A stretch of 64,000 nucleotides of DNA from Owenweeksia sp. (lineage in GTDB: Bacteria > Bacteroidota > Bacteroidia > Flavobacteriales > Schleiferiaceae): contig NZNV01000019.1 in assembly GCA_002695025.1 (NCBI GenBank), forward strand, positions 1-64,000, written 5' to 3'. The notes beneath the pieces were generated by a model, which did not search any database, had not been told where the DNA came from, and was given only the letters and a program-made list of their open reading frames with translations. Below are positions 1 through 64,000 of the stretch, one piece after another (positions within the stretch are counted from its first letter, which is position 1; each line of letters begins with the position of its first letter). The position numbers and the translations under genes were made by a program.

Positions 1-380
1 ATTGGAGTGTATCGAAGGGCGGCAACTGTCATGCGGCAAAAGCTTAATGGTATAGAATAAATGCCCCCGCACAGTCTTCGATACGGGTGTTGCACACCCA
101 CTCAGACTGACCCATTTTTACGATAAGTTATATCCCGGAATCAACCATCTCCGGTTGTCCCCCTGAGTGCTCCGTCCCAATCCCGAGAACTCGGGACGGG
201 ATTGGAGTGTATCGAAGGGCGGCAACTGTCATGCGGCAAAAACTTAATGGTATAGAATAAACGCCCCCACACAGTCTTCGATACGGGTGTTTCACACCCA
301 CTCAGACTGACCCATTTTTTACGATAATTTAAATCCGGGGATCAACAATCTCCGGTTGTCATGCTGAGCGGAGTCGAAGC
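1..380. repeat. 200-bp tandem duplication of REP-like hairpin elements
   Basis: Positions 1-178 recur almost exactly at 201-379 with a 200-bp offset and only a handful of substitutions plus one inserted T. Each unit contains CTTCGATAC, then a small GC-rich hairpin, then CACTCAGACTGACC (76-112 and its copy). The junction at 152-230 carries the reverse-oriented form (CGGTTGTC, CCTGAG, a hairpin, TATCGAAGGGCGGCAAC). The second unit ends in a shorter variant with CTGAGCGGAGTCGAAG at 363-380. No ORF in the first 580 bases is convincing, so I regard this stretch as repeat-rich intergenic DNA. Confidence 0.85.
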
Positions 381-505
381 GCGGCAACCGGTATTACCCC
401 CTACCTCTTCTTCCTAAACTTCAACACCTTTATCCGTACCGGAGGGCACTTCTTAAAGCATTAACCGGCATAAAAATGAAAATTAGCCGTGGCCATTTTT
501 ATTTT

Positions 506-539
506 TTGCCGCGGCCAATTGAAAAATTGGCCATGGCAA
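506..539. repeat. Isolated 15-bp hairpin without U-tract
   Basis: An inverted repeat of two 15-base arms (506-520 and 525-539) around a GAAA loop, with two mismatched positions, built on the core GGCCAATT-gaaa-AATTGGCC. Neither strand shows a run of T after the stem in the right place, so an intrinsic terminator is not well supported. A partial third copy of the arm (GCCGTGGCC) lies at 485-493. Confidence 0.6.
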
Positions 540-616
540 AATGGATAACCCGTAGGCATCAATAGCTCATAACATAGTGAAAGGTGCCTCCATCCACCCC
601 TACTACCCTACCTGGA

Positions 617-949
617 CTAGCCTTCCGGGAGCAGGCAACATTGCAATTGCCGGTAGCAATCTTCCGCCAGGGGCAGCAAGGCCTCGCCCTGCGGGCTAAG
701 GGGATAATACTGCGCCCGTTCCAGAAAGTTGAAATATACCCCGGCCCAGCGGTTGTGGGCTTCGGGCGCTACTTCCATTATATTTTCTACTAGGTGGTGG
801 ATGTTGAGGTGCTGCAGGCCGTTATCGGTAAAGCCCAGGGCCTCCAGGCCGGCAATAAGTTGGTTGTGTTTGAGATCGGCCTGGATGAGGCGGACGGCCA
901 GTTTGCCTTTGGCTTCTTTAGGGCAAGAGCAGATTTTAGGAGCTTTCAC
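617..949 (-). CDS. Small conserved-looking protein of unknown function
   Basis: 110 residues if started at the GTG at 949, which is the first start giving a compact protein (MKAPKICSCPKEAKGK...). The longer reading to a TTG at 979 would overlap the likely -7 promoter box. The product is soluble, has a CSCP motif near the N-terminus and a mixed helical pattern, with no signal peptide or membrane segment. I do not recognise the family. It is divergent from the XRE regulator at 1099, with about 150 bases between them. The opposite-strand ORFs over this stretch have no codon or motif support. Coding status is inferred from residue composition and the promoter match upstream. Confidence 0.55.
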   Translation of the reverse strand: MKAPKICSCPKEAKGKLAVRLIQADLKHNQLIAGLEALGFTDNGLQHLNIHHLVENIMEVAPEAHNRWAGVYFNFLERAQYYPLSPQGEALLPLAEDCYRQLQCCLLPEG

Positions 950-976
950 AGGAAGGATTTGTATTAGAATGCAATA

Positions 977-1007
977 CAAATATATATTGAACTATGTTAT
1001 TTCACAA
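977..1007 (-). promoter_or_regulatory. Bacteroidota-type promoter for the 617-949 gene
   Basis: Read on the minus strand this shows TTG (1007-1005), 20 bases, then TATATTTG (984-977). It fits the Bacteroidota consensus TTG-N19-TAnnTTTG. Transcription would begin near 970, leaving about 20 bases before the GTG start at 949. This is a match by eye only. Confidence 0.5.
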
Positions 1008-1098
1008 CATATTTATGTATTATATCTTGATACACCTTAAGCAGACTATATTACAAAACAGTAATTGACTGTATTGAAATACCATAGCAAGACCCGCC

Positions 1099-1311
1099 AT
1101 GAGCAAAAAAGTGGAAATGAACCGCATTAAAGAAGTATTACAGCAACAAGGCCGGACGCAAACCTGGCTGGCGGAAAAGATTGACCGTAGCTATGTGGTG
1201 GTGACCAATTACTGCAACAATAATACACAGCCTACCATCCCGGTTTTACGCAATATTGCCAAAGTACTGGACGTGGATGTACGGGAACTGTTGATTTCTA
1301 CGAAGAAATAG
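1099..1311 (+). CDS. XRE-family helix-turn-helix regulator
   Basis: A 70-residue Cro/C1-type DNA-binding protein consisting of little more than the HTH domain (residues about 8-63). The pattern RIKEVLQQQGRTQTWLAEKI followed by VTNYCNNNTQPTIPVLRNIA is the usual five-helix XRE fold, ending in LDVDVRELL. Such short stand-alone XRE proteins in Bacteroidota often sit next to restriction-modification or other mobile genes. Here there is no methylase or nuclease beside it, only the divergent small gene at 617-949 and the cassette-like array starting near 1558. Its target is unknown; autoregulation of the divergent region is plausible. Confidence 0.85.
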   Translation: MSKKVEMNRIKEVLQQQGRTQTWLAEKIDRSYVVVTNYCNNNTQPTIPVLRNIAKVLDVDVRELLISTKK

Positions 1312-1579
1312 GCTCCCTACCCTCGAATACAACCTTATCTTATTTCCCTTCATACTACAACAGCGCTTTATCTACAAAAATTTGCCGTTTGAAAAGTATG
1401 GAAGCCGCTGCATTGGATTTTTTTTGAAATTATGCGGGAAATAAGCGTTTACCTTTCGTTTGTAAGTATTTAAAAACGGCTGCCACCCTTTAAAATACTG
1501 GTTATAAAAGTGTTAATCACTTTTAGCCTCCGGAACGGACAATGCACTATATATACAGTTGGCATCAATTAAAATAAAA

Positions 1580-2350
1580 ATGGACGAGTACGGCTTATCT
1601 GCAAAATCACTCTACACGATACTGAAAAATAAGGGAGTGGAATTTTTATATCATGCAAATACAGTCTCTACATCGATAACATTCATCGAAAATAATGCTC
1701 TGCTATCTCGTCATTTCGTGGAATCAAATAATCTCTTTCAATCAAATCAACCTTCAGATAAAGAGGACAAATTATTTGATGTTTGGGATCACGTATTCTT
1801 AGATGGCGAAGACTTACATAAGAGATACAGTAGAGCAAACAAGTATGGGCCAGTTCTATTCAGATTTAAATTGGAATTATTGACTTCTCCACAATTCCAA
1901 AATGTTTTTATCACTAAGACAAACCCTTAGTATTGGACTCAGAATACGTCAATGGACAATCGGTTTTACAAATCAATTGAGGAGGTTGATATTGACTACT
2001 TGACAGGAAAAAGACTCGACTCACGTATTATGTTTACTATTAGAAATCCCGAAAACAAAATTAAACTCAACAAGTACTTACACTCTATTGGTATGGACAA
2101 ACCAAAATTGTTAGTAAACCTAAAAAGTGGAAATCAAATGTCGGTTGGTGATTACGCCTATAACGCTATCAAAGAATGTCTAGAGGCGAATCGACTTAAA
2201 CATATTCCGCTGCTAATAAGACATAAAGGACAACTTTCTATTTGTCAGTGTCATGCCAACTATAACTATTTACACACATTTGATAAAAATGAGTTTAAGA
2301 AAAGATTCGCGAAAAAAAAATTAATAAAAACTGATGCCAACAAAACCTAA
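1580..2350 (+). pseudogene. Cassette gene interrupted by an in-frame TAG codon
   Basis: Two open segments (1580-1930 and 1952-2350) are in the same frame, separated only by TAG at 1928-1930 and seven sense codons before the next ATG. Read through, they give one protein of about 256 residues in which ...FITKTNP-stop-YWTQNTSMDNRFYKS... joins smoothly. The second half has a dense, conserved-looking pattern (RIMFTIRNPENKIKLNKYLH; PLLIRHKGQLSICQCH). I infer a single ancestral gene broken by a nonsense mutation; suppression is possible but unsupported. The start is set at ATG 1580, because the TTG at 1559 lies inside the cassette boundary heptamer. The C-terminus (DANKT) runs into the palindromic site at 2335. 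No family recognised; the YHANTV...LLSRHFVE segment is faintly like ADP-ribosyltransferase folds such as DarT, without clear catalytic residues. Confidence 0.6.
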
Positions 2351-2465
2351 GAAAACATGGGGAGAAACGTACTGAAAGCAAGCATTGAACTTCGTAGTTT
2401 AGCTCGTCACGGGTGGACAGAAAAGTACTTCGAAGTCCCCACGTTTCTTAGCTAAACCGTTGGGC
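2335..2465. repeat. attC-like imperfect palindrome 1 (131 bp)
   Basis: Bounded by TGCCAAC (2335-2341, near RYYYAAC) and GTTGGGC (2459-2465, an exact GTTRRRY). The arms pair imperfectly: the left arm has CTAAGAAAACATGGGGA then GTACT, and the reverse complement of the right arm has CTAAGAAACGTGGGGA then GTACT. This is the layout of an integron attC recombination site. The preceding ORF reads into the left edge and the next ORF starts 13 bases beyond the right heptamer. Confidence 0.6.
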
Positions 2466-2477
2466 AACATTTGAAAG

Positions 2478-3230
2478 ATGACACGATTCATATTCATATT
2501 AACGATTTTAATTCTGACAATTAGTTGTACAGAAAATATGAAATCAAAGGCGACTCAAAGAGAAACGACTTCCAAAATTGATTCAGCCGCAGACCGACCA
2601 AAGACTTTATTAGAAGAAACTGAAGAGGACACGATTCTAGAAAGAAATGACCCAAACTCACTTGACCTTTCTAAACACCAAATTTTCATTGACACGACAA
2701 GGAATTCAACATTCTATGAAAGTGTAAAACAATGGGGCGAATCAAAATGGGACAAACAATCTATCAAATCTTCATTGAACGCCATTAACAAAGACTTTAA
2801 ACCAAAACAGATAGACTTGAAGAACTTTCCGAGCCATTTCATAACGCTTAGAAAGTTCAATGACCAGTTTGTACTTTATGACAGATGTGATGGCATTGAC
2901 CCAAGATTTGAAATACGAGATACAGCCTTCATATTTTATGGACCATTAGAATCAGACGCTGAATCAATTTCTAACATAATTTCATTAACAAACAACTCGA
3001 TAGAACTCGAACTAAGAACTTTTCAAGCAAAGTCAAATGACCAAAAATCTAGACTCAAAATTGAAAAGATTGACGATTTCATTTATAAAATGACTTACAA
3101 GAATCAAACATTTGACAGAGTTGAATACTTGACAACGGTTGACGGAATCGAGAAATTTGATTTAGTAGTAAACAACTGTCCGACAATGAAAATGATGGAA
3201 TTTGACGGCTTTGATGAAGAAGGAAAATAA
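2478..3230 (+). CDS. Cassette-borne lipoprotein of unknown function
   Basis: 250 residues with an N-terminal lipoprotein signal: hydrophobic stretch at residues 4-16 and a lipobox ending at Cys17 (LTISC). It is predicted to be exported and lipid-anchored. The mature part is hydrophilic and Asp/Lys/Asn-rich, with no recognised domain. Two cysteines lie in LYDRCDGIDP and VVNNCPTMK. The gene fills one unit of the AT-rich cassette-like array, between the palindromes at 2335-2465 and 3240-3370. It starts at ATG only 13 bases after the GTTGGGC heptamer, as cassette genes typically do. Codon use is far more AT-biased than in the flanking housekeeping genes. Confidence 0.75.
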   Translation: MTRFIFILTILILTISCTENMKSKATQRETTSKIDSAADRPKTLLEETEEDTILERNDPNSLDLSKHQIFIDTTRNSTFYESVKQWGESKWDKQSIKSSLNAINKDFKPKQIDLKNFPSHFITLRKFNDQFVLYDRCDGIDPRFEIRDTAFIFYGPLESDAESISNIISLTNNSIELELRTFQAKSNDQKSRLKIEKIDDFIYKMTYKNQTFDRVEYLTTVDGIEKFDLVVNNCPTMKMMEFDGFDEEGK

Positions 3231-3239
3231 AAAAACGTT

Positions 3240-3370
3240 GCCCAACATCGGCTATAGCAAATGCGAGCTGACTACTTAAAAATGAAGATATTACAACTAA
3301 ATAAATTTACGGTAGGTGGACAAGAAAGCGGTTTCGAAATTCCGCACTTGCCATATGCAAACCGTTGATC
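3240..3370. repeat. attC-like imperfect palindrome 2 (131 bp)
   Basis: Bounded by GCCCAAC (3240-3246, exact RYYYAAC) and GTTGATC (3364-3370, one mismatch to GTTRRRY). It is exactly the same length as the site at 2335-2465. The outer arms pair imperfectly: GGCTATAGCAAATGCG on the left against GCATATGGCAAGTGCG from the complemented right arm. The centre is an AT-rich spacer with no ORF. Confidence 0.6.
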
Positions 3371-3380
3371 TCAATTTAAA

Positions 3381-4076
3381 ATGTATCTGATTCTAAGTAA
3401 AATAGGGAAAGCAAACCACATCGATGACATGTACGAAAACGAGTACCTGTTTTTCAGCAACATAAAGAATTTCAGAAGTTCAAAACCTGACAAGGCCGGT
3501 AGGCTTGACCCAAAGGAATTAAACGTCAACAACCAACAAATAAACCGCCTGACCTTAAAAACTGAAGAACAAGAAATCCATTTCCACCAAGTGTTTAGAG
3601 ACTTTAAAGCGCAATTTCATGAACACCTAGTAGACCCAAGAACTCATTGCTGCTCCCTACATTGGTTAGAATTAGAACTTGATAAAGATTTATCTAGCTA
3701 TGACGATAGGTTATTAGAACTAGGAGAAAAAACCCTTCTTATTTTAGACTGGAAACGATTTTTTGAAATACTTGACAAAGCTGTATCGGACAAAGACTTA
3801 GGAGTTAAAAGAAAGAAGGTAACCTATTATGATCCTAAAGAACTTGACGGTGAGATCTCCCTTTTTCACAAACAGGATAGTTTTCAATATCAGAACGAGT
3901 ACAGAATCTTGGTTTATCACCTAGCTACTCCATCATCAAAATTAAAACTATCAGGACTAAAGGAAATTAGCGCTGTGATAGAAACTAAACATTTAAAGAC
4001 CCTCAGAATAAAAAAAGAAAAAACTGAACCAAACAACACCTATACGCAATGCCCTGCGGGACGCTACTACTCATAG
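3381..4076 (+). CDS. Cassette-borne protein of unknown function
   Basis: 231 residues, soluble, no signal peptide. The N-terminal MYLILSKIGKANHIDDMYEN followed by EYLFFSNIKNFR, and the C-terminal FHKQDSFQYQNEYRILVY, resemble a widespread uncharacterised family of cassette and defence-island proteins in which a K-D-x-F-x-YQNEYR motif is conserved; I make this link from memory of the pattern. The last 14 residues (NNTYTQCPAGRYYS) are encoded by the following palindromic site, a common result of an ORF reading into attC. So the functional protein probably ends shortly before that tail. ATG lies 11 bases after the GTTGATC heptamer. Confidence 0.7.
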   Translation: MYLILSKIGKANHIDDMYENEYLFFSNIKNFRSSKPDKAGRLDPKELNVNNQQINRLTLKTEEQEIHFHQVFRDFKAQFHEHLVDPRTHCCSLHWLELELDKDLSSYDDRLLELGEKTLLILDWKRFFEILDKAVSDKDLGVKRKKVTYYDPKELDGEISLFHKQDSFQYQNEYRILVYHLATPSSKLKLSGLKEISAVIETKHLKTLRIKKEKTEPNNTYTQCPAGRYYS

Positions 4077-4090
4077 CCAGAACGTTGTGC
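4033..4090. repeat. attC-like short site 3
   Basis: Runs from ACAAC (4033-4037) to GTTGTGC (4084-4090) and overlaps the end of the preceding ORF. Outer ACAAC/GTTGT pair exactly, and the internal CTATACGCAAT...TACTACTCATAG blocks pair imperfectly. At 58 bp it is shorter than the two 131-bp sites upstream. It separates the third and fourth cassette genes. Confidence 0.5.
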
Positions 4091-4100
4091 CTAATTTAAA

Positions 4101-4505
4101 ATGAAACAGAATCTACTTATAATAATTTGGACATTTTTACCACTGCTCACAGTAGGTCAGAAAATAGAATTGACAGGAACGGTTGTAGACTCGACCGACC
4201 AGTTAGGATTTCCGATGGCGAAAATTGAGTTGATTAAAAATGACTCAACCTTGTTGACAACAAAAACAGACTTCGAAGGACATTTCAAAATTGATAACCT
4301 TAAAGGAGGATTTTATCGACTTAACATCAGAGCAATAGGTTATCCTGAAATTGAGGTAACTAAGTTGAATTTAACAGATGAGTCGAATGACATTAAAATT
4401 GAACTGACCAACCCAATTGAACTTGAACCTGTTGACATTGAATGGAAATACTTTACCATAATTGACAGTACAGGAACCATAAGGTGTGTCAAGAAAACAG
4501 AATGA
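4101..4505 (+). CDS. Secreted carboxypeptidase-regulatory-like (CarboxypepD_reg) protein
   Basis: 134 residues: a signal peptide (residues 1-19, ending VGQ) and one small beta-sandwich of the carboxypeptidase regulatory-like type. That domain is seen in LTGTVVDST...GFPMAKIELI, TKTDFEGHFKIDNLKGGFYRL and IRAIGYPEIEV. The domain usually appears as an N-terminal extension of TonB receptors or as repeats in surface proteins; here it stands alone and is exported. It begins ten bases after the GTTGTGC heptamer and forms the last unit of the cassette-like array. No attC-like site is evident after it, only a short hairpin at 4535-4558. Confidence 0.8.
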   Translation: MKQNLLIIIWTFLPLLTVGQKIELTGTVVDSTDQLGFPMAKIELIKNDSTLLTTKTDFEGHFKIDNLKGGFYRLNIRAIGYPEIEVTKLNLTDESNDIKIELTNPIELEPVDIEWKYFTIIDSTGTIRCVKKTE

Positions 4506-4534
4506 AAAAAGAAAAAAACTAGGCCCCCTCGGCT

Positions 4535-4558
4535 GGTGCGAACATCTTTGTTCGTGCC
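4535..4558. repeat. Short hairpin at the end of the cassette-like array
   Basis: GGTGCGAAC at 4535-4543 can pair with GTTCGTGCC at 4550-4558 around a six-base loop, using two G-T type pairs. It follows the last AT-rich gene and precedes the return to ordinary base composition. It could be a weak terminator or the array edge. Confidence 0.35.
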
Positions 4559-4591
4559 TTCAATATAAATTAACAATTTAAACCAAACCTC

Positions 4592-4795
4592 ATGCAAAAA
4601 CAAACCCACGGTGTACCGGCCCTTATCTCCTTCTTTATTCCCGGCCTGGGCCAGCTCATTAAAGGCCACATCTTAAAAGGAATAGCTATATGGATCATAG
4701 GCGGAGTGGTAGCCTTCTTCCTGTGGTGGACCATCATAGCCCCTTTTGCGGTATGGGCCTGGAATGTATATGATGCTTATACCTCTAACTCCTAA
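4592..4795 (+). CDS. Small TM2-like membrane protein
   Basis: 67 residues with two closely spaced hydrophobic segments (about residues 8-22 and 28-55). The N-terminal pattern PALISFFIPGLGQLIKGHI is typical of TM2-like proteins, which have a loop with a GLGQ turn and a positively charged linker. It contains no catalytic motif, and the role of this family is unknown. The start codon is ATG, and base composition returns here to that of the rest of the chromosome, so I place it outside the cassette array. A Cys-rich mini-gene follows about 30 bases downstream. Confidence 0.75.
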   Translation: MQKQTHGVPALISFFIPGLGQLIKGHILKGIAIWIIGGVVAFFLWWTIIAPFAVWAWNVYDAYTSNS

Positions 4796-4825
4796 AACAA
4801 CGGCCTTTACCAAACCCTAAAAAAA

Positions 4826-4990
4826 ATGCCGGATGAAAAAGGAAAATGTTCCCAATGCGGAAGAAGATGGTACGTATGCAGCAATTGCCGGGCTGCCGGC
4901 TGTGGTAATGAAAGCTGCCGCCATTACCAGTGGAAAAACGCCTTTTCCATGCTGGACTCCTTGAAATGCCGGACCTGCGGAAAAAGATAA
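4826..4990 (+). CDS. Cys-rich mini-protein, probable zinc ribbon
   Basis: 54 residues from ATG 4826 to TAA 4988-4990. It contains four CxxC or CxxxxC groupings: KCSQCGRR, VCSNCRAAGC, ESCRH and KCRTCGKR. Spaced cysteine pairs of this kind point to one or two zinc ribbons, with a basic and aromatic surface (RRWYVC). No signal peptide is present. It lies downstream of the TM2-like gene in the same direction and could be co-transcribed with it. I do not recognise a specific family; the coding call rests on the regular Cys spacing and intact frame. Confidence 0.6.
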   Translation: MPDEKGKCSQCGRRWYVCSNCRAAGCGNESCRHYQWKNAFSMLDSLKCRTCGKR

Positions 4991-5083
4991 CCTAAACTTC
5001 GCTAAGATCTATCCCTATATCACCGGGCCAGCAATATTACCTTTGGTACCATTTCCAGAAGTACTTTCTAAAACCGTATAACT

Positions 5084-5770
5084 ATGAAAATAAAAATTAC
5101 CGGTTCAATCCTGTCCGTACTTATTTCATTATTCGCCATCGCGCAAAACCAGCCATGTCCGCAGAAAAACCAAAAAGGATACGCATGTGGTCAGGTTGAG
5201 GAGCAGATCCTTTCACAGTTGCAGGATACAGACTATGAAATGCCCACTACGTTTAAAGTAATGGTAGCCGCTGACTTTAAAAAAGAAACAGATACCGAGA
5301 GAGCAAATCAAGTAGCTGCACTTTGTACTAAAGTGCTTAATGATCCGGATTTTTGGAATGCCCTGGAAAACTATGGGCACTACAGGTATACCTTATGGAA
5401 AGGAAAAGAAGGAAAAGAACGGGTGATTGAGGGATCGCAAATTGTTAATAGCCTTATAAACGGGCATCCCAATGACTCCTCCAGACCTTTGGAATTGGTC
5501 ATTAATTTAAACATAGAGCTCTATGGTATGGGGTTCCGGTTTCCCTTCTTTGAAAAGGCTTTAGCTAAGGAAATTGGAGACGGTAAGATCTATAACAAGA
5601 AATGGTTTTTCCGAAAGTTCTCTATAGAAGCCATTGGATCAAACTGGATCCATGAATTTTCACATAGCCAGGGATTATCGCATTGTTATTACTGTGACGA
5701 AAACCGGGATTATTCTATCCCTTACGTGATAAACCGGATATTTATGGAGGTATCCAGTAAATACCAATGA
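5084..5770 (+). CDS. Secreted metzincin-like zinc metalloprotease
   Basis: 228 residues with a signal peptide ending near residue 20 (LFAIAQ). The C-terminal third contains HEFSHSQGLSHC (residues 190-201), matching the metzincin zinc motif HExxHxxGxxH with His190, Glu191, His194 and His200. A Met turn may be supplied by RIFMEV about 22 residues later. The rest of the chain has no domain I can name. A cluster of cysteines (C25, C35, then CYYCD after the zinc motif) suggests disulfides in an exported protein. It is a single gene with its own ATG, followed by REP-like repeats. Confidence 0.7.
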   Translation: MKIKITGSILSVLISLFAIAQNQPCPQKNQKGYACGQVEEQILSQLQDTDYEMPTTFKVMVAADFKKETDTERANQVAALCTKVLNDPDFWNALENYGHYRYTLWKGKEGKERVIEGSQIVNSLINGHPNDSSRPLELVINLNIELYGMGFRFPFFEKALAKEIGDGKIYNKKWFFRKFSIEAIGSNWIHEFSHSQGLSHCYYCDENRDYSIPYVINRIFMEVSSKYQ

Positions 5771-5796
5771 ATACACCACTCTTTGATACTCCTGCT

Positions 5797-6085
5797 CCCG
5801 ATCCCGAGCACTCGGGACGGGATCGGGATGGAAACCCAGCATGACCCACCAAAGTCTACGGTTGTCTCCCTGAGTTTTCACGCAGGCCAACGGCCTGGGG
5901 GAAAGTACCTGCCTCTCGGCAGACAAGTCGAAGGGCGATAACCGCAATACCTAAAACATTTTACAGCATTGGATCAATGCCTGCGCACAGTCTTCGATAC
6001 GCTCCGAAGCTAGTTCGGAGCACTCAGACTGACCGCTTCTTCCTTATTTTCAGAAATGCCTTCGGCTGTCAACCTGAGTCTTTGC
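5797..6085. repeat. Cluster of REP-like hairpin elements
   Basis: The 409 bases between the metalloprotease and the next gene hold several members of the same repeat family as 1-380. There is a GC hairpin CCCGAGCACTCGGG within 5797-5840; a reverse-oriented unit at about 5862-5944 (CGGTTGTC, CCTGAG, variable hairpins, GTCGAAGGGCGATAACCG); a forward unit at 5987-6035 (CTTCGATAC, hairpin GCTCCGAAG/GTTCGGAGC, CACTCAGACTGACC); and a fragment CGGCTGTCAACCTGAG at 6064-6079. No coding sequence is supported in this stretch. Confidence 0.75.
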
Positions 6086-6179
6086 ACAAATGAAAGTTTG
6101 CAACATCCGTCCGGGAAAAATCCTGCGCTGGGTTTGATACAAAAAGTTCTACATTGCACTAGCACCCGTTGCAGCCAAG

Positions 6180-7166
6180 ATGAACATCATTACTAAAATA
6201 TTACCGACCAGCCCACGGAAGAGAAAATGGGCCTCTATAATCCTCACTATTCTCCTTGCCGCACCCTTAACACTTTGGGGCATTTATAAGATTGGAGAAT
6301 ATGGTATAGCTCTTTTTATTCTTACACCCTTGTTCATTGGCCTGGCTTCTACAGTTCTCTATGGTTATGAGCGGGAAATAACCCTGCAGCAAGCTACTCG
6401 AATTGGCTTTGAGACTCTTGGAATTTTCACCCTGGGCTTGATCGCTTTTGCCGTAGAAGGACTAATTTGTATTGCCATGGCTGCTCCAATTGGAGTACTC
6501 TTTACCTGGATGGGCGCACTCCTTGGGTTTTCAATTATTAAAAAAAGACCTGATCGCTCTCTTACCTCCCTTGTAGTTCTGCTAATTTTTATTCCGGTAA
6601 CCGCATTTGTTGAAAGCAAGTCTGAACCCAACGTAAAGCCCGTTACCACCAAAGTGATCATTAACGCCAGTGTAGAAACGGTTTGGAAAAATGTTATTGA
6701 GTTTCCACCGCTTGATGCACCTACAGAGTTTATATTTAATGCTGGTATTGCCTACCCTGTAAAAGCCACTATAGAGGGCGAAGGTGTTGGAGCCATACGC
6801 CATTGCAACTTCAATACCGGCAGTTTTGTTGAACCTATTACCACCTGGGATAAACCCAACCTTTTACAGTTTGACGTTCTTCAGCAACCACAACCATTAA
6901 AAGAGCTCAGTTTCTGGACCATAGACGCTCCCCACCTGCACGACTACTTTGTTTCTGAAAAAGGGCAATTTAAACTGACTGAACTCCCCAATGGTCAAAC
7001 GGAATTGGAAGGTACAACCTGGTATCACCATAACATCAAACCAGATCTTTATTGGAGAATTTGGTCGGACTGGATAATTCATAGTATCCATAAAAGAGTA
7101 TTGAACCATATAAAAACCCAGGCAGAACAAGAAAAGGCATCAGTCAAGATCCTTAATTTTAACTGA
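6180..7166 (+). CDS. Membrane protein with C-terminal SRPBCC domain
   Basis: 328 residues. The first 145 hold about five hydrophobic segments (starting at residues 17, 44, 78, 100 and 128), so this half is in the inner membrane. From about residue 155 the sequence becomes a START/SRPBCC-like domain (VIINASVETVWKNVIEFPPL, later PNGQTELEGTTWYHH and a C-terminal amphipathic helix). SRPBCC domains bind hydrophobic ligands, but no specific ligand can be inferred. This TM-plus-SRPBCC architecture occurs as uncharacterised proteins in Bacteroidota. It stands alone between two intergenic gaps. Confidence 0.7.
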   Translation: MNIITKILPTSPRKRKWASIILTILLAAPLTLWGIYKIGEYGIALFILTPLFIGLASTVLYGYEREITLQQATRIGFETLGIFTLGLIAFAVEGLICIAMAAPIGVLFTWMGALLGFSIIKKRPDRSLTSLVVLLIFIPVTAFVESKSEPNVKPVTTKVIINASVETVWKNVIEFPPLDAPTEFIFNAGIAYPVKATIEGEGVGAIRHCNFNTGSFVEPITTWDKPNLLQFDVLQQPQPLKELSFWTIDAPHLHDYFVSEKGQFKLTELPNGQTELEGTTWYHHNIKPDLYWRIWSDWIIHSIHKRVLNHIKTQAEQEKASVKILNFN

Positions 7167-7306
7167 TACGGGTTTACAACTCCTTCTTAATGGTAGCCTG
7201 CTATGATTTGCTATCTTAACACCATTATGAAAGCCTTTGGAACGCAGCGTCTGCTGCGCGCTCCGTTGGGAAATAATCTCCAAGTGGTTTACTAACATAA
7301 GGATGC

Positions 7307-7882
7307 ATGCATAGCTTAAAGACCTTCTTCAACCGCCTGTCTCCCATTTCAGCCCAAAGCTGGGATAAGCTGGAAGCATTGTTTAGCCCTCAAAGCCTGA
7401 AGAAGGGAGATTACTTTATTACCGCGGGTGAAACCGCCAGGGATATTGCCTTTTTGGAAAGTGGCATTATCCGGGCTTTTTACCGCAATAGTGAAGCGGT
7501 AGAATACAATAAGCACTTTTTTACCAATCCCTGTTTTATTGGCGGCTATGCTTCGCTGGTCACTAAAACTCCCAACCAGATCCATCAACAGGCCCTTACC
7601 GACTGCACCATCCTGACAGCCCGTTATGCAGGCATCCAGGAGCTTTATGAAAGCTGCCCCGATATTGAACGGGCAGCGCGCATTTTGGCGGAGCAGTTTT
7701 TTGTGCAAAAGGAACAGCGGGAGATTGAGATCGTTTTGCTGGATGCCGATAAGCGCTACGAGATCTTCCAAAAACACTTTCCGCAACTGGAACAACAAGT
7801 ACCGCAATACCATATTGCCTCTTACCTGGGCATTACCCCCACTCAATTAAGCCGGATCAGGCGAAAAATGGCCGGGCGGTGA
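7307..7882 (+). CDS. Crp/Fnr-family transcriptional regulator
   Basis: 191 residues with the usual order: a cyclic-nucleotide-binding-like beta-roll at about residues 20-115 (KKGDYFITAGETARDIAFLESG, then FFTNPCFIGGYASL) and a C-terminal helix-turn-helix ending HIASYLGITPTQLSRIRRK. There is no cysteine cluster for an iron-sulfur site, and the phosphate-binding cassette motif is degenerate. It is therefore probably not a cAMP or Fnr-type oxygen sensor. It is followed after about 70 bases by a darcynin-like/SDR gene pair in the same direction, which it may control, a pairing common for this Bacteroidota Crp subfamily. Confidence 0.85.
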   Translation: MHSLKTFFNRLSPISAQSWDKLEALFSPQSLKKGDYFITAGETARDIAFLESGIIRAFYRNSEAVEYNKHFFTNPCFIGGYASLVTKTPNQIHQQALTDCTILTARYAGIQELYESCPDIERAARILAEQFFVQKEQREIEIVLLDADKRYEIFQKHFPQLEQQVPQYHIASYLGITPTQLSRIRRKMAGR

Positions 7883-7954
7883 TTTCTTTACCTATGTAAA
7901 TGCATTTGGTGGGAGCCTTCTTCAATTTTGTACCCACATACAAAACCACATCCC

Positions 7955-8380
7955 ATGAAGAAGCTACTACTTATTCTTTTAACGGCATGGTGTTTAGGAG
8001 CCCATGCACAAAATGAACCCAATACTATGGAAAATCAAAAGCCTTACACCATTTTAATTTTAATGAATGCCACTCCCCAATGGCTGGCTTTAAGCAGGGA
8101 TGAACGCAGTGCATTTGTGGAAAAGAAGCTTACGCCCATTTTTGCACGGGTAGGCCAAACGGTGAATATCCAAATGTTTGACAGCGAATATTTTCATGCC
8201 GGTGTTTCCGATTTTATGATCGTAAATACTTCCCATATAGACGATTACCAACTTATGATGGAGTTGCTTCGCGATACCGAAGTGTACAATGCTCCTTATT
8301 TTGAGATCAAGGATATAATCCTGGGGCAGGAAAACCGCTTTGAAGATTTCAACGAACGGTTTAAACGGGAAAAAGAATGA
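7955..8380 (+). CDS. Exported darcynin-like protein
   Basis: 141 residues from ATG 7955 (the upstream TTG at 7928 adds nine residues before an obvious signal peptide). Residues 1-19 are a classic signal sequence ending AHAQ. The mature part follows the darcynin pattern: YTILILMNATPQWLALSRDE, a middle VNIQMFDSEYF, and a C-terminal APYFEIKDIILGQENRF. Darcynins are small alpha/beta-barrel-like proteins of unknown function and are usually cytoplasmic, so the signal peptide is unusual. Its stop overlaps the SDR start by four bases (ATGA), implying translational coupling. Confidence 0.65.
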   Translation: MKKLLLILLTAWCLGAHAQNEPNTMENQKPYTILILMNATPQWLALSRDERSAFVEKKLTPIFARVGQTVNIQMFDSEYFHAGVSDFMIVNTSHIDDYQLMMELLRDTEVYNAPYFEIKDIILGQENRFEDFNERFKREKE

Positions 8381-9111
8381 TCACCACAGGAAACACCGTA
8401 TTAATCACCGGGGGTTCATCCGGCATAGGCCTTTCTTTAGCCAAACGGTTTTTGTCCCTTCAAAACACCGTCATCATTACGGGCCGGGATACTACCAGGT
8501 TGCAGCAGGTTAAGAATGATCATCCCGGTATGGTAACCTTTGCCGGTGATCTCACCGAACAAAGCGCATTAGACGAGCTGCGCCTCTTCCTGGAACAACA
8601 TCACCCCGGTTTAAACACCCTGGTAAACAATGCGGCTGTTCAGTATAACTATAGCTTTGTGCAGGAACCGGACATCCTGACCAAAATAGACTACGAGATT
8701 AGCACCAACCTAAGCGCCCCGCTGAAACTGACGGGCATGCTACTGCCCTTGCTGCTTCAAAATAAAAATAGCGCCATCATTAACGTGAGCAGCGGACTTT
8801 TTATAGCTCCCAAGCAATCGGCACCGGTTTATTGCGCTACAAAATCAGCCATTCACAGCTACAGCAAGGCCCTGCGCTACCAGTTGGAGAACAGCGGTGT
8901 AAAGGTGTTTGAGATCATTCCAGCCCTGGTAGACACGCCCATGACTGCAGGACGTGGAAAATCAAAAATCTCACCGGACCAGCTGACGGAGGAATTTTTT
9001 AACGACTTCAGCAAAGACCGTTTTGAAAGCTACATCGGCAAAACCAAACTATTGAAACTCATCCACCGCATATCCCCCAAACTCGCAGACCGGATGATGA
9101 AGAACGGGTAA
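8377..9111 (+). CDS. Short-chain dehydrogenase/reductase (DltE-like)
   Basis: 244 residues with the classical SDR signature: nucleotide-binding TGGSSGIG at residues 11-18, NNAA in the fourth strand (LVNNAAVQ), a catalytic Ser in INVSSGLF, and YCATK (Tyr and Lys of the active site). After the active site IIPALVDTPMT is the usual PG-like loop. It is an NAD(P)-dependent oxidoreductase with unknown substrate. The length is normal for the family and it most resembles the DltE/YdfG-like group. The start overlaps the end of the darcynin-like gene. Confidence 0.85.
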   Translation: MITTGNTVLITGGSSGIGLSLAKRFLSLQNTVIITGRDTTRLQQVKNDHPGMVTFAGDLTEQSALDELRLFLEQHHPGLNTLVNNAAVQYNYSFVQEPDILTKIDYEISTNLSAPLKLTGMLLPLLLQNKNSAIINVSSGLFIAPKQSAPVYCATKSAIHSYSKALRYQLENSGVKVFEIIPALVDTPMTAGRGKSKISPDQLTEEFFNDFSKDRFESYIGKTKLLKLIHRISPKLADRMMKNG

Positions 9112-9247
9112 TTTAAACCTGTGCCTTTAAGAAGATCATTATCCCTGCCGGCAAGAGTACTCCGCATCTTCACGGGAATACATCCTAAGGAATATAAACT
9201 ATCCCTACCCCCTACCGTTAAGCAGGCATAACCAAAAACAGGTACCC

Positions 9248-9562
9248 ATGAAACACCAGGAATTGATACAAGTGCTGCACAACTGCGCAGCCTATTGTCA
9301 ACGCTGCGCCAATGAATGTTTGGGCGAAGAGGACGTAAAGAAAATGGTAAACTGTATCCGTAACGACCGGGAGTGTGCAGAACTTTGCCTTACCGCGGCC
9401 AGCCTGCTGGCCATGGACGCATCACATGCCCGTGAAGTGGTACAGCTTTGTGCGAAAGCATGCCGTGCCTGTGCAGAAGAGTGCGGTAAACATGATGATG
9501 AACACTGTAAAGACTGTGCTAAAGCCTGCCGCGAATGTGCGGAAGCCTGCGCCCGGTTCTAA
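9248..9562 (+). CDS. Cys-rich four-helix-bundle copper-binding protein (DUF326/Csp-like)
   Basis: 104 residues containing 16 cysteines spaced three or four apart along helices (C13, C17, C20, C24, C36, C43, C47 and nine more in the second half). This is the pattern of DUF326/Csp copper-storage proteins, which line the core of a four-helix bundle with thiolates to hold many Cu(I) ions. There is no signal peptide, so it resembles the cytosolic Csp3 group. No CopA or CueR gene is adjacent. The gene is monocistronic and followed by a strong inverted repeat. Confidence 0.85.
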   Translation: MKHQELIQVLHNCAAYCQRCANECLGEEDVKKMVNCIRNDRECAELCLTAASLLAMDASHAREVVQLCAKACRACAEECGKHDDEHCKDCAKACRECAEACARF

Positions 9563-9577
9563 GATTGCAGATTCATA

Positions 9578-9621
9578 AATAAATCCTGGGTCAGGCTGAG
9601 TGCTCTGACCCAGGATTTATT
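9578..9621 (+). terminator. Perfect 17-bp inverted repeat after the copper-storage gene
   Basis: Arms at 9578-9594 and 9605-9621 pair over 17 bases with a 10-base loop containing CTGAGTGCT. A clear U-tract is absent, but the AT-rich stem base could act as one. The loop sequence belongs to the REP-like family, so this may be a repeat element recruited as terminator. Confidence 0.6.
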
Positions 9622-9633
9622 CAAGTCAGATCA

Positions 9634-9683
9634 GCGGTCTCCCTGAGTCCCCTTCTGGGTGGGAGTATTGAAGGGCCACAACC
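9634..9683. repeat. REP-like element copy
   Basis: A short reverse-oriented family member: GCGGTCTCCCTGAG, a variable centre, then GTATTGAAGGGCCACAACC. It matches the ends of the copies at 152-230 and 5862-5944. Confidence 0.6.
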
Positions 9684-9746
9684 TTCCCAATGCTAATACT
9701 TTAAGTTGCTGCCAAGAAACGCTTAGAGGTGCGCAACGGAGCTGAT

Positions 9747-11447
9747 CTAGAAATTATAGGCGGCACCCAGGCTTACGCCAAGCTGGTAATAACGCTGGCG
9801 GACACCATCCTGCACCAGGGAAGAATTCAATTGCATGCTACCAAAACCATTCAACCGTAGGCTGAAGTTACGCGCCAGGTACCAATCCACACCAACATTG
9901 AAAAGCGCACTGTACTGCAGCGGAGCCACCAGTTGTCCATTCTCCTCATTATCCAGGATACCGGCATAGCCGGGACGGATATAGCGGAAGGAGGTTTGAA
10001 CCGGGATCCCCAGTGCGATACCGGTACGTACCCATGGTTTAACCCGCCCGTTACCAAAGCGGTAACCTACGGTAAGTGGTATCTCAATATACCTCCAGCT
10101 GGTACGCCCATTATTTTTTTCGGATACCGTATCCTGGTAATCGTATACCACGGTATACTCCCAATGTCCCTGCAGGATACCATCAATTACGCGTGTAGAG
10201 TCTACTGACACTACATTGGTGTATTCATCCGGTGAGTTGAATCGTCCGTCCAGCAGAACCGTATCCCTACGGTTAAAATTGTATTGCAGGTCTTCGCCAT
10301 ACTCATTCCAGCCTATACCCAGGCCAAAAGTCCAGTTGGAGTTGAAGAAGTAATCAAGGTTAACCCCGGTGGGAATACTCCGTATAGCTTCCTCTTCAGC
10401 CTGGCGTTTTTCCAGGTACCCGGCCTCATCCGCTTCCAGCAATTTACCGGTATATGCATAGCCTCCCCATATAGAAACCGAGAACCTCTCCCGTGAGAAA
10501 AGGCTGAGTTTTTCTTCGTCTTCAGCCGACTGGGTCAACACATCCGTTTCGGCAAGCTGGGGAAAAGCAAGGTGAGCCCGTTTAAAGCTGGCTTTGGGTG
10601 CTTCGTTTTCCGAAGCCGTTTCATTAACTGCATTAGTGGCTTCAGCCGTCACTGCACCTTCTTCCGGACGGCTTTCAGCTTCCTGCTCAGTAGCAGTGGC
10701 TACCGCATCCAGCTTTTCAGTAGTTTTGGGGTCTGCCGTTTCCGCAGGATTATTATCCACTACCTGATCATCCCCGGTAGTTGGGTTGGCTATGACCGGT
10801 TCTGTTCCGGTAACAGCCAGTTCCCTATCCGTGATCCTGGTATCCGGTTCATCTTCTTCCCGGCTAGCTGTAAACGGATCATCATCTCCTGAAGGGGTAT
10901 TATCCGCTGTTACGATGGGTGATTTTCCCGCAACCGTAGCCTGCTCACCTGAAGTACCGGCAAACGATCCGGGTTGCCCGGCCGGGGAGTTGTCTTGCTG
11001 AGCAACGCCCGGTTTATCCTTACTTTTTTCAGGTCCTGTAGTAGCTTCAACTTCGGTACTGCCCGCTACCTCATTCTCTGTGCTGATCTCTGCAGCCACT
11101 TCATGGCCAGCTAAAGCATCAACATCACCGGCAGCTGCTTCTTCAGGGGCCGGTGCAGCTTCTTCCTCATGGGAAACCACCGGGCTTTGCTCCACAGCAG
11201 GACCTTCCGTAGCGGCCGGGTCTCCATCAAAGAAACCCATATACCAGGCCAGGGGCAACAGCAAAATAAGGAGAACGGAAAATATCCTGACCGCCATCCA
11301 TAGCTGCCCCCCTCGGCTTCCACCTCCGGTGACCGGCATTTCGGCATCCAGCATGTTTTCCATATCCGCCCAGCCCTTTTGTTTCAGGCTTTCGGGGAAA
11401 TTCTGCTCTCCGAGTTCTTCTTTATATTTTTTATCAATCCAGCTCAC
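9747..11447 (-). CDS. Candidate dual-membrane-spanning anti-sigma factor (IM helix, acidic linker, OM beta-barrel)
   Basis: 566 residues. Residues 1-48 form a short charged cytoplasmic segment. Residues 50-71 are a single transmembrane helix. Residues about 75-310 are a low-complexity Ala/Glu/Thr/Pro-rich linker without hydrophobic segments. The last 240 residues are an outer-membrane beta-barrel (SVSIWGGYAYTG, alternating strands, final LGVSLGAAYNF). The N-terminus has no signal peptide, so the chain must cross the inner membrane and also enter the outer one. This matches the recently described Dma architecture in Bacteroides, in which the N-terminal segment is an anti-sigma domain. Its ATG overlaps the stop of the ECF sigma gene by four bases, as expected for a sigma/anti-sigma pair. 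Anti-sigma activity is inferred, not seen. Confidence 0.75.
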   Translation of the reverse strand: MSWIDKKYKEELGEQNFPESLKQKGWADMENMLDAEMPVTGGGSRGGQLWMAVRIFSVLLILLLPLAWYMGFFDGDPAATEGPAVEQSPVVSHEEEAAPAPEEAAAGDVDALAGHEVAAEISTENEVAGSTEVEATTGPEKSKDKPGVAQQDNSPAGQPGSFAGTSGEQATVAGKSPIVTADNTPSGDDDPFTASREEDEPDTRITDRELAVTGTEPVIANPTTGDDQVVDNNPAETADPKTTEKLDAVATATEQEAESRPEEGAVTAEATNAVNETASENEAPKASFKRAHLAFPQLAETDVLTQSAEDEEKLSLFSRERFSVSIWGGYAYTGKLLEADEAGYLEKRQAEEEAIRSIPTGVNLDYFFNSNWTFGLGIGWNEYGEDLQYNFNRRDTVLLDGRFNSPDEYTNVVSVDSTRVIDGILQGHWEYTVVYDYQDTVSEKNNGRTSWRYIEIPLTVGYRFGNGRVKPWVRTGIALGIPVQTSFRYIRPGYAGILDNEENGQLVAPLQYSALFNVGVDWYLARNFSLRLNGFGSMQLNSSLVQDGVRQRYYQLGVSLGAAYNF

Positions 11448-11998
11448 GCTTTTCGTAATCCAATTTCTCCATTGGGCAACATCTCCTGCAACTTTCTTCG
11501 TGCACTTGCCAGGTGCCTTATAGAAGATCGTTCCGACATATCCAGTGTTTCGGCAATCTCCTTATGGGAGTAACCGTCCACTGCATAAAGGTTAAACACC
11601 ACCTGTTCCACCTTTTTCAGGCTTTGCAGGATATGCTCCAAATATTCCTTTTCCACCCATTCGGTATCCGCCTCATGAGTACTACTTTGATTTTCAAGAT
11701 CGTCAACCCCTGTTTCAAACAACTCCATCCGCCTTACCTTTTTACGGTAACTGTCAATTGCCTGGTTAACAGTTATACGCTTGAACCAGGGGTCAAAGGG
11801 AAACTTAGGTTCATAGGTATGCAACTTTTTCAGGATCTTTATAAAGGCCAGGTTCAAGGTTTCCAAAGCCAGTTCTTCATCCTTTTCATATCTAATACAA
11901 ATACTCATCATAGGGTTAAAACAGTAATCATATAGTTGAAACTGTGCCTTCCTATCATTCTTTAAACACCCTTGTATGATTTCACTTGTATCCTTCAC
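11444..11998 (-). CDS. ECF-type RNA polymerase sigma factor
   Basis: 184 residues with sigma region 2 at about residues 20-95 (FNPMMSICIRYEKDEELALE, then FDPWFKRITVNQAIDSYRK) and region 4 at about 125-175 (VFNLYAVDGYSHKEIAETLD, then IRHLASARRKLQ). This is the two-domain form of group 4 sigma factors, which direct RNA polymerase to stress or envelope promoters. It is followed, with a four-base overlap, by the dual-membrane candidate anti-sigma. No copy of the conserved element found before the three PKD genes is present upstream, so simple autoregulation through that element is not supported. Confidence 0.9.
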   Translation of the reverse strand: MKDTSEIIQGCLKNDRKAQFQLYDYCFNPMMSICIRYEKDEELALETLNLAFIKILKKLHTYEPKFPFDPWFKRITVNQAIDSYRKKVRRMELFETGVDDLENQSSTHEADTEWVEKEYLEHILQSLKKVEQVVFNLYAVDGYSHKEIAETLDMSERSSIRHLASARRKLQEMLPNGEIGLRKA

Positions 11999-12117
11999 CT
12001 ATGGGTCAGAGCCGTTTTTTAATAACAGCTGTATATTAAGGTTAAATTCTGAATTGAAAAAGCGAGCCGGGATATATCGGGCTTGCAGCCCTGATCCTCC
12101 CTTTTCCAAGATCAAAA

Positions 12118-13941
12118 TTACCTGTCAATTTTTATTTTATGGTGAGAAACCCGATTCCCACTCTTGATCATTAGTATATAAAGTCCCTCCGGCCATGCCG
12201 AAACATCTACCCTCACCCTCGTATCTGCATGCACTTTTCTTTCCTCATTCCACACCAGGCTTCCTTTAATATCCGTCATTTTAAACTCCCACATTTCCTC
12301 ATCATTGGTTTCGGCCAGTTCTATCATCAACTCATTATAGGCCGGGTTGGGGTAGATAGCTTTTACCGAAGCTTTTAGTTCCTCCTGGCCCAGGTTGGCA
12401 GGGTTCAGAACAATCAGTTTAAAACCTGTACCGGCCTTATTCACTATGTTACCGAGAGAATCTACGCTAAGCGTATCTGTGTACACACTTTGACATTGCG
12501 AGCCGGTACTCAGATCCACAGAGATAAGTTCCAAAGCCAGAACATAGGTTCCGGGACTGCCGTAAACATGGGTAGGAAAAGCTTGTGAGGAGACGGTATT
12601 ATCCCCAAAATCCCAGGAATAGGTATTCTGGTAATTGAAATTGTTAGGCTGTGGGCTGGAGTTGTTCCAGACGTACACACTACCGTTAAAGCTGTTTACG
12701 GTATCAATAATAAACGAAGCCTGGCAAAAGTTACCGGGAGGCACAGCTACAGTTACTGCCTGGCAAAGGGTATCCGTACAAACTATATTACCTGAAGTAT
12801 CTCTTACAGTCAAGGTAAGGCAAACGTTATAGGCTGAAGTATCAGGCACAAAAACGTGGTTTACTACAATACCGGTGGCGGTATCCCCATCTCCAAAATC
12901 CCAATTCAGCGTTACATTCAGGCCCGGTTGCGATACCGTACTGGTACTGGTAAAGCTCACCTGATTGCTGGAACTGTCCGGGTCTACCGTAAAACCAGCC
13001 GTACATACTGTAGGTAAGGGGATAGTAATATTTACCGTATTACAAAAGGTGCTGCTGCAAACCGTATCCACAGGAGTTACACTGGTATCTATCACATATT
13101 GCTCCAGGCAGATGGTATACTGTCCGTCAGCCTTATAAATATGAGCTGGTGGATTGGATAAGTTTGATGAAGTGCCATCCCCAAAATCCCATTGGTACAA
13201 ATTCACCGTAAAAAATGGAATTCCATTGGAGGTAGATGTATTACTGAACGAAACACTGCTATCATTCACCACTGTAAAAGTGTAAGATGCATCACAATCA
13301 GGGCTACCTGCCACAATGGTTTGCAGTTCTACATCGTTTTTTAAAATGAAATTAGTGTCCAGGGAATCCCGTACAGAAATAGTGAGGGATACCGGGTAAA
13401 AACCAGGGTTGGCGTACAGGTGTACCGGGTTCACATCAGAAGAAGTGGATCCGTCACCAAAATCCCATAGGTACTCAGTGTAAGCTGAAGAAAACCAGAA
13501 TGACTGTGTGGAATTATTGGTAAAACTTACCGTTGAGGGTGTATCCAGAACCCAGGTGAAGGCAGCATTGCACGTGGGTGGTTGGGTACTGGCACAAGTC
13601 AACATTAAGGTATCCGCAAATAAAATTTGTGAAGAATCCAGCGTAGAGGTTCTCTTAACGTAATTCTGGTTACAGTCAAAAGTGAAAATCTCTATCCGGG
13701 CACTTCCGGTTAAAATGGGAATAGAGTCCATGAATACACCGCTGGAATCAGTAGTACCGATTATATAGGTTGGGCTTGGTGTATCCACTAAGACCCATAC
13801 CGGGTAATTGGGTAAGGGATTACCGTTTTCCCAGAGATCTGCCTGGATATACTGGAACTGTGCATGAAGACCATTTATCACAAAGCCACACAGGAACACG
13901 GTAAAAGCTATATTTCGGTATAAATTATTCATCAATTGCAT
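12118..13941 (-). CDS. PKD-repeat surface protein with T9SS sorting domain (paralogue 1)
   Basis: 607 residues from ATG 13941 (ATG 13932 is an alternative; the TTG at 13962 is less likely). A signal peptide ends at LHAQ. Four PKD beta-sandwich repeats follow, each with a WDFGDG-type motif (YLWDFGDGST, YQWDFGDGTS, LNWDFGDGDT, YSWDFGDNTV) and an xxHxY.xxGxY partner. The last 75 residues are a type A T9SS sorting domain (IYPNPAYNELMIEL ... GLYILMIKSGNRVSHHKIKI). It should be secreted through the outer membrane and attached to the surface. PKD repeats commonly mediate adhesion or carbohydrate contact. It is 56-57% shorter than many T9SS adhesins but matches its two paralogues upstream in size and layout. 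Confidence 0.85.
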   Translation of the reverse strand: MQLMNNLYRNIAFTVFLCGFVINGLHAQFQYIQADLWENGNPLPNYPVWVLVDTPSPTYIIGTTDSSGVFMDSIPILTGSARIEIFTFDCNQNYVKRTSTLDSSQILFADTLMLTCASTQPPTCNAAFTWVLDTPSTVSFTNNSTQSFWFSSAYTEYLWDFGDGSTSSDVNPVHLYANPGFYPVSLTISVRDSLDTNFILKNDVELQTIVAGSPDCDASYTFTVVNDSSVSFSNTSTSNGIPFFTVNLYQWDFGDGTSSNLSNPPAHIYKADGQYTICLEQYVIDTSVTPVDTVCSSTFCNTVNITIPLPTVCTAGFTVDPDSSSNQVSFTSTSTVSQPGLNVTLNWDFGDGDTATGIVVNHVFVPDTSAYNVCLTLTVRDTSGNIVCTDTLCQAVTVAVPPGNFCQASFIIDTVNSFNGSVYVWNNSSPQPNNFNYQNTYSWDFGDNTVSSQAFPTHVYGSPGTYVLALELISVDLSTGSQCQSVYTDTLSVDSLGNIVNKAGTGFKLIVLNPANLGQEELKASVKAIYPNPAYNELMIELAETNDEEMWEFKMTDIKGSLVWNEERKVHADTRVRVDVSAWPEGLYILMIKSGNRVSHHKIKIDR

Positions 13942-13965
13942 TTTAGAGCTTTCGGCCCTCAAATG

Positions 13966-13995
13966 TACTACGTTTCAAATGGGGCTGATATGACA
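13966..13995 (-). promoter_or_regulatory. Shared upstream element, copy 1 (candidate alternative-sigma promoter)
   Basis: On the plus strand: TACTACG-N3-CAA-N9-ATA-N-GACA, with TACG at 13969-13972 and GACA at 13992-13995. In gene sense this is TGTC-N-TAT-N9-TTG-N3-CGTA, ending 27-36 bases before the start codon. The same spaced blocks precede the two paralogues. Confidence 0.55.
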
Positions 13996-14046
13996 GCCTT
14001 TTGCTATAATTTTTAATTAAGAGCGCTATATGCCTTCCTTAAAACA

Positions 14047-14075
14047 AAAGGAGGCGGCTATAAGCCGCCTCCTTT
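14047..14075 (-). terminator. Intrinsic terminator of the second PKD gene
   Basis: Perfect 13-bp arms 14047-14059 and 14063-14075 (core GGAGGCGGCT) with a three-base loop. On the minus strand it is followed by TTTTGTTTT. It sits just past the stop at 14094. Confidence 0.85.
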
Positions 14076-14093
14076 CTTTCTAGGATTCCAAGT

Positions 14094-15914
14094 TTACCTA
14101 TCTAATTTAATCTTAAAATGTTCTGTAGTGTTTGTATTGTTGACCCGTAAAATGTACAGTCCACGCGGGAAACCTGATACATCCACACCAACTTCTTCAT
14201 GGCCATTGAATCTTGCTGAACCACTATGCATCAGCGTGCCCCGCATGTCAATCAACTGCCAGTTAACATCCCCTTCCATACTACCTGTTATGGTGAGGTG
14301 ATCTTTGGCAGGATTAGGGAATACCTCCAAAGTATGCACACTGTAGTTATCCAGGCCAATAGTATTGGCATCCTTAACCACCAGGGTAAAGCCAGGACCA
14401 CCTGTTTTGAAGTGCGCATTGCCAAGGGAGTCCACATAGAGGGTACGGCACACTGTATCAATACAGCTTACAGATCCATTAGTGGCCCCAATGGCAAAAC
14501 ACAGGTTATAGGTTCCTGGACTTGAGTAAACATGGGTCGGGAAAGCCTGGGTAGAAGAAGTTCCATCACCAAAATTCCAGTAATACGAAGTAATAACGCC
14601 ACCGGGAATATTGGTTGAAGCATTGTTCCATATATACACTGTACCATTACCGCTGTTTACCGAATCCAGATAGAAAGAGGCATTACAGGAAGTAAGCGGG
14701 TCGGCCCAAACAGACCTACAACGGGTGTTGGAACACCATTCGTTACCCTGTGAATCCAAGGCTTTGGCTGTAACGCACACATTATGGTATCCGCTGGAAG
14801 CGAAAGTATGTGTATAACTGGTTTGGCCGGTTACCACCGTACCATCACCCATATCAATAACGTATGAAGCGCTGCCTCCGGCTGGTATATTCTGTACTGC
14901 GGTAGAAGGAATGTTGATGGTTACCTCATTAGGAATAGTACTGCTTTGCGTATAGTTGAAATATCCATTGCAGGAGGCCGGTGTGCCGGGAAAAAATACC
15001 GAATCACCAGTAAATGAGCTACATATCAGATTGTGATTGGCATCGTACATTCTGAGGTTATGAACTATGTAATGCACACCAGGTTGGGGGAAAGTGTATA
15101 CTACCGTATCATACTGACCGGTTGCAATAGAATCAGGAAAATTCCATACAATTTCCACACTACCACCGGGAGGCAGGTTGGTTACAGTACTGTTATCGAT
15201 AAACCAGCCGGTACGTGTAGCGGTATCTACATAGCTGTAAAAAGAAGCATTGCAGCCCGGTACAGGAGGGCCGGCCGTTATGGTTACCGAATCACAATAG
15301 GTATCCTGGCAAATCACCGCATTATTGTACAGCGAATCATAGGTAGTAATGGTCATGCACACCTGGAAGGTGCCGCTATTGTTATAAACATGGCTTGCAT
15401 TGGGGTCACTTCCATGGCTTCCGTCACCATAACTGATCTGGTAAGTCGTATGAAGAAAGACAGAAGAGCCGGAAGGTGTTGAACTAGTATTGGTAAAATC
15501 AACCTGTGAAGGGTTGGTACCATTGATACTATGGGTAAAACCTGCCGCACAGTTGGCAGCCGGACAATTCAGGATCAGCGTATCTTCGTAATAAAGATTT
15601 CCGGTAGAGGTTATGGTATCCTGGAAATAATAGTAGTTACCATCACAGCCTATGGTAGAAGCTATAAAAAAACCTCCTATTCCGGCATTCGGAAAAATCG
15701 TATCTACCATACCATACTGATCACTATAACGTAACATGGTATAACTACCAGCATTGGCAGGCTTTATAGTGATCCAAACCGGGTGATTGACAACAGGCAG
15801 CCCTGTAGTACCATCTTCCCATAAATTAACCACCAGGCTAACATTCTGCGCCTGCATCAGTGATGCCAAGGCTAAGCTCAAGGTTAATACGAATGATAAG
15901 GTAATTTTCTTCAT
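14094..15914 (-). CDS. PKD-repeat surface protein with T9SS sorting domain (paralogue 2)
   Basis: 606 residues, signal peptide ending ASLMQAQ, then four PKD-type repeats. The first and third carry degenerate cores (YQISYGDGSH, YVIDMGDGTV), the second is poorly conserved (IVWNFPDSIA), and the fourth is canonical (YYWNFGDGTSST). The N-terminal module (LVVNLWEDGTTGLPVVNHPVW) parallels LWENGNPLPNYPVW in paralogue 1. The C-terminus is a T9SS type A sorting domain (VFPNPAKDHLTI ... GLYILRVNNTNTTEHFKIKL). It is monocistronic, with its own upstream element and terminator. Likely surface-exposed; ligand unknown. Confidence 0.85.
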   Translation of the reverse strand: MKKITLSFVLTLSLALASLMQAQNVSLVVNLWEDGTTGLPVVNHPVWITIKPANAGSYTMLRYSDQYGMVDTIFPNAGIGGFFIASTIGCDGNYYYFQDTITSTGNLYYEDTLILNCPAANCAAGFTHSINGTNPSQVDFTNTSSTPSGSSVFLHTTYQISYGDGSHGSDPNASHVYNNSGTFQVCMTITTYDSLYNNAVICQDTYCDSVTITAGPPVPGCNASFYSYVDTATRTGWFIDNSTVTNLPPGGSVEIVWNFPDSIATGQYDTVVYTFPQPGVHYIVHNLRMYDANHNLICSSFTGDSVFFPGTPASCNGYFNYTQSSTIPNEVTINIPSTAVQNIPAGGSASYVIDMGDGTVVTGQTSYTHTFASSGYHNVCVTAKALDSQGNEWCSNTRCRSVWADPLTSCNASFYLDSVNSGNGTVYIWNNASTNIPGGVITSYYWNFGDGTSSTQAFPTHVYSSPGTYNLCFAIGATNGSVSCIDTVCRTLYVDSLGNAHFKTGGPGFTLVVKDANTIGLDNYSVHTLEVFPNPAKDHLTITGSMEGDVNWQLIDMRGTLMHSGSARFNGHEEVGVDVSGFPRGLYILRVNNTNTTEHFKIKLDR

Positions 15915-15959
15915 AATCTATTTTTTGGTTGAGGAGTGCTTTTATGCACCATACGTCAT

Positions 15960-15989
15960 TAGTACGAGCCAAACGACAGGCATAAGACA
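15960..15989 (-). promoter_or_regulatory. Shared upstream element, copy 2
   Basis: TAGTACG-N3-CAA-N9-ATA-N-GACA on the plus strand (TACG 15963-15966, GACA 15986-15989), with spacing identical to copies 1 and 3. Its gene-proximal end lies about 48 bases before the ATG at 15914. Confidence 0.55.
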
Positions 15990-16069
15990 AGCCGACCCCC
16001 ACTTATTTATCTTTAATGATTAAAAAGTGGGGTTAAGCGCTTAAACGGCCTATCTCAGTAAGTAAAAAG

Positions 16070-16097
16070 AAAAAGGTGGCCTTACGACCACCTTTTT
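16070..16097 (-). terminator. Intrinsic terminator of the third PKD gene
   Basis: Arms AAAAAGGTGG (16070-16079) and CCACCTTTTT (16088-16097) with an eight-base loop. The minus strand carries the T-run after the stem. Located 30 bases past the stop at 16127. Confidence 0.8.
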
Positions 16098-16126
16098 CTT
16101 CTATTCTCCTGATAAACCAGAAGGGT

Positions 16127-17956
16127 CTATCTTTCGAGTTTTACTTTATGATGTTCAACACTTGAACCGTTTTCCAATCGGAGGATATAAAGTCCTTTGG
16201 CAAAACCGGATACATCAATCCGCAAATCTCCACCATTCATATACTCTGTAGACTGGCTTACAGGCACACCCTTCATATCGATCAATTGCCACTTAAGCTC
16301 TCCGCTGGCGGCACCTTCCACCATGATAAAATCATCAGCCGGGTTGGGATAAATACTCATGGTTTCCACCTTAGACTCGTCCACACCAATAGTGGCCGGA
16401 TCTCTTACAACCAGTATAAAGCTTCCATTTTTGAACACTACATTACCGGCTGAGTCTACAGTGAGTGTATCACAGAAAGAACTCTGACATACTCCCGCAG
16501 GTCCGTAAGTATACAAGAACAAGCATACAACATAAGTACCTGGTCCGCTATACGTATGGGTTGGGAAAGCACCCCCTAGTGTATCTCCATCACCAAAATC
16601 CCACCACTGGTATACATTGGCAGCACTGGAATCCCAGCTGGAGTTATTCCAAAGGTATACAGTACCGTTACCGGAATTAGCAGTATCTACGGTAAAAGAA
16701 GCATTGCAATTGTAAGGAACGATTACATTGATAGAGTCACAATCATACGAAATACATAGTGTATCATTATTGGCATCAAAAGCTACTTGCTTCAGGCACA
16801 CATAATATAAACCAGGTTGTGAGTACTGATAAAACCTATTGGCAGTTGGGGTAGAAGGTCCACCGTAACCATTGCCAAAGTCATAATACATGCGCACATA
16901 ACCTCCTGAGGGCAGATTTTGTACCGTAGAACCAGTGGCGGTAGCATTTACACTCAGGTAAGTGTTGGTATTCTGGGTAACGTTGAGCTGTGCACTGCAA
17001 CTAACAGCTGCAGGAGGAGCAAAGTAAATACTGTCCATATCATAACTGGAGCATACGATGTTATTAAGGGAATCTTTTAATACTACAGATACGGAAGGAA
17101 AGTACACTCCGGGAGAAGCATAGGAATGGTAGAAACCGGCACCTGCAGAAGCATTAATGGTGGAACCATCCCCAAAATCAATAGTACGGGTAAGAGTACC
17201 ACCGAGAGGAATGCTGCTGTAAGAGGTCTGGTATTGTATCCATGCGCGGTAGGGGTTGGAACTGTTAGGTGAAGGAGAAGCGTTGATACTTGCGTTACAG
17301 TTATAGGTGGGAGTCAATGAACTGATCACCACAGAATCACAATGAGTAACCGTGCAGTAGGTAATACCCAGGATAGTATCTGAGTAGGTGGTAGACATGC
17401 AAACCTGGTATTGACCTGGCTGGCTATAGGTGTGTGTAAAAGGTGCAGTGTACACCACCTGGCTTGTACCATCTCCAAAGTCTACAGACCAGCCGCTGCC
17501 TACAGCTCCGCTAGGACCTTGCCCTGAAGGTGAAAAACTCACTGTGGCGGGCTGGCTGGATGAACTGGAATGCGTGAAATTCAACGAACAGTTGGCTGTA
17601 TCCGGACAATTGATCACAAGCGTATCCTGGTAAGTGTAAGTTCCACTGGGGTTAAATAAGGTATCCCCTACACCAGCCCAGCTACCATCACAGCCGCGTG
17701 TTGAAACGAAAATCAAGAGATCATTGAGACCAGATGGATACGAAAACATGGTATCAATTACTCCGGTACCATTTGTACCTAATATATTATTGATATTAAA
17801 ATTCTGATCCCCATAGGCATTGAAGTAAACATGCCAGAAGGGCACTGGTTGGTTGTTCATATCAACCACATAAACTTGAACATGTACTGAGTTCTGAGCT
17901 TTTGCTCCAAAGCCAAGGGCCAGAAGAAAGATCAGAAGTGAATAGATTCTTTTCAT
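16127..17956 (-). CDS. PKD-repeat surface protein with T9SS sorting domain (paralogue 3)
   Basis: 609 residues: signal peptide ending FGAKAQ, an N-terminal module (VQVYVVDMNNQPVPFWHVYF) like those of the other two paralogues, and four PKD repeats (WSVDFGDGTSQ, RTIDFGDGSTI, MYYDFGNGYGG, WWDFGDGDTLG). It ends in a T9SS type A sorting domain (IYPNPADDFIMVEG ... GLYILRLENGSSVEHHKVKL). The three paralogues share length, repeat count and a Cys preceding each repeat (NCSLNF, NCNASI, SCSAQL, NCNASF). They look like an expanded family rather than one transcription unit, since each has a terminator or upstream element of its own. Confidence 0.85.
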   Translation of the reverse strand: MKRIYSLLIFLLALGFGAKAQNSVHVQVYVVDMNNQPVPFWHVYFNAYGDQNFNINNILGTNGTGVIDTMFSYPSGLNDLLIFVSTRGCDGSWAGVGDTLFNPSGTYTYQDTLVINCPDTANCSLNFTHSSSSSQPATVSFSPSGQGPSGAVGSGWSVDFGDGTSQVVYTAPFTHTYSQPGQYQVCMSTTYSDTILGITYCTVTHCDSVVISSLTPTYNCNASINASPSPNSSNPYRAWIQYQTSYSSIPLGGTLTRTIDFGDGSTINASAGAGFYHSYASPGVYFPSVSVVLKDSLNNIVCSSYDMDSIYFAPPAAVSCSAQLNVTQNTNTYLSVNATATGSTVQNLPSGGYVRMYYDFGNGYGGPSTPTANRFYQYSQPGLYYVCLKQVAFDANNDTLCISYDCDSINVIVPYNCNASFTVDTANSGNGTVYLWNNSSWDSSAANVYQWWDFGDGDTLGGAFPTHTYSGPGTYVVCLFLYTYGPAGVCQSSFCDTLTVDSAGNVVFKNGSFILVVRDPATIGVDESKVETMSIYPNPADDFIMVEGAASGELKWQLIDMKGVPVSQSTEYMNGGDLRIDVSGFAKGLYILRLENGSSVEHHKVKLER

Positions 17957-18002
17957 AATTACAGGTTTTATAGAGTTAGTGAAATTTATACTCGTTCACT
18001 TG

Positions 18003-18032
18003 TAGTACGAATCAACCCACAGACATACGACA
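18003..18032 (-). promoter_or_regulatory. Shared upstream element, copy 3
   Basis: TAGTACG-N3-CAA-N9-ATA-N-GACA on the plus strand (TACG 18006-18009, GACA 18029-18032). About 49 bases upstream of the ATG at 17956, the same distance as copy 2. Confidence 0.55.
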
Positions 18033-18144
18033 AAGGGGGAGAAAAATTTTTCGAAAATTCTGTGCTTACTAAATTCCTAATTCAACCTTCATATACCTTA
18101 AAATCAATAGGGGAACGGCTTTTCTAAATTTTTAAATCCCATGC

Positions 18145-18251
18145 CATGACCTCAAAAAATGTGGTCAACTATCTGGCGAACCTTGCCAAAAAGGTGAGAG
18201 TATGAAAGCTTATGACAAGCTTTTCGGCAATAAGGCTATTTATGGTTCCTG
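18145..18251 (+). other. Two overlapping mini-ORFs in the gap before typA (unproven)
   Basis: In the 379-base gap between 17956 and 18335 I see no ordinary gene. A 19-codon ORF (ATG 18145, TGA 18202-18204; basic C-terminus LAKKVRV) overlaps by four bases a 16-codon ORF (ATG 18201, TGA 18249-18251; MKAYDKLFGNKAIYGS). Two small inverted repeats, AAAGCTT/AAGCTTT and AGCCGG/CCGGCT, lie within and after the second. These may be a decayed gene, a small RNA or chance. Confidence 0.2.
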
Positions 18252-18298
18252 AGCCGGAAGACATGCCGGCTAATTGGGAAACCAAAACCACACCAATT

Positions 18299-18325
18299 AA
18301 AAAAGGAGCCTGAGGGCTCCTTTTT
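18299..18325 (-). terminator. Intrinsic terminator of typA
   Basis: Stem AAAAAAGGAGCC (18299-18310) with GGCTCCTTTTT (18315-18325) and a four-base loop. The minus strand reads into a T-run directly after the typA stop. It is near-symmetrical and could also stop plus-strand transcripts. Confidence 0.85.
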
Positions 18326-18335
18326 CGTTTATCAT

Positions 18336-20129
18336 TTACTTACCAGCTCTTTTACGCTCGTGTTCCTTTAAGAGGATCTTACGCAAGCGGATGGATTTGG
18401 GTGTAACTTCCACATACTCGTCTCCCTGGATGTATTCCAGTGCTTCTTCCAATGAGAAAATGATTGGAGGAGCAATGCGAACTTTGTCATCTGCCCCGGA
18501 AGATCTCATGTTAGACATCTTCTTTGCTTTAGTCACATTCACGTTAAGGTCTCCGGCACGACTGTTCTCACCGATAACCTGTCCTTCATAAACATCCTCG
18601 TTAGGTGGAATAAAGAACTTACCCCTATCCTGAAGGTTGTTCAGCGAAAAAGGAATGGCTGTTCCTGTTTCTAAAGATATAAGTGAACCATTTTGCCTTC
18701 CTGGAATATCACCTTTATAGGGTTGGAATTCTTTAAAGCGGTGAGACATAATTGCTTCACCCGCTGTGGCTGTAAGTAAGTAATTCCTCAAACCAATAAT
18801 ACCTCTTGAAGGTACTTCAAATTCAAGGTGCATCTGATCGCCTTTTGGCACCATTTGCAACATATTTCCTTTGCGCATGGTAATGGCTTCAATAGCTTTA
18901 CCACTAACTTCATCCGGAAGATCGATACTCAATTCTTCAATTGGCTCCATCTTCACACCGTCAATCTCCTTAATAATTACCTGGGGTTGACCAATCTGGA
19001 GTTCGTAACCTTCCCTGCGCATAGTTTCGATCAAAACCGAAAGGTGAAGCACACCACGACCATATACTCTAAAAGTATCTGCAGAGTCCGTTTCCTCTAC
19101 ACGAAGGGCAAGGTTTTTTTCAGTTTCCTTGAGCAAACGGTCTTTAATGTGACGTGAGGTTACGTACTTTCCTTCTTTACCAAAAAACGGAGAATCGTTA
19201 ATGGTAAAGGTCATACTCATAGTAGGCTCATCAATCTTAATAGTTGGTAAAGCTTCAGGATTTTCATAATCAGCAATGGTATCGCCAATTTCAAAACCTT
19301 CAATACCTGTAATCGCGCAGATCTCTCCACTTGATACTTCCTCTACTTTTACTTTTCCGAAACCTTCAAATACAAAAAGCTCCTTAATACGTGACTTTAC
19401 TTTAGACCCGTCACGCTTTACCAGTGTTACCTGTTGGTTGGTTTTAAGCACACCTCTGTGCACACGACCAATGGCAATACGACCCACGAAAGAAGAGTAA
19501 TCCAGGCTGGTAATCAACAGCTGTGGAGATCCCTCACGACTTTCAGGAGCGGGGATATTTTCAATAATAGTATCCAAAAGGTAGGTGATGTCCGTGGTTT
19601 CATTCCTCCAATCGTCACTCATCCAACCATTTTTGGCACTGCCATAAGCCGTTTGAAAATCCAGCTGTTCCTCAGTGGCTTCGAGATTGAACATTAGATC
19701 AAAAACCATTTCATGTACCTCTTCAGGTGTACAGTTGGGCTTATCCACTTTGTTTATTACCACCACGGGTTTAAGGCCAAGCTCAATAGCTTTAGACAGC
19801 ACAAATCGGGTTTGCGGCATAGGCCCTTCAAAGGCGTCCACCAGCAATACCACGCCATCCGCCATATTGAGTACCCTTTCCACCTCACCGCCAAAGTCAC
19901 TGTGGCCGGGCGTATCCAGGATGTTGATCTTGTAATCCTTGTAGCGCACGGAAACGTTCTTAGCCAGGATAGTGATACCCCGCTCCCTTTCCAGATCATT
20001 GGAATCCATGATCAGTTCACCAGGGTTTTCGTGGTCGTCAAAAAGCCGGCCGGCCATCAGCATTTTATCCACCAGGGTAGTCTTTCCGTGGTCTACGTGA
20101 GCTATAATTGCTATGTTTCTCAGGTTCAT
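18336..20129 (-). CDS. typA: Ribosome-associated GTPase TypA/BipA
   Basis: 597 residues from ATG 20129 (the TTG at 20144 is upstream of the conserved [19 protein letters not shown] start). This is a translational GTPase of the EF-G group that binds the ribosome under cold or nutrient stress and helps 50S maturation. G motifs are clear: [10 protein letters not shown] near the start, [11 protein letters not shown] (switch I), [15 protein letters not shown], and NKVDKPNC. Domains II, III and V follow, and the C-terminal domain specific to BipA begins around [14 protein letters not shown]. Length is normal. It is monocistronic with a strong terminator. Confidence 0.97.
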
Positions 20130-20216
20130 ATAAATCCTTGTCAAAAAATGGCGGCAAAGGTAGGCTTTATTATGGCACTGAGGTTCAGTGTATGTAAAGT
20201 TTCGGTAAAAAAGAAA

Positions 20217-20237
20217 ACCCGGGTAGATTACCCGGGT
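20217..20237 (-). terminator. Intrinsic terminator of the thioredoxin-like T9SS gene
   Basis: Perfect 9-bp arms ACCCGGGTA (20217-20225) and TACCCGGGT (20229-20237) with a three-base loop. On the minus strand it is followed by TTTTCTTTTTT, downstream of the stop at 20266. Confidence 0.9.
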
Positions 20238-20265
20238 CTAACAACCAATTCAAATCAATATAAAA

Positions 20266-20997
20266 TTATCGTATCCAAACTTTTTTCACCACCTCAAAAC
20301 CCTTGCCATTTTTCACCTTGATCAGGTAAAGACCTTTCTGAAGATCGGCAGTGTTGATCCTCTGGGCTTTGTCGGCCTGCGTAAAGCTCTGGGCCTTAAC
20401 TACCTTACCGGTAAGATCAAACAATTGATACTGAAAAAAGGAAGTTGGAATATTATTCAATTGTACAAAACCCTCACCCTGGCTCACGTAAAAAGCCTGA
20501 GAAGCACGAACTGACTCCTGAATACCAATGTTGTTCACCAGGTTTTCAGCGGTGCTGCGGGCAGTGGCTTCCGAAACACCCTGGTATGCCAGGGTAGAAT
20601 CCTTGGGATTGTACACAAAATACTGGGGGGTGATATTATCAAACCATTTGCGGTGCGTATCTATAAACATAAAGATGTTGTTCCAGGAATAGGTACTCTT
20701 CCAGCTAGCCAGTTCACTGCACACAGGCGTATTGGTTCCATACAGATACGTCATCGCGCCCCATACATCAATAGTATTGCTGTGTTGCATAGCCCAGCTT
20801 TGCAGGCCCGGGGCCTTACTCTTACACACGGAGCAATCCAGGCCTTCGGAAGCAATGACCAGCACCTTACCGCTGGCCAGGGTAGAATAAATGCTTCGGG
20901 ACATATTATCACAACTGGTTACAGCCTCATTCTGCACCTGGGCAGTAGCAGCCGTCCATCCGATCAGAAAAAATAAAGAGGCGTAAAGCTTTTTCAT
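20266..20997 (-). CDS. Secreted thioredoxin-like protein with T9SS sorting domain
   Basis: 243 residues. A signal peptide ends at TAATAQ (residue 20). The region at 43-160 looks like a thioredoxin fold: VLVIASEGLDCSVCKSK places a CxxC pair at Cys55 and Cys58 after a predicted beta strand, and ITPQYFVYNPKDSTLAY contains the cis-Pro-like TPQYFV segment typical of thioredoxins. The last 70 residues form a T9SS sorting domain (YQLFDLTGKVVKAQSFT ... GLYLIKVKNGKGFEVVKKVWI). I infer an exported, surface or extracellular disulfide-active protein. The active-site dipeptide SV is not that of classical thioredoxin (GP). Confidence 0.7.
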   Translation of the reverse strand: MKKLYASLFFLIGWTAATAQVQNEAVTSCDNMSRSIYSTLASGKVLVIASEGLDCSVCKSKAPGLQSWAMQHSNTIDVWGAMTYLYGTNTPVCSELASWKSTYSWNNIFMFIDTHRKWFDNITPQYFVYNPKDSTLAYQGVSEATARSTAENLVNNIGIQESVRASQAFYVSQGEGFVQLNNIPTSFFQYQLFDLTGKVVKAQSFTQADKAQRINTADLQKGLYLIKVKNGKGFEVVKKVWIR

Positions 20998-21086
20998 CCT
21001 TTTGCATTTTGTTTTCGATTAACAAATTTGACGCCAAATATTCACACCGCTTGTCCGCCAGCTTACATAAAACCGTTTAACAAAAA

Positions 21087-21845
21087 TTACGAGTAAAAAG
21101 CCCTGACTATTAACAGTATCCCGCTGATGACCATAAAAGCAATGGCCCATTGGCGAAAGGATTTTTCCGTAATACGGGCCAGCAATTTCTTGCCCGTAAA
21201 GTTCCCGATCCCGATCCCCACACCCAGGGCAAGACCCCACAGCCACAATTCACCGTACAGTGCTCCAAAGAAGGTGTAACTCCCGATCTGCACCACCCCA
21301 GCCGCAAAAGAATTGAAGGTTTTGGTGGCTATCAGTTCTTCCTTCTTCATATCGTAATTCAGGAGAAAGGGATTCAGCAAAGGCCCCAATGCCCCGGTTA
21401 CGGTAGATATAAAGGGTATCACCAATCCCAGTGGAACAAAATACCAGGGCTTCATTTCAAAGCTCCGCTTTTTCTTGCCAAAACGGTATTGAAAAATGGT
21501 GGATACCAGGAACAGACCGATGATCACCTGTAAGGTTTTGCTTTGGAAAGAGGTGAGCAACCAGGCGCCCAGGAACGCCCCAACGAGCGAGGCCGGCAGG
21601 TAATACCACACAATTTCCCAACGGATATGCCGCCAGAACAACACCAGCCGCACCGGCCGGCCGATAAAATTGCCCAGGTTCAGGACCGGGGGGACGTTGA
21701 CAGCACCAATCATAAAGCTTAATACCGGAAGCAGTATCAAGGCACCACCTCCTGCGGTTAAGGTGCTGAGTGTAAAAGCCAGAGCCCCGGCCAACACAAG
21801 GAAAAAGTAAATCCACATGACGGCAAGAAATTTCAGCTTAAACAT
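21087..21845 (-). CDS. TSUP-family (TauE/SafE) membrane transporter
   Basis: 252 residues, almost entirely hydrophobic with seven or eight predicted transmembrane helices. It has the TauE/SafE internal repeat: TLTAGGGALILLPVLSFM in the first half and PFISTVTGALGPLLNPFLL in the second. The family exports or imports small anions such as sulfite or sulfonates; the substrate here cannot be told from sequence. It is monocistronic on the minus strand. The preceding lipoprotein gene is separated by a strong terminator. Confidence 0.85.
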   Translation of the reverse strand: MFKLKFLAVMWIYFFLVLAGALAFTLSTLTAGGGALILLPVLSFMIGAVNVPPVLNLGNFIGRPVRLVLFWRHIRWEIVWYYLPASLVGAFLGAWLLTSFQSKTLQVIIGLFLVSTIFQYRFGKKKRSFEMKPWYFVPLGLVIPFISTVTGALGPLLNPFLLNYDMKKEELIATKTFNSFAAGVVQIGSYTFFGALYGELWLWGLALGVGIGIGNFTGKKLLARITEKSFRQWAIAFMVISGILLIVRAFYS

Positions 21846-21850
21846 AAAAA

Positions 21851-21879
21851 AACTCCCCGGAGAATTTCTCCGGGGAGTT
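21851..21879 (-). terminator. Intrinsic terminator of the 21906-22430 lipoprotein gene
   Basis: Perfect 13-bp arms AACTCCCCGGAGA (21851-21863) and TCTCCGGGGAGTT (21867-21879) around a three-base loop. On the minus strand a TTTTTT run follows and then the TSUP gene begins. Confidence 0.85.
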
Positions 21880-21905
21880 CATATTTTAAAAAACCTGCTA
21901 TACTA

Positions 21906-22430
21906 TTATTGCTCGCGGGCAAAACCACCTACCACAAGGTAAGTAGTAAGGTCTGTAGTGCTGATATCCTGGAGGGGATCATGCACCACAAAGAATGCTT
22001 CATAACTGGAGGTAAGCTCTGCGTACGACATGTTAGCCGTTTGAGATACCGTTACATCACCTCCGTTACCGGTAGCCATCTGCACCAGCACCTGAGCGTT
22101 GGGCGTTTCATTATAAGGTGTGTTGTTGGGAGTAGTAGCAGGATCAGCTGCATCATGAGCATGGATCATGTACATCTCACCACTAATGGTATTGCGCAGC
22201 GTAACCTCAACTTTAGCAGAGTTATCATCAATCTCGGTGATTTTGAGATCCGCACTCAGGTTAGAAGGGTGATCACCTTCATACGAACCACTGAAGGTGT
22301 ACGCATAGGTTTTGGACATTTTGGGATCTTCCTTATCCTTATCGTCATCATCCTTATCACAGGCGGTGAAAGCGAAGGCTGAAGCCAGCATGGCAACCAT
22401 AAAAATTTTAGATTGATTTAAAAATTTCAT
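21906..22430 (-). CDS. Small lipoprotein, possibly CHRD-like
   Basis: 174 residues with a lipoprotein signal ending FTAC (Cys24), followed by an acidic DKDDDDKDKEDP stretch that is a typical Bacteroidota surface-export-like segment. The mature domain is all-beta in character: YTFSGSYEGDHPSNLS, EVTLRNTISGEMYMIHAHD, and a final YEAFFVVHDP ... TYLVVGGFA. The IHAHD and VVHDP motifs recall CHRD-type or SodC-like beta-sandwich domains, but the match is loose. Function unknown. It is a single gene with its own terminator; the 230 bases upstream show nothing recognisable. Confidence 0.65.
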   Translation of the reverse strand: MKFLNQSKIFMVAMLASAFAFTACDKDDDDKDKEDPKMSKTYAYTFSGSYEGDHPSNLSADLKITEIDDNSAKVEVTLRNTISGEMYMIHAHDAADPATTPNNTPYNETPNAQVLVQMATGNGGDVTVSQTANMSYAELTSSYEAFFVVHDPLQDISTTDLTTYLVVGGFAREQ

Positions 22431-22660
22431 CTTGGAACTGTTTATGAGTTAAAAATTTATTTGAAGTCCCTGCCAAGAAATTTGGTTGGCCGGGAGTTGA
22501 CAATTGCTTCGATCCACTGAAGGACCCTAAGCGCTTGTCACATTCATATACGGTAAGATGAAAGAATGGGATTACAATACCGCCCAAAAAAAGTAGACAA
22601 AGATGGTAATTTAAACTTAAATCACTAATAAACAGACTTTTATAAGTTTGGAGTTTTTCT

Positions 22661-23674
22661 CTAATCCCCGCTGGCCCATGAGGACACCAGGCGTATCCAG
22701 TCGTTCTGATCATTGAGACAAGGCACCAGGGTAAACTCCGTACCACCGGCCTCCAGGAAAATCTTTCTTCCCTCCTCTCCTATTTCCTCTATGGTTTCCA
22801 GGCAATCCGATACGAAGGCTGGGCACAGGACAATGAGTTTCTTTATCCCTTTCCTGGGGAATTCTGCCAGTTGCTTATCCGTAAAAGGAGTAAGCCACTT
22901 ATCATCCAGGCGGCTTTGGAAGCTGTTGCTGTACTTCTCCCTGGGGATACCCAATTCCTTTACCAGCAACTCTGTGGTTTTAAATACCTGGTGCCGGTAA
23001 CAATACTGATGGGCCGGTGAATCTATAGAACAACAATCCGGTGAATTAAGACAATGACTCCCGGTAATATCTGACTTGCGGATATGCCGCTCGGGAATAC
23101 CATGGTAACTGAAAAGGATGTGATCATAGCCCTTATCCAGATGTGGTAAAAGGGTTTTACCTAAAGCAGCAATATACCCGGGGTGATCATAAAAAGCTTC
23201 CTGTACGTGAAGTTTAAGCCCTTTAAAATGCTTTTCGATCACTTCCTGCGCCTTTACCACCACCGTTTCAAAGCTGCTCATTGCGTAATGTGGGTAAAGT
23301 GGTATCAATTTCACCTCCTTCAGATCGGGATTATCATCCACCAGCTTTTGCAAACCGTCCTGTATGGAAGGATTACCGTAGCGCATACCCAATTCTACCG
23401 GCACCTTTGTGTGTTTCCTTACTTCTTCCAGCAATCGGTAACTAAGGACAATGAGGGGCGAACCTTCTTCCCACCATATACTCTTATAGGCTTCAGCAGA
23501 CTTTTCAGGCCGGGTACGTAGAATGATCCCTTCTATAAGGAGGAAACGGAAAAACCAGGGATAGTCAATAACTCTCTTGTCCATGAGGAACTCCCTCAGG
23601 TATTTCTTCACATCAGGGACCTGGTAGGAATCCGGTGACCCCAGGTTTACCAGCAAGGCAGCATGTTTAGCCAT
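22661..23674 (-). CDS. hemH: Ferrochelatase (protoporphyrin/coproporphyrin chelatase)
   Basis: 337 residues. It inserts ferrous iron into the porphyrin ring, the closing step of heme synthesis. Typical segments are visible: ALLVNLGSPDSYQVPDVKKYLREF at the N-terminus (spaced here across two strands), ILFSYHGIPERHIRKSD with the catalytic His, and a C-terminal VLCPAFVSDCLETIEEI with the conserved Glu. Cys residues around LNSPDCCSIDSPAHQYC are of interest because some ferrochelatases bind a [2Fe-2S] cluster through C-terminal cysteines, though the position here is mid-chain. Its start overlaps the upstream AraC regulator by eight bases. Confidence 0.95.
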   Translation of the reverse strand: MAKHAALLVNLGSPDSYQVPDVKKYLREFLMDKRVIDYPWFFRFLLIEGIILRTRPEKSAEAYKSIWWEEGSPLIVLSYRLLEEVRKHTKVPVELGMRYGNPSIQDGLQKLVDDNPDLKEVKLIPLYPHYAMSSFETVVVKAQEVIEKHFKGLKLHVQEAFYDHPGYIAALGKTLLPHLDKGYDHILFSYHGIPERHIRKSDITGSHCLNSPDCCSIDSPAHQYCYRHQVFKTTELLVKELGIPREKYSNSFQSRLDDKWLTPFTDKQLAEFPRKGIKKLIVLCPAFVSDCLETIEEIGEEGRKIFLEAGGTEFTLVPCLNDQNDWIRLVSSWASGD

Positions 23675-24590
23675 GTATAGCAGATGATTTTCCGGTTAAA
23701 TATTTTTTGGGTGTAACCCCGAACTTTTTGCGAAAGGCGGCAATAAAATGGCTGGGGTTGGTATAGCCGATCTGGTAAGCCGCATCATTAACTTTAAACT
23801 TACCGGACTCCAATAGCTGTCGCGCCTTGTCCAGTCGGTAATCATTCAGGAACTGGAAAACGGTTTTGCCGTAAATATTCTTAAACCCCTCTTTCAGGCG
23901 GTACTCGTTCAATCCTATTTCCCGTGAAAGCTCCTTTAAGGTAGGTGGGCTCACCATTTTTTCGATCAGTATCTTCTTGGCTTCACGGATGCGCTGCACA
24001 TTATCCTCATCATTCAGGAACGGGCATTGTTCCACATCCTTTCCTTCCTCCTTATTAAAGAAAAGAGCCAGTATTTCATAAGCCTTCGCTTTTTCAAACA
24101 CCTTACGGGCAGGACCTTGTATATTATCCTGGAACAGTTGGTTTACGGTAAGCGCCAGCATGGGAGTGATGGGACGATCTGTGTAGAATTTCTGGTTGAT
24201 GTTTTCCTGGTTGAGAAAAGCAATTTCTTCGGAACCCGTTACAAAAAGGCGATGGAGGTTCTCTACGGTGATATACAGAAAAACCAATTTGGAATGAGGC
24301 TTCACTTCAATATCCAACGGCAGGGCCATAAGCGGATTATAAAACAGCAAGGACTTCTCCACCTCCAGTTCCAGCCGGTAATTACCCCGGTTAAACAGAA
24401 AGCTGGCGCCCCCTTCCGTAGCAAAATAAAACTGGATAAGACTTTGGTCTATCTCACGTTTCAGCCGGAACGAATCCTCCTCCCGGTTTTCCACCCTCAC
24501 CATGAAAATACCCTCGCTGATCCGGATATTTTTCACTTCCTCTTTTCGGGTATTTTTTGGATCTTCGTCCATCTCAAAATGTAATTCCAT
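23667..24590 (-). CDS. AraC-family regulator coupled to hemH
   Basis: 307 residues from ATG 24590 (the TTG at 24659 is less likely). The C-terminal 100 residues hold two HTH motifs of the AraC/XylS type (TLKELSREIGLNEYRLKEGF and VNDAAYQIGYTNPSHFIAAFRKKFG). The N-terminal part is a beta-rich sensor domain resembling PchR-like regulators of iron or siderophore genes. It ends by overlapping hemH and is divergent from hemA, so it probably controls one or both heme transcription units. The effector is not evident. A cysteine (QCPFLND) precedes the DNA-binding part. Confidence 0.85.
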   Translation of the reverse strand: MELHFEMDEDPKNTRKEEVKNIRISEGIFMVRVENREEDSFRLKREIDQSLIQFYFATEGGASFLFNRGNYRLELEVEKSLLFYNPLMALPLDIEVKPHSKLVFLYITVENLHRLFVTGSEEIAFLNQENINQKFYTDRPITPMLALTVNQLFQDNIQGPARKVFEKAKAYEILALFFNKEEGKDVEQCPFLNDEDNVQRIREAKKILIEKMVSPPTLKELSREIGLNEYRLKEGFKNIYGKTVFQFLNDYRLDKARQLLESGKFKVNDAAYQIGYTNPSHFIAAFRKKFGVTPKKYLTGKSSAIHG

Positions 24591-24740
24591 AACGTATAAT
24601 TCTGAACCGGAACAAGGGATAAAATTAACAAATCCCGCTTCTACAAGAAGGTTTCGCAAAGATAAAATTTAGCTTAATTAGAATATTTCTAAATAAATAC
24701 TTTCTTCTATTTGGGATATAATTTATCCCTTCCGGGGTAT

Positions 24741-24768
24741 TTGCGAACTTCTTTATCGGATATTTTTG
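24741..24768 (+). promoter_or_regulatory. Possible promoter of the hem operon
   Basis: TATTTTTG at 24761-24768 fits the TAnnTTTG -7 box, and TTG at 24741-24743 stands 17 bases upstream, two shorter than the consensus spacing. Transcription would start only a few bases before the hemA ATG at 24778. Tentative. Confidence 0.35.
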
Positions 24769-24777
24769 CATCGTATT

Positions 24778-26022
24778 ATGAAACATTTCCAGGTAAGCCA
24801 GTTTGCTAATTTCTTTTTGGTGGGTATAGATCATAGCCGTGCCGGCATTGATGTACGTGAGAAGTTTAGCCTGAGTGAAGCCCAGATTTGCCATTTGATA
24901 TTTGATTACAAGCAATTGGGCGGTGACGGAATGTTCATTATTTCCACCTGTAACCGCACGGAGATCTATGGTTTTGGAAATTGCCCCCGTGACATGATCT
25001 CCCTCTTTTGCAAACATACCGGCAATAGCCACGAACTCTTTTACCGTTACCAAAACATTAAACAGAACCGGGAAGCCATGGAACATCTTTTCCGGGTAGG
25101 TGCCGGCCTGGAATCTAAGATACTGGGTGACTTTGAGATTATTGGCCAGATCAAGAAAGCTTTTGCCCTGGCTAAGGAACAGAATGCCCATAACGCTTTC
25201 CTGGAACGATTGGTAAATATGGCAGCCCAAACCTCCAAACGGGTAAAGAATGAAACCCAGCTTTCCAGTGGTGCAGCTTCAGTAGCCTTCGCTGCTGTAC
25301 AAACCATAAAGGAATACGTGGTTAATACGCCCGATCCGAATGTACTGCTGCTGGGCACCGGTAAAATAGGACGTACCGCCTGCGAAAACCTGATCAACCA
25401 GACTGGTATCCGCAACATCACCCTCGTTAATCGTACCGATGAAAAAGCGCGTGAACTCGCAGAACGCTATCAAACGGCTTCCCTGAGTTACCACAAACTT
25501 TCCGAGGGACTGGATAATGCCGATGTGGTAATTGTAGCCACCGGAGCCCAGGAAGCCACCGTTCTGCAATCACACTTTAATACTTCCAAAAAACGGCTGA
25601 TCCTGGATTTGAGCATGCCACGCAATGTGGAAGCAGCTCTTTATAATCATGCTGGATTTACCGTAATAGATGTGGACCACCTTTCAGAGATCACCACTGA
25701 AAGCATGCAACGCAGAAAGGATGAAATCCCTGCCGCTGAAGCTATCATCAGCGAGATGATGAACGATTTTTACACCTGGCTGGAAAGCCGTAAGGTAGCC
25801 CCCACCCTGCAGGCACTGCGTGAAAAAATGGACGCCTGGAAAAACCGCGAGGTAACCAGCCTGCTTAAAAAATTCCCTGACCTTAACGCTGAGCATGCAG
25901 ACGTACTGGCCAACCAGATATTAGACCGTATCACAGGGCAATTTGCCCGCCAGCTGAAAAGCGGGTCCGATATCAATGGTAACCTTCGTACGATACATCA
26001 TATCTTTGAGCTGGAAAACTAA
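24778..26022 (+). CDS. hemA: Glutamyl-tRNA reductase
   Basis: 414 residues from ATG 24778 (the TTG at 24766 is ignored). It reduces glutamyl-tRNA to glutamate-1-semialdehyde, the first step of the C5 route to heme. The catalytic Cys is in FIISTCNRTEIYGF. The NADPH domain shows VLLLGTGKIGRTACENL. The helical dimerisation domain follows at FYTWLESRKVAPTLQALREK. Length matches the family. It opens a tight run of hem genes in the same direction, with only eight bases before hemC. Confidence 0.97.
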   Translation: MKHFQVSQFANFFLVGIDHSRAGIDVREKFSLSEAQICHLIFDYKQLGGDGMFIISTCNRTEIYGFGNCPRDMISLFCKHTGNSHELFYRYQNIKQNREAMEHLFRVGAGLESKILGDFEIIGQIKKAFALAKEQNAHNAFLERLVNMAAQTSKRVKNETQLSSGAASVAFAAVQTIKEYVVNTPDPNVLLLGTGKIGRTACENLINQTGIRNITLVNRTDEKARELAERYQTASLSYHKLSEGLDNADVVIVATGAQEATVLQSHFNTSKKRLILDLSMPRNVEAALYNHAGFTVIDVDHLSEITTESMQRRKDEIPAAEAIISEMMNDFYTWLESRKVAPTLQALREKMDAWKNREVTSLLKKFPDLNAEHADVLANQILDRITGQFARQLKSGSDINGNLRTIHHIFELEN

Positions 26023-26030
26023 GGTTCTCT

Positions 26031-26939
26031 TTGGCAACAAGCATCCGCATTGGAACACGAGACAGTCGCCTGGCCGTATGGCAGGCCACACAGGTACAGC
26101 AACAGCTTGAAAGGCTGGGGCATGCCACTACCCTGGTGTATGTAAAATCTCCGGCCGACATAGATCTTTCCACTCCCCTGCACCAGTTTGGCGGTACCGG
26201 CATATTCACCAAAGTGCTGGATGATGCCCTGCTGAATAGCGAGATCGATATAGCCGTACACTCCTTAAAGGATTACCCCACACTGGCCCCACAGGGTATC
26301 CGGATGGCAGCCGTACTCGAAAGAGGTCCACATGAAGACATCCTGGTTTACAAAGGTTCTCCGGATATAGGCCTCATAGAGGCTACAATCGCCACAGGGA
26401 GTATACGCAGGATAGCACAATGGAAAAACCGTTATCCTCATCATACGATCACTGGTTTGCGGGGAAATGTACAGACCCGCCTCAAAAAGCTCGAAGAAAA
26501 CGACTGGAACGGGGCCGTATTTGCCAAAGCGGGACTATACCGGGTAGAAATACTACCGGAAAACCACATTGTCCTGGACTGGATGATACCCGCACCCGCA
26601 CAGGGAGTTATCGGTATCACATGTCGCGAAGAGGAAACCCCTACGGTGGATATCCTTCAACAACTCAATCACGAACCTACAGAGATCACCTCCGGAATAG
26701 AGCGTTCCTTCCTGCGCACGCTGGAAGGTGGCTGCTCGGCACCCATTGGCGCTTTGGCCAGGATAAACAAGGGTAGCGTCCACTTTTCGGGTGGGTTATT
26801 TGCCCCGGACGGTTCACAAAAGATACTGGTAGAAAAGCAAGTGAACATTTCGCAGGCCAAAGACCTTGGCATATCAGCCGCTCGTGAAATACTGCAACAA
26901 GGCGGATCGGAAATCATGGAAAATCTCGCCAATGTCTGA
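26031..26939 (+). CDS. hemC: Porphobilinogen deaminase (hydroxymethylbilane synthase)
   Basis: 302 residues. It polymerises four porphobilinogens on a dipyrromethane cofactor. Conserved segments are IRIGTRDSRLAVWQA, FTKVLDDALLNSEIDIAVHSLKD with the catalytic Asp region, ATGSIRRIAQW, LRGNVQTRLKKL, and the cofactor-bearing Cys in LEGGCSAPIGALA. No ATG precedes the conserved IRIGTR block in frame, so the start is TTG at 26031. It lies eight bases after the hemA stop and overlaps hemD by eight bases. Confidence 0.96.
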   Translation: MATSIRIGTRDSRLAVWQATQVQQQLERLGHATTLVYVKSPADIDLSTPLHQFGGTGIFTKVLDDALLNSEIDIAVHSLKDYPTLAPQGIRMAAVLERGPHEDILVYKGSPDIGLIEATIATGSIRRIAQWKNRYPHHTITGLRGNVQTRLKKLEENDWNGAVFAKAGLYRVEILPENHIVLDWMIPAPAQGVIGITCREEETPTVDILQQLNHEPTEITSGIERSFLRTLEGGCSAPIGALARINKGSVHFSGGLFAPDGSQKILVEKQVNISQAKDLGISAAREILQQGGSEIMENLANV

Positions 26940-27654
26940 AGGTGAATACAAAGCTTTGATCTACAGCACCCGCTCTCTCCCAGAAGAATTGGTGCAAAAA
27001 ATAAATGCCCGGGGGATTGCATTGCAGCAGGACGACTACATTGAGATTGACTACGATTTCAACGAAGAAAGTTTTTATCAAAGGCTCAATAACCCCGCTA
27101 GCCAGGCCCGGATATTCACCAGTAAGAATGCCGTCTTCAGCCTGCAAAAGCTGGCCGCATCCCGCTCTCTTTCCTTTATCTCCAAACGAAATTTCACGGT
27201 TGGTGTACGGGCTACAGAAATGCTGGAAGAATTCGGGATAAAAGCCGATGCCCGTGCAGGTAACGCTATCAGTCTGGCCCAGATCATTGCCCGAAATAAG
27301 GATGTAAAGGCCGTGGATTTTTTCTGCGGAGACCAATCACTGGACGACTTACCGGAGTACCTGGAAAGTAAGGGTGTTAGCGTACACCGTGAAATAGTTT
27401 ACAAAACCAAGCTGGTACAGCACAAAGTAGACAGCAGCCTTTTTGGAGGAGTCATCTTCCTCTCTCCTACTGCAGTGTACAGCTTTTTCAAGAATAACAC
27501 TTTAAAACCTGAAACCCCGTGCTTCTGTATAGGAGCCACTACCTCCGGAGCGGTTCACCTGCGCTGTAAGAACAGGCGCATTGAGGCTTACGAACCTTCC
27601 CTGGAATCAGTGGTAGACCGGGTTATAGACTACTTTATATATGACAAACATTAA
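26932..27654 (+). CDS. hemD: Uroporphyrinogen-III synthase
   Basis: 240 residues from ATG 26932. The longer reading upstream would lie inside hemC. This poorly conserved enzyme cyclises hydroxymethylbilane with ring-D inversion. Supporting features are the two-lobed alpha/beta pattern, [14 protein letters not shown] near the first lobe end, [17 protein letters not shown], and [15 protein letters not shown] with the Ser/Pro/Thr-rich loop seen in HemD. Context between hemC and hemE makes the call firm. It overlaps both neighbours (8 and 14 bases). Confidence 0.9.
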
Positions 27655-28669
27655 GAACGACCTTTTACTGCGCGCGCTCAAGGGCGAAAAAGTGGAACGT
27701 CCACCGGTCTGGATGATGCGCCAGGCAGGACGCTACCTGCCGGATTATATGAAGCTCCGCGACAAGTACAGCTTTTTTGAGCGAGTGGAAACCCCGGAAC
27801 TGGCCACTGAAATCACTGTAATGCCAGTACGCCAGGTGGGAGTGGATGCTGCCATCCTTTTCTCGGATATCCTGGTAATACCACAGGCGCTGGACGTAGA
27901 AGTACAGATGATACCCGGTAAAGGGCCGGTCATTCCCAATCCTATTACCAGCATGGAACAGGTTCAGGCCATCCCCGATATTGATGTTAAAGATCGTTTG
28001 AGCTATGTATTTGAAGCTCTTAAAATGACACGTGATGAACTGGCCGGAGAGGTACCCCTGATCGGTTTTGCAGGTAGCCCCTGGACCGTATTCTGCTACA
28101 TGGTAGAAGGCAAGGGCAGCAAAACCTTTGACAAGGCCAAGGCTTTTTGCTATACGCAACCCGAGGCCGCACACCTGCTTCTGGAAAAGATCACCCGGGC
28201 CACCATTGACTATCTCACTGAAAAGAGTAAGAGTGGCGCCAATGTGGTACAGATATTTGATTCATGGGGTGGTTTACTTTCTCCCCTGGATTATGAGACC
28301 TTTTCACTGCATTATATCCGTGAGATTGTAAGTGCTTTACATGAACATATTCCAGTAGTGGTATTTGCCAAAGGGTGCTGGTTTGCTTTGGAAGAAATGT
28401 CCAAAATGCCGGTTTCGGCATTGGGTGTGGACTGGACCATTACCCCCCACATGGCCCGAGAATTTACACAATACCAGGTAACCTTGCAGGGTAACTTTGA
28501 CCCGGCCCGGCTACTTTCGCCTATTTCGGACATCCAAAAACTGGCTAAACAAATGGTGGATGACTTCGGACCTTACCGCTACATTGCCAATCTCGGTCAC
28601 GGTATCCTACCCAATATTCCGGTAGACCATGCGCGGGCTTTTATAGATACCATTAAAAATTACGGTTAG
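27641..28669 (+). CDS. hemE: Uroporphyrinogen decarboxylase
   Basis: 342 residues. It removes four carboxyl groups from uroporphyrinogen III to yield coproporphyrinogen III. The N-terminal signature [17 protein letters not shown], with the substrate-binding Arg residues, is intact. The catalytic Asp lies in [13 protein letters not shown] and the conserved [13 protein letters not shown] follows. The C-terminal [18 protein letters not shown] is also typical. Length is normal. It overlaps hemD and is followed after four bases by hemF. Confidence 0.97.
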
Positions 28670-28673
28670 CCGC

Positions 28674-29585
28674 ATGGAACACATTAAACACGAGTTCACC
28701 GATTTTATTCATTCGCTACAGGACCAGATCTGTGGGGAACTCGAAAAAGTGGACGGAGGCGCCCGGTTCATTGAAGATCATTGGGAGCGGCCCGGTGGCG
28801 GTGGTGGACGTTCACGTGTATTGAGCAACGGAAATATTTTTGAGAAAGGCGGAGTAAGCACTTCCGTGGTACACGGCCCGATGCCGGATACTTTGAAAAA
28901 GAGCATGAACGTAATGGGTCACGGCTTTTTTGCCTGCGGCATCTCACTGGTATTGCATCCCGAAAATCCGTTTATCCCTACCGTACATGCCAACTACCGC
29001 TATTTTGAAATGTACAATGGCGATGGAGAGCAAATAGATGCCTGGTTTGGTGGCGGATCCGATCTTACCCCCTACTACTTGTTTAAGGATGACGCTGTAC
29101 ATTTCCATAAGGCGCAAAAAAAGGCGGCTGACAAACACGGCAAGGAACTGTATCCCCGCTTTAAAAAGCACTGCGATGATTACTTCTATAACCATCATCG
29201 GGGAGAAGCCCGGGGAATTGGCGGAACTTTTTTCGATTACCTGAAAGCCAATAATGAACGTGACCTTGAAGACTGGATGCGTTTTGATATGGACATGGGT
29301 CGCGCTTTCTTGCCCTCTTACCTGCCCATCGTGGAAAAACGCAGGGAAAATGAATGGAACGCAGAACATCGCTACTGGCAGGAACTGCGCAGGGGGCGAT
29401 ACGTGGAATTCAACCTGGTTCATGACCGCGGCACCCTCTTCGGATTGAAGACCAATGGCCGCACCGAAAGTATACTGATGAGCCTGCCTCCCCGCGTACG
29501 TTGGGATTATAACGCAGAACCCGAGCCCGGCAGTGAAGAGGCCAAATTGCTGGATGTACTGAAAAACCCGAAGGATTGGGTATAA
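28674..29585 (+). CDS. hemF: Oxygen-dependent coproporphyrinogen-III oxidase
   Basis: 303 residues. It converts coproporphyrinogen III to protoporphyrinogen IX with molecular oxygen and needs no cofactor, which points to an aerobic lifestyle. Conserved blocks: ERPGGGGGRSRVL, PENPFIPTVHANYRYFE, WFGGGSDLTPYYLF, GEARGIGGTFFDYL and FNLVHDRGTLFGLKTNGRTE (given here in two joined parts) before LMSLPPRVRW. Intact and of usual length. About 75 bases separate it from hemB. Confidence 0.97.
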   Translation: MEHIKHEFTDFIHSLQDQICGELEKVDGGARFIEDHWERPGGGGGRSRVLSNGNIFEKGGVSTSVVHGPMPDTLKKSMNVMGHGFFACGISLVLHPENPFIPTVHANYRYFEMYNGDGEQIDAWFGGGSDLTPYYLFKDDAVHFHKAQKKAADKHGKELYPRFKKHCDDYFYNHHRGEARGIGGTFFDYLKANNERDLEDWMRFDMDMGRAFLPSYLPIVEKRRENEWNAEHRYWQELRRGRYVEFNLVHDRGTLFGLKTNGRTESILMSLPPRVRWDYNAEPEPGSEEAKLLDVLKNPKDWV

Positions 29586-29659
29586 AAACCGGAAATCTTC
29601 AACCCAAAATATTGTAGTGGTTGGAGATTTAGGATTTAAAAATTTAGAACTTACGTAAA

Positions 29660-30652
29660 ATGCTACATCGCCCCAGAAGATTACGACAAAGTGCAGCCCT
29701 ACGGGATATGGTGGCTGAAACACGCTTACATCCTTCCGATTTTATAGCTCCCCTCTTTGCAATGGAAGGCGAAAACCTTAAGGAGGAAATTGCCTCCATG
29801 CCAGGTTACTACCGTTTTTCATTGGACCTGCTGGTGAAGGAGGTAAAGGAATTATGGGAAATGGGTTGCCGCTCGGTATTGCTGTTTGTAAAGGTGGACG
29901 ATTCCTTTAAAGACAATGAAGGTACCGAGGCGCTGAATCCCGATGGGCTGATGCAACAAGCCATCCGAAGGATCAAGGAAACGGTTCCTGAAATATGCCT
30001 GATGACGGATGTGGCGCTGGACCCTTACTCCGAATACGGTCATGATGGGATTGTGGAAGATGGCATTATCCTGAACGATGAAACCATTGGAGTACTGGCC
30101 GATATGGCGATCAGCCATGCCCAGGCCGGTGCTGATTTTGTGGCACCCAGCGATATGATGGATGGCCGCATTGGTGCCCTCCGCATAGCCCTGGACACAG
30201 CCGGTTTTACCCACGTGGGCATTATGGCATACAGCGCTAAATACGCTTCCTGCTTTTACGGCCCTTTCCGGGATGCGCTGGACTCAGCCCCGGTGGATAT
30301 GGCCGACATCCCCAAGGATAAAAAAACCTACCAGATGGACCCGGCCAACGTAGTAGAAGGCTTAAAGGAGGCCAAAATGGATATTGACGAAGGTGCCGAT
30401 ATGGTCATGGTAAAACCCGCTCTCGCGTATCTGGATGTGATCCACCATATCCGAAAGGAATCACCCGTGCCCGTAGCCGCTTACCATGTTAGTGGTGAAT
30501 ACGCCATGATCAAAGCAGCAGCAGCCAAAGGCTGGCTGGATGAAAAGCAGGCTGTGAGGGAAGTGCTCACTTCCATCAAAAGAGCCGGAGCAGATTTGAT
30601 TGCCACCTATTTTGTAAAAGATATTATTCAATTACTAAACTCTAAATCGTAA
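29660..30652 (+). CDS. hemB: Delta-aminolevulinic acid dehydratase (porphobilinogen synthase)
   Basis: 330 residues. It condenses two aminolevulinate molecules to porphobilinogen. Catalytic lysines are in YSAKYASCFYGPF and MVMVKPALAYLDVI. The metal-binding region reads LMTDVALDPYSEYGHDGIV, with Asp/Ala where zinc enzymes have cysteines. This therefore looks like the magnesium-dependent type. It follows hemF in the same direction and precedes the broken four-helix-bundle gene and hemL. Confidence 0.97.
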   Translation: MLHRPRRLRQSAALRDMVAETRLHPSDFIAPLFAMEGENLKEEIASMPGYYRFSLDLLVKEVKELWEMGCRSVLLFVKVDDSFKDNEGTEALNPDGLMQQAIRRIKETVPEICLMTDVALDPYSEYGHDGIVEDGIILNDETIGVLADMAISHAQAGADFVAPSDMMDGRIGALRIALDTAGFTHVGIMAYSAKYASCFYGPFRDALDSAPVDMADIPKDKKTYQMDPANVVEGLKEAKMDIDEGADMVMVKPALAYLDVIHHIRKESPVPVAAYHVSGEYAMIKAAAAKGWLDEKQAVREVLTSIKRAGADLIATYFVKDIIQLLNSKS

Positions 30653-30664
30653 ATTTTTCAAGCC

Positions 30665-30948
30665 ATGGCAAATGATGATCTTGAAGAAAGAACATTAGAA
30701 TTTGCAAGGAAGGTTAGAAAATTTGTTAAAATCATAAGGCTTTCCATAGCCAACGAGAACGACTGTAAGCAAGTTGTGGGATCATCCGGTTCAGTGGGAG
30801 CTAAAGAAACCAGATTCTGGTTAGCATGCCTGGAAGGAAATATTCATGCAAATGCAGAAGAAAAAGATTCTATAATGAAGCTACTGCGATCATGAAAATT
30901 CCGGAGGCTACCATCAGAACCGCGAAAAATCTGGTTAATCCATTTTGA
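30665..30948 (+). pseudogene. Degenerate four-helix-bundle (S23/IVP-like) gene
   Basis: The intact reading frame (30665-30895) gives 76 residues: LEERTLEFARKVRKFVKII at the N-terminus, then GSSGSVGA joined directly to KETRFWLACLEG. In the family (typically about 115-125 residues) a helix of about 27 residues separates these two motifs, so it appears deleted in frame. After EEKDS the frame also shifts: from AAT 30874 another frame reads NEATAIMKIPEATIRT and then AKNLVNPF before TGA 30946-30948, which is the expected C-terminus. So the gene carries both an internal deletion and a frameshift. The family is often an insertion element in 23S rRNA genes or scattered as orphan genes; its role is unknown. 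Confidence 0.7.
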
Positions 30949-31012
30949 ATTTATTGCTTTGCACTTTCGGATTTAGAGTTTAGAATTTCGACTTTCAGAA
31001 TTTAATCCTATT

Positions 31013-32302
31013 ATGAATACTACACGAAGTAAATCCCTCTTCCAAACCGCCTCCAAATACATTCCCGGTGGGGTGAATTCTCCGGTGCGGGCGTTCAAAT
31101 CCGTGGGAGGAGACCCTATTTTCATTCAAAAAGCCAAAGGTGCTTATATGTACGATGAAGACGGTAACCGCTTTATCGACTACATCGCCTCCTGGGGACC
31201 GATGATCATGGGACACGCTTTTGAACCGGTGGTCAAAGCCATACAGGAGCGCGTGGAAAATTCCACCTCCTTTGGCGCCCCTACGGAACTGGAAATCCAA
31301 TTGGCCCAACTGATCTGTGAAAGCATTCCCAATGTAGACCGCGTGCGCATGGTCAATTCAGGAACCGAAGCCACCATGAGTGCCATTCGCCTGGCGCGGG
31401 GCTTTACCGGTAAGGAGAAAGTGATCAAGTTTGCCGGCTGCTACCACGGGCACGGAGACTCTTTCCTGATCAAGGCCGGCAGCGGAGCGGTAACATTAGG
31501 GCACCCCAGCAGCCCAGGGGTAACGAAGGGCACTGCTAAAGACACTTTGCTGGCAGAGTATAACGATCTGCTAGGGGTTAAAGAACTAGTGGAAGCCAAT
31601 AAGGGTGAGATCGCTGCTCTGATTATTGAACCCATTCCCGGTAATATGGGCTGCATCCTTCCTGAAGAAGGCTTCCTGGAAGGGTTGAGGGAGATTTGTA
31701 CGCAGGAGAACATCATCCTCATCTTTGACGAGGTCATGACCGGTTTCCGCCTGGGGTTTGGCGGAGCACAACAAGCCTTGGGCATTGAGGCCGACCTGGT
31801 AACCTATGGTAAGGTAATCGGAGCCGGTATGCCAGTGGGCGCTTATGCGGGCCGCGAGGACATTATGGAATTTATAGCCCCCAACGGACCGGTATACCAG
31901 GCCGGAACCCTTTCCGGAAACCCCATTGCCATGGTAGCCGGGCTCACTCTCTTACAATATTTAAAGGACCACCCGCAGGTATACGATGAGCTGGATCAAA
32001 AATGCCACACTATCCAAAATGGATTGGAGAGTATTTTACCGGAAACCGGCCTGCCCTGGACCATCAACCGCAAGGGTTCAATGATCAGCCTGCACTTTAC
32101 GAACGAAAGCGTGCGCGATTTTGACTCAGCCGGAAAAGGAGCTAATGAGCACTTTAAAAAGTTCTTCCACGGCATGCTGAAGCGCGGGGTTTACCTTCCG
32201 CCTTCGGCTTACGAAAGCTGGTTCCTGAGCCACCCTCTCAGCAAGGAGGATATTGAACATACCCTGGAGTCAGCGCGCCTCACCTTCCGTGAAATGCAAT
32301 AG
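31013..32302 (+). CDS. hemL: Glutamate-1-semialdehyde 2,1-aminomutase
   Basis: 429 residues, a PLP enzyme that turns glutamate-1-semialdehyde into 5-aminolevulinate, the step after HemA. Conserved regions are [56 protein letters not shown] and the PLP lysine in [19 protein letters not shown]. Full length. It is separated from hemB by the pseudogene and about 60 bases and ends the heme cluster with a strong terminator. Confidence 0.97.
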
Positions 32303-32326
32303 GTAAACAACTCATAATCTTTTGTT

Positions 32327-32364
32327 AAAACCCGGCCTTGATCTGCAAAGCCGGGTTTTCTTTT
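32327..32364 (+). terminator. Intrinsic terminator of the hem operon
   Basis: AAAACCCGGC (32327-32336) pairs with GCCGGGTTTT (32350-32359) across a 13-base loop, followed by CTTTT. It lies 24 bases after the hemL stop. Confidence 0.85.
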
Positions 32365-32397
32365 GGTAGGTTTAGCTCGTAAAAAGCTCCCCTACCT

Positions 32398-33528
32398 GTG
32401 AAAAAACTGTATGTTCTATGGCTGGCCATGGGCCTGGCCCATCTAAGCGCTCAGACTGACTACCATTTTACCCTGAACCCCAATATAGATACAACTAAAG
32501 CCGTTAACCGGCTTTTAACTGCAAAACTGGAAAGCTTCCTGTCTACCAAAAACCAGGATCTGAAGCAAAACGATTTGTGGAAAGCAGCCGATTTTGCAGA
32601 GTTTCAATTTCCCTACCGCGATATCTATTACATTGAAAAAGGCTGGTCGCAAAAACACCATTACAACCCCACCCTTATTGCCATTTCACCCGCTGGTATT
32701 ACCGATACGTACATCCTTAAAATTGCTTTTATGGAAACGCAGGATGAGCACTTGTCTCACTTACGGGCCATTTACAATATTGTAGCCCAGGTAAATTCCA
32801 AGGAAGTGACTTTTAGCCGTTATGTAAACTACGCCATCCGTAACTGGCCTATCCGAAAGATTGGTGAAATCACCTATTACTCGTCTCCCCAACGGAGCTT
32901 TTCAGAAGCGGAGGCAAGAGCCCAGCAAAAGTTCATCTTTTTCCTGTGTGATTTCCTTGGAGGGGTGGAGCCCATCCCCATAACGTACTATTCGTGCACC
33001 AATCCTTCAGAGCTCTTCAACCTGAAAGGATTTGACTATACCTACGAAATGTTCTTTTCCGAAACCGGGGGGCTGGCCGGCTTTAATAATCATCTGTATT
33101 CCGGCAATAATTCCGATCGTTACGATCATGAGGTGGTGCACCTTTATTTATACACCTACCTGTCCACGCAGCTGAACCCTCTCCTTAACGAAGGAATGGC
33201 CATGTACCTGGGTGGAAGCAGCGGAATAGACTATACTACCCATCGAACCCATCTTGCCGCCTACCTCAAAAAACATCCTCAAGTTCAACTGAAAGACCAC
33301 CTTAACCCTTACGAAGACTTTTACGTGAATAAAGACACTTCGGTACCCTATATGATCGGAGCCCTTTTATGTGAACTGGCGCTGAAGGAAAGAGGAAAGA
33401 AATTCCTTTTTGACCTTATCCGGAAAACGGACAATGAGGATGTATTTTCAGCTTTGGAAATGACCGTTGAAAACCTGGACCAAAAGCTGAAGGATCTTTT
33501 GAGCAGCAAAACCTTTCCTCCTTATTAG
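32398..33528 (+). CDS. Secreted gluzincin-type zinc peptidase-like protein
   Basis: 376 residues from a GTG at 32398, which is the codon that gives a proper signal peptide (MKKLYVLWLAMGLAHLSAQ). Near residue 240 the sequence DHEVVHLYLYTYLS contains HExxH, and LLNEGMAMYLGG about 20 residues later supplies the third ligand Glu. This is the gluzincin (peptidase MA) arrangement. The N-terminal 200 residues are mixed alpha/beta of unknown fold. Presumably a periplasmic or extracellular peptidase; substrate unknown. Its stop is one base from the convergent T9SS gene stop. Confidence 0.7.
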   Translation: MKKLYVLWLAMGLAHLSAQTDYHFTLNPNIDTTKAVNRLLTAKLESFLSTKNQDLKQNDLWKAADFAEFQFPYRDIYYIEKGWSQKHHYNPTLIAISPAGITDTYILKIAFMETQDEHLSHLRAIYNIVAQVNSKEVTFSRYVNYAIRNWPIRKIGEITYYSSPQRSFSEAEARAQQKFIFFLCDFLGGVEPIPITYYSCTNPSELFNLKGFDYTYEMFFSETGGLAGFNNHLYSGNNSDRYDHEVVHLYLYTYLSTQLNPLLNEGMAMYLGGSSGIDYTTHRTHLAAYLKKHPQVQLKDHLNPYEDFYVNKDTSVPYMIGALLCELALKERGKKFLFDLIRKTDNEDVFSALEMTVENLDQKLKDLLSSKTFPPY

Positions 33529-33529
33529 A

Positions 33530-34768
33530 TCATTGTACCAGGAGCCTTTGTACGCTATAGGTACTTCCACTTTTCACCCGGACCATGTATAGCCCACCTG
33601 CTAAGCCATGCAGCGAATAGCTTTGGGAGGGGGTCCATTTTCGCACATTACGCCCACTGGCATCCACTAAACTTACACTCTCCGGTTGGGTTCCTTCCAT
33701 CTGTATCCTGAAATGATCGCGGGCAGGATTCGGGAACAGCTGCATACTATTACCGGTCTCAAAATCCTGAAAGCCAATACCGCCATCTACAGTCTTCAAC
33801 AGTTGATGCCCCATCATCGCATAACCCACCTGGGCGTTGACCATTCCAATGGTTTCGATAGGTCCTTGTACCAACCAAGGGTTCAAACCATATTGCCACA
33901 CCCAGCTTTGACCACCGTCATCCGTGCGGTAAATTCCTCCTGCCCGGTCAAAACGATTAGGATCAAGAGAACCGAAATAACCCGTCTGGGCATCTACAAA
34001 ATCTATGGATGACGCATTAATCGTATCCGCTATCCTTCCTATTCTTTGCCAGGTATTACCGTTGTCTACCGTTTTAAGGAGTTCTGCCTGCTGGTTGATC
34101 ACAAAACCAGTGGAGCCATTCTGGGGAAAGTCCAGCCCAATGCAGTACAGCAAATAATGATCAGCCGTATCCTGGAACACTTGCGTCCAGTTTACTCCCC
34201 CATCCGTGGTTTTATAAATACTTTCTTTAACCAAAGCAAAACCGGTACTGGCATCCTTAAAATACACTTCCTCCACGGCACCTACCGTATTTGCTATGGG
34301 ATAACTGGTAAAGCTGGCGCCACCATCCGTGGTTTTAACCACTATTCCCTGACCCCCGAAAAAGCCGGTTTGATCATCAATAAAATGAGTTGTTCTCAAT
34401 TCATATCCAAAACGGTTAGTGACCAGCGTATCCCAACTCTGACCTCCGTCCGTGGTTTTGAGAATGGGGCTTTTGAACTGGCCGAATGCCGTACCTCCAC
34501 AGGCATAACCTACCATGGATGACGGAAAAGAAATATCCAGTAGCCATGAAAACTGAATGGAAGTAATGGCGGTTGAATCCAGGGTTTGGCCACCATCCAC
34601 ACTTCGATAAATGACCGGATATTGCGAACCACTGGCCGCTATGTAAACCGTATCCTCACTCACTGTATGATGAATGGCCTGGTAATCCGTGACGCTATTC
34701 ACCGCATTCCATTGCGCATTAGCTGAGCAAAAGATTGTAAGACCTATCAATAAACCAAGTAGTTTCAT
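33530..34768 (-). CDS. Ycf48-like beta-propeller protein with T9SS sorting domain
   Basis: 412 residues: signal peptide ending CSANAQ, then a beta-propeller of repeated Ycf48/BNR-type blades, each with an IYKTTDGGxxW-like motif (YRSVDGGQTLDS, LKTTDGGQSWDT, VKTTDGGASFTS, YKTTDGGVNWTQ, LKTVDNGNTWQR, YRTDDGGQSWVW, LKTVDGGIGFQD). That makes about seven blades. The C-terminus is a type A T9SS sorting domain (LFPNPARDHFRIQM ... GLYMVRVKSGSTYSVQRLLV). Secreted surface protein, ligand or partner unknown. Confidence 0.85.
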   Translation of the reverse strand: MKLLGLLIGLTIFCSANAQWNAVNSVTDYQAIHHTVSEDTVYIAASGSQYPVIYRSVDGGQTLDSTAITSIQFSWLLDISFPSSMVGYACGGTAFGQFKSPILKTTDGGQSWDTLVTNRFGYELRTTHFIDDQTGFFGGQGIVVKTTDGGASFTSYPIANTVGAVEEVYFKDASTGFALVKESIYKTTDGGVNWTQVFQDTADHYLLYCIGLDFPQNGSTGFVINQQAELLKTVDNGNTWQRIGRIADTINASSIDFVDAQTGYFGSLDPNRFDRAGGIYRTDDGGQSWVWQYGLNPWLVQGPIETIGMVNAQVGYAMMGHQLLKTVDGGIGFQDFETGNSMQLFPNPARDHFRIQMEGTQPESVSLVDASGRNVRKWTPSQSYSLHGLAGGLYMVRVKSGSTYSVQRLLVQ

Positions 34769-34848
34769 CCTTATGCATTTAATTTGAAGCTAAACTACTT
34801 ATACCCGGTTGGGCAAAGCCGTAATTTTTCATCGGATAACCGTACTAT

Positions 34849-35685
34849 CTAACCGGGACGGTTACTTTTTACAAATTCCGATACCGTTTGACCCGTTTGC
34901 TTTTTGAACACTTTACCGAAATAGTCCGGGTCTTCATAGCCCAGGTGATAGGTGATCTCCTTAACTCCCCAATCGGTATGGATCAATAACCGTTTGGCTT
35001 CCAGCATCCTTCGTTCAATAATACTGGCCTGAGCCGAAGGAAAACGGCTCTGGGATAGGGCCTTATTGAGGTGGTTAAGGCTACAGCCCAACTCCTCCGC
35101 ATAGTCTGAAGCACTGCGGGCACTGGCAAAATACAGCTCCAGTTTTTCTGAAAATCGCTCTGCCAGGCTTTGGGGTACCCGGGACTGTTCAGGGGCCTGG
35201 CGATATAAAAGGATAAGCACGGTATGCAGAAGTGAGGCGATGACCTTATACTGATCCTCGCGCTCTTTCTCCAGTTCATCCTTTATCTGCCCTATGCACA
35301 TCCCTACAAAGTCACTCTCTGCTTTGGATAATGGGAATACTGGTTGCCGCTGCCATAAGTTGCGATGACGGGAAGGGGTAAAGTCCACCAGCGAATACAG
35401 AAAAGAGCGGGTAAACAACAGCACATAACCCTGAGAGTTCTGGCTGCGCTGCACCAGGTGAAGGCTACCTGGCAATACCATGTGTACCGCAGGGGCTCCA
35501 ATAGGATATTCCCGGAAGTCAATATGGTGCACTCCGCCCGGCCGGGTGAAGTAAAACAACTCAAAATAGTTATGGCGGTGGAACTGGCTGGTGACATAGC
35601 CGAAGTTCTGTTCCAATGGAAGCAGGCGGATCTCCTGCGCCAGGCTATCCGCTTCGGGGAAACTGTATTCGGTTATCTCATTCAT
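34849..35685 (-). CDS. AraC-family regulator with cupin-like sensor
   Basis: 278 residues from ATG 35685; an earlier ATG at 35730 would add 15 basic residues and cannot be excluded. The N-terminal half is an AraC-type cupin (FGYVTSQFHRHNYFELFYFT, then PAVHMVLPGSLHLV). The C-terminal part holds the double HTH (SASDYAEELGCSLNHLNKAL and VKEITYHLGYEDPDYFGKVF, followed by KKQTGQTVSEF). The target gene is not next to it in an obvious way. It is a single gene with the small AT-rich pair upstream. Confidence 0.85.
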   Translation of the reverse strand: MNEITEYSFPEADSLAQEIRLLPLEQNFGYVTSQFHRHNYFELFYFTRPGGVHHIDFREYPIGAPAVHMVLPGSLHLVQRSQNSQGYVLLFTRSFLYSLVDFTPSRHRNLWQRQPVFPLSKAESDFVGMCIGQIKDELEKEREDQYKVIASLLHTVLILLYRQAPEQSRVPQSLAERFSEKLELYFASARSASDYAEELGCSLNHLNKALSQSRFPSAQASIIERRMLEAKRLLIHTDWGVKEITYHLGYEDPDYFGKVFKKQTGQTVSEFVKSNRPG

Positions 35686-35817
35686 TTTTTGTTTTCTACG
35701 GAACAAATTAATTAAAAAGCTCCAAACCATATGGCTTAGAGCTTTTATTAAATTACTGTGTAATTATAAACACGTATAAAGACAATACTACTTTTACGAC
35801 AATCAGAATATAAAATA

Positions 35818-36030
35818 TCAATTTCTTGGTTTAAAAATATACCAAGTCATTATAACATATGGCAATAACAGTGCAACTGCAAAAGGAATCATATTATCTT
35901 TTACCAATTCAATATCTGATCTTTCATTTCTAAAATTCATTAAATCAGAAAAAATGGTTACCAGAAATAACATCAACCCATATATCAATAACATGGTAAT
36001 TGTATACAAAACAAATCTTTTGACTTTCAT
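35818..36030 (-). CDS. Small two-helix membrane protein, partner of the upstream lipoprotein
   Basis: 70 residues with two hydrophobic helices (about residues 6-28 and 47-66) joined by a charged loop (NFRNERSDIELVKDN). No family recognised. It lies 35 bases downstream of the lipoprotein gene at 36066-36836 on the same strand and shares its AT-rich composition, so the two likely form one transcript. Small two-TM proteins in such positions are sometimes immunity or assembly partners, but there is no direct evidence here. Confidence 0.6.
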   Translation of the reverse strand: MKVKRFVLYTITMLLIYGLMLFLVTIFSDLMNFRNERSDIELVKDNMIPFAVALLLPYVIMTWYIFKPRN

Positions 36031-36065
36031 TTCTCAATCATTAATATTGTCCTATATATCTTCCT

Positions 36066-36836
36066 TTACAGCAATGACGAAGTTGCTGCACCCCAGGCCA
36101 CGGTAAATACATACGCACCAACACCAACGGGTCCACCAAAGGCAAGGACTCCAATACCCCAACCTACAGCTGAGCCCAGTCCTCCAATCATATCTTTACC
36201 TATCGCTTCTCTCACTCCTCTGCTAATTTCTTTCGTACTTTTCTTATTTGATGAGTTTGGATCTACATTTTTGGAAGTAAGGTATGCCAGCTTAGAATAT
36301 CCTAAACCATTTCCTCCTTTGGAAGCCGGTAACCAAAAATAAGCGGAATTTCGCCCAACACTTAGCATGATCAGCACCTGATCTAAATCAGTTCCTGTCA
36401 ACTCATCTCTGGCCTGAGCTTCAAGTTCATCAAACTTTTCAATAATACTCTCTAAATCTGGTTGATTCTCCAATGAACTAAAGGCCATTTCATAATATGC
36501 CACAACATTCTGATTGGCATACTGATCCAGGTTGGTATAATCAACATCGTAAGCAGCATTATAAATGTCTGATTTATGCTCATTATAACCCTCACCCAGG
36601 TCCACGTCCATCAAGTTACTTTGCAGGCTGGCACTATAGTCTTCAAAGTCAACAGACTCATAAACCTCAAATGCGATTTCGTTATGTTTTTCTCCAATCT
36701 CAGCAATCTGGGCATCGGTAAAAAGTCGCTCAGAAGATTTTAATCTTGAACTAAAATTATTGCTTTTTTCCGATTCCTTACTACAGGAAGCAGTAATTAA
36801 TACTGTTGAAAAAATAAATAAAATTGCTCTTTTCAT
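36066..36836 (-). CDS. AT-rich lipoprotein with Gly-rich hydrophobic C-terminus
   Basis: 256 residues. A lipoprotein signal ends at ITASC (Cys18). The middle is hydrophilic and helical (EKHNEIAFEVYES, YEMAFSSLENQPDLE). The last 40 residues switch to a glycine-rich hydrophobic segment (KDMIGGLGSAVGWGIG, then VGVGAYVFTVAWGAATSSLL) that looks like a membrane-inserting or bacteriocin-like tail. I know no named family. Together with the two-TM gene immediately downstream it forms a compact AT-rich pair flanked by ordinary chromosomal genes. Confidence 0.7.
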   Translation of the reverse strand: MKRAILFIFSTVLITASCSKESEKSNNFSSRLKSSERLFTDAQIAEIGEKHNEIAFEVYESVDFEDYSASLQSNLMDVDLGEGYNEHKSDIYNAAYDVDYTNLDQYANQNVVAYYEMAFSSLENQPDLESIIEKFDELEAQARDELTGTDLDQVLIMLSVGRNSAYFWLPASKGGNGLGYSKLAYLTSKNVDPNSSNKKSTKEISRGVREAIGKDMIGGLGSAVGWGIGVLAFGGPVGVGAYVFTVAWGAATSSLL

Positions 36837-37104
36837 AAAAAAATAAAATTTTCAAATTTTTACATTAAAAATTAATGCTTTTTGATTACTATACAAAAAG
36901 CTATAATGCAGCTACATTTATAACAAACTTATGTAAACAAATTGAACTATAAAATACAGTCGAACTATTTTAAGTCTAAGCGTATTTTTATGAATTTGAA
37001 ATACATCTGTTTTGTCATTACCCCGAAAGCCTAAGAAAATATTAGGACATATCCAAATAAGTGTCAGAGAAATTGTTGAGATCCGCAGAAGAGTAGCTAT
37101 TAAG

Positions 37105-37545
37105 CTAGCTTGATTCACCCTCCACTCTCCTCTTCAGCGCCTCGTTCATCTTTGCAAAGCTGGCCGGAACCTGTTTCAGGGTTTTACCAAGCAGCCCCAC
37201 CAACACACCGGAAAACTTTTCACCCTGAATGAATTGGGTGCGGTTCTTATCCAGCGGCTTCAGGATAAAATAGTGCTCTCCGTCAAAAAGACCTCTTACA
37301 AACAGGCTCCCCAGCCACCGGAACTCAAGTGCTTTTTCGCTTTTTAACACTACGGGTTTAAATTTCATAGGCTTTTTATCTTCCCCCAGCAACAGGTAGG
37401 CCTCCAGGCGGGCTCCTTTCTCAACTTTACCCTTAATAGCGCGGATGGTAGGATTCCATTGGCTCAGTTTCTCAAAATCGGTAAGTACGGCCCATACCTT
37501 TTCTGCCGGTGCATCAATCAGGATAGAAGTTTCTATGGTTTTCAT
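37105..37545 (-). CDS. SRPBCC-family protein (polyketide-cyclase-like)
   Basis: 146 residues forming a single SRPBCC domain: IETSILIDAPAEKVWAVLTD at the N-terminus, WNPTIRAIKGKVEKGARLEA, and a C-terminal long helix LLGKTLKQVPASFAKMNEAL. Members bind small hydrophobic molecules or act in stress responses; no specific ligand is inferable. It is divergent from the AraC-type regulator at 37663 with 117 bases between them, which suggests that regulator may control it. The 268-base AT-rich gap on its other side has no supported gene. Confidence 0.85.
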   Translation of the reverse strand: MKTIETSILIDAPAEKVWAVLTDFEKLSQWNPTIRAIKGKVEKGARLEAYLLLGEDKKPMKFKPVVLKSEKALEFRWLGSLFVRGLFDGEHYFILKPLDKNRTQFIQGEKFSGVLVGLLGKTLKQVPASFAKMNEALKRRVEGESS

Positions 37546-37662
37546 TATGCTGTGTTTTAAGATTATAGTGCAAATGTCTTTTCCAGTGACAAGAGGGAGC
37601 TGACATCCTCTGCCAATGAATTGACATTTCGCGCCAAACCGCTTTTACCCTACTTTTGAAGC

Positions 37663-38667
37663 ATGACTTTCAACGGCCGCTTTCTTTTGAACCTCATCCG
37701 TTTTGCCGGTGTACAAGGCGCTTCCACCGGGCACCTGCTGGCGCTTAGCGGCCTCACCGAGGCCGAACTGGGCCGTGAGGACCAGAAGGTGGAAGCGGAA
37801 ACTTTCAATAAAGTAATGGCCGCCATACAGGCAGAAACCCGAGACCCTTACTTTGGAATGCACGCCAGCGAATACCTTAACCTTTCCGCAGCAGGCCTGG
37901 TGCTGCAGATCACGCAAACCAGCAGTACCGTAAAAGAGGCACTGGACTATTGTTGCGAATTTTCCCTGCTCAGTTGCCAGCACGTACCGCTTTCCCTGAA
38001 CAAGGAAAAGAGAGCCTATCGCCTAAGCTTTATCCCGGATACCATCTGGGCAAACCAATCGCCTCAAACAGCCCGGCAGATTGTGGAAGGGATGATGGCC
38101 TTTGCCCTCCGTGAGTTTCACACCTTAACGGTACAAAAGCATTACCCACTGGCGGTGCATTTTCGCTCCTCCAAACCACACGACACCTCTGAATATGAAC
38201 GTGTATTCTGTTGCCCTCTTCTATTTGATCAGGCCGAAAACGCATTGTTACTGGCCACGGAGCAGGTGGAGGAAAAAATAGTAACCGCCAACTATGAGCT
38301 GCTTGAGGTTCTCGTAAGACATGCCCGTGAAAAGCTGGAATCACATCATCAATTCTACGAACAGGTAAAGAAAGTGATCGTGAACCTGAGCCACCCGGAA
38401 CTTCCTTCGCTGAAGCAGGTAGCCGCGAACCTTAATATGAGCGTTCGTAGCCTCCAGCGCAAACTGTCGGATGAAGGGCATTCTTTCAAGGAGATCATAG
38501 AAGAGCTACGGAGAAGCTTTGCCATCAGCTACCTGAAAGATCCCGGGCTGCATGTAAATGATGTAGCCTATATGCTGAATTACTCGGATGCCAGCGCTTT
38601 TATCCGGAGTTTCAGACGATGGACCGGACATAGTCCCAGCCGTTACCGTCAGGCACATCTGAACTGA
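37663..38667 (+). CDS. AraC-family regulator with OruR/AraC_binding-type sensor
   Basis: 334 residues. The N-terminal 200 residues match the PF12625-type arabinose-binding-like sensor: LLALSGLTEAELGREDQKV, AIQAETRDPYFGMHASEYL, and FRSSKPHDTSEYERVFCCPL. The C-terminal HTH pair is LKQVAANLNMSVRSLQRKLS and VNDVAYMLNYSDASAFIRSF, followed by RRWTGHSPSRYR. Such regulators often respond to fatty acids or amino acids. It is divergent from the SRPBCC gene and upstream of, but not obviously tied to, the iron cluster. Confidence 0.88.
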   Translation: MTFNGRFLLNLIRFAGVQGASTGHLLALSGLTEAELGREDQKVEAETFNKVMAAIQAETRDPYFGMHASEYLNLSAAGLVLQITQTSSTVKEALDYCCEFSLLSCQHVPLSLNKEKRAYRLSFIPDTIWANQSPQTARQIVEGMMAFALREFHTLTVQKHYPLAVHFRSSKPHDTSEYERVFCCPLLFDQAENALLLATEQVEEKIVTANYELLEVLVRHAREKLESHHQFYEQVKKVIVNLSHPELPSLKQVAANLNMSVRSLQRKLSDEGHSFKEIIEELRRSFAISYLKDPGLHVNDVAYMLNYSDASAFIRSFRRWTGHSPSRYRQAHLN

Positions 38668-38732
38668 TTAAAGATCCAGCCGAAACCCTACGGGCTATGG
38701 CTTTCTTTGGCCTGAATTTCCTGAAGGTTAAG

Positions 38733-38755
38733 TTATTTAGATTTTTTCTAAATAA
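38733..38755. promoter_or_regulatory. Palindromic operator, DtxR/MntR-like, before the iron cluster
   Basis: Perfect inverted repeat TTATTTAGA-N5-TCTAAATAA, ending three bases before the -33 element of the promoter for the DUF4856/imelysin operon. A second half-site, AGTCTAAATAAAA (38807-38819), lies near the start codon. The TTTAGA/TCTAAA half-sites resemble operators of metal-dependent DtxR/MntR-type repressors, which fits an iron- or metal-regulated gene set. Confidence 0.55.
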
Positions 38756-38757
38756 AC

Positions 38758-38788
38758 TTGGTCAAAGCAAGTGAGTGCCCTACATTTG
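38758..38788 (+). promoter_or_regulatory. Canonical Bacteroidota promoter of the iron cluster
   Basis: TTG at 38758-38760, 20 bases, then TACATTTG at 38781-38788, a full match to TAnnTTTG. Transcription would start near 38795, about 30 bases before the ATG at 38825. The palindromic operator abuts its upstream edge. Confidence 0.65.
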
Positions 38789-38824
38789 CCGCGCTATTTT
38801 AAATCAGTCTAAATAAAATAATTG

Positions 38825-39931
38825 ATGAAACGATTAGGATTTCTGGCCCTGCTGCTTATTACCCTTACCGTAACTTCATGTGAAAAGACCACCGATTGTG
38901 GTTGTTCCCCGGTAGAATCTTACCCGCAAACCTACAATTTTCAAAATGTGGATCACTCCGGCCAAGACGACCGCCTGGATATGCTCAGTGAGATCATGGC
39001 CTATGTAAAAACTTCAGACGATGGAAATACCATCAGCCAGGCAACTTTATTGAACATGTTCAGTAACGATGGCTACACCTGGGAAAAGACAGAATTAAAT
39101 AGTTCAACCAAACAGATTGCCGACAAAATAAGCTCCGATGCCAACGAAAACATCGGTATCTGGATCAGCCAATTGGCAGATATCAGTAAAAACCCGGGAA
39201 CCGGAAGCAATGGTACAGCCGGCCTGGTACAAAATGCCGGTGGAACCCGTCAATACCTCATGGATCAAAATGGTTTTCACCTGGCAGAAATGATCGAAAA
39301 AGGAGTTATGGGTGCCCTTTCCTATTACCAGGCTACCGGGGTTTACCTCAGTAGTTCCAAAATGGACGTTGACAACGAAACTGTTGAAACCGGAAAAGGA
39401 ACTGCCATGCAACACCACTGGGATGAAGCCTTTGGCTACTGGGGAGTACCCAATGAGTTCGGTTCACCCGGTTTTACCTACGACAAAACGGCTGCATACC
39501 ACCGTTTTTGGGCGAAATATACCAATGAGGTAAACGAAGTTCTCGGGGTCAACAGCCGCCTGATGGAGGCCTTCATTAAAGGACGTACCGCTATTAACAA
39601 CAAGGATTACAGTGCCCGGGATGAATCCATTGCCAATATCCGCAATACCTGGGAAGAAGTTTGTGCAGCCATGGCCATTCATTACCTCAATGGAGCCAAA
39701 GCTAATATCTCCGATGATGCCATGCGCAATCACCAACTGAGTGAAGCTGCCGGTTTTATCTACAGCCTGCAGTTCAATCCTACCACACGCATGGGACGCT
39801 CCGAGATCATGAACGACATTTTACCGGTATACCTCAATAATTTATATGAAGTTTCGGTGGGCGACCTCAACACCCTGCGTGACCTCATCGCCAGCCGTTA
39901 TGAACTTGAACAGGAAAAAGAAAATCTCTAA
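38825..39931 (+). CDS. DUF4856 lipoprotein of the imelysin cluster
   Basis: 368 residues from ATG 38825. A lipoprotein signal ends TVTSC (Cys19 or so), leaving a CEKTTDCGC cysteine-rich mature start. The rest matches the DUF4856 pattern: YNFQNVDHSGQDDRLDMLSE, NEFGSPGFTY and GTAMQHHWDEAFGYWGVP. The His/Asp/Glu-rich core (MQHHWDEAF) suggests metal contact. DUF4856 genes regularly sit beside imelysins in Bacteroidota and are predicted to work in iron handling. It is the first gene of a seven-gene unidirectional set. Confidence 0.85.
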   Translation: MKRLGFLALLLITLTVTSCEKTTDCGCSPVESYPQTYNFQNVDHSGQDDRLDMLSEIMAYVKTSDDGNTISQATLLNMFSNDGYTWEKTELNSSTKQIADKISSDANENIGIWISQLADISKNPGTGSNGTAGLVQNAGGTRQYLMDQNGFHLAEMIEKGVMGALSYYQATGVYLSSSKMDVDNETVETGKGTAMQHHWDEAFGYWGVPNEFGSPGFTYDKTAAYHRFWAKYTNEVNEVLGVNSRLMEAFIKGRTAINNKDYSARDESIANIRNTWEEVCAAMAIHYLNGAKANISDDAMRNHQLSEAAGFIYSLQFNPTTRMGRSEIMNDILPVYLNNLYEVSVGDLNTLRDLIASRYELEQEKENL

Positions 39932-39938
39932 GTAATTA

Positions 39939-41072
39939 ATGATTGGGTTTCGTGAATTATCTCAAATAAGCAAGTTGGTGTGCATCACCGGCTTGCTTAT
40001 TTTTTCTGCCGCTTGCAACAAAGACAATGGTTCCGGCAGTACTAAAGTTGACTTTGACCGTAATGCCATGCTCCGCAACTGGAGTGAGCAGATCATTGCA
40101 CCGGCTTATGCACACTTTGATGATCAGTTGAACGAATTGCAAAACGCCTGGATAGAGCTTGCACAAAACCAATACGACAGTGCTCATTTTGTTGCTCTTC
40201 ACCAGGATTTCAAGAATTGTTACCTGGCCTTTCAGCAGATCAAGTCCTTTGAAATAGGCCCCGCAGCGGATCAAAGTTTCAGGGCTCAACTGAATACCTA
40301 CCCGGCTGACACCAGCCTGATCCGGCAAAATGCCTTGGCGGGTATTACCAACCTTCAGAATGCCAGTAATATTGCCGCCAAAGGACTCCCAGCACTGGAT
40401 TACCTGTTTTTCAGCAAAGATGCTGCCGCGCAGATCACCGGCACAGGAAATGAAGCCGCAGCCTATCGCAATTATGTGGATGCCGTTCTGATGGATATAG
40501 ACGCACAGTGGAACCCGGTCTATAAGGCCTGGGTAAGTCCCGGTAATTACTCAGCCGACTTTGAAGAGGCTTCCGGTAACGCCACAGGCAGTGCCCTCAG
40601 CCAGGTAGTGAACGCCCTCAACAAAGATTATGAGCTTGTAAAGAATGCTAAGCTTGGTTTCCCGGCCGGGAAGAAAACCCTGGGTAAAACTTATCCCCAC
40701 GCCTGTGAGGGCTATTTCAGCGGCCTCTCCAAATCACTGGCCATTGCTAACCTGAAGGCTATCCATAATTTTTACAGGGGCCTTTCCTTTAATGGCACGC
40801 AACAGGGCCCAAGCCTTATGGCCTATACTGAAGCTTTGGGTGCCACTACTTTTGACGGCCAGGCTCTTGATGAAGCCATCGACTTGCAATTTGCCGCAGC
40901 CATTAAAGCTATGGAACAGATTCCGGCACCCCTGAGTATAGCCGTGGACCAATACAAAACTGAGGTGGATGCCGCCTACCTTGAAATACAGAAAAACGTG
41001 ATTATGCTGAAGACCGATATGCCTTCAGCCATGGGTGTACTCATCACCTATCAGGATAATGACGGTGATTAA
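39939..41072 (+). CDS. Imelysin-family (M75) lipoprotein, IPPA-like, copy 1
   Basis: 377 residues with a lipoprotein signal ending FSAAC. The imelysin double four-helix-bundle fold is indicated by the motif GLPALDYLFF near residue 150, in place of the GxHxxE motif of ICMP-type members, so this is the IPPA-like subgroup. Imelysins are iron-regulated periplasmic or outer-membrane proteins thought to bind iron; they are not true peptidases. The protein ends in TYQDNDGD, a tail nearly repeated in the third imelysin of the operon. Confidence 0.88.
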   Translation: MIGFRELSQISKLVCITGLLIFSAACNKDNGSGSTKVDFDRNAMLRNWSEQIIAPAYAHFDDQLNELQNAWIELAQNQYDSAHFVALHQDFKNCYLAFQQIKSFEIGPAADQSFRAQLNTYPADTSLIRQNALAGITNLQNASNIAAKGLPALDYLFFSKDAAAQITGTGNEAAAYRNYVDAVLMDIDAQWNPVYKAWVSPGNYSADFEEASGNATGSALSQVVNALNKDYELVKNAKLGFPAGKKTLGKTYPHACEGYFSGLSKSLAIANLKAIHNFYRGLSFNGTQQGPSLMAYTEALGATTFDGQALDEAIDLQFAAAIKAMEQIPAPLSIAVDQYKTEVDAAYLEIQKNVIMLKTDMPSAMGVLITYQDNDGD

Positions 41073-41105
41073 TAACTAACAACTCTAATTCTCTAAACAT
41101 ACACT

Positions 41106-42332
41106 ATGTACAATCCTACAAACAAAACAAGCTGGGCAGCCATCCTTGCTGCCGGTATCGTTCTCAGTTCCTGTAACAAGGATGATAAAAAAGAAGATAC
41201 TACACCACCCGATTATTCCGAACTCAAAGCGCAGATCGTAACTGATTATGCCACTATCGTACACGCCAGTTACGAAGATTCCTATAACGCTGCCGTTGAA
41301 CTGCAGAACCGGATCAACACCTTTGTTGATGCCCCCGATCAATTGTCTTTTGACAATGCTAAACAAGCCTGGCTGAATGCCCGGGAGCCTTACGGACAAA
41401 CCGAGGTATACCGCTTTTATTCCGGACCTATTGACAATGCTGAAGGCCCTGAGGGTGACCTGAACGCCTGGCCCCTGGATGAATCACATATCGATTATGT
41501 GGAAAATGGAACTGGTAATTCCGAAAACTCCGGTAACGAATTGAACATCGTTAACAACACCACTGACTTCCCAACCATCGATAAGGCCACCCTGCGCGGC
41601 CTGAACGAAAATGGTTCGGAAAAGAATATTTCCATCGGTTATCACGCCATAGAATTCCTGCTTTGGGGACAGGATTTCAACACCAATGGCCCCGGAGATC
41701 GTCCTTATACGGATTATGTAAGTAACGGTACTCATGAGAACCAGGCCCGTAGAGGACAGTACCTGAAGGTTACCGCTGAAATACTGGTGGAAGACCTGAA
41801 AAGCATGGTAGACGCCTGGGCCAGCGGAGCAAGTTATTACAACAGTTTTGTAAATGATGATGCCGATAACAGCCTGCGTAAGATCATGACCGGAATGGGT
41901 GTATTAAGTAAGTCTGAACTGGCCGGTGAGCGCATCTATGTGGCCCTGGACAACCAGGACCAGGAAGATGAACACTCCTGTTTCTCCGATAATACGCACC
42001 GCGATATTATCCTCAATGCCACCGGCATCCTAAACGTATATACAGCCAGCTATTCCCGTACAGATGGTTCTAACATCAACGGTGCTTCGCTTAATGAATT
42101 GCTGCAACAGGTAAACCCGGAGCTGGCTACAGAGCTGGAAGGTCTTATCCGCCAGAGTGTAGACCGTGCCAGTGCTATTCCTGTTCCTTTTGATCAGGCC
42201 CTTACCCAGGAAACCGTAAGTGGTGATGGTCCTATCATGCGCACCGTACGTTCTTTACAGGAACAAGGTGATAAAATTGCCGAAGCTGCTGCCGCTTTGG
42301 GTATTTCCATCTCAACTGAACTACCTGAATAA
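41106..42332 (+). CDS. Imelysin-family (M75) lipoprotein with GxHxxE motif
   Basis: 408 residues, lipoprotein signal ending LSSC. This is the ICMP/IrpA-like type: the signature GYHAIEFLLWGQD contains the GxHxxE metal site, and EVYRFYSGPID and AWPLDESHIDYVE also fit the family. A long C-terminal half repeats the helical bundle (MTGMGVLSKSELAGERIYVAL). It is presumably the principal iron-binding imelysin of the cluster. It follows the IPPA-like copy by 33 bases and precedes the diheme protein by 10 bases. Confidence 0.9.
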   Translation: MYNPTNKTSWAAILAAGIVLSSCNKDDKKEDTTPPDYSELKAQIVTDYATIVHASYEDSYNAAVELQNRINTFVDAPDQLSFDNAKQAWLNAREPYGQTEVYRFYSGPIDNAEGPEGDLNAWPLDESHIDYVENGTGNSENSGNELNIVNNTTDFPTIDKATLRGLNENGSEKNISIGYHAIEFLLWGQDFNTNGPGDRPYTDYVSNGTHENQARRGQYLKVTAEILVEDLKSMVDAWASGASYYNSFVNDDADNSLRKIMTGMGVLSKSELAGERIYVALDNQDQEDEHSCFSDNTHRDIILNATGILNVYTASYSRTDGSNINGASLNELLQQVNPELATELEGLIRQSVDRASAIPVPFDQALTQETVSGDGPIMRTVRSLQEQGDKIAEAAAALGISISTELPE

Positions 42333-42342
42333 AAGAGGAGCT

Positions 42343-43758
42343 ATGCACAAACCAGGGGTCACAGCAAAACTCTTTGGGCTGGTCATGGCAACAATTGCCC
42401 TGGTATCCTGCGAAAAAGACCAGGATACTACCGGCACCACTGCTACTGATCAGGATGAAATACTCTCCGCTGGTCCGGGCACCGTTTTTAACGATGGGCC
42501 CAATGCCTTTGGTTTTCAGATTGACGGCTTAGAGGGAGATGATGAACTGCGGTTCTTTGTAGGCAATTCCTTCTTTAATCAAAACTGGGTTCAGGCCCCT
42601 TCCTCCACTACTGCGCGGGATGGGCTTGGACCCTTATTCAACTCACGGGCCTGTTCCGGCTGCCACTTTAAGGATGGCCGTGGGCGTCCGCCCGGCTCCC
42701 CTGACGAAAAGGGAACCGGACTCCTGTACCGCATCACCAAAGCTGCACGGAAGGTAAACGGTCAGCAAACCGGTGACCTTCATTACGGAGGGCAGCTACA
42801 GGACCGCGCTATTGGTGGAGTAAATGCCGAGGGCTCCATGAACATAAGCTACCAAACCATCACCGGTCAGTTTAAGGATGGTACCCCTTACACTTTACAT
42901 CAACCTCAATACCAGATATCTGATCTTTCCTACGGCCCACTGGAAGGTGATATACAAATCTCACCACGTGTGGCCAACCAGGTAATCGGTCTCGGCTTTC
43001 TGGAAGCCATCAGTGAACAGCAGCTCCTCAGCTGGTCCGATCCTGATGATCTGGATGGTGACGGCATAAGTGGAAGGCCTAACTACGTATGGAGCGAAGT
43101 TCAACAACAAAGGACGGTAGGCCGCTTTGGCTGGAAAGCCAACCAACCAGATGTTCTCCAGCAGACGGCTGCCGCCTTTAACGGTGATATGGGTATCACC
43201 ACTTGGGTATACCCCAATGAGAATTGCGCCCAGGGACAGCAGGCCTGTGCCGATGCGCCCAACGGGGGATCACCTGAAATTGAAGATGAGGACCTGGATA
43301 AAGTAGTGCTATATGTACGCAGCCTGGCTGTGCCTGCACGCAGGAATCTGGACAAGCCGGAGGTAAAGGCCGGTAAGCTTCTTTTTAACCAGATAGGGTG
43401 TAATCATTGTCATATCCCTAAAATGGTAACGGACCAACACCCGGAGATGAAAGCCTTTTCCAATAAGACCATTCGTCCCTATACCGATCTTTTACTGCAT
43501 GATATGGGCCCGGGTCTGGCGGACGGTATTGAAGATTACGAGGCCTCCGGAAGCGAATGGCGTACCCCTCCTTTATGGGGCATAGGTTTATTTTCCGTAG
43601 TTAACGATCATACCCGTTACCTGCATGATGGCCGGGCCCATAATCTCATGGAGGCTGTTCTCTGGCACGATGGTGAAGCCAAAGCTGCCAAAGAAAAAGT
43701 GTTGGAACTTTCAGCAGCAGAACGGGATCAGCTCATCCAATTCCTGCAATCCTTATGA
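42343..43758 (+). CDS. Di-heme oxidoreductase (DHOR, DUF1111)
   Basis: 471 residues from ATG 42343. A lipoprotein signal (ATIALVSC) leads to a cytochrome-c-like protein with two CxxCH heme sites: ACSGCHFKDGRG near residue 105 and GCNHCHIPKM near residue 350. The flanking LGPLFNSRACSGC and TPPLWGIGLFSVVNDHTRYL are typical of DHOR, relatives of MauG/BCCP peroxidases. Proteins of this type co-occur with imelysins and may oxidise ferrous iron or another substrate during uptake; that role is inferred. Overlaps the next imelysin by four bases. Confidence 0.9.
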   Translation: MHKPGVTAKLFGLVMATIALVSCEKDQDTTGTTATDQDEILSAGPGTVFNDGPNAFGFQIDGLEGDDELRFFVGNSFFNQNWVQAPSSTTARDGLGPLFNSRACSGCHFKDGRGRPPGSPDEKGTGLLYRITKAARKVNGQQTGDLHYGGQLQDRAIGGVNAEGSMNISYQTITGQFKDGTPYTLHQPQYQISDLSYGPLEGDIQISPRVANQVIGLGFLEAISEQQLLSWSDPDDLDGDGISGRPNYVWSEVQQQRTVGRFGWKANQPDVLQQTAAAFNGDMGITTWVYPNENCAQGQQACADAPNGGSPEIEDEDLDKVVLYVRSLAVPARRNLDKPEVKAGKLLFNQIGCNHCHIPKMVTDQHPEMKAFSNKTIRPYTDLLLHDMGPGLADGIEDYEASGSEWRTPPLWGIGLFSVVNDHTRYLHDGRAHNLMEAVLWHDGEAKAAKEKVLELSAAERDQLIQFLQSL

Positions 43759-44849
43759 AAAATTGCCGAGCCTTTATTTTCGTACTGCTGGCTTTCTTGG
43801 CAGCAGCCTGTAAGGAAGATCCAAAAGATGACCAGCCAGCAGATAGCTTTGACCGGAAGGCACTTTTTACCAACCTGAGCGAAACCGCTATTTTACCTGC
43901 CTTCCTCGATTTTGTAAAGCAGGCCGATAGTCTTCAACAAATAGCCGAAGCCTTTCGGCTACAACCCGATCTGCCCAACCTCAGTGCATTGCGCGATCAA
44001 TGGATACAAACCAAATTCGCTTCCAAACAGATTGAACTACTGAAGTTTGGCCCCCTTAATGACACTAAAATGTATAGTCTGGTGGATAAGTGGCCCACCA
44101 ATGAGGGTTTCATCGAAGGATTTATAAATGGTTCGGACCCGATCACCGAGAGTTTTATCCAGGGTAAAGGTGCTACATCCAAGGGCTTACCCGCCATTGA
44201 ATACCTTCTGTTTGAGGAAAAAGATGCTGATCTTCTCCTGGCCCGGCTAAAGAATGAACCCCGCAGAGTAGATTACATAGTGGCTGCCTCCCACAACCTG
44301 TACCAGAAAACCCTGGAAATTGCCAGCCTTTGGTCACCCCTTGGTGATAACTACCAGGCTGAATACATCGAAAACACTTTCAGTGGCCTGGATGGATCTC
44401 TTAGCCTTACGGTTAACCAAATGTCCAGCCATCTGGAGTTTATGTTGGTTTCCAAGCTGGGCAAGGCCTTGGGCAAAGACCTCAACCGCGATGCGGACCC
44501 AGTCTACCTGGAGGCCTACCGCAGCGGTGTTTCGGCTGGTTGCCTCCTGGAAAATCTGCTCATCTTCCGCGAACTCTTTAAAGGGGGCGCAGGACTGGGT
44601 TTTGATGATTACCTGGACTACCTGAATGCCAAAAAAGATAATGAGCTTCTCAGCCGTAGGATATTGGATCAGGTTCAGGATCTTGAAAACCGCTTAAGCA
44701 ATATTTCCCCTTCTCTCAAAGAAACCCTGGACCAAACCACCACAGAAGATCTCTACCAGGAACTTCGCGAATTGCTGGTACTGGTAAAAGTAGATATGGC
44801 TTCAGCCTTATCCGTTACCCTGACCTTTACCGATAATGATGGGGACTAG
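43755..44849 (+). CDS. Imelysin-family (M75) lipoprotein, IPPA-like, copy 2
   Basis: 364 residues with a lipoprotein signal ending LAAAC. The IPPA-like motif GLPAIEYLLF is present and the overall order of helices parallels the first imelysin (FDRKALFTNLSETAILPAFLD; TVNQMSSHLEFMLVSKLGK). It ends TFTDNDGD, matching the tail of the 39939 gene. Overlapping starts and stops with the genes on both sides (4 and 14 bases) show tight translational coupling. Confidence 0.88.
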   Translation: MKNCRAFIFVLLAFLAAACKEDPKDDQPADSFDRKALFTNLSETAILPAFLDFVKQADSLQQIAEAFRLQPDLPNLSALRDQWIQTKFASKQIELLKFGPLNDTKMYSLVDKWPTNEGFIEGFINGSDPITESFIQGKGATSKGLPAIEYLLFEEKDADLLLARLKNEPRRVDYIVAASHNLYQKTLEIASLWSPLGDNYQAEYIENTFSGLDGSLSLTVNQMSSHLEFMLVSKLGKALGKDLNRDADPVYLEAYRSGVSAGCLLENLLIFRELFKGGAGLGFDDYLDYLNAKKDNELLSRRILDQVQDLENRLSNISPSLKETLDQTTTEDLYQELRELLVLVKVDMASALSVTLTFTDNDGD

Positions 44850-46185
44850 AGCCACAGGCAAATCCTTTACTCCCTTTGCGTCAACTGCCTCCCTGGCACC
44901 ACTGGCCGTCTTCCGGATCATCTTTGGTGTACTGATGCTTTTTTCCACCTTGCGTTTCTGGGTTTACGGATGGATAGACGACTTGTACATCAAACCCTCA
45001 TTCCACTTTAAATATTATGGTTTTGAGTGGGTGCAGGCGTTAAGCGCAGAAGGCATGTATGGTTTATTTACCCTTATGGCAGTAGCTTCCTTATTGATAG
45101 CCCTGGGCCTGGCGTACCGGGTGGCAGCTGTTCTCTTCTTCCTGGCATTCACCTATGTGGAACTAATTGATGTGACCACCTACCTCAACCATTATTACTT
45201 TGTAAGCCTGGTAGCCTTTCTCCTGATATGGCTGCCAGCCAACCGGCTCTATTCACTGGATGTACGCTTTGGTTGGAAGCAGCCTGCTCTGCGTGGCAGT
45301 CCCTGGTTTGTTAACATTATCCGCCTGCAACTCGCTATAGTTTATTTCTACGCAGGTGTGGCCAAACTCAACCCGGAATGGATGCTGGAGGCTCTGCCCC
45401 TTAAAATCTGGCTTCCCGCTAAAGCGGATATGCCACTGATCGGTCCTTTGCTGGACTATGAATGGGTAGCGTATGCCTTCAGTTGGTTTGGCGCTTTCTA
45501 CGATTTGACCATCCCCTTCTTCCTATGGAACCGTAAAACACGCCCCTTCGCCTATATAACGGTAATCATCTTCCATATACTCACCTGGTTGCTGTTCCCC
45601 ATTGGGGTTTTTCCCTGGGTGATGATCTTCAGCACACTCATCTTCTTTGGAGATGACTTCCATCAGAAAGTACTCTCCCGTCTTGACGGGATATTTAAGC
45701 TTCCCGCCAGCGCCAACTTTACCCAGTCCCGTATACATCCAGCCCTGCGGATCTTTTTTATCATCTTCTTAGCGTGGCAGGTACTTTGGCCATGGCGCTT
45801 TATGGCTTACCCCGGTAAACTGTTCTGGACGGAGCAGGGATACCGCCTGAGCTGGCGCGTTATGCTCATGGAAAAAGCCGGCTACGTGACCTTCCATATT
45901 ACTGACCCCAGGACCGGCCGCAGTGGTGAAGCCCACCCTTCTGATTACCTCACTCCCAACCAGGAAAAACAAATGTCAACCCAGCCCGATCTCATTCTGC
46001 AGTTTGCGCATTACCTGGAAAAGGAATACCAGGCCAAAGGTGTGGAAGACCCCGTTATTACAGCCGAAGCCTATGTGACCCTCAACGGGCAGGGGAGCCG
46101 CCTTTTTATTGATCCTGAAGCTGATCTTACTGAAAAGGATGATAGCTTTGCGCCCAAGGAATGGATACTGGATTATGAAGATTAG
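44836..46185 (+). CDS. HTTM-domain membrane protein (vitamin K-dependent gamma-carboxylase-like)
   Basis: 449 residues with about nine transmembrane helices in the first 320. The pattern FRIIFGVLMLFSTLRFWVYGWID, then FHFKYYGFEWV, HYYFVSLVAFLLIWLPANR and VNIIRLQLAIVYFYAGVAKL (given as separate parts), is the HTTM domain shared with vitamin K-dependent gamma-glutamyl carboxylase. The C-terminal 130 residues are a soluble tail. Bacterial homologues are uncharacterised, but this gene is linked with imelysins across Bacteroidota. A carboxylase or quinone-linked role is possible. Overlaps the TonB receptor gene. Confidence 0.85.
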   Translation: MMGTRATGKSFTPFASTASLAPLAVFRIIFGVLMLFSTLRFWVYGWIDDLYIKPSFHFKYYGFEWVQALSAEGMYGLFTLMAVASLLIALGLAYRVAAVLFFLAFTYVELIDVTTYLNHYYFVSLVAFLLIWLPANRLYSLDVRFGWKQPALRGSPWFVNIIRLQLAIVYFYAGVAKLNPEWMLEALPLKIWLPAKADMPLIGPLLDYEWVAYAFSWFGAFYDLTIPFFLWNRKTRPFAYITVIIFHILTWLLFPIGVFPWVMIFSTLIFFGDDFHQKVLSRLDGIFKLPASANFTQSRIHPALRIFFIIFLAWQVLWPWRFMAYPGKLFWTEQGYRLSWRVMLMEKAGYVTFHITDPRTGRSGEAHPSDYLTPNQEKQMSTQPDLILQFAHYLEKEYQAKGVEDPVITAEAYVTLNGQGSRLFIDPEADLTEKDDSFAPKEWILDYED

Positions 46186-48619
46186 GTTCGCCTTTTTATT
46201 CTTGTTTTTTCAGACTTTGCTGGCCGCGCAAACCGGCACCATTGAGGGTAAGATTACCTATCAAACTTCAGAAGGCCTGATACTGGCCCACGTTTTTATT
46301 CCAAAACTGAATAAGGGAACAACTACCAATGAGGAAGGATATTTTCAGCTGCGTGAAATCCCCTTTGGAAAGTATCATGTGCAGATATCCTATGTAGGGA
46401 TGGAACCGGTGGACACCCTGGTAAAGGTAAAGTCCGAAACCATAACCCTGAATATTGATATGGTTTCCACTGTGCAGCTGGGGATAGACATCATCTACGA
46501 GAACGATCGCAACAACATTTCAGGCTATGACCGGCTTAAAAGTGTAGAAGGGACTGCCATCTATGCTTCCAAAAAAAATGAGATCATCAAGGTGGCTGAC
46601 CTTACCGCCAATCTGAGCAGCAACAATGCCCGCCAGGTATTTGCCCGGGTACCCGGGGTGAATGTTTGGGAAAGTGATGTAGCCGGACTACAACTGGGAG
46701 TTGGAGCACGCGGGTTAAGTCCAGACCGGACTGCTAATTTCAACACACGCCAAAATGGATATGATATGGCGGCCGATGCGCTGGGCTACCCGGAAAGCTA
46801 CTACGCTCCACCCATGCAGGCCATCGAGCGGGTGGAAATTGTACGTGGTGCCGCTTCTCTCCAATACGGTACCCAATTTGGCGGCATGATCAATCTACAG
46901 CTCAAAAAAGGACCAACTAATAAGAGGCTGGCCAGTAAAACGATGAACACCTACAATAGCGTAGGTTATTTCAATACCTACAACGAGCTGGGAGGCCAAA
47001 GCGGAAAACTGAATTACTACAGCTTCTGGAATTACCGAAAGGGAAGCGGCTTCCGTGACTATACTGACTTTTATGCCAACACCAATTATCTGCGCCTGGG
47101 CTATGAATTCAACAACCGCTTCCGGATGGCGGTTGATTATACTTATATGTCCTACCTGGCCCAGCAACCCGGAGGACTTACCGATGTGCAGTACCAGGAA
47201 GACCCCTATCAATCCCTGCGTACACGGAACTGGTTCAAGGTGCGCTGGAACCTGGCTTCCATTACTTTAGATTACGATATTTCGGATCGGACACTGCTCA
47301 ATTCAAGATTTTTTGGTCTTATGGGAACCCGCCAGGCCGTAGGCAATCTGCAAACGCCTAACCGTCCTGACCTGGAGCCCTACAACAACCGTGACCTGCT
47401 GGTAGATTATTACCGGAACGTGGGTAACGAAACCCGCTTTCTCCATCGTTACCACATCCGTAAACAACCGGCCGCTTTTCTCATTGGAGCTCGTTTTTAT
47501 AGAGGATTTACTGAAAAAACCCAGGGCTTCGGAAGCACCGGTACCGATGCCGATTTCCGTTTTTATACCGAAGACCTGAAACTGAAGTCCGATTATGATT
47601 TTCCCAGCTATAATCTGGCTATATTCTCGGAGAACATCTTTAACATAACAGATCGTTTATCCGTAACCCCCGGCATCCGTATGGACCGGATCGTCACCAC
47701 TGCTGATGGCTATTACGACAGTTCCATCCGCATTCCGCTTACCGGTGAAGTAGTGGTGGATAGTTCTACTTTTGAGAACCGAAAAAGAGAACGGAACCTC
47801 CTGCTACTGGGAATTGGCTTAAGCTATAAATTCAACGACCACCTGGAGTTGTACAGCAATTTTTCCCAGAATTACCGGGCCATTACCTTTAATGATATAC
47901 GCGTAGTCAACCCCTCTGCAGCCGTTGACCCCCAACTTCAGGATGAAAAAGGCTTTAACCTGGACCTGGGTGTACGTGGGGAACCGTTCAAAGGTCTTAC
48001 CACAGATATTGGGGTTTTCCTGTTAAGCTATGAAGACCGCATCGGTTCCTACCTGAGAATCGTGGAAGATGAATTCTTCGGCCAGCGCCTGGTGCGTTAC
48101 ACCACCAACATTGCTGATGCCAGAATTGCCGGACTGGAATCCTACCTGGAAGCAGACATCAATACCTTACTGCACCTGAAGGGAAGATGGCGCTGGAGCA
48201 TTTTCACCAACCTTGCCTATACCTACGCACAGTATTACAATGCTGAAGAATCGGCTATAGAGGACAACCGCGTGGAGTACGTTCCGGAATGGAACTTCAA
48301 GACCGGTCTGCAAAGCCGTTGGAAAAAACTAGGCATGGCTCTTCAGTTCAGTTATGTGAGTGATCAGTTTTCCGAGGCCACCAACGCTGGTGCTGACGGA
48401 AGTGCCGGATCTCCCACCGGTATATTTGGTCTTATCCCTTCCTATACCGTCCTTGATTTTTCTGCGGATTACACTTTTAAAGGGTTTCTTTTTGAGGCTG
48501 GGGTAAACAACATCACCAATCAGGTCTATTTTACCCGCAGAGCAACTGGTTATCCCGGTCCGGGCATAATAACCGCCTCCCCACTTAACTTTTACTTAGG
48601 ATTGGGCTATTCCTTATAA
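46175..48619 (+). CDS. TonB-dependent receptor, FecA-like
   Basis: 814 residues from ATG 46175, where the signal peptide MKIRFAFLFLFFQTLLAAQ begins. Next comes a carboxypeptidase-regulatory-like domain (TIEGKITYQTSEGLILAHVF), then a plug domain (ARVPGVNVWESDVAGLQLGV and IERVEIVRGAASLQYGTQFG), then a 22-stranded barrel ending YLGLGYSL. The plug wording resembles FecA/IrpA-type siderophore or citrate receptors. It is the final gene of the operon and likely brings in an iron chelate across the outer membrane for the imelysins to receive. Confidence 0.92.
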   Translation: MKIRFAFLFLFFQTLLAAQTGTIEGKITYQTSEGLILAHVFIPKLNKGTTTNEEGYFQLREIPFGKYHVQISYVGMEPVDTLVKVKSETITLNIDMVSTVQLGIDIIYENDRNNISGYDRLKSVEGTAIYASKKNEIIKVADLTANLSSNNARQVFARVPGVNVWESDVAGLQLGVGARGLSPDRTANFNTRQNGYDMAADALGYPESYYAPPMQAIERVEIVRGAASLQYGTQFGGMINLQLKKGPTNKRLASKTMNTYNSVGYFNTYNELGGQSGKLNYYSFWNYRKGSGFRDYTDFYANTNYLRLGYEFNNRFRMAVDYTYMSYLAQQPGGLTDVQYQEDPYQSLRTRNWFKVRWNLASITLDYDISDRTLLNSRFFGLMGTRQAVGNLQTPNRPDLEPYNNRDLLVDYYRNVGNETRFLHRYHIRKQPAAFLIGARFYRGFTEKTQGFGSTGTDADFRFYTEDLKLKSDYDFPSYNLAIFSENIFNITDRLSVTPGIRMDRIVTTADGYYDSSIRIPLTGEVVVDSSTFENRKRERNLLLLGIGLSYKFNDHLELYSNFSQNYRAITFNDIRVVNPSAAVDPQLQDEKGFNLDLGVRGEPFKGLTTDIGVFLLSYEDRIGSYLRIVEDEFFGQRLVRYTTNIADARIAGLESYLEADINTLLHLKGRWRWSIFTNLAYTYAQYYNAEESAIEDNRVEYVPEWNFKTGLQSRWKKLGMALQFSYVSDQFSEATNAGADGSAGSPTGIFGLIPSYTVLDFSADYTFKGFLFEAGVNNITNQVYFTRRATGYPGPGIITASPLNFYLGLGYSL

Positions 48620-48708
48620 CTATCCTTTTAGCTTTTCTTAAATCAGGCTTAACCCTGAAAAAAAACATGCCTGCTTGCTTTGCAGAAACAATCCAAAAAG
48701 CACGTAGC

Positions 48709-50484
48709 ATGAAATACTTTTATCTTCCCATTCTTTCTTTATTATCCCTTTCTGTCAGCGCACAAACGCTCAATTTTGTAAAAGCCGGCACCTATGCCAC
48801 CGGTATTTTTGACGATTCCGGTACTGAGATCACGGCTTTCGACCCGGCCAGCAAACTACTCTTTTCCACCAACGGTAGCGAGACCAAACTGGATGTTGTA
48901 GATCTCTCCGATATACAAAACCCGACTCTGCAATTCCAGATCAACCTGTCCACGTATATGAGTGGAGTAAACAGCGTAGCCGTATACAACGGCACCGTAG
49001 CAGCGGTAGGTGAACCAACCTCTGGCGACCAGGATCCTGGCGTGGTAGCCTTTTTTGACATCCAGGGTAACTTCCTGAAACAATTGACGGCCGGAGCTAT
49101 GCCGGACATGGTAACTTTTACCCCTGATGGCAGCCTGTTGTTGATAGCCAATGAGGGTGAACCTAATGGTGACTACACTATTGATCCGGAAGGTTCCATA
49201 AGCATTATAGATATGTCTGCCGGTGTGGCAAACCTCACCCAGACTGACGTAACTCAAATTACATTTTCAGCTTTGAACGGCACCAATATTGACCCCCTGA
49301 TCAATATTTATGGAAATGATGGCCTTCAAACCATTGCCCAGGATCTGGAGCCAGAGTACATCACCGTGAACAGTTCCTCGACTAAAGCCTTTGTAAGCGT
49401 TCAGGAAAATAACGCCATGGCCATTATTGACCTTACCACTAAAACCCTGGACACCATTGTAGGCCTTGGTTATGTGAACCGTAGCGTGATAGGACTGGAC
49501 GCCTCCAATACAGCTTCTACCATCAACATTGCCACCTACAACAACCTCTTTGGCATGTACCAACCAGACGCTATTACTGCCTTTGAAGCTAACGGGAATA
49601 CGTACATCGCCAGTGCCAACGAGGGTGACGCCCGTGACTACGATACCTATTCCGAAGAAGAGCGTATTAAGGACCTGACTTTGGACCCCACCAATTTTCC
49701 TAATGCGGCTACTCTTCAGAACAAAGATGTATTAGGACGATTGAATATCACCACCTCTCTTGGCGACAATGACGGGGATGGCGACTATGATTCCCTGTTT
49801 CACTTTGGTGCCCGTTCATTCAGTATTTGGAATGATCAGGGACAACTGGTTTGGGATAGTGGCGATGAGTTTGAACAGTACCTGGCCGTGGCCTATCCAA
49901 ACGAGTTCAACTCCAACAATGACGACAATGCCTCCTTCAAGAGCCGTAGCGATGACAAAGGTTGCGAGCCGGAGGCCATCACTACCGGTGATGTGGACGG
50001 AGTAAAATTAGCCTTCATTGGCCTGGAGCGTATGGGTGGCATTATGATTTATGATGTAACCAATCCAAGCGCACCAAACTTCATCATGTACGAACTGAAC
50101 CGTGACTTTAACGTAGCAGCTGATAGTCCCGGAGCGGGTGACCTGGGTCCCGAAGGCATGCTCTTTGTTCCCTCATCCGCCAGCCCCAGTGGAAAGAACC
50201 TGGTGATTGTTTCCAATGAAGTGAGTGGAACCATTACTATTTATGAAGTATTCTACAGCATTGGACTGACTGAAAATGAAACTGTAGAAACCCTGGTTTA
50301 CCCCAATCCAACGGAAGGTAAGATCTACTTCGGGCAAAGCGGCTCCTACCAGGTGTTTAACCTGGATGGCAAAAAAGTGCAAAGTGTTGATCATAAGAAT
50401 GAGGCCGACCTCAGCACACAACCTGCCGGCATCTATATCATCAGAGATAGGGATGGTAATGTTGCAAGGATCATCAAAAAATAA
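48709..50484 (+). CDS. Choice-of-anchor I family beta-propeller with T9SS sorting domain
   Basis: 591 residues from ATG 48709 (the upstream ATG at 48667 gives a poor leader). Signal peptide ends VSAQ. The body is the choice-of-anchor I / mesenchyme-like propeller: FDPASKLLFSTNGSETKLDV, PDMVTFTPDGSLLLIANEGE, ITAFEANGNTYIASANEGDA and GCEPEAITTGDVDGVKLAF. The last 70 residues are a T9SS type A sorting domain (VYPNPTEGKIYFGQ ... AGIYIIRDRDGNVARIIKK). Acidic DxDxDGD loops (NDGDGDYDS) suggest calcium sites. Function unknown; some relatives are annotated as alkaline phosphatase-like. It is monocistronic with a strong terminator. Confidence 0.85.
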   Translation: MKYFYLPILSLLSLSVSAQTLNFVKAGTYATGIFDDSGTEITAFDPASKLLFSTNGSETKLDVVDLSDIQNPTLQFQINLSTYMSGVNSVAVYNGTVAAVGEPTSGDQDPGVVAFFDIQGNFLKQLTAGAMPDMVTFTPDGSLLLIANEGEPNGDYTIDPEGSISIIDMSAGVANLTQTDVTQITFSALNGTNIDPLINIYGNDGLQTIAQDLEPEYITVNSSSTKAFVSVQENNAMAIIDLTTKTLDTIVGLGYVNRSVIGLDASNTASTINIATYNNLFGMYQPDAITAFEANGNTYIASANEGDARDYDTYSEEERIKDLTLDPTNFPNAATLQNKDVLGRLNITTSLGDNDGDGDYDSLFHFGARSFSIWNDQGQLVWDSGDEFEQYLAVAYPNEFNSNNDDNASFKSRSDDKGCEPEAITTGDVDGVKLAFIGLERMGGIMIYDVTNPSAPNFIMYELNRDFNVAADSPGAGDLGPEGMLFVPSSASPSGKNLVIVSNEVSGTITIYEVFYSIGLTENETVETLVYPNPTEGKIYFGQSGSYQVFNLDGKKVQSVDHKNEADLSTQPAGIYIIRDRDGNVARIIKK

Positions 50485-50501
50485 TCCTACTTACTCCAAA
50501 T

Positions 50502-50533
50502 AAAAAAGGCCGCTTTTAAAAGCGGCCTTTTTT
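50502..50533. terminator. Bidirectional intrinsic terminator
   Basis: A perfect 16-bp palindrome: AAAAAAGGCCGCTTTT (50502-50517) followed directly by its complement (50518-50533). It serves the convergent genes ending at 50484 (plus) and 50533 (minus); T-runs lie on both outer ends. Confidence 0.9.
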
Positions 50534-50982
50534 TACTGATAACGGGTCTTTTTACGGTCTTCGTGCTCAATAATACTCCTTAACGTTTTGGATTTTAGAA
50601 TGTCCACCGTTTGGTTACGCACCTCCATGATTGCTTCACGGATCCCGCATATATCTTCATCCATACACTCTTCACATTTCTCGTAATACTGGTAAGTCAC
50701 ACAAGGCAGCAAACCAATAGCTCCGTCAAAAATGCGGTGAATATCGGCCAGGTTTACTTCCGCAGGTTCCTTTCGCAGGTAATAGCCTCCCCCACGACCC
50801 ATTTTACTTCCTAATATGCCGTGGTTTTTCAGATTCAACAGTATAGCCTCCAAAAACTTCTTGGGAATGTTCTGTTTCTCAGATATCTCAGCGATCTGGA
50901 TCTTTTCCTTAGGATCTTCCTGGTACTTCCGGGCCAGATATACCAAAGCATTAATAGCGTATTTGGATTTTTTGGAAAGCAT
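50533..50982 (-). CDS. Rrf2-family transcriptional regulator
   Basis: 149 residues from ATG 50982 (the upstream reading is not supported). Winged-helix Rrf2 fold: MLSKKSKYAINALVYLARKY, IQIAEISEKQNIPKKFLEAI and GRGGGYYLRKEPAEVNLADI. Four cysteines lie in LPCVTYQYYEKCEECMDEDI and the following Cys. This region is where IscR/NsrR-type members bind an iron-sulfur cluster, but CymR-like cysteine regulators also occur here, so the effector is open. The 289 bases upstream, shared with dinB, show no recognisable gene. Confidence 0.85.
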   Translation of the reverse strand: MLSKKSKYAINALVYLARKYQEDPKEKIQIAEISEKQNIPKKFLEAILLNLKNHGILGSKMGRGGGYYLRKEPAEVNLADIHRIFDGAIGLLPCVTYQYYEKCEECMDEDICGIREAIMEVRNQTVDILKSKTLRSIIEHEDRKKTRYQ

Positions 50983-51271
50983 GATCAAAAATAGGAAAAC
51001 AGTACTACACCTCACACCAAAAGCCGGGTACATACTGGCTTGCAGAAACGAAAGTTTCACAATTGCACCACCTTACCCCGTAAAGGCATGTTCCTAAACC
51101 AAATGATCATCAGATACATACCTACAGCATGCCCCAGTATCAGAAATACGCTTCAAAATTTTTCCAAAGTTTTGGATCTGTTTTCTTCCACTATGGCTTC
51201 CCTGCTTTTCGAGCCGCTCACGTGCAAGCTCAATATTGGATTTCAGTTATCTTTCCCTCGATTTAAGCAGC

Positions 51272-52351
51272 ATGATACCGGAGGAATACATACGAAAGAT
51301 CATACACGTGGATATGGATGCCTTTTATGCATCTGTAGAGCAGCGGGACAATCCCGAATTAAAGGGGAAGCCGGTAGCCGTGGGTGGCTCACGTGAGCGC
51401 GGTGTTGTTGCAGCTGCCAGCTATGAAGCCAGAAAGTTTGGTGTACGTTCTGCCATGCCTTCATCCCTGGCCTACCGCAAGTGTCCGGAAATCATCTTTG
51501 TAAAGTCCAACTTTGAAAAGTACCGATCTGTATCCCGTCAGATACGGGATATTTTCCTGGAGTATACAGACTTAGTAGAGCCCCTCTCCCTGGACGAAGC
51601 CTACCTGGACGTTACTGAAAACAAGAAAGGTATTGAAACCGCCACACGTATTGCCAAAGAGATTCGCCAACGCATTTGGGAAGAAACACAACTCACAGCT
51701 TCGGCCGGCATCTCCATCAATAAATTCCTGGCTAAAGTAGCTTCCGATATCAACAAACCCAACGGGCAAAAAACCATTATGCCAGCACAGGCCCTTGGCT
51801 TCCTGGAGGAATTACCCATTCAGAAATTCTACGGCATTGGTGTTAAAACGGCCGAAAAAATGAAACGCCTGGGTATTCACTTTGGCAAAGACCTCAAAAA
51901 ATGGGAACTACCCTTGTTGATACGTGAGTTTGGCAAGTCAGGCCAGCATTATTACAATATCGTGCGGGGCCTGCAAAAAAGCCGGGTGAAACCGGATCGT
52001 ATCCGCAAGTCGCTGGGAGCAGAACGCACCTTTTCCAGGGACCTCAAAACCGAAGCAGAAATGGAAACCGCCCTGCAGGACATTATGGACAAACTGGAGG
52101 AAAGGATCCGAAGCACAAAAACTACCGGCAAAACGGTGACGCTCAAACTCAAGTATTTTGACTTTGAGCAACACACCCGCAGCTTTACCTTTGGTCACAG
52201 TATCGAATCGGCAACGGACATACTCCAAAAATCTATAGAGCTTTTGCACCAGCCTTTTCCGGACAAAGCTGTACGCCTGTTGGGAATCAGCCTCTCCAAC
52301 CTCAACCATGATGAAGAAAAACAAACGGTGCAACTCACACTTTCTTTTTAA
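51272..52351 (+). CDS. dinB: DNA polymerase IV (Y-family)
   Basis: 359 residues from ATG 51272 (the ORF continues upstream in frame, but without a start that fits the family). Error-prone translesion polymerase. The catalytic motif HVDMDAFYASVEQRD carries Asp14, and PLSLDEAYLDVTENK carries the second Asp/Glu pair. The little-finger domain follows, with SAGISINKFLAKVASDINKP (nucleotide-binding HhH) and a C-terminal beta-clamp-like segment QTVQLTLSF. Divergent from Rrf2; no clear SOS box could be picked out by eye. Confidence 0.95.
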   Translation: MIPEEYIRKIIHVDMDAFYASVEQRDNPELKGKPVAVGGSRERGVVAAASYEARKFGVRSAMPSSLAYRKCPEIIFVKSNFEKYRSVSRQIRDIFLEYTDLVEPLSLDEAYLDVTENKKGIETATRIAKEIRQRIWEETQLTASAGISINKFLAKVASDINKPNGQKTIMPAQALGFLEELPIQKFYGIGVKTAEKMKRLGIHFGKDLKKWELPLLIREFGKSGQHYYNIVRGLQKSRVKPDRIRKSLGAERTFSRDLKTEAEMETALQDIMDKLEERIRSTKTTGKTVTLKLKYFDFEQHTRSFTFGHSIESATDILQKSIELLHQPFPDKAVRLLGISLSNLNHDEEKQTVQLTLSF

Positions 52352-52418
52352 GTATACCATTCCATTACTTAAGTTTGGTACGAAAATGGATTTTTCCACC
52401 GTAAATTAAAATTGTGAT

Positions 52419-53264
52419 ATGCGCTTAATTTCCTCTCTTCTTATTGCCGGCACACTGATGCTTACTTCCTGCGAAACAGACTCAATTGACGAGTTTCTTA
52501 ATTCCGGTTTAAGTGAAGCGGAGATTACCGAAGGACTCAAGGAAGCCTTGAAAGTAGGTACGGACACCGCCACCAAGATCCTCTCCGTGAAGGATGGTTA
52601 CCTCAAGGACCAGGCCGTGAAGATCCTTTTACCGGACGAAGTACAGTCCAGCATTTCCAATTTCAAAAGCAAATCATTTAAAGTATTAGGTATAACTGTT
52701 ACCGGGGAAATGTTGTACGAGGGCTATCAGAATAACCTGCTTGGGATAAACATTGAGAGCCTTAAGGGAAAAGAGGATGACCTGATTGTCGGGATAAACC
52801 GTGCCGCAGAAGACGCAGCCAAAACAGCTGGCCCTATTTTCCTGGATGCCATTCTGGACATTACCATACAGGACGCCAACAATATCCTTTTTGGCGACAA
52901 CAACAAAGCTGCTACGGAATACCTGGCCTCCAGGACCAGTACTCATCTGTTCAATGAATACGAACCGCGTATTGATAATGCACTGAGTTCCATAAAAATT
53001 GGTGGTTCCAGTGTAGTGGACTCCTATGAGAGTTTTGTAGCCGATTACAACGCCATCCTCAATACCCAGGTTCCGGGAGCCGGAAGTATTGGAAGCCTTA
53101 TGAATATACAAACCATTGCAGCCACTGATATTTCGGTTCATGCCACAAACAAAGGCCTGGATGGCCTGTTCCTGAAAGTAGGGGATGAAGAAGCTCAGAT
53201 CCGTAAAGATCCTTTGGCCAGGGTAAATGCTATCCTGCAGAAGGTGTTTGGCGAACTGGATTAG
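52419..53264 (+). CDS. DUF4197 lipoprotein
   Basis: 281 residues with a lipoprotein signal ending MLTSC (Cys18). The mature part follows DUF4197: LSEAEITEGLKEALKVGTDT at the N-terminus, INRAAEDAAKTAGPIFLDAI in the middle, and GLDGLFLKVGDEEAQIRKDP with ARVNAILQKVFG at the end. This is a helical, widely distributed family of unknown role, presumably in the periplasmic leaflet of the outer membrane. A TAAGTTTG box (52370-52377) about 40 bases upstream may be its -7 element. It is followed by another small exported protein in the same direction. Confidence 0.88.
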   Translation: MRLISSLLIAGTLMLTSCETDSIDEFLNSGLSEAEITEGLKEALKVGTDTATKILSVKDGYLKDQAVKILLPDEVQSSISNFKSKSFKVLGITVTGEMLYEGYQNNLLGINIESLKGKEDDLIVGINRAAEDAAKTAGPIFLDAILDITIQDANNILFGDNNKAATEYLASRTSTHLFNEYEPRIDNALSSIKIGGSSVVDSYESFVADYNAILNTQVPGAGSIGSLMNIQTIAATDISVHATNKGLDGLFLKVGDEEAQIRKDPLARVNAILQKVFGELD

Positions 53265-53339
53265 TCCCAGGCCCTTGACTACGCGCAAATAAATGTGTAT
53301 ACTTCAAGAGTATAATTCCCTTCTAAATACCACCTTATC

Positions 53340-53822
53340 ATGAAGTGCAATTTCTCTCTAAAACCGATATTTCTTCTATTTCTTATGGCCATTGGCATCA
53401 GCAATACTGCGCTGGCACAAACTGATTCTGTAGAAGTCACTTCTGATGCCACGGCACAATACAGTGATGCCTTGCTTGCTTCTTTCGGAAGGGTTCATGA
53501 AAAAGCAGAAACCATTCAAAGGCAATACCGCCAGGAAATGATCAAGGCTGTGGAAGAAACCGGACTTTCAGCTGATAAATTTTCCGGCATGCTCAATTAT
53601 AAAAAAGACGTTACCAGTGACGCTTCCGATTATACCTCAGAAGAAAAAAAGGCCTTTATGCAGGCCATGAAAAGTATTGTGGAAATACAGGATGAGATGA
53701 ATAGCGAAGTTAAAAAGTTGATAGAAGCTACAGGCCTTACTCTTCACCAGTATAACAGCATGGCTGGTAAGTACGCACAGTCCAGGGAAATGCGCAGGCA
53801 AGTACGCTCCCTTCAGGAATAA
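53340..53822 (+). CDS. Exported DUF4168-like helical protein
   Basis: 160 residues with a signal peptide ending TALAQ (residue 27). The mature chain is almost entirely helical and rich in Glu, Lys and Gln, with heptad-like spacing (HEKAETIQRQYRQEMIKAVE, FMQAMKSIVEIQDEMNSEVK). The repeated ETGLSADKF / ATGLTLHQY units fit the DUF4168 pattern, a periplasmic family of unknown function. It is 75 bases downstream of the DUF4197 gene; a short inverted repeat TATACT/AGTATA lies between them. Confidence 0.7.
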   Translation: MKCNFSLKPIFLLFLMAIGISNTALAQTDSVEVTSDATAQYSDALLASFGRVHEKAETIQRQYRQEMIKAVEETGLSADKFSGMLNYKKDVTSDASDYTSEEKKAFMQAMKSIVEIQDEMNSEVKKLIEATGLTLHQYNSMAGKYAQSREMRRQVRSLQE

Positions 53823-53900
53823 GTTTCCCCGTTTTTTCGAGATGTTCAGACGCTGATCTGAATTGGTTTTGTAGAAGTATCTCTACGTTACCAAAAAAAT

Positions 53901-53908
53901 TAACTTTG
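53901..53908 (+). promoter_or_regulatory. -7 box before ddl
   Basis: TAACTTTG, an exact TAnnTTTG, 18 bases upstream of the ddl ATG at 53927. No TTG at the expected distance is convincing, so this is a partial promoter match. Confidence 0.35.
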
Positions 53909-53926
53909 TTCAGCTTCTAGACTTAT

Positions 53927-54910
53927 ATGAAACACAATATTGCCGTAGTAATGGGCGGTTTCTCGTCCGAATATGACGTTTCAGTTGCATCAGGAAACGT
54001 TGTTTTTGAAAATCTCAGTAAAATACGCTTCAATGCCTACCGGGTACTGATTCGCAGGGATAAGTGGGTGGTACTGCACAATGAGCAGGAATTCCCCGTT
54101 GACAAAAATGATTTCTCAGCCCTTATAGATGGCCAGAAACTGACTTTTGACGCAGTTTTCAACGCTATTCACGGTGCTCCCGGAGAAGACGGCCCCCTCG
54201 CTGGCTACTTTGACCTGATAGGTATGCCGCAAACCGCTTCGGGACAGTTTGAAAGTGCCCTTACCTTCAATAAAGCCGAATGCAGTATGCTGCTGAAAGG
54301 CCTGGGGGTAAATATTGCTGAGGCCTACTACCTGGCGCGCCATGAGGAGTACGACAGTGATGAGATCCTGGCCCAGGTTGGCTTACCCTGTTTTGTGAAA
54401 CCTAATCGCAGTGGCAGTAGCATCGGTGTTTCCAAAGTAAAATCCGTTACTGACCTCGAAGAGGCCATTGAACACGCCTTTGAAGTAGACAGCCAGATTA
54501 TTATTGAAGCCATGGTAAAAGGTATTGAAGTAGCCTGTGGTGTAAGCAACCACAGCGGCTTCATCAAAGCCCTGGCGGTTACCGATATAGTCCCTAAAAA
54601 TGAGTTTTTCGACTACGAAAGCAAATACAGCGGACTCTCAGAAGAAATAACGCCCGCCCGTATAGCCGAAGGTACCTACGCCCAGATCCTGGAGGAAAGT
54701 GAATTCATTTATGAAAGTCTTAACCTCAATGGCATTGCCCGCGTGGATTATATAGTTACTGAAAACGGAGTACCTTTTCTTATTGAGGTGAATACCATTC
54801 CAGGGCTCAGTAAAGAAAGCATTCTGCCCAGGCAGGCGGTTTATGCTGGTATTACCTTGGGTGAGCTTTTTGATCAATCCGTTGAAAATGCCCTAAAAAG
54901 CAAATCATGA
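53927..54910 (+). CDS. ddl: D-alanine--D-alanine ligase
   Basis: 327 residues. An ATP-grasp enzyme making the D-Ala-D-Ala dipeptide of peptidoglycan. Signatures are VVMGGFSSEYDVSVASGN at the N-terminus, FNAIHGAPGEDGPLAGYFDL (HGxxGEDG), FVKPNRSGSSIGVSKVKS for ATP binding, and LIEVNTIPGLSKESILPRQA at the C-terminus. Length is normal. It overlaps coaD by four bases, an arrangement often seen in Bacteroidota. Confidence 0.97.
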   Translation: MKHNIAVVMGGFSSEYDVSVASGNVVFENLSKIRFNAYRVLIRRDKWVVLHNEQEFPVDKNDFSALIDGQKLTFDAVFNAIHGAPGEDGPLAGYFDLIGMPQTASGQFESALTFNKAECSMLLKGLGVNIAEAYYLARHEEYDSDEILAQVGLPCFVKPNRSGSSIGVSKVKSVTDLEEAIEHAFEVDSQIIIEAMVKGIEVACGVSNHSGFIKALAVTDIVPKNEFFDYESKYSGLSEEITPARIAEGTYAQILEESEFIYESLNLNGIARVDYIVTENGVPFLIEVNTIPGLSKESILPRQAVYAGITLGELFDQSVENALKSKS

Positions 54911-55365
54911 AAATTGCTGTATTTCCAGGCTCCTTTGATCCCATCACACTTGGCCACCAGGATATTGTAAGCCGTGGCTTGCCCTTGTTTGATAAGATCA
55001 TTGTAGCGGTGGGAAAGAATGCCAACAAGCAATATATGTTTTCTTTGGACCAGCGGCTGGAGTGGATACAGCAAACTTTTTCGGATGAACCCAAAATAGA
55101 GGTTGATGCCTACTCAGGCCTAACGGTAAACTATTGCAGGGATAAAGGTGCGGACTTTATCTTGCGCGGTTTGCGAAATCCGGCTGACTTTGAATTTGAA
55201 AAAGCCGTAGCCCAAACCAATCGCAAACTGAATCATCAGCTTGAAACAGTTTTCCTCCTCACCTCTTCAGGGTTGTCATCCATTAGCTCCAGCATTGTGC
55301 GTGATGTTTTGCGCCATGGTGGAGATTACACCCAGTTTGTACCGACTGCCGTTCGTGTTCCTTAA
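54907..55365 (+). CDS. coaD: Phosphopantetheine adenylyltransferase
   Basis: 152 residues, the penultimate enzyme of coenzyme A synthesis (phosphopantetheine plus ATP to dephospho-CoA). The nucleotidyltransferase motif is clear: AVFPGSFDPITLGHQDIVSR, with RGLRNPADFEFEKAVAQTNR in the middle and SGLSSISSSIVRDVLRHGG (ISSSxxR) at the end. Its stop shares a TTAA with the stop of the convergent Nudix gene. Confidence 0.97.
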   Translation: MKIAVFPGSFDPITLGHQDIVSRGLPLFDKIIVAVGKNANKQYMFSLDQRLEWIQQTFSDEPKIEVDAYSGLTVNYCRDKGADFILRGLRNPADFEFEKAVAQTNRKLNHQLETVFLLTSSGLSSISSSIVRDVLRHGGDYTQFVPTAVRVP

Positions 55366-55964
55366 TCGTTAAAATCCACTTGCTGCAATAACCAGTGAAT
55401 ACTGGCGTACGTATTTCCCAAATACTCGTCCAGGAAATCCGGCTTTATCCATTGCGCTTTGGCAATGTGTTCCTCTATCTGCGGCACTAACTCTGCCCGA
55501 TGTTCGGTACGCATACTGAACCAATAGGTTCTTTTTAAAACACGTTGTCCTTTAAGCCAGTAAGTATGGTAGGTTATCGGCAAGGGCTTCACAATATCAA
55601 GCTGGGTTATACCACACTCCTCCTCTACTTCACGCACAGCGCCTTCCTCAATGCTTTCCCCTTCCTCAATCTTTCCTTTTGGCAGATCCCAACGATCCAG
55701 ACGGTAGATCATCAGTACTTCACCTGCTTCATTTTTCACTACACCCCCGGCCGCTTCAATAATCGTATAATAGTTCAGGAACTCTTTCCAAACCTTGTCC
55801 GGAGCCAGGCAGGATATCACATAATGTCGGATCTCCTTTTCTTCTTCCAGTTTCCCGATCCACTCTTCTATGGATTCATTACCTGTCCATTCCGTTATCC
55901 CTTCTCTCTCAGCGTCATTGGAGATGAATTCCAGTGAGGAGTCGTTGATGAAAACTTTATACAT
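55362..55964 (-). CDS. Nudix hydrolase
   Basis: 200 residues. The Nudix box G-x5-E-x7-R-E-x2-E-E-x-G is present in the middle (GKIEEGESIEEGAVREVEEE). The first 65 residues form a less conserved leading part. The family hydrolyses nucleoside diphosphates linked to another group. The substrate is unknown, though the (di)adenosine polyphosphate/mRNA-decapping type subgroup is common beside pyrE in Flavobacteria. Convergent with coaD and divergent from pyrE with just eight bases between the start codons. Confidence 0.9.
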   Translation of the reverse strand: MYKVFINDSSLEFISNDAEREGITEWTGNESIEEWIGKLEEEKEIRHYVISCLAPDKVWKEFLNYYTIIEAAGGVVKNEAGEVLMIYRLDRWDLPKGKIEEGESIEEGAVREVEEECGITQLDIVKPLPITYHTYWLKGQRVLKRTYWFSMRTEHRAELVPQIEEHIAKAQWIKPDFLDEYLGNTYASIHWLLQQVDFND

Positions 55965-55972
55965 TTGAGACC

Positions 55973-56614
55973 ATGATTTTTGATACTGAATTAGCCCGCC
56001 AAACAGCTGAACAGCTACTGCAAATTAAGGCAATAAAATTGCAACCCGATGCCCCTTTTACCTGGGCCAGTGGATGGAAATCCCCGATATATTGCGATAA
56101 CCGCATATCCCTGAGCTATCCCATGGTTCGTAATTTTTTACGGGAGAACATGGTAAAAGCCATTCGCGAAAAATACGGAACGCCCAACGTGATAGCAGGA
56201 GTAGCCACGGGCGCCATTGCTATGGGAGTGCTTATTGCCCAGGAAATGGGTTTACCCTTTGTATATGTCAGGCCCGAAGCAAAGAGCCACGGCCGCAAGA
56301 ACCTTATAGAAGGGCACTTGGAAAGCGGTCAGAGCGTGGTGGTGGTAGAAGACCTGGTGAGCACCGGAGGTAGCAGCCTGAAGGCGGTAGAAGCTTTGCG
56401 TGAAGCTAATGCCAACGTTTTAGGAATGGCAGCCTTCTTTACCTACGGCTTTCCTGTATCGGAAGAAAATTTTGAAAAAGCCAACTGCCGCCTGCTTACT
56501 CTTAGTGATTATGATCATTTATTGGAGCAGGTAAATTCCAACGGTTATATGGATGAAATCACGATGGAAACCCTCCGGCAATGGCGAAAAGATCCGGCAA
56601 AATGGCAAGGCTGA
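55973..56614 (+). CDS. pyrE: Orotate phosphoribosyltransferase
   Basis: 213 residues, the fifth step of de novo pyrimidine synthesis (orotate plus PRPP to OMP). Conserved blocks: KLQPDAPFTWASGWKSPIYC with the DNR region, GVATGAIAMGVLIAQEMGLP, YVRPEAKSHGRKNLIEG and the PRPP-binding loop SVVVVEDLVSTGGSSLKAVE. Length is normal. A TACATTTG box at 55960-55967, six bases before the ATG, lies inside the neighbouring Nudix start and could give a near-leaderless transcript. Confidence 0.97.
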   Translation: MIFDTELARQTAEQLLQIKAIKLQPDAPFTWASGWKSPIYCDNRISLSYPMVRNFLRENMVKAIREKYGTPNVIAGVATGAIAMGVLIAQEMGLPFVYVRPEAKSHGRKNLIEGHLESGQSVVVVEDLVSTGGSSLKAVEALREANANVLGMAAFFTYGFPVSEENFEKANCRLLTLSDYDHLLEQVNSNGYMDEITMETLRQWRKDPAKWQG

Positions 56615-56662
56615 ACCTATAAACCATCCGTGCGTTCATTTATCTGACAAACTCATTTTACT

Positions 56663-57055
56663 ATGTTACACCTGGAATCCAAAACAGTTACCGTAAATAA
56701 ATCTGCAGAAGAACTTTTTGATCAGCTGCGTGATTTCAAGAATTTCAACCAATTGATGCCGGACTCCGTACAAAAGTTTGAAGCGGACGATAACTCTTTT
56801 ATGTTCCAGATGAAAGGCTTGCCGGAAGTAAGGGTTATGGTAGATGAAGAAGTGAAGCCTGACCATATCAAACTACGTTCGGCCAGTTCAAAACTCAATT
56901 TCACTATGGCCTGCCATATTGAACCCCAAACGGATAATACCTGCCAGGCTCATTTTGTGTTTGACGGAGACTTCAACATGATGATGCGGATGATGGTGGA
57001 AAAGCCCCTGAAGAATTTCCTCGAAAACCTGGCTGATAAACTGACCGGGATCTAG
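56663..57055 (+). CDS. SRPBCC-family protein next to pyrE
   Basis: 130 residues, a single SRPBCC/START-like domain (VNKSAEELFDQLRDFKNFNQ, FMFQMKGLPEVRVMV, FDGDFNMMMRMMVEKPLKNF). The gene sits between pyrE and birA in many flavobacterial genomes, as I recall, but its role is undefined. Its TAG stop overlaps that of the convergent birA within CTAG at 57052-57055. No terminator separates the pair. Confidence 0.85.
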   Translation: MLHLESKTVTVNKSAEELFDQLRDFKNFNQLMPDSVQKFEADDNSFMFQMKGLPEVRVMVDEEVKPDHIKLRSASSKLNFTMACHIEPQTDNTCQAHFVFDGDFNMMMRMMVEKPLKNFLENLADKLTGI

Positions 57056-57798
57056 TTGAGGATAAACTGGACCTCCTTAAACCGGAAACGTACTTTCCTA
57101 CCTTTATGCATGGCCAGTAATTCTCCACCTGGCTCTACCGCCAAGGGAATAATGGAAGTAATTTCATCACCGATCCGTACCGGTAATTCCCGCTCCATTC
57201 CGAACATAACTGAGTAGTATTCGCGGAACAGTCCTGAGGTATTGCCCCTTTTAAGTTTAAGGTACCGGCCTTCCATTTTTTCCAGTACTTTGGTCAAAAC
57301 AAAGTCGGGTTCTACAACATTTCCGGTAATCTTTTTAAGGGAAGTGCGCATGTTTTCTACCTCAAATTGAGTCTGATTGATGTTGATACCAATACCCACC
57401 ACCGTATTTTCAAGAGCCCCTGAGCTGATGGCACTCTCTATAAGAATACCGGCCACCTTCTTCTGGTTATAAAGGATATCATTGGGCCATTTGATCAGAA
57501 AACCCGGGGATATTTCATTCAGACTATCCACCACTGCAAGACAAACTGACATATTCAGGATGAATTGGCGGTCCGGAGGAAGAAAAGCTGGTTTTAATAA
57601 AACGCTGAATAGCAGATTTTTACCTTTCTCAGCTTCCCAACTATTGCCAAACTGACCTCGGCCTGATGTTTGATATTCAGCAAGCACGGTTAATCCTTCA
57701 GCCGGATTACCATTTTTGATAATGTTCTTCAGGTAGGAATTTGTAGACTCCAAAACGGCAAACTTCAACTTTTCCTGGCCTATAAAAAGAGTTTCCAT
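57052..57798 (-). CDS. birA: Biotin--[acetyl-CoA-carboxylase] ligase
   Basis: 248 residues. It attaches biotin to the carrier domain of acetyl-CoA carboxylase. The biotin-binding segment is SGRGQFGNSWEAEKGKNLLF, with LNMSVCLAVVDSLNE and IKWPNDILYNQKKVAGILIE (with the catalytic Lys) following. There is no N-terminal helix-turn-helix, so it is the monofunctional ligase form and not a repressor. Convergent with the SRPBCC gene, divergent from rsfS. Confidence 0.93.
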   Translation of the reverse strand: METLFIGQEKLKFAVLESTNSYLKNIIKNGNPAEGLTVLAEYQTSGRGQFGNSWEAEKGKNLLFSVLLKPAFLPPDRQFILNMSVCLAVVDSLNEISPGFLIKWPNDILYNQKKVAGILIESAISSGALENTVVGIGININQTQFEVENMRTSLKKITGNVVEPDFVLTKVLEKMEGRYLKLKRGNTSGLFREYYSVMFGMERELPVRIGDEITSIIPLAVEPGGELLAMHKGRKVRFRFKEVQFILN

Positions 57799-57854
57799 AT
57801 TTTAAATTCGGGAGCCGGAGACAGACTTGGAAATGAGCCGGCCTGATAATTACG

Positions 57855-57862
57855 TAATTTTG
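57855..57862 (+). promoter_or_regulatory. -7 box before rsfS
   Basis: TAATTTTG, an exact TAnnTTTG, 21 bases upstream of the rsfS ATG at 57884. A TTG at the expected distance is not clear. It probably drives rsfS and ftsH. Confidence 0.4.
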
Positions 57863-57883
57863 CATCAAAATTAAACGCATTGC

Positions 57884-58261
57884 ATGAAGTTAAGCAAAGA
57901 CGAGGTTAAGTTTTCACCATTGGTAGACTCTATTGTAGAGGGGATGGAAGAAGTGAAAGGACAGAATATTACAGTATTCAACCTGAGTGAAATCGAGAAC
58001 TCTGTATGTGACTTTTTTGTAGTATGTGATGGTACCTCCAATACACAGGTCAACGCCCTTAGTGATTCCATTGAAAAAACGGTACGCGAAAGCCTGGGAG
58101 ATAAACCATGGCATGTAGAGGGACGTGACAACTCAGAGTGGGTGCTACTGGACTATGTAAATGTGGTAGCCCATGTTTTCCAGAAAAGTGTTCGGGAATT
58201 TTACGACCTGGACAGCCTTTGGAGCGATGCGGAAGTTACCGTTTTAGAGAACAAGTATTAG
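57884..58261 (+). CDS. rsfS: Ribosomal silencing factor RsfS
   Basis: 125 residues matching the RsfS/DUF143 family, which binds ribosomal protein L14 and blocks subunit joining in stationary phase. The core ENSVCDFFVVCDGTSNTQVN and GDKPWHVEGRDNSEWVLLDY, followed by VNVVAHVFQKSVREFYDLDS, is well conserved. Length normal. It starts the run rsfS-ftsH-LUD-cdsA-psd, with ftsH only 13 bases downstream. Confidence 0.95.
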   Translation: MKLSKDEVKFSPLVDSIVEGMEEVKGQNITVFNLSEIENSVCDFFVVCDGTSNTQVNALSDSIEKTVRESLGDKPWHVEGRDNSEWVLLDYVNVVAHVFQKSVREFYDLDSLWSDAEVTVLENKY

Positions 58262-58274
58262 ACTTTAAACTGTT

Positions 58275-60386
58275 GTGGTGAAACAAGACAAGAATCAACT
58301 TAATAAATTGAAAGAACAGTTTTCGAAAGGAAACAATCCTAATAATGGCGGGGGAGGAAAAAAGCCGGGTAATGGTCCCGGGCGTAAATTCAATTTTTAT
58401 TGGATCTATGCTATTATATTCCTCATTTTCATAGCTATCCAGGTTTTTGGAAGCATGGGAGCCACTACCGAAAACACCAATTTCCAGGAGTTTACCTCCA
58501 TGGTTAAGGATGGGGACGTAGAAAAGGTGGTGGTCATCAACGAGAAGGATGTTCAGATATACCTCACCCCGAAAGCCCTGAAAAACAAGGCAGAGTATAA
58601 AGATCTTCGCGATCGTGGCTTTGGTGGAGGTTTGAACCCCGGCCCGCATTATGCTTTTGAAATGCCCCAGGAGATCTTCCATGAAAACCTCAACGAGTTC
58701 TACAAAAAGAATACATCCATTGATCCTGATAAGGTTATTGTAACTTATAAAACCCAGAAGGACTATTGGGGAGACATCATTGCATGGACTTTCCCCTTTA
58801 TCCTCATGATCGCTATCTGGATATTCATCATGCGCAGGATGAGTGCCGGAGGTAGCGGTGCCGGTGCACAGATCTTCAACATTGGCAAATCCAAAGCCCA
58901 GCTGTTTGACAAAAACACCAACGTAAAGGTTACCTTTAAGGACGTGGCAGGCCTGGAAGGCGCCAAGGAAGAGGTACAAGAGATCGTATCCTTCCTTAGG
59001 GATCCTGATAAATACACCTCTTTGGGTGGTAAAATCCCCAAAGGAGCATTGCTGGTAGGCCCTCCCGGAACGGGTAAAACCCTTTTGGCCAAAGCTGTAG
59101 CCGGTGAGGCTAAAGTTCCTTTCTTTTCGCTTTCCGGATCGGATTTCGTGGAAATGTTTGTAGGCGTAGGAGCCTCCCGTGTACGAGACCTTTTTAAACA
59201 GGCAAAAGAAAAATCACCGGCTATCATCTTTATTGATGAGATTGATGCTATTGGCCGGGCCCGTGGTAAAAACACATTTAGCGGTGGTAATGATGAAAGG
59301 GAGAATACCCTGAACCAGCTCCTCACCGAAATGGACGGGTTTGCCACCAACGAGCACGTTATTGTAATTGCCGCTACCAACCGTGCAGACGTACTGGACA
59401 GGGCTTTGATGCGTGCCGGCCGTTTTGACCGCCAGATCTATGTAGACCTACCCGACTTGAACGAAAGAAGGCATATCTTTAAAGTTCACCTGAAACCCCT
59501 TAAACTTTCCAAATCCGTAGATACGGAGTTCCTGGCCAAGCAAACTCCGGGTTTCTCAGGAGCCGATATTGCCAACGTATGTAATGAGGCCGCCCTTATT
59601 GCTGCCCGTAAGGACAAGGATGCTATAGATCAGCAGGATTTTCTGGATGCCGTAGACCGTATTATTGGTGGACTGGAAAAGAAAAACAAGATCATTACAA
59701 AGGCCGAGAAGAAGGTTATTGCCTACCATGAGGCCGGACATGCTACTATTAGCTGGATGCTGGAACATGCTGCACCCCTGGTAAAGGTTACTATAGTTCC
59801 CAGGGGACGCTCTTTAGGAGCTGCCTGGTACCTCCCTGAGGAAAGGCAAATTACCAACACTGAACAGATCACTGATGAGATGTGTGCTGCTCTTGGGGGA
59901 CGTGCTGCAGAAGAGATCGTTTTCGGGAAAATTTCCACCGGTGCACTCAGTGACCTTGAAAAGGTTACCAAACAGGCCCGTGCTATGGTTACCATTTACG
60001 GTCTCAACGAAAAGATCGGAAACATCACTTATTACGACAGCCAGAACGGTAACGAGTATAATTTCAATAAGCCCTACAGTGAGCGTACCGCCCAGGTTAT
60101 TGATGAAGAAATCAGCAAGATAATTGAAGCACAGTACGTTAGAGCCAAGGAATTATTAACAACGCATAAGGAAAAACTATCCAAACTGGCTGACCTTCTC
60201 TTGGAGAAAGAGGTTATTTTTAAGGAAAATCTGGAAGAAATCTTTGGCAGGCGCCCCTGGCAGAAAGAAGAAGAAGATAATGAAAAGGAGGAGGTTAAAA
60301 CCGGTGATGACTTATCCAGTAGCCATAATGGCACCGATATTAAGGTATCCGAAAAAGAGGAAGCTGCCGACAAGGAACAGGAATGA
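58275..60386 (+). CDS. ftsH: ATP-dependent zinc metalloprotease FtsH
   Basis: 703 residues, membrane-anchored AAA protease that degrades membrane and regulatory proteins. A GTG start at 58275 (or the adjacent GTG 58278) is used; no ATG fits. Two transmembrane segments lie at about residues 38-58 and 165-185. Walker [17 protein letters not shown] is near residue 262, Walker [18 protein letters not shown] follows, with the second region of homology [16 protein letters not shown]. The zinc site [13 protein letters not shown] is near residue 485. The N-terminal 30 residues are Gly/Lys-rich. The last 50 residues are acidic. Confidence 0.97.
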
Positions 60387-60421
60387 TAAGCGGCATCCTC
60401 TGCAAAACTCTTAGCTGAAGA

Positions 60422-61063
60422 ATGGAGGAATCCAAGAAGAAAAAAGGTTTTTTTGGCAAAGTATTTTCCGTACTGAGTGGTAAACCGGAAGATGAAAATC
60501 ATGGCAAACCCGCCAAAAAGGGAGAATTTGCTCCACGTCAAAAAGAACCTGTTGATCTTGCTTTTGTTAAGAATTTCACGGAGTCGGGCGGTAAGTTCCT
60601 TTACTGCGAGAATGAATCAGACGCTTACGATTTTTTAAAGAATATAACCAGAGAATCAGGCATTAGCCTGATTTTTTGTAAGGATCCCAACCTTCAGTCC
60701 ATCCTTGGGAATGCGGGACTCAACTATACGGATACCGGCCTGGCGCAGGCAGATGCTTTTTGTGCCGACTGTGAGTTCCTGATCTCCTTTAACGGAGGCA
60801 TCATGATCTCTGAAAATCAAACCCGCGGGAAGAAGCTTACCGAACTCCCCGAAACCTTTATCACTATAGCCCGTACCAGCCAGATCGTAGAAAACCTGCG
60901 CTCCGGACTTACCGGCATACGGGAACGCTATAAAGGGAGTATTCCCTCCCAGATCACTACCATTAAAGGCCCTGTTAAAGAGGCTGATATAGACCAATCC
61001 ACGAGCAGTGGTACTACTTGTACAAAAGATATTTATCTTTTACTGCTCGAAGACCAACTTTAA
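60422..61063 (+). CDS. LUD-domain (LutC/YkgG-like) protein
   Basis: 213 residues. The last 165 form a LUD domain (KFLYCENESDAYDFLKNITR, QADAFCADCEFLISFNGGIM, ETFITIARTSQIVENLRSGL). The family is usually one subunit of the LutABC lactate-oxidation complex, but in Flavobacteria a lone LUD gene recurs between ftsH and cdsA, without lutA or lutB. The first 40 residues are Lys-rich and low complexity (EESKKKKGFFGKVFSVLSG). Its TAA overlaps the cdsA ATG by one base. Confidence 0.8.
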   Translation: MEESKKKKGFFGKVFSVLSGKPEDENHGKPAKKGEFAPRQKEPVDLAFVKNFTESGGKFLYCENESDAYDFLKNITRESGISLIFCKDPNLQSILGNAGLNYTDTGLAQADAFCADCEFLISFNGGIMISENQTRGKKLTELPETFITIARTSQIVENLRSGLTGIRERYKGSIPSQITTIKGPVKEADIDQSTSSGTTCTKDIYLLLLEDQL

Positions 61064-61887
61064 TGCAGAACTTATTTACCCGTGCCATAAGCGGACTTGT
61101 GTACACCACCCTGGTTCTTTTTTCCTGTTTTAGCGGTGGGTATGGCTATCTTTTCCTGGCCGGGTTTCTGGGCGCTTCTGCCATTATTGAATGGATGCAG
61201 TTTCGTAAGGAAAAGCATATCAGCCTGCCCTCGGCCTTAATGACGGGCATACTTTTTCTTTCCATATACTGCTACTCCAGCGCCTTTGATATTTCCCCCC
61301 AAAAGGAAAGCCTTCTTCACTTCCTGATCGTTTTCCTGTTTTTTGTTTTGCTGATCAGCCAGGTATTTATCAAACACGCCAAAGTTCCCCAGAAGCTTTT
61401 TCATGTGGTGTTTGGCCTTATATATATCAGTTTCCCACTTTTTCTCCTTCCAAGAATCCCACATGCCCTGGGAGGTGACGAACCCTGGCTACTGGCCTCC
61501 ATCTTCATTTTGATATGGACCTCGGACACCTTCGCTTATTTAATAGGCAGGAGTTTTGGAAAACATAAACTCCTGGAGCGTATATCACCCAACAAAACCT
61601 GGGAAGGCTTTTTAGGAGGTGTGGTATTTACCATGCTGGCTGCATTTATCCTATCCCGGTATACCGATATACTTCCTGTGCAGTACTGGCTGGTTATGGC
61701 CGCGCTGGTTATTGTCTTCGGCACGGTGGGAGACCTCTTTGAATCTGCCATAAAAAGGGGCTTTGACATGAAGGATTCCGGGCGCTTCCTACCCGGCCAT
61801 GGAGGAATTCTTGACCGTATTGATAGTTTATTGTTCGCATTACCGGTTACCTATTTCTATCTTCGCATTTTAGATATCACGCTATGA
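61063..61887 (+). CDS. cdsA: Phosphatidate cytidylyltransferase
   Basis: 274 residues from ATG 61063 (the TTG-led longer reading overlaps the LUD gene). A multi-pass membrane enzyme making CDP-diacylglycerol from phosphatidic acid and CTP. The C-terminal signature SAIKRGFDMKDSGRFLPGHG matches the CDS pattern SxxKRxxxxKDxxxxxPGHGG, followed by LDRIDSLLFALPVTYF. Eight or so hydrophobic helices precede it. Overlaps psd by four bases. Confidence 0.95.
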   Translation: MQNLFTRAISGLVYTTLVLFSCFSGGYGYLFLAGFLGASAIIEWMQFRKEKHISLPSALMTGILFLSIYCYSSAFDISPQKESLLHFLIVFLFFVLLISQVFIKHAKVPQKLFHVVFGLIYISFPLFLLPRIPHALGGDEPWLLASIFILIWTSDTFAYLIGRSFGKHKLLERISPNKTWEGFLGGVVFTMLAAFILSRYTDILPVQYWLVMAALVIVFGTVGDLFESAIKRGFDMKDSGRFLPGHGGILDRIDSLLFALPVTYFYLRILDITL

Positions 61888-62543
61888 TCCGCATCCATAC
61901 CGAGGGCAAGAAAATCCTTTTTACACTGCTTATCATATTGGCCATCATCAACGTAGCCATTTTCTTCATTACTGAAAGAGAGTGGGTGGAAAATCTGAGT
62001 CTCATTGTTTCCTTGGTGGTGTACATTATTGTGTTGCAGTTTTTCCGCAATCCCAAGCGCTTTACAAAGGCGGATGAACAGGTAGTTATTGCCCCTGCAG
62101 ACGGGCGAATAGTAGCCATTGAGGAAATTGAAGAGCAGGAATATTTCAAGGATAAAAGACTCCAGATCAGCATCTTTATGTCACCTGTAAACGTCCATGT
62201 TAACCGCTATCCTGTTTCAGGAGAAGTGAAGTACGCCAAGTACCACCCAGGAGCTTACCTGGTGGCCTGGCATCCTAAGTCCAGCACATTGAATGAACGC
62301 ACCACGGTGGTGGTTGAAACAAAATCAGGTATACCGGTTATGTATAAACAAATAGCCGGCCTGCTGGCCCGTAAGATCGTGATGTATGCCCGTGCCGGAG
62401 CCCAGGCTGTCCAGGGACAGGATTCGGGCTTCATAAAATTCGGTTCGCGTGTAGATGTAGTTTTACCTCTTGATGCTAATGTGTTAGTAAAAGTTGGGGA
62501 TAAAGCCCGTGGGGGAGAACAGGTTTTAGCAGAACTGAAGTAA
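61884..62543 (+). CDS. psd: Phosphatidylserine decarboxylase (short form)
   Basis: 219 residues, the enzyme that produces phosphatidylethanolamine from phosphatidylserine. Two hydrophobic stretches occupy residues 10-52 (VSLVVYIIVLQFFRNPKRF). VIAPADGRIVAIEE and SIFMSPVNVHVNRYPVSGEV follow. The self-cleavage site is the GS in FIKFGSRVDVVLP near residue 190, which yields the pyruvoyl group. This is the short archaeal-type/PSD-II-like length. Directly coupled to cdsA, which supplies CDP-DAG for the phosphatidylserine synthase. Confidence 0.93.
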   Translation: MIRIHTEGKKILFTLLIILAIINVAIFFITEREWVENLSLIVSLVVYIIVLQFFRNPKRFTKADEQVVIAPADGRIVAIEEIEEQEYFKDKRLQISIFMSPVNVHVNRYPVSGEVKYAKYHPGAYLVAWHPKSSTLNERTTVVVETKSGIPVMYKQIAGLLARKIVMYARAGAQAVQGQDSGFIKFGSRVDVVLPLDANVLVKVGDKARGGEQVLAELK

Positions 62544-62577
62544 ATTTGAATTAAAGCAAGCCTATTTGCCAATTGTC

Positions 62578-62895
62578 ATGGGTGAGAATATAGACAAAAG
62601 GGAAAAAGAATTCTGGCGGTATGTGGATATCGCCAATAAAATGCCTCCACAAACGGCTGATAATATGCTCATCGCCTATGCCTATTTTAAGCAGGCCACC
62701 GAAGGGGATAATGACTCAGATCGTCCGCAGCAATCTTCCAACGTAATCCAGACCTTTAAACATGATGCCTGGAAAAGACTGGAGGGTATGCCTCAGGAAG
62801 AAGCACGCGAAAAGTATATTGCTACTATTCAGGAATTACTGAAAATCAGTGAACAGGAAGACAGGCTGCCTGATGAACTCAAAGGTTCTGAATAA
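62578..62895 (+). CDS. Acyl-CoA-binding protein
   Basis: 105 residues from ATG 62578 (the ORF reaches TTG 62566 upstream). The ACBP four-helix pattern is intact: KEFWRYVDIANKMPPQTADN, IAYAYFKQATEGDND with the conserved Tyr/Lys, and DAWKRLEGMPQEEAREKYIA. It binds long-chain acyl-CoA esters and carries them in the cytosol, a sensible partner for the phospholipid genes upstream. Bacterial ACBPs are less common than eukaryotic ones. Convergent with cmk; the two genes overlap by 17 bases. Confidence 0.9.
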   Translation: MGENIDKREKEFWRYVDIANKMPPQTADNMLIAYAYFKQATEGDNDSDRPQQSSNVIQTFKHDAWKRLEGMPQEEAREKYIATIQELLKISEQEDRLPDELKGSE

Positions 62896-63571
62896 TTTCC
62901 TCGGCCCACCCCAACGCCAGTTTTAATTGCTCTTCAGCTGACATTTCGGAATTATCCAATATCCTGGCATCGTCAGCCCGGGTTAAGGGGCTATCTTCAC
63001 GAGTACTATCCTGCAAATCGCGCTGGCGAAGGTTGGCTTCCACTTCCTGCCGGGTAACTTCCATGCCTTTATGGCGTAATTCATCCAGCCTGCGTTGCAC
63101 CCGTACCTGGTCCCGGGCGGTCATAAATATCTTGAGCTCCGCATCCGGAAAAACCACGGTACCAATATCCCGGCCATCCATTACCACACCTCCCCGGGCT
63201 CCCATTTTTTTTTGTTCGGCCACCAGCTTATGACGCACCTCAGAAACGGCAGCCACTTCACTCACCTTATTGGATACCTCCATCCCTCTTATTTGCTTTT
63301 CTACGTTTTTACCGTTGAGAAACATATCAGAACCTTTACCGGATGAGCTTTTATCGAAATGAAGTTCAATGTCCGGAAGTTTCTCCACTAAGCTCTGTAC
63401 ATCAAGGGCCGGATGGAACAGATCATTTTGCAGAGCATAAAGAGTAACGGCCCGATACATAGCACCGGTATCCACGTAATTGTAACGTAATTGATACGCC
63501 ATCTGCCGGGCCATAGTGCTTTTGCCGGTTGAGGAATACCCATCAATAGCAATCGTGATTTTAGAGGTCAT
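62879..63571 (-). CDS. cmk: Cytidylate kinase
   Basis: 230 residues. It phosphorylates CMP and dCMP. The P-loop is IAIDGYSSTGKSTMARQMAY, the CMP-binding loop YVDTGAMYRAVTLYALQ, and VVMDGRDIGTVVFPDAELKI is the family signature. The lid region has RQRDLQDSTREDSPLTRADD. Length is normal. It overlaps porQ upstream by four bases, the porQ-cmk pairing seen in T9SS bacteria. Confidence 0.96.
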   Translation of the reverse strand: MTSKITIAIDGYSSTGKSTMARQMAYQLRYNYVDTGAMYRAVTLYALQNDLFHPALDVQSLVEKLPDIELHFDKSSSGKGSDMFLNGKNVEKQIRGMEVSNKVSEVAAVSEVRHKLVAEQKKMGARGGVVMDGRDIGTVVFPDAELKIFMTARDQVRVQRRLDELRHKGMEVTRQEVEANLRQRDLQDSTREDSPLTRADDARILDNSEMSAEEQLKLALGWAEEIIQNL

Positions 63572-64000
63572 CTGGTGTTTTTTTTGCGCCTGAAATCACC
63601 AAAATCCGTGATCAGGGAAAAATGATTGGCACTACCGGCTACATGGTAAAGGTTACGACTATAATTAATGCGGAATTTGGAAATCTTTATACCCAAACCA
63701 AAGGAAAAACCAGCAGATGTTCTGCGGGTATCCAGGTTCAGTTCCTGTCTTTTACGGAAGTTATAACCAAACTGAACGTTAAAGCTGCGGGTGGGTGAAA
63801 ATTCCAGACCCAGCACCATATGTCTTAATACATTGTTCCACACCGAAGGGTAATTATCTTCTACCTCACCGGTAAATTGGTTTACGGTTACGTTGGTAGG
63901 ATCGTCATAGCGCAAATCCCATTTTTCCAACTGCTCAAAAGTAATTTGCCAGCGCAGGGGTAAATGTTCAAAACGGTTGGAAAACCCAAGTTGCAACTCA
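63568..64000 (-). CDS. porQ: Type IX secretion system protein PorQ (5' end off window)
   Basis: The last 144 or so residues of a beta-barrel protein; the frame stays open to the window edge at 64000, so the N-terminus is missing. Alternating strands are evident (LRWQITFEQLEKWDLRYDDP, LEFSPTRSFNVQFGYNFRK, SAGFSFGLGIKISKFRINYS). The order porQ-cmk is the known arrangement in T9SS-bearing Bacteroidota. PorQ is an outer-membrane component required for export of T9SS cargo such as the six sorting-domain proteins in this window. Confidence 0.8.
   Translation of the reverse strand, partial: ELQLGFSNRFEHLPLRWQITFEQLEKWDLRYDDPTNVTVNQFTGEVEDNYPSVWNNVLRHMVLGLEFSPTRSFNVQFGYNFRKRQELNLDTRRTSAGFSFGLGIKISKFRINYSRNLYHVAGSANHFSLITDFGDFRRKKNTR

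Follow-up and report, generated by a model that had tools for sequence, protein, structure and literature searches.

In the window, by which we mean the whole 64,000 nucleotide stretch of Owenweeksia sp. DNA analyzed here, a gene for an ECF sigma factor is followed by a gene for a 566 amino acid protein, and genes for PKD-like proteins lie upstream of the pair (Table 1). The sigma ORF matches the Pfam families Sigma70_r2 (E-value 1.1e-8) and r4_2 (E-value 1.1e-11); its ECF21 label is given by context, not by an ECF21 model. As originally predicted, the sigma gene overlaps the next gene by four bases: both open reading frames are present, the shared bases read GTGA, and the sequence makes translational coupling across this overlap likely.

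Table 1. Genes and features of the sigma factor locus in the window
Feature	Position	Strand	Size and start	Basis
ECF sigma factor, ECF21-like by context	11444..11998	(-)	184 aa, GTG start	Pfam Sigma70_r2/r4_2
Probable Dma-type anti-sigma factor	9747..11447	(-)	566 aa, GTG start	ORF, Pfam, model
GTGA overlap, sigma stop/anti-sigma GTG start	11444..11447	(-)	4 nt	sequence
Residues 1-44, predicted anti-sigma domain (helices 2-12 and 19-36, W26)	11316..11447	(-)		model, HHalign
Residues 47-72, predicted inner-membrane helix, N-in	11232..11309	(-)		hydropathy, model helix
Residues 73-316, acidic linker, disordered and predicted periplasmic, net charge -41	10500..11231	(-)		pLDDT, composition
Residues 317-566, predicted OmpA/NspA/OmpW-like outer-membrane barrel	9750..10499	(-)		PF13568, model, fold matches
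PKD-repeat secreted protein, type IX C-terminal tail, directly upstream of sigma	12118..13962	(-)		Pfam
Second PKD-like protein, type IX tail (C23:14112-14324)	14094..15914	(-)
Third PKD-like protein, type IX tail (C23:16142-16354)	16127..17956	(-)

We modeled the whole 566 amino acid protein with AlphaFold (alignment of 18 rows). The mean scores are low (pLDDT 60.9, pTM 0.43) because of the disordered linker. The N-terminal domain has block pLDDT values of 61-77 up to residue 40 and of 47 at residues 41-50. An inner-membrane helix had been proposed at residues 50-71; the best hydropathy segment (49-67) and the helix in the model (47-72) agree with it. The charge bias of this segment itself is slight (1 versus 0 K/R), and K/R residues are in excess on the N-terminal side of the transmembrane segment in 80 of the 95 family members described below (the reverse in 7), which supports an N-in topology. 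A disordered acidic linker is also present as expected, and only its length lies slightly above the claimed value of about 235 residues: it has 244 amino acids with pLDDT below 50 throughout, contains 55 D/E versus 14 K/R, and lacks Cys. For the C-terminal part, an outer-membrane beta-barrel is borne out by a match to PF13568 (OMP_b-brl_2) over residues 360-530 (E-value 2.5e-7, over the curated cut-off) and by the predicted fold, whose strands span residues 322-565 with pLDDT mostly 80-97. This fold resembles OmpA (Z 17.1 for an integrative model and 16.6 for 9fzc), NspA (Z 16.3, rmsd 2.2 over 143 residues) and OmpW (Z 16.1, rmsd 2.6 over 171 residues), in line with the Foldseek matches. A search of the 566 amino acid protein against NCBIfam returned no family. 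Compared with the nearest orthologue (L004), residues 1-44 are 84% identical, the linker 27% and the barrel 73%. Conserved ends with a divergent linker are the signature of two functional ends tethered together. Judged from the sequences, the layout is not due to chance: the plan is kept in orthologues and paralogues, with the ends conserved and the linker not.

The genome itself encodes nine sigma factors of the window group, scoring 108-296 bits against a profile of window-type sigmas (the next sigma scores 63 bits). Each precedes a gene whose product has a similar short N-terminus, with the best hydrophobic segment starting at residues 40-52; Dma-type pairs are thus not rare, with nine in this genome. 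Seven of the downstream proteins are long single frames, six of which match PF13568 at E-value ≤ 0.01 and two over the curated cut-off. In the pair on C12, the anti-sigma/linker part and the barrel part share a frame with a stop between them, and in C13b there is a short anti-sigma with a separate barrel protein one gene further on. When 60 genomes (its own included) are searched with the 566 amino acid protein, it is found in eight, and a sigma gene precedes the homologue at all seven loci read in other genomes (L004, L006, L008, L009, L010, L012, L013). At the scale of the phylum, a sigma of the window group occurs in 105 of 296 genomes (E-value ≤ 1e-22), some of them beyond the window's class; in genomes outside the class, 9 of 10 tested downstream proteins match OMP_b-brl families (E-value ≤ 0.01). 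The original prediction saw in this protein an unusual signaling device, but the layout is common in the phylum and the idea is already found in PMC13088901.

For the comparisons below, we use a set of named loci, the best 80 of at least 594, which lean towards window-like sigmas. Two of them are left out (L052, where the sigma runs off, and L076, where the downstream ORF is absent) and four have incomplete downstream proteins (L049, L054, L058, L081), leaving 74 complete ones. Together with 10 relatives (the window included), 7 proteins of the genome itself and 4 Bacteroides-like proteins, they make up the 95 proteins of the family. By reading, an RTGA overlap like that of the window occurs at 6 of 10 sigma/Dma junctions of relatives and paralogues (window included); the remaining four have a 1 nt overlap (L010, L014, L015) or 8 nt (L009). 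Among the named loci, with start codons chosen mechanically, RTGA is present at 19 of 78, and the sigma and Dma genes overlap to some extent at 55 of 78.

Does the protein belong to the Dma family, as its layout suggests? The Dma type reportedly goes back to a founding paper of 2024, which described Dma1. We compared the window-type N-termini with 13 Dma-type N-termini from Bacteroides-like genomes, recognized as such by gene context. HHalign reports homology between the two groups with a probability of 96.7% (E-value 4.4e-10), the outcome foreseen for the N-terminus in the original prediction. At two Bacteroides-like loci, which supply two of these N-termini, the order is sigma, Dma, a DUF4943 protein, a secreted protein and a gene that by reading is nitronate monooxygenase/enoyl-reductase-like; this order fits the dma2 operon as given in PMC13088901, and the further secreted protein would, at a guess, be the DUF4858 gene. 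Among the 13 N-termini, another type of locus, dma1-like, appears to be represented as well. A profile built from window-type sigmas also hits the sigma in dma2 context, at 118 and 123 bits, in two Bacteroides-like genomes. All elements of the Dma layout are found in the window: a sigma neighbor, a homologous N-terminus, a single transmembrane segment, a disordered tether and a C-terminal barrel. On these sequence comparisons, we consider the 566 amino acid protein probably a Dma-type anti-sigma factor and a further member of the Dma family.

The Dma1/Das1 and Dma2/Das2 pairs of B. thetaiotaomicron also consist of an ECF sigma, there of type ECF21, adjoining a protein with an anti-sigma domain, a transmembrane segment, a disordered tether and a barrel (PMC13088901). 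There are also differences. The linker of the window protein is 246 amino acids long compared to 146-153 in four Bacteroides-like Dma-type proteins by the same estimate. Unlike the Bacteroides Dma proteins, whose regulon is given as OMVs and PULs, the window has PKD/T9SS cargo upstream and its genome has nine paralogous pairs. One Bacteroides-like protein outside the set of 95 is 338 amino acids long.

The short N-terminal domain can be recognized by sequence. Its residue W26 is present in at least 90% of the long proteins of the family and likewise in the short ones (see below for the two classes). A hidden Markov model of the domain, built from 91 of the 95 proteins, matches 126 of 131 collected proteins, including 35 of the 40 outside the training set. 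Against the products of six genes downstream of this genome's other sigmas, it gives no match at E-value ≤ 0.01 (0 of 6, best 0.064). A sequence search of the PDB with the domain profile found no anti-sigma factor, only chance-like matches, the best of them a designed TIM barrel (E-value 0.005).

The 95 downstream proteins fall into two length classes, 27 of 200-277 amino acids and 68 of 351-612 amino acids, with none between; the protein on C12, counted among the 27, is an interrupted long one. PF13568 is matched at E-value ≤ 0.01 by 45 of the 68 long proteins and by none of the 27 short ones. Next to the anti-sigma, on its downstream side, a gene matching PF13568 is present at 17 of 23 short loci versus 0 of 42 long loci (Fisher test, p-value 5e-11), a contrast between fused and split forms that is blurred by DUF5777 barrel genes, which adjoin the anti-sigma at 7 of the 42 long loci, and by the 23 of 68 long proteins that miss an E-value of 0.01 for PF13568. 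By reading, the neighbor at short loci lies on the same strand in 21 of 23 cases, with a gap of -4 to +183 nt, and nearly all of these same-strand neighbors start with a signal-peptide-like sequence. In most cases, then, the barrel is part of the anti-sigma chain or is encoded by the adjacent gene. We take this as good comparative evidence that both work together, and the alternation of the two forms speaks for the barrel as a functional component of the anti-sigma. A recurring C-terminal peptide is common in the short proteins, e.g., INLGxFKFKK or DAKNxLFxxLTSKK; it is tempting to guess that this peptide could dock to the barrel.

In some proteins the anti-sigma domain is repeated. Two copies are detected by the hidden Markov model in 3 of 131 proteins (L071, L079 and the G213 protein of L192), and by sequence reading there are five tandem copies in L071, four in L192, three in each of L191 and L193, and two in L081. 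Searching the literature, the 2024 founding paper aside, we found no description of the split form, of tandem anti-sigma domains or of the type IX cargo neighborhood. Of the two forms, the split one comes closest to the known FecA-FecR-FecI system, where the signal passes from a barrel in the outer membrane to an anti-sigma in the inner membrane and an ECF sigma. In contrast to that system, the barrel here is small, is covalently joined in the fused form, and involves no TonB-dependent receptor.

The original prediction also calls for an interface between the sigma and the N-terminus. We approached this in a relative, L055, by predicting the sigma and anti-sigma residues 1-75 as one joined chain with AF2. 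The folding alignment has 33 rows, 12 paired and 21 sigma-only; the 12 pairs come from relatives in which only a stop and a few codons separate the two genes within a single frame, and the stop was read as glycine. The result is a compact unit (pLDDT 89.1, pTM 0.82), in favor of the prediction. The anti-sigma part forms two helices at positions 198-208 and 216-255 of the joined chain, with block means of 92-98 over 201-250, and the second helix extends into the membrane helix.

Among the best matches of the model to solved structures are SigW/RsiW (Z 13.4), RpoE/NepR (Z 12.0) and CnrH/CnrY (Z 11.5), with rmsd 4.6-5.5 over 150-155 residues for these three anti-sigma-bound matches; helical models may often give Z values under about 13, and SigG1, a structure that is not an anti-sigma complex, matches equally (Z 12.0). 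The sigmaE/RseA and AlgU/MucA structures align over one domain only, and ECF sigmas bound to RNA polymerase align over both domains only at rmsd > 20 A. The modeled sigma of L055 thus resembles anti-sigma-bound structures more than RNA polymerase-bound ones. A closed form of the sigma might, however, be predicted even without the anti-sigma domain. The window domain is short and predicted to be two-helical, like the class II anti-sigma domains of CnrY/CnrH and NepR/EcfG, whose complexes the modeled sigma resembles; yet SigW/RsiW, a class I pair, scores higher than either CnrH/CnrY or RpoE/NepR. No link of CnrY to an outer-membrane barrel is known. Class II domains (CnrY/NepR) are described in PMC8103513. 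We also asked whether an interface shows up as joint divergence of the sigma and the anti-sigma domain. Over 70 pairs the Mantel correlation is 0.615, which none of 2000 permutations reaches; over the 47 long pairs, however, sigma and barrel correlate more strongly (r = 0.762) than sigma and anti-sigma domain (r = 0.648). As the latter co-divergence is no stronger than that with the barrel, it reflects shared descent, and we rejected it as interface evidence.

Taken with the comparisons above, the reading that we favor, and hold to be likely, is that the protein is an anti-sigma factor linking the cytoplasm to the outer membrane and holding the sigma until the state of the barrel changes. The two-helix N-terminal domain of about 40 residues would clamp the adjoining ECF sigma at the inner membrane, out of reach of RNA polymerase, while the long acidic disordered tether would cross the periplasm to the small outer-membrane barrel. 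A surface ligand or partner, failed assembly, or an anchor lost or under strain might then change the state of the barrel, upon which two proteases, one of the envelope and one of the intramembrane RseP type, would cut the tether or the membrane helix and free the sigma. Sequestration in this organism, the location in two membranes, proteolytic release and the stimulus are all steps that we infer. An RseP-type M50 protease is encoded in this genome, but it says little about release because all 14 of the 14 control genomes have one. The weakest step is the stimulus, for which we prefer a state of the surface, either type IX secretion system (T9SS) cargo or outer-membrane assembly.

Several other readings share part of this evidence. 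The partner might be a positive regulator or chaperone of the sigma rather than its inhibitor; the gene overlap and the compact predicted complex would fit this equally well. We regard it as very improbable, since the model resembles inhibited sigma complexes and since, according to PMC13088901, Dma1 and Dma2 repress their sigmas genetically in B. thetaiotaomicron. Alternatively, the chain might be cut constitutively after the transmembrane segment, giving a short inner-membrane anti-sigma and a free barrel, with the single chain a mere precursor. Relatives do have the split form with separate genes, and an AxA-like triplet lies near the end of the transmembrane segment in 35 of the 95 proteins; the other 60, however, lack even a loose motif of this kind, the 46-residue domain ahead of the hydrophobic segment does not resemble what an ordinary signal peptide has there, and the 68 long proteins retain a long linker (estimated median 146 amino acids), all of which makes constitutive cleavage unlikely. 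A block of the BAM machinery, on the other hand, might leave the barrel unfolded in the periplasm and so lead to cleavage, in which case the protein would sense envelope stress rather than a ligand. We see this as a real possibility, if a doubtful one. The barrel is small and OmpA/NspA-like, it would have to be assembled while the N-terminus stays in the inner membrane, and the RseP-type protease is encoded, as it is in all the control genomes; yet a genome with nine paralogous pairs is easier to reconcile with separate inputs than with a single common stress, and for Dma2 an unknown glycan is proposed as the signal (PMC13088901, Discussion).

The gene neighborhood bears on a further alternative, that the barrel senses the type IX surface protein encoded next to it (the PKD-repeat cargo) and thereby matches cargo expression to the state of the surface. 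The order of a typA-like gene (identified by reading), PKD cargo, sigma and Dma in the window is kept in two other genomes (G002 and G005), and a PKD cargo gene with a type IX tail also precedes the sigma in G019 and in the genome's own paralogue C21. In its paralogues C13b and C13c, other type IX cargo lies directly upstream of the sigma, and at C12 a divergent neighbor carries a type IX tail (C12:12392-12589). Among the named loci, such a tail is found in 14 of 67 neighbors upstream of the sigma versus 2 of 65 downstream of the anti-sigma (p-value 0.0024), where the neighbor is the longest ORF of at least 180 amino acids near the locus on either strand and its C-terminal 170 amino acids are scanned; nine further named loci have no upstream neighbor ORF. 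A precedent is PorA of P. gingivalis, a protein with a type IX C-terminal domain (CTD) whose action precedes that of the ECF sigma SigP (PMC7712824), but PorA works via a two-component system and not via a known Dma. The adjacency is modest evidence because this genome has at least 150 type IX tails (150 of 191 candidates scored), and cargo genes may cluster. Moreover, 53 of the 67 mechanically picked upstream neighbors have no tail. We therefore find direct sensing of the neighboring cargo rather improbable as it stands.

How are ECF21-like sigmas controlled? According to PMC7406223, class I anti-sigma factors lie near only 6% of the ECF sigmas of Bacteroidetes, compared to 32% on average. 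The shared anti-sigma domain is a candidate answer and gives a simple sequence test. A broader proposal, which we put forward quite tentatively, is that one anti-sigma domain of about 40 residues, wired to a barrel covalently or via a neighboring gene, sometimes in tandem and with many pairs per cell, defines a larger class in Bacteroidota, and that in the window's clade this class reports on type IX surface proteins. If our reading is true, a change at the surface could directly release a sigma factor, and the type IX version might be a missing link between the state of the surface and cargo expression. Split loci allow the barrel to be deleted or exchanged while the anti-sigma stays intact, which makes control of sigma release by the barrel directly testable.

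Another arrangement seems to occur in other genomes. In Dma3, the sigma forms the N-terminus of the same protein, in contrast to the window, where the sigma is separate and has a dedicated anti-sigma domain. Looking like Dma3 are open frames of G695 (552 and 558 amino acids) that contain sigma matches, and a frame at L181 with a sigma and a transmembrane segment that adjoins a barrel frame.

In several Dma-type proteins related to the one encoded in the window, tandem anti-sigma-like repeats precede the transmembrane segment (TM); counted by eye, there are five in L071, four in L192 and three each in L191 and L193, and the profile HMM of the anti-sigma domain finds two copies each in the L071, L079 and L192 proteins. 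It is tempting to hypothesize that such tandem repeats might allow one tether to hold several sigma factors. One of the 68 long (barrel-fused class) members matches the PKD-like/type IX type-B (CHU_C) families, and by our reading of the sequence this member is the L090 protein, in which a type IX type-B (CHU_C) tail apparently stands where the barrel would be. Type IX (PF18962) C-terminal tails number at least 150 in the whole 4.46-Mb genome of the window.

Features of the window and of related loci

Feature	Location	Strand or remark
Dma-type protein, tandem anti-sigma-like repeats ahead of TM	L071:5518-7353	+, five repeats by eye
Anti-sigma domain and TM, then PKD-like domains, apparently type IX type-B (CHU_C) tail	L090:3788-5062	+
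Anti-sigma/linker part and barrel part	L148 (G000:C12), frames 2212-2982 and 2986-3606	reversed locus
Sigma match inside 558-aa open frame	G695:C56:8953-9483	
Sigma match inside 552-aa open frame	G695:C42:90385-90906	
Cys-rich protein with DUF326 repeats	window 9248-9562	+
Perfect 14-nt inverted repeat AAATCCTGGGTCAG / CTGACCCAGGATTT, 10-nt loop	window 9581-9618	between convergent genes

The two open frames of the Bacteroides-like genome G695 may be Dma3-like fusions. At L181 the barrel frame is out of step with the sigma-TM frame, and both adjoin a transposase-like gene. In L148, a paralogue from the window's own genome, a stop codon divides the two parts, which share one frame; the gene may have decayed, may be in the course of splitting in two, or may be misassembled.

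A DUF5777 membrane-barrel gene follows the anti-sigma gene at 7 of the 42 named long loci. Recurring C-terminal peptides are seen in barrel-less short anti-sigmas (L064, L085, L106, L118, L123; also L075, L084, L089, L121, L122), and could possibly be docking strands for a separate barrel.

The Cys-rich gene runs convergent to the window's anti-sigma gene, and its product bears a distant likeness to Csp1 copper storage proteins (43 bits, short of the NCBIfam cut-off of 100). The intervening inverted repeat is terminator-like.
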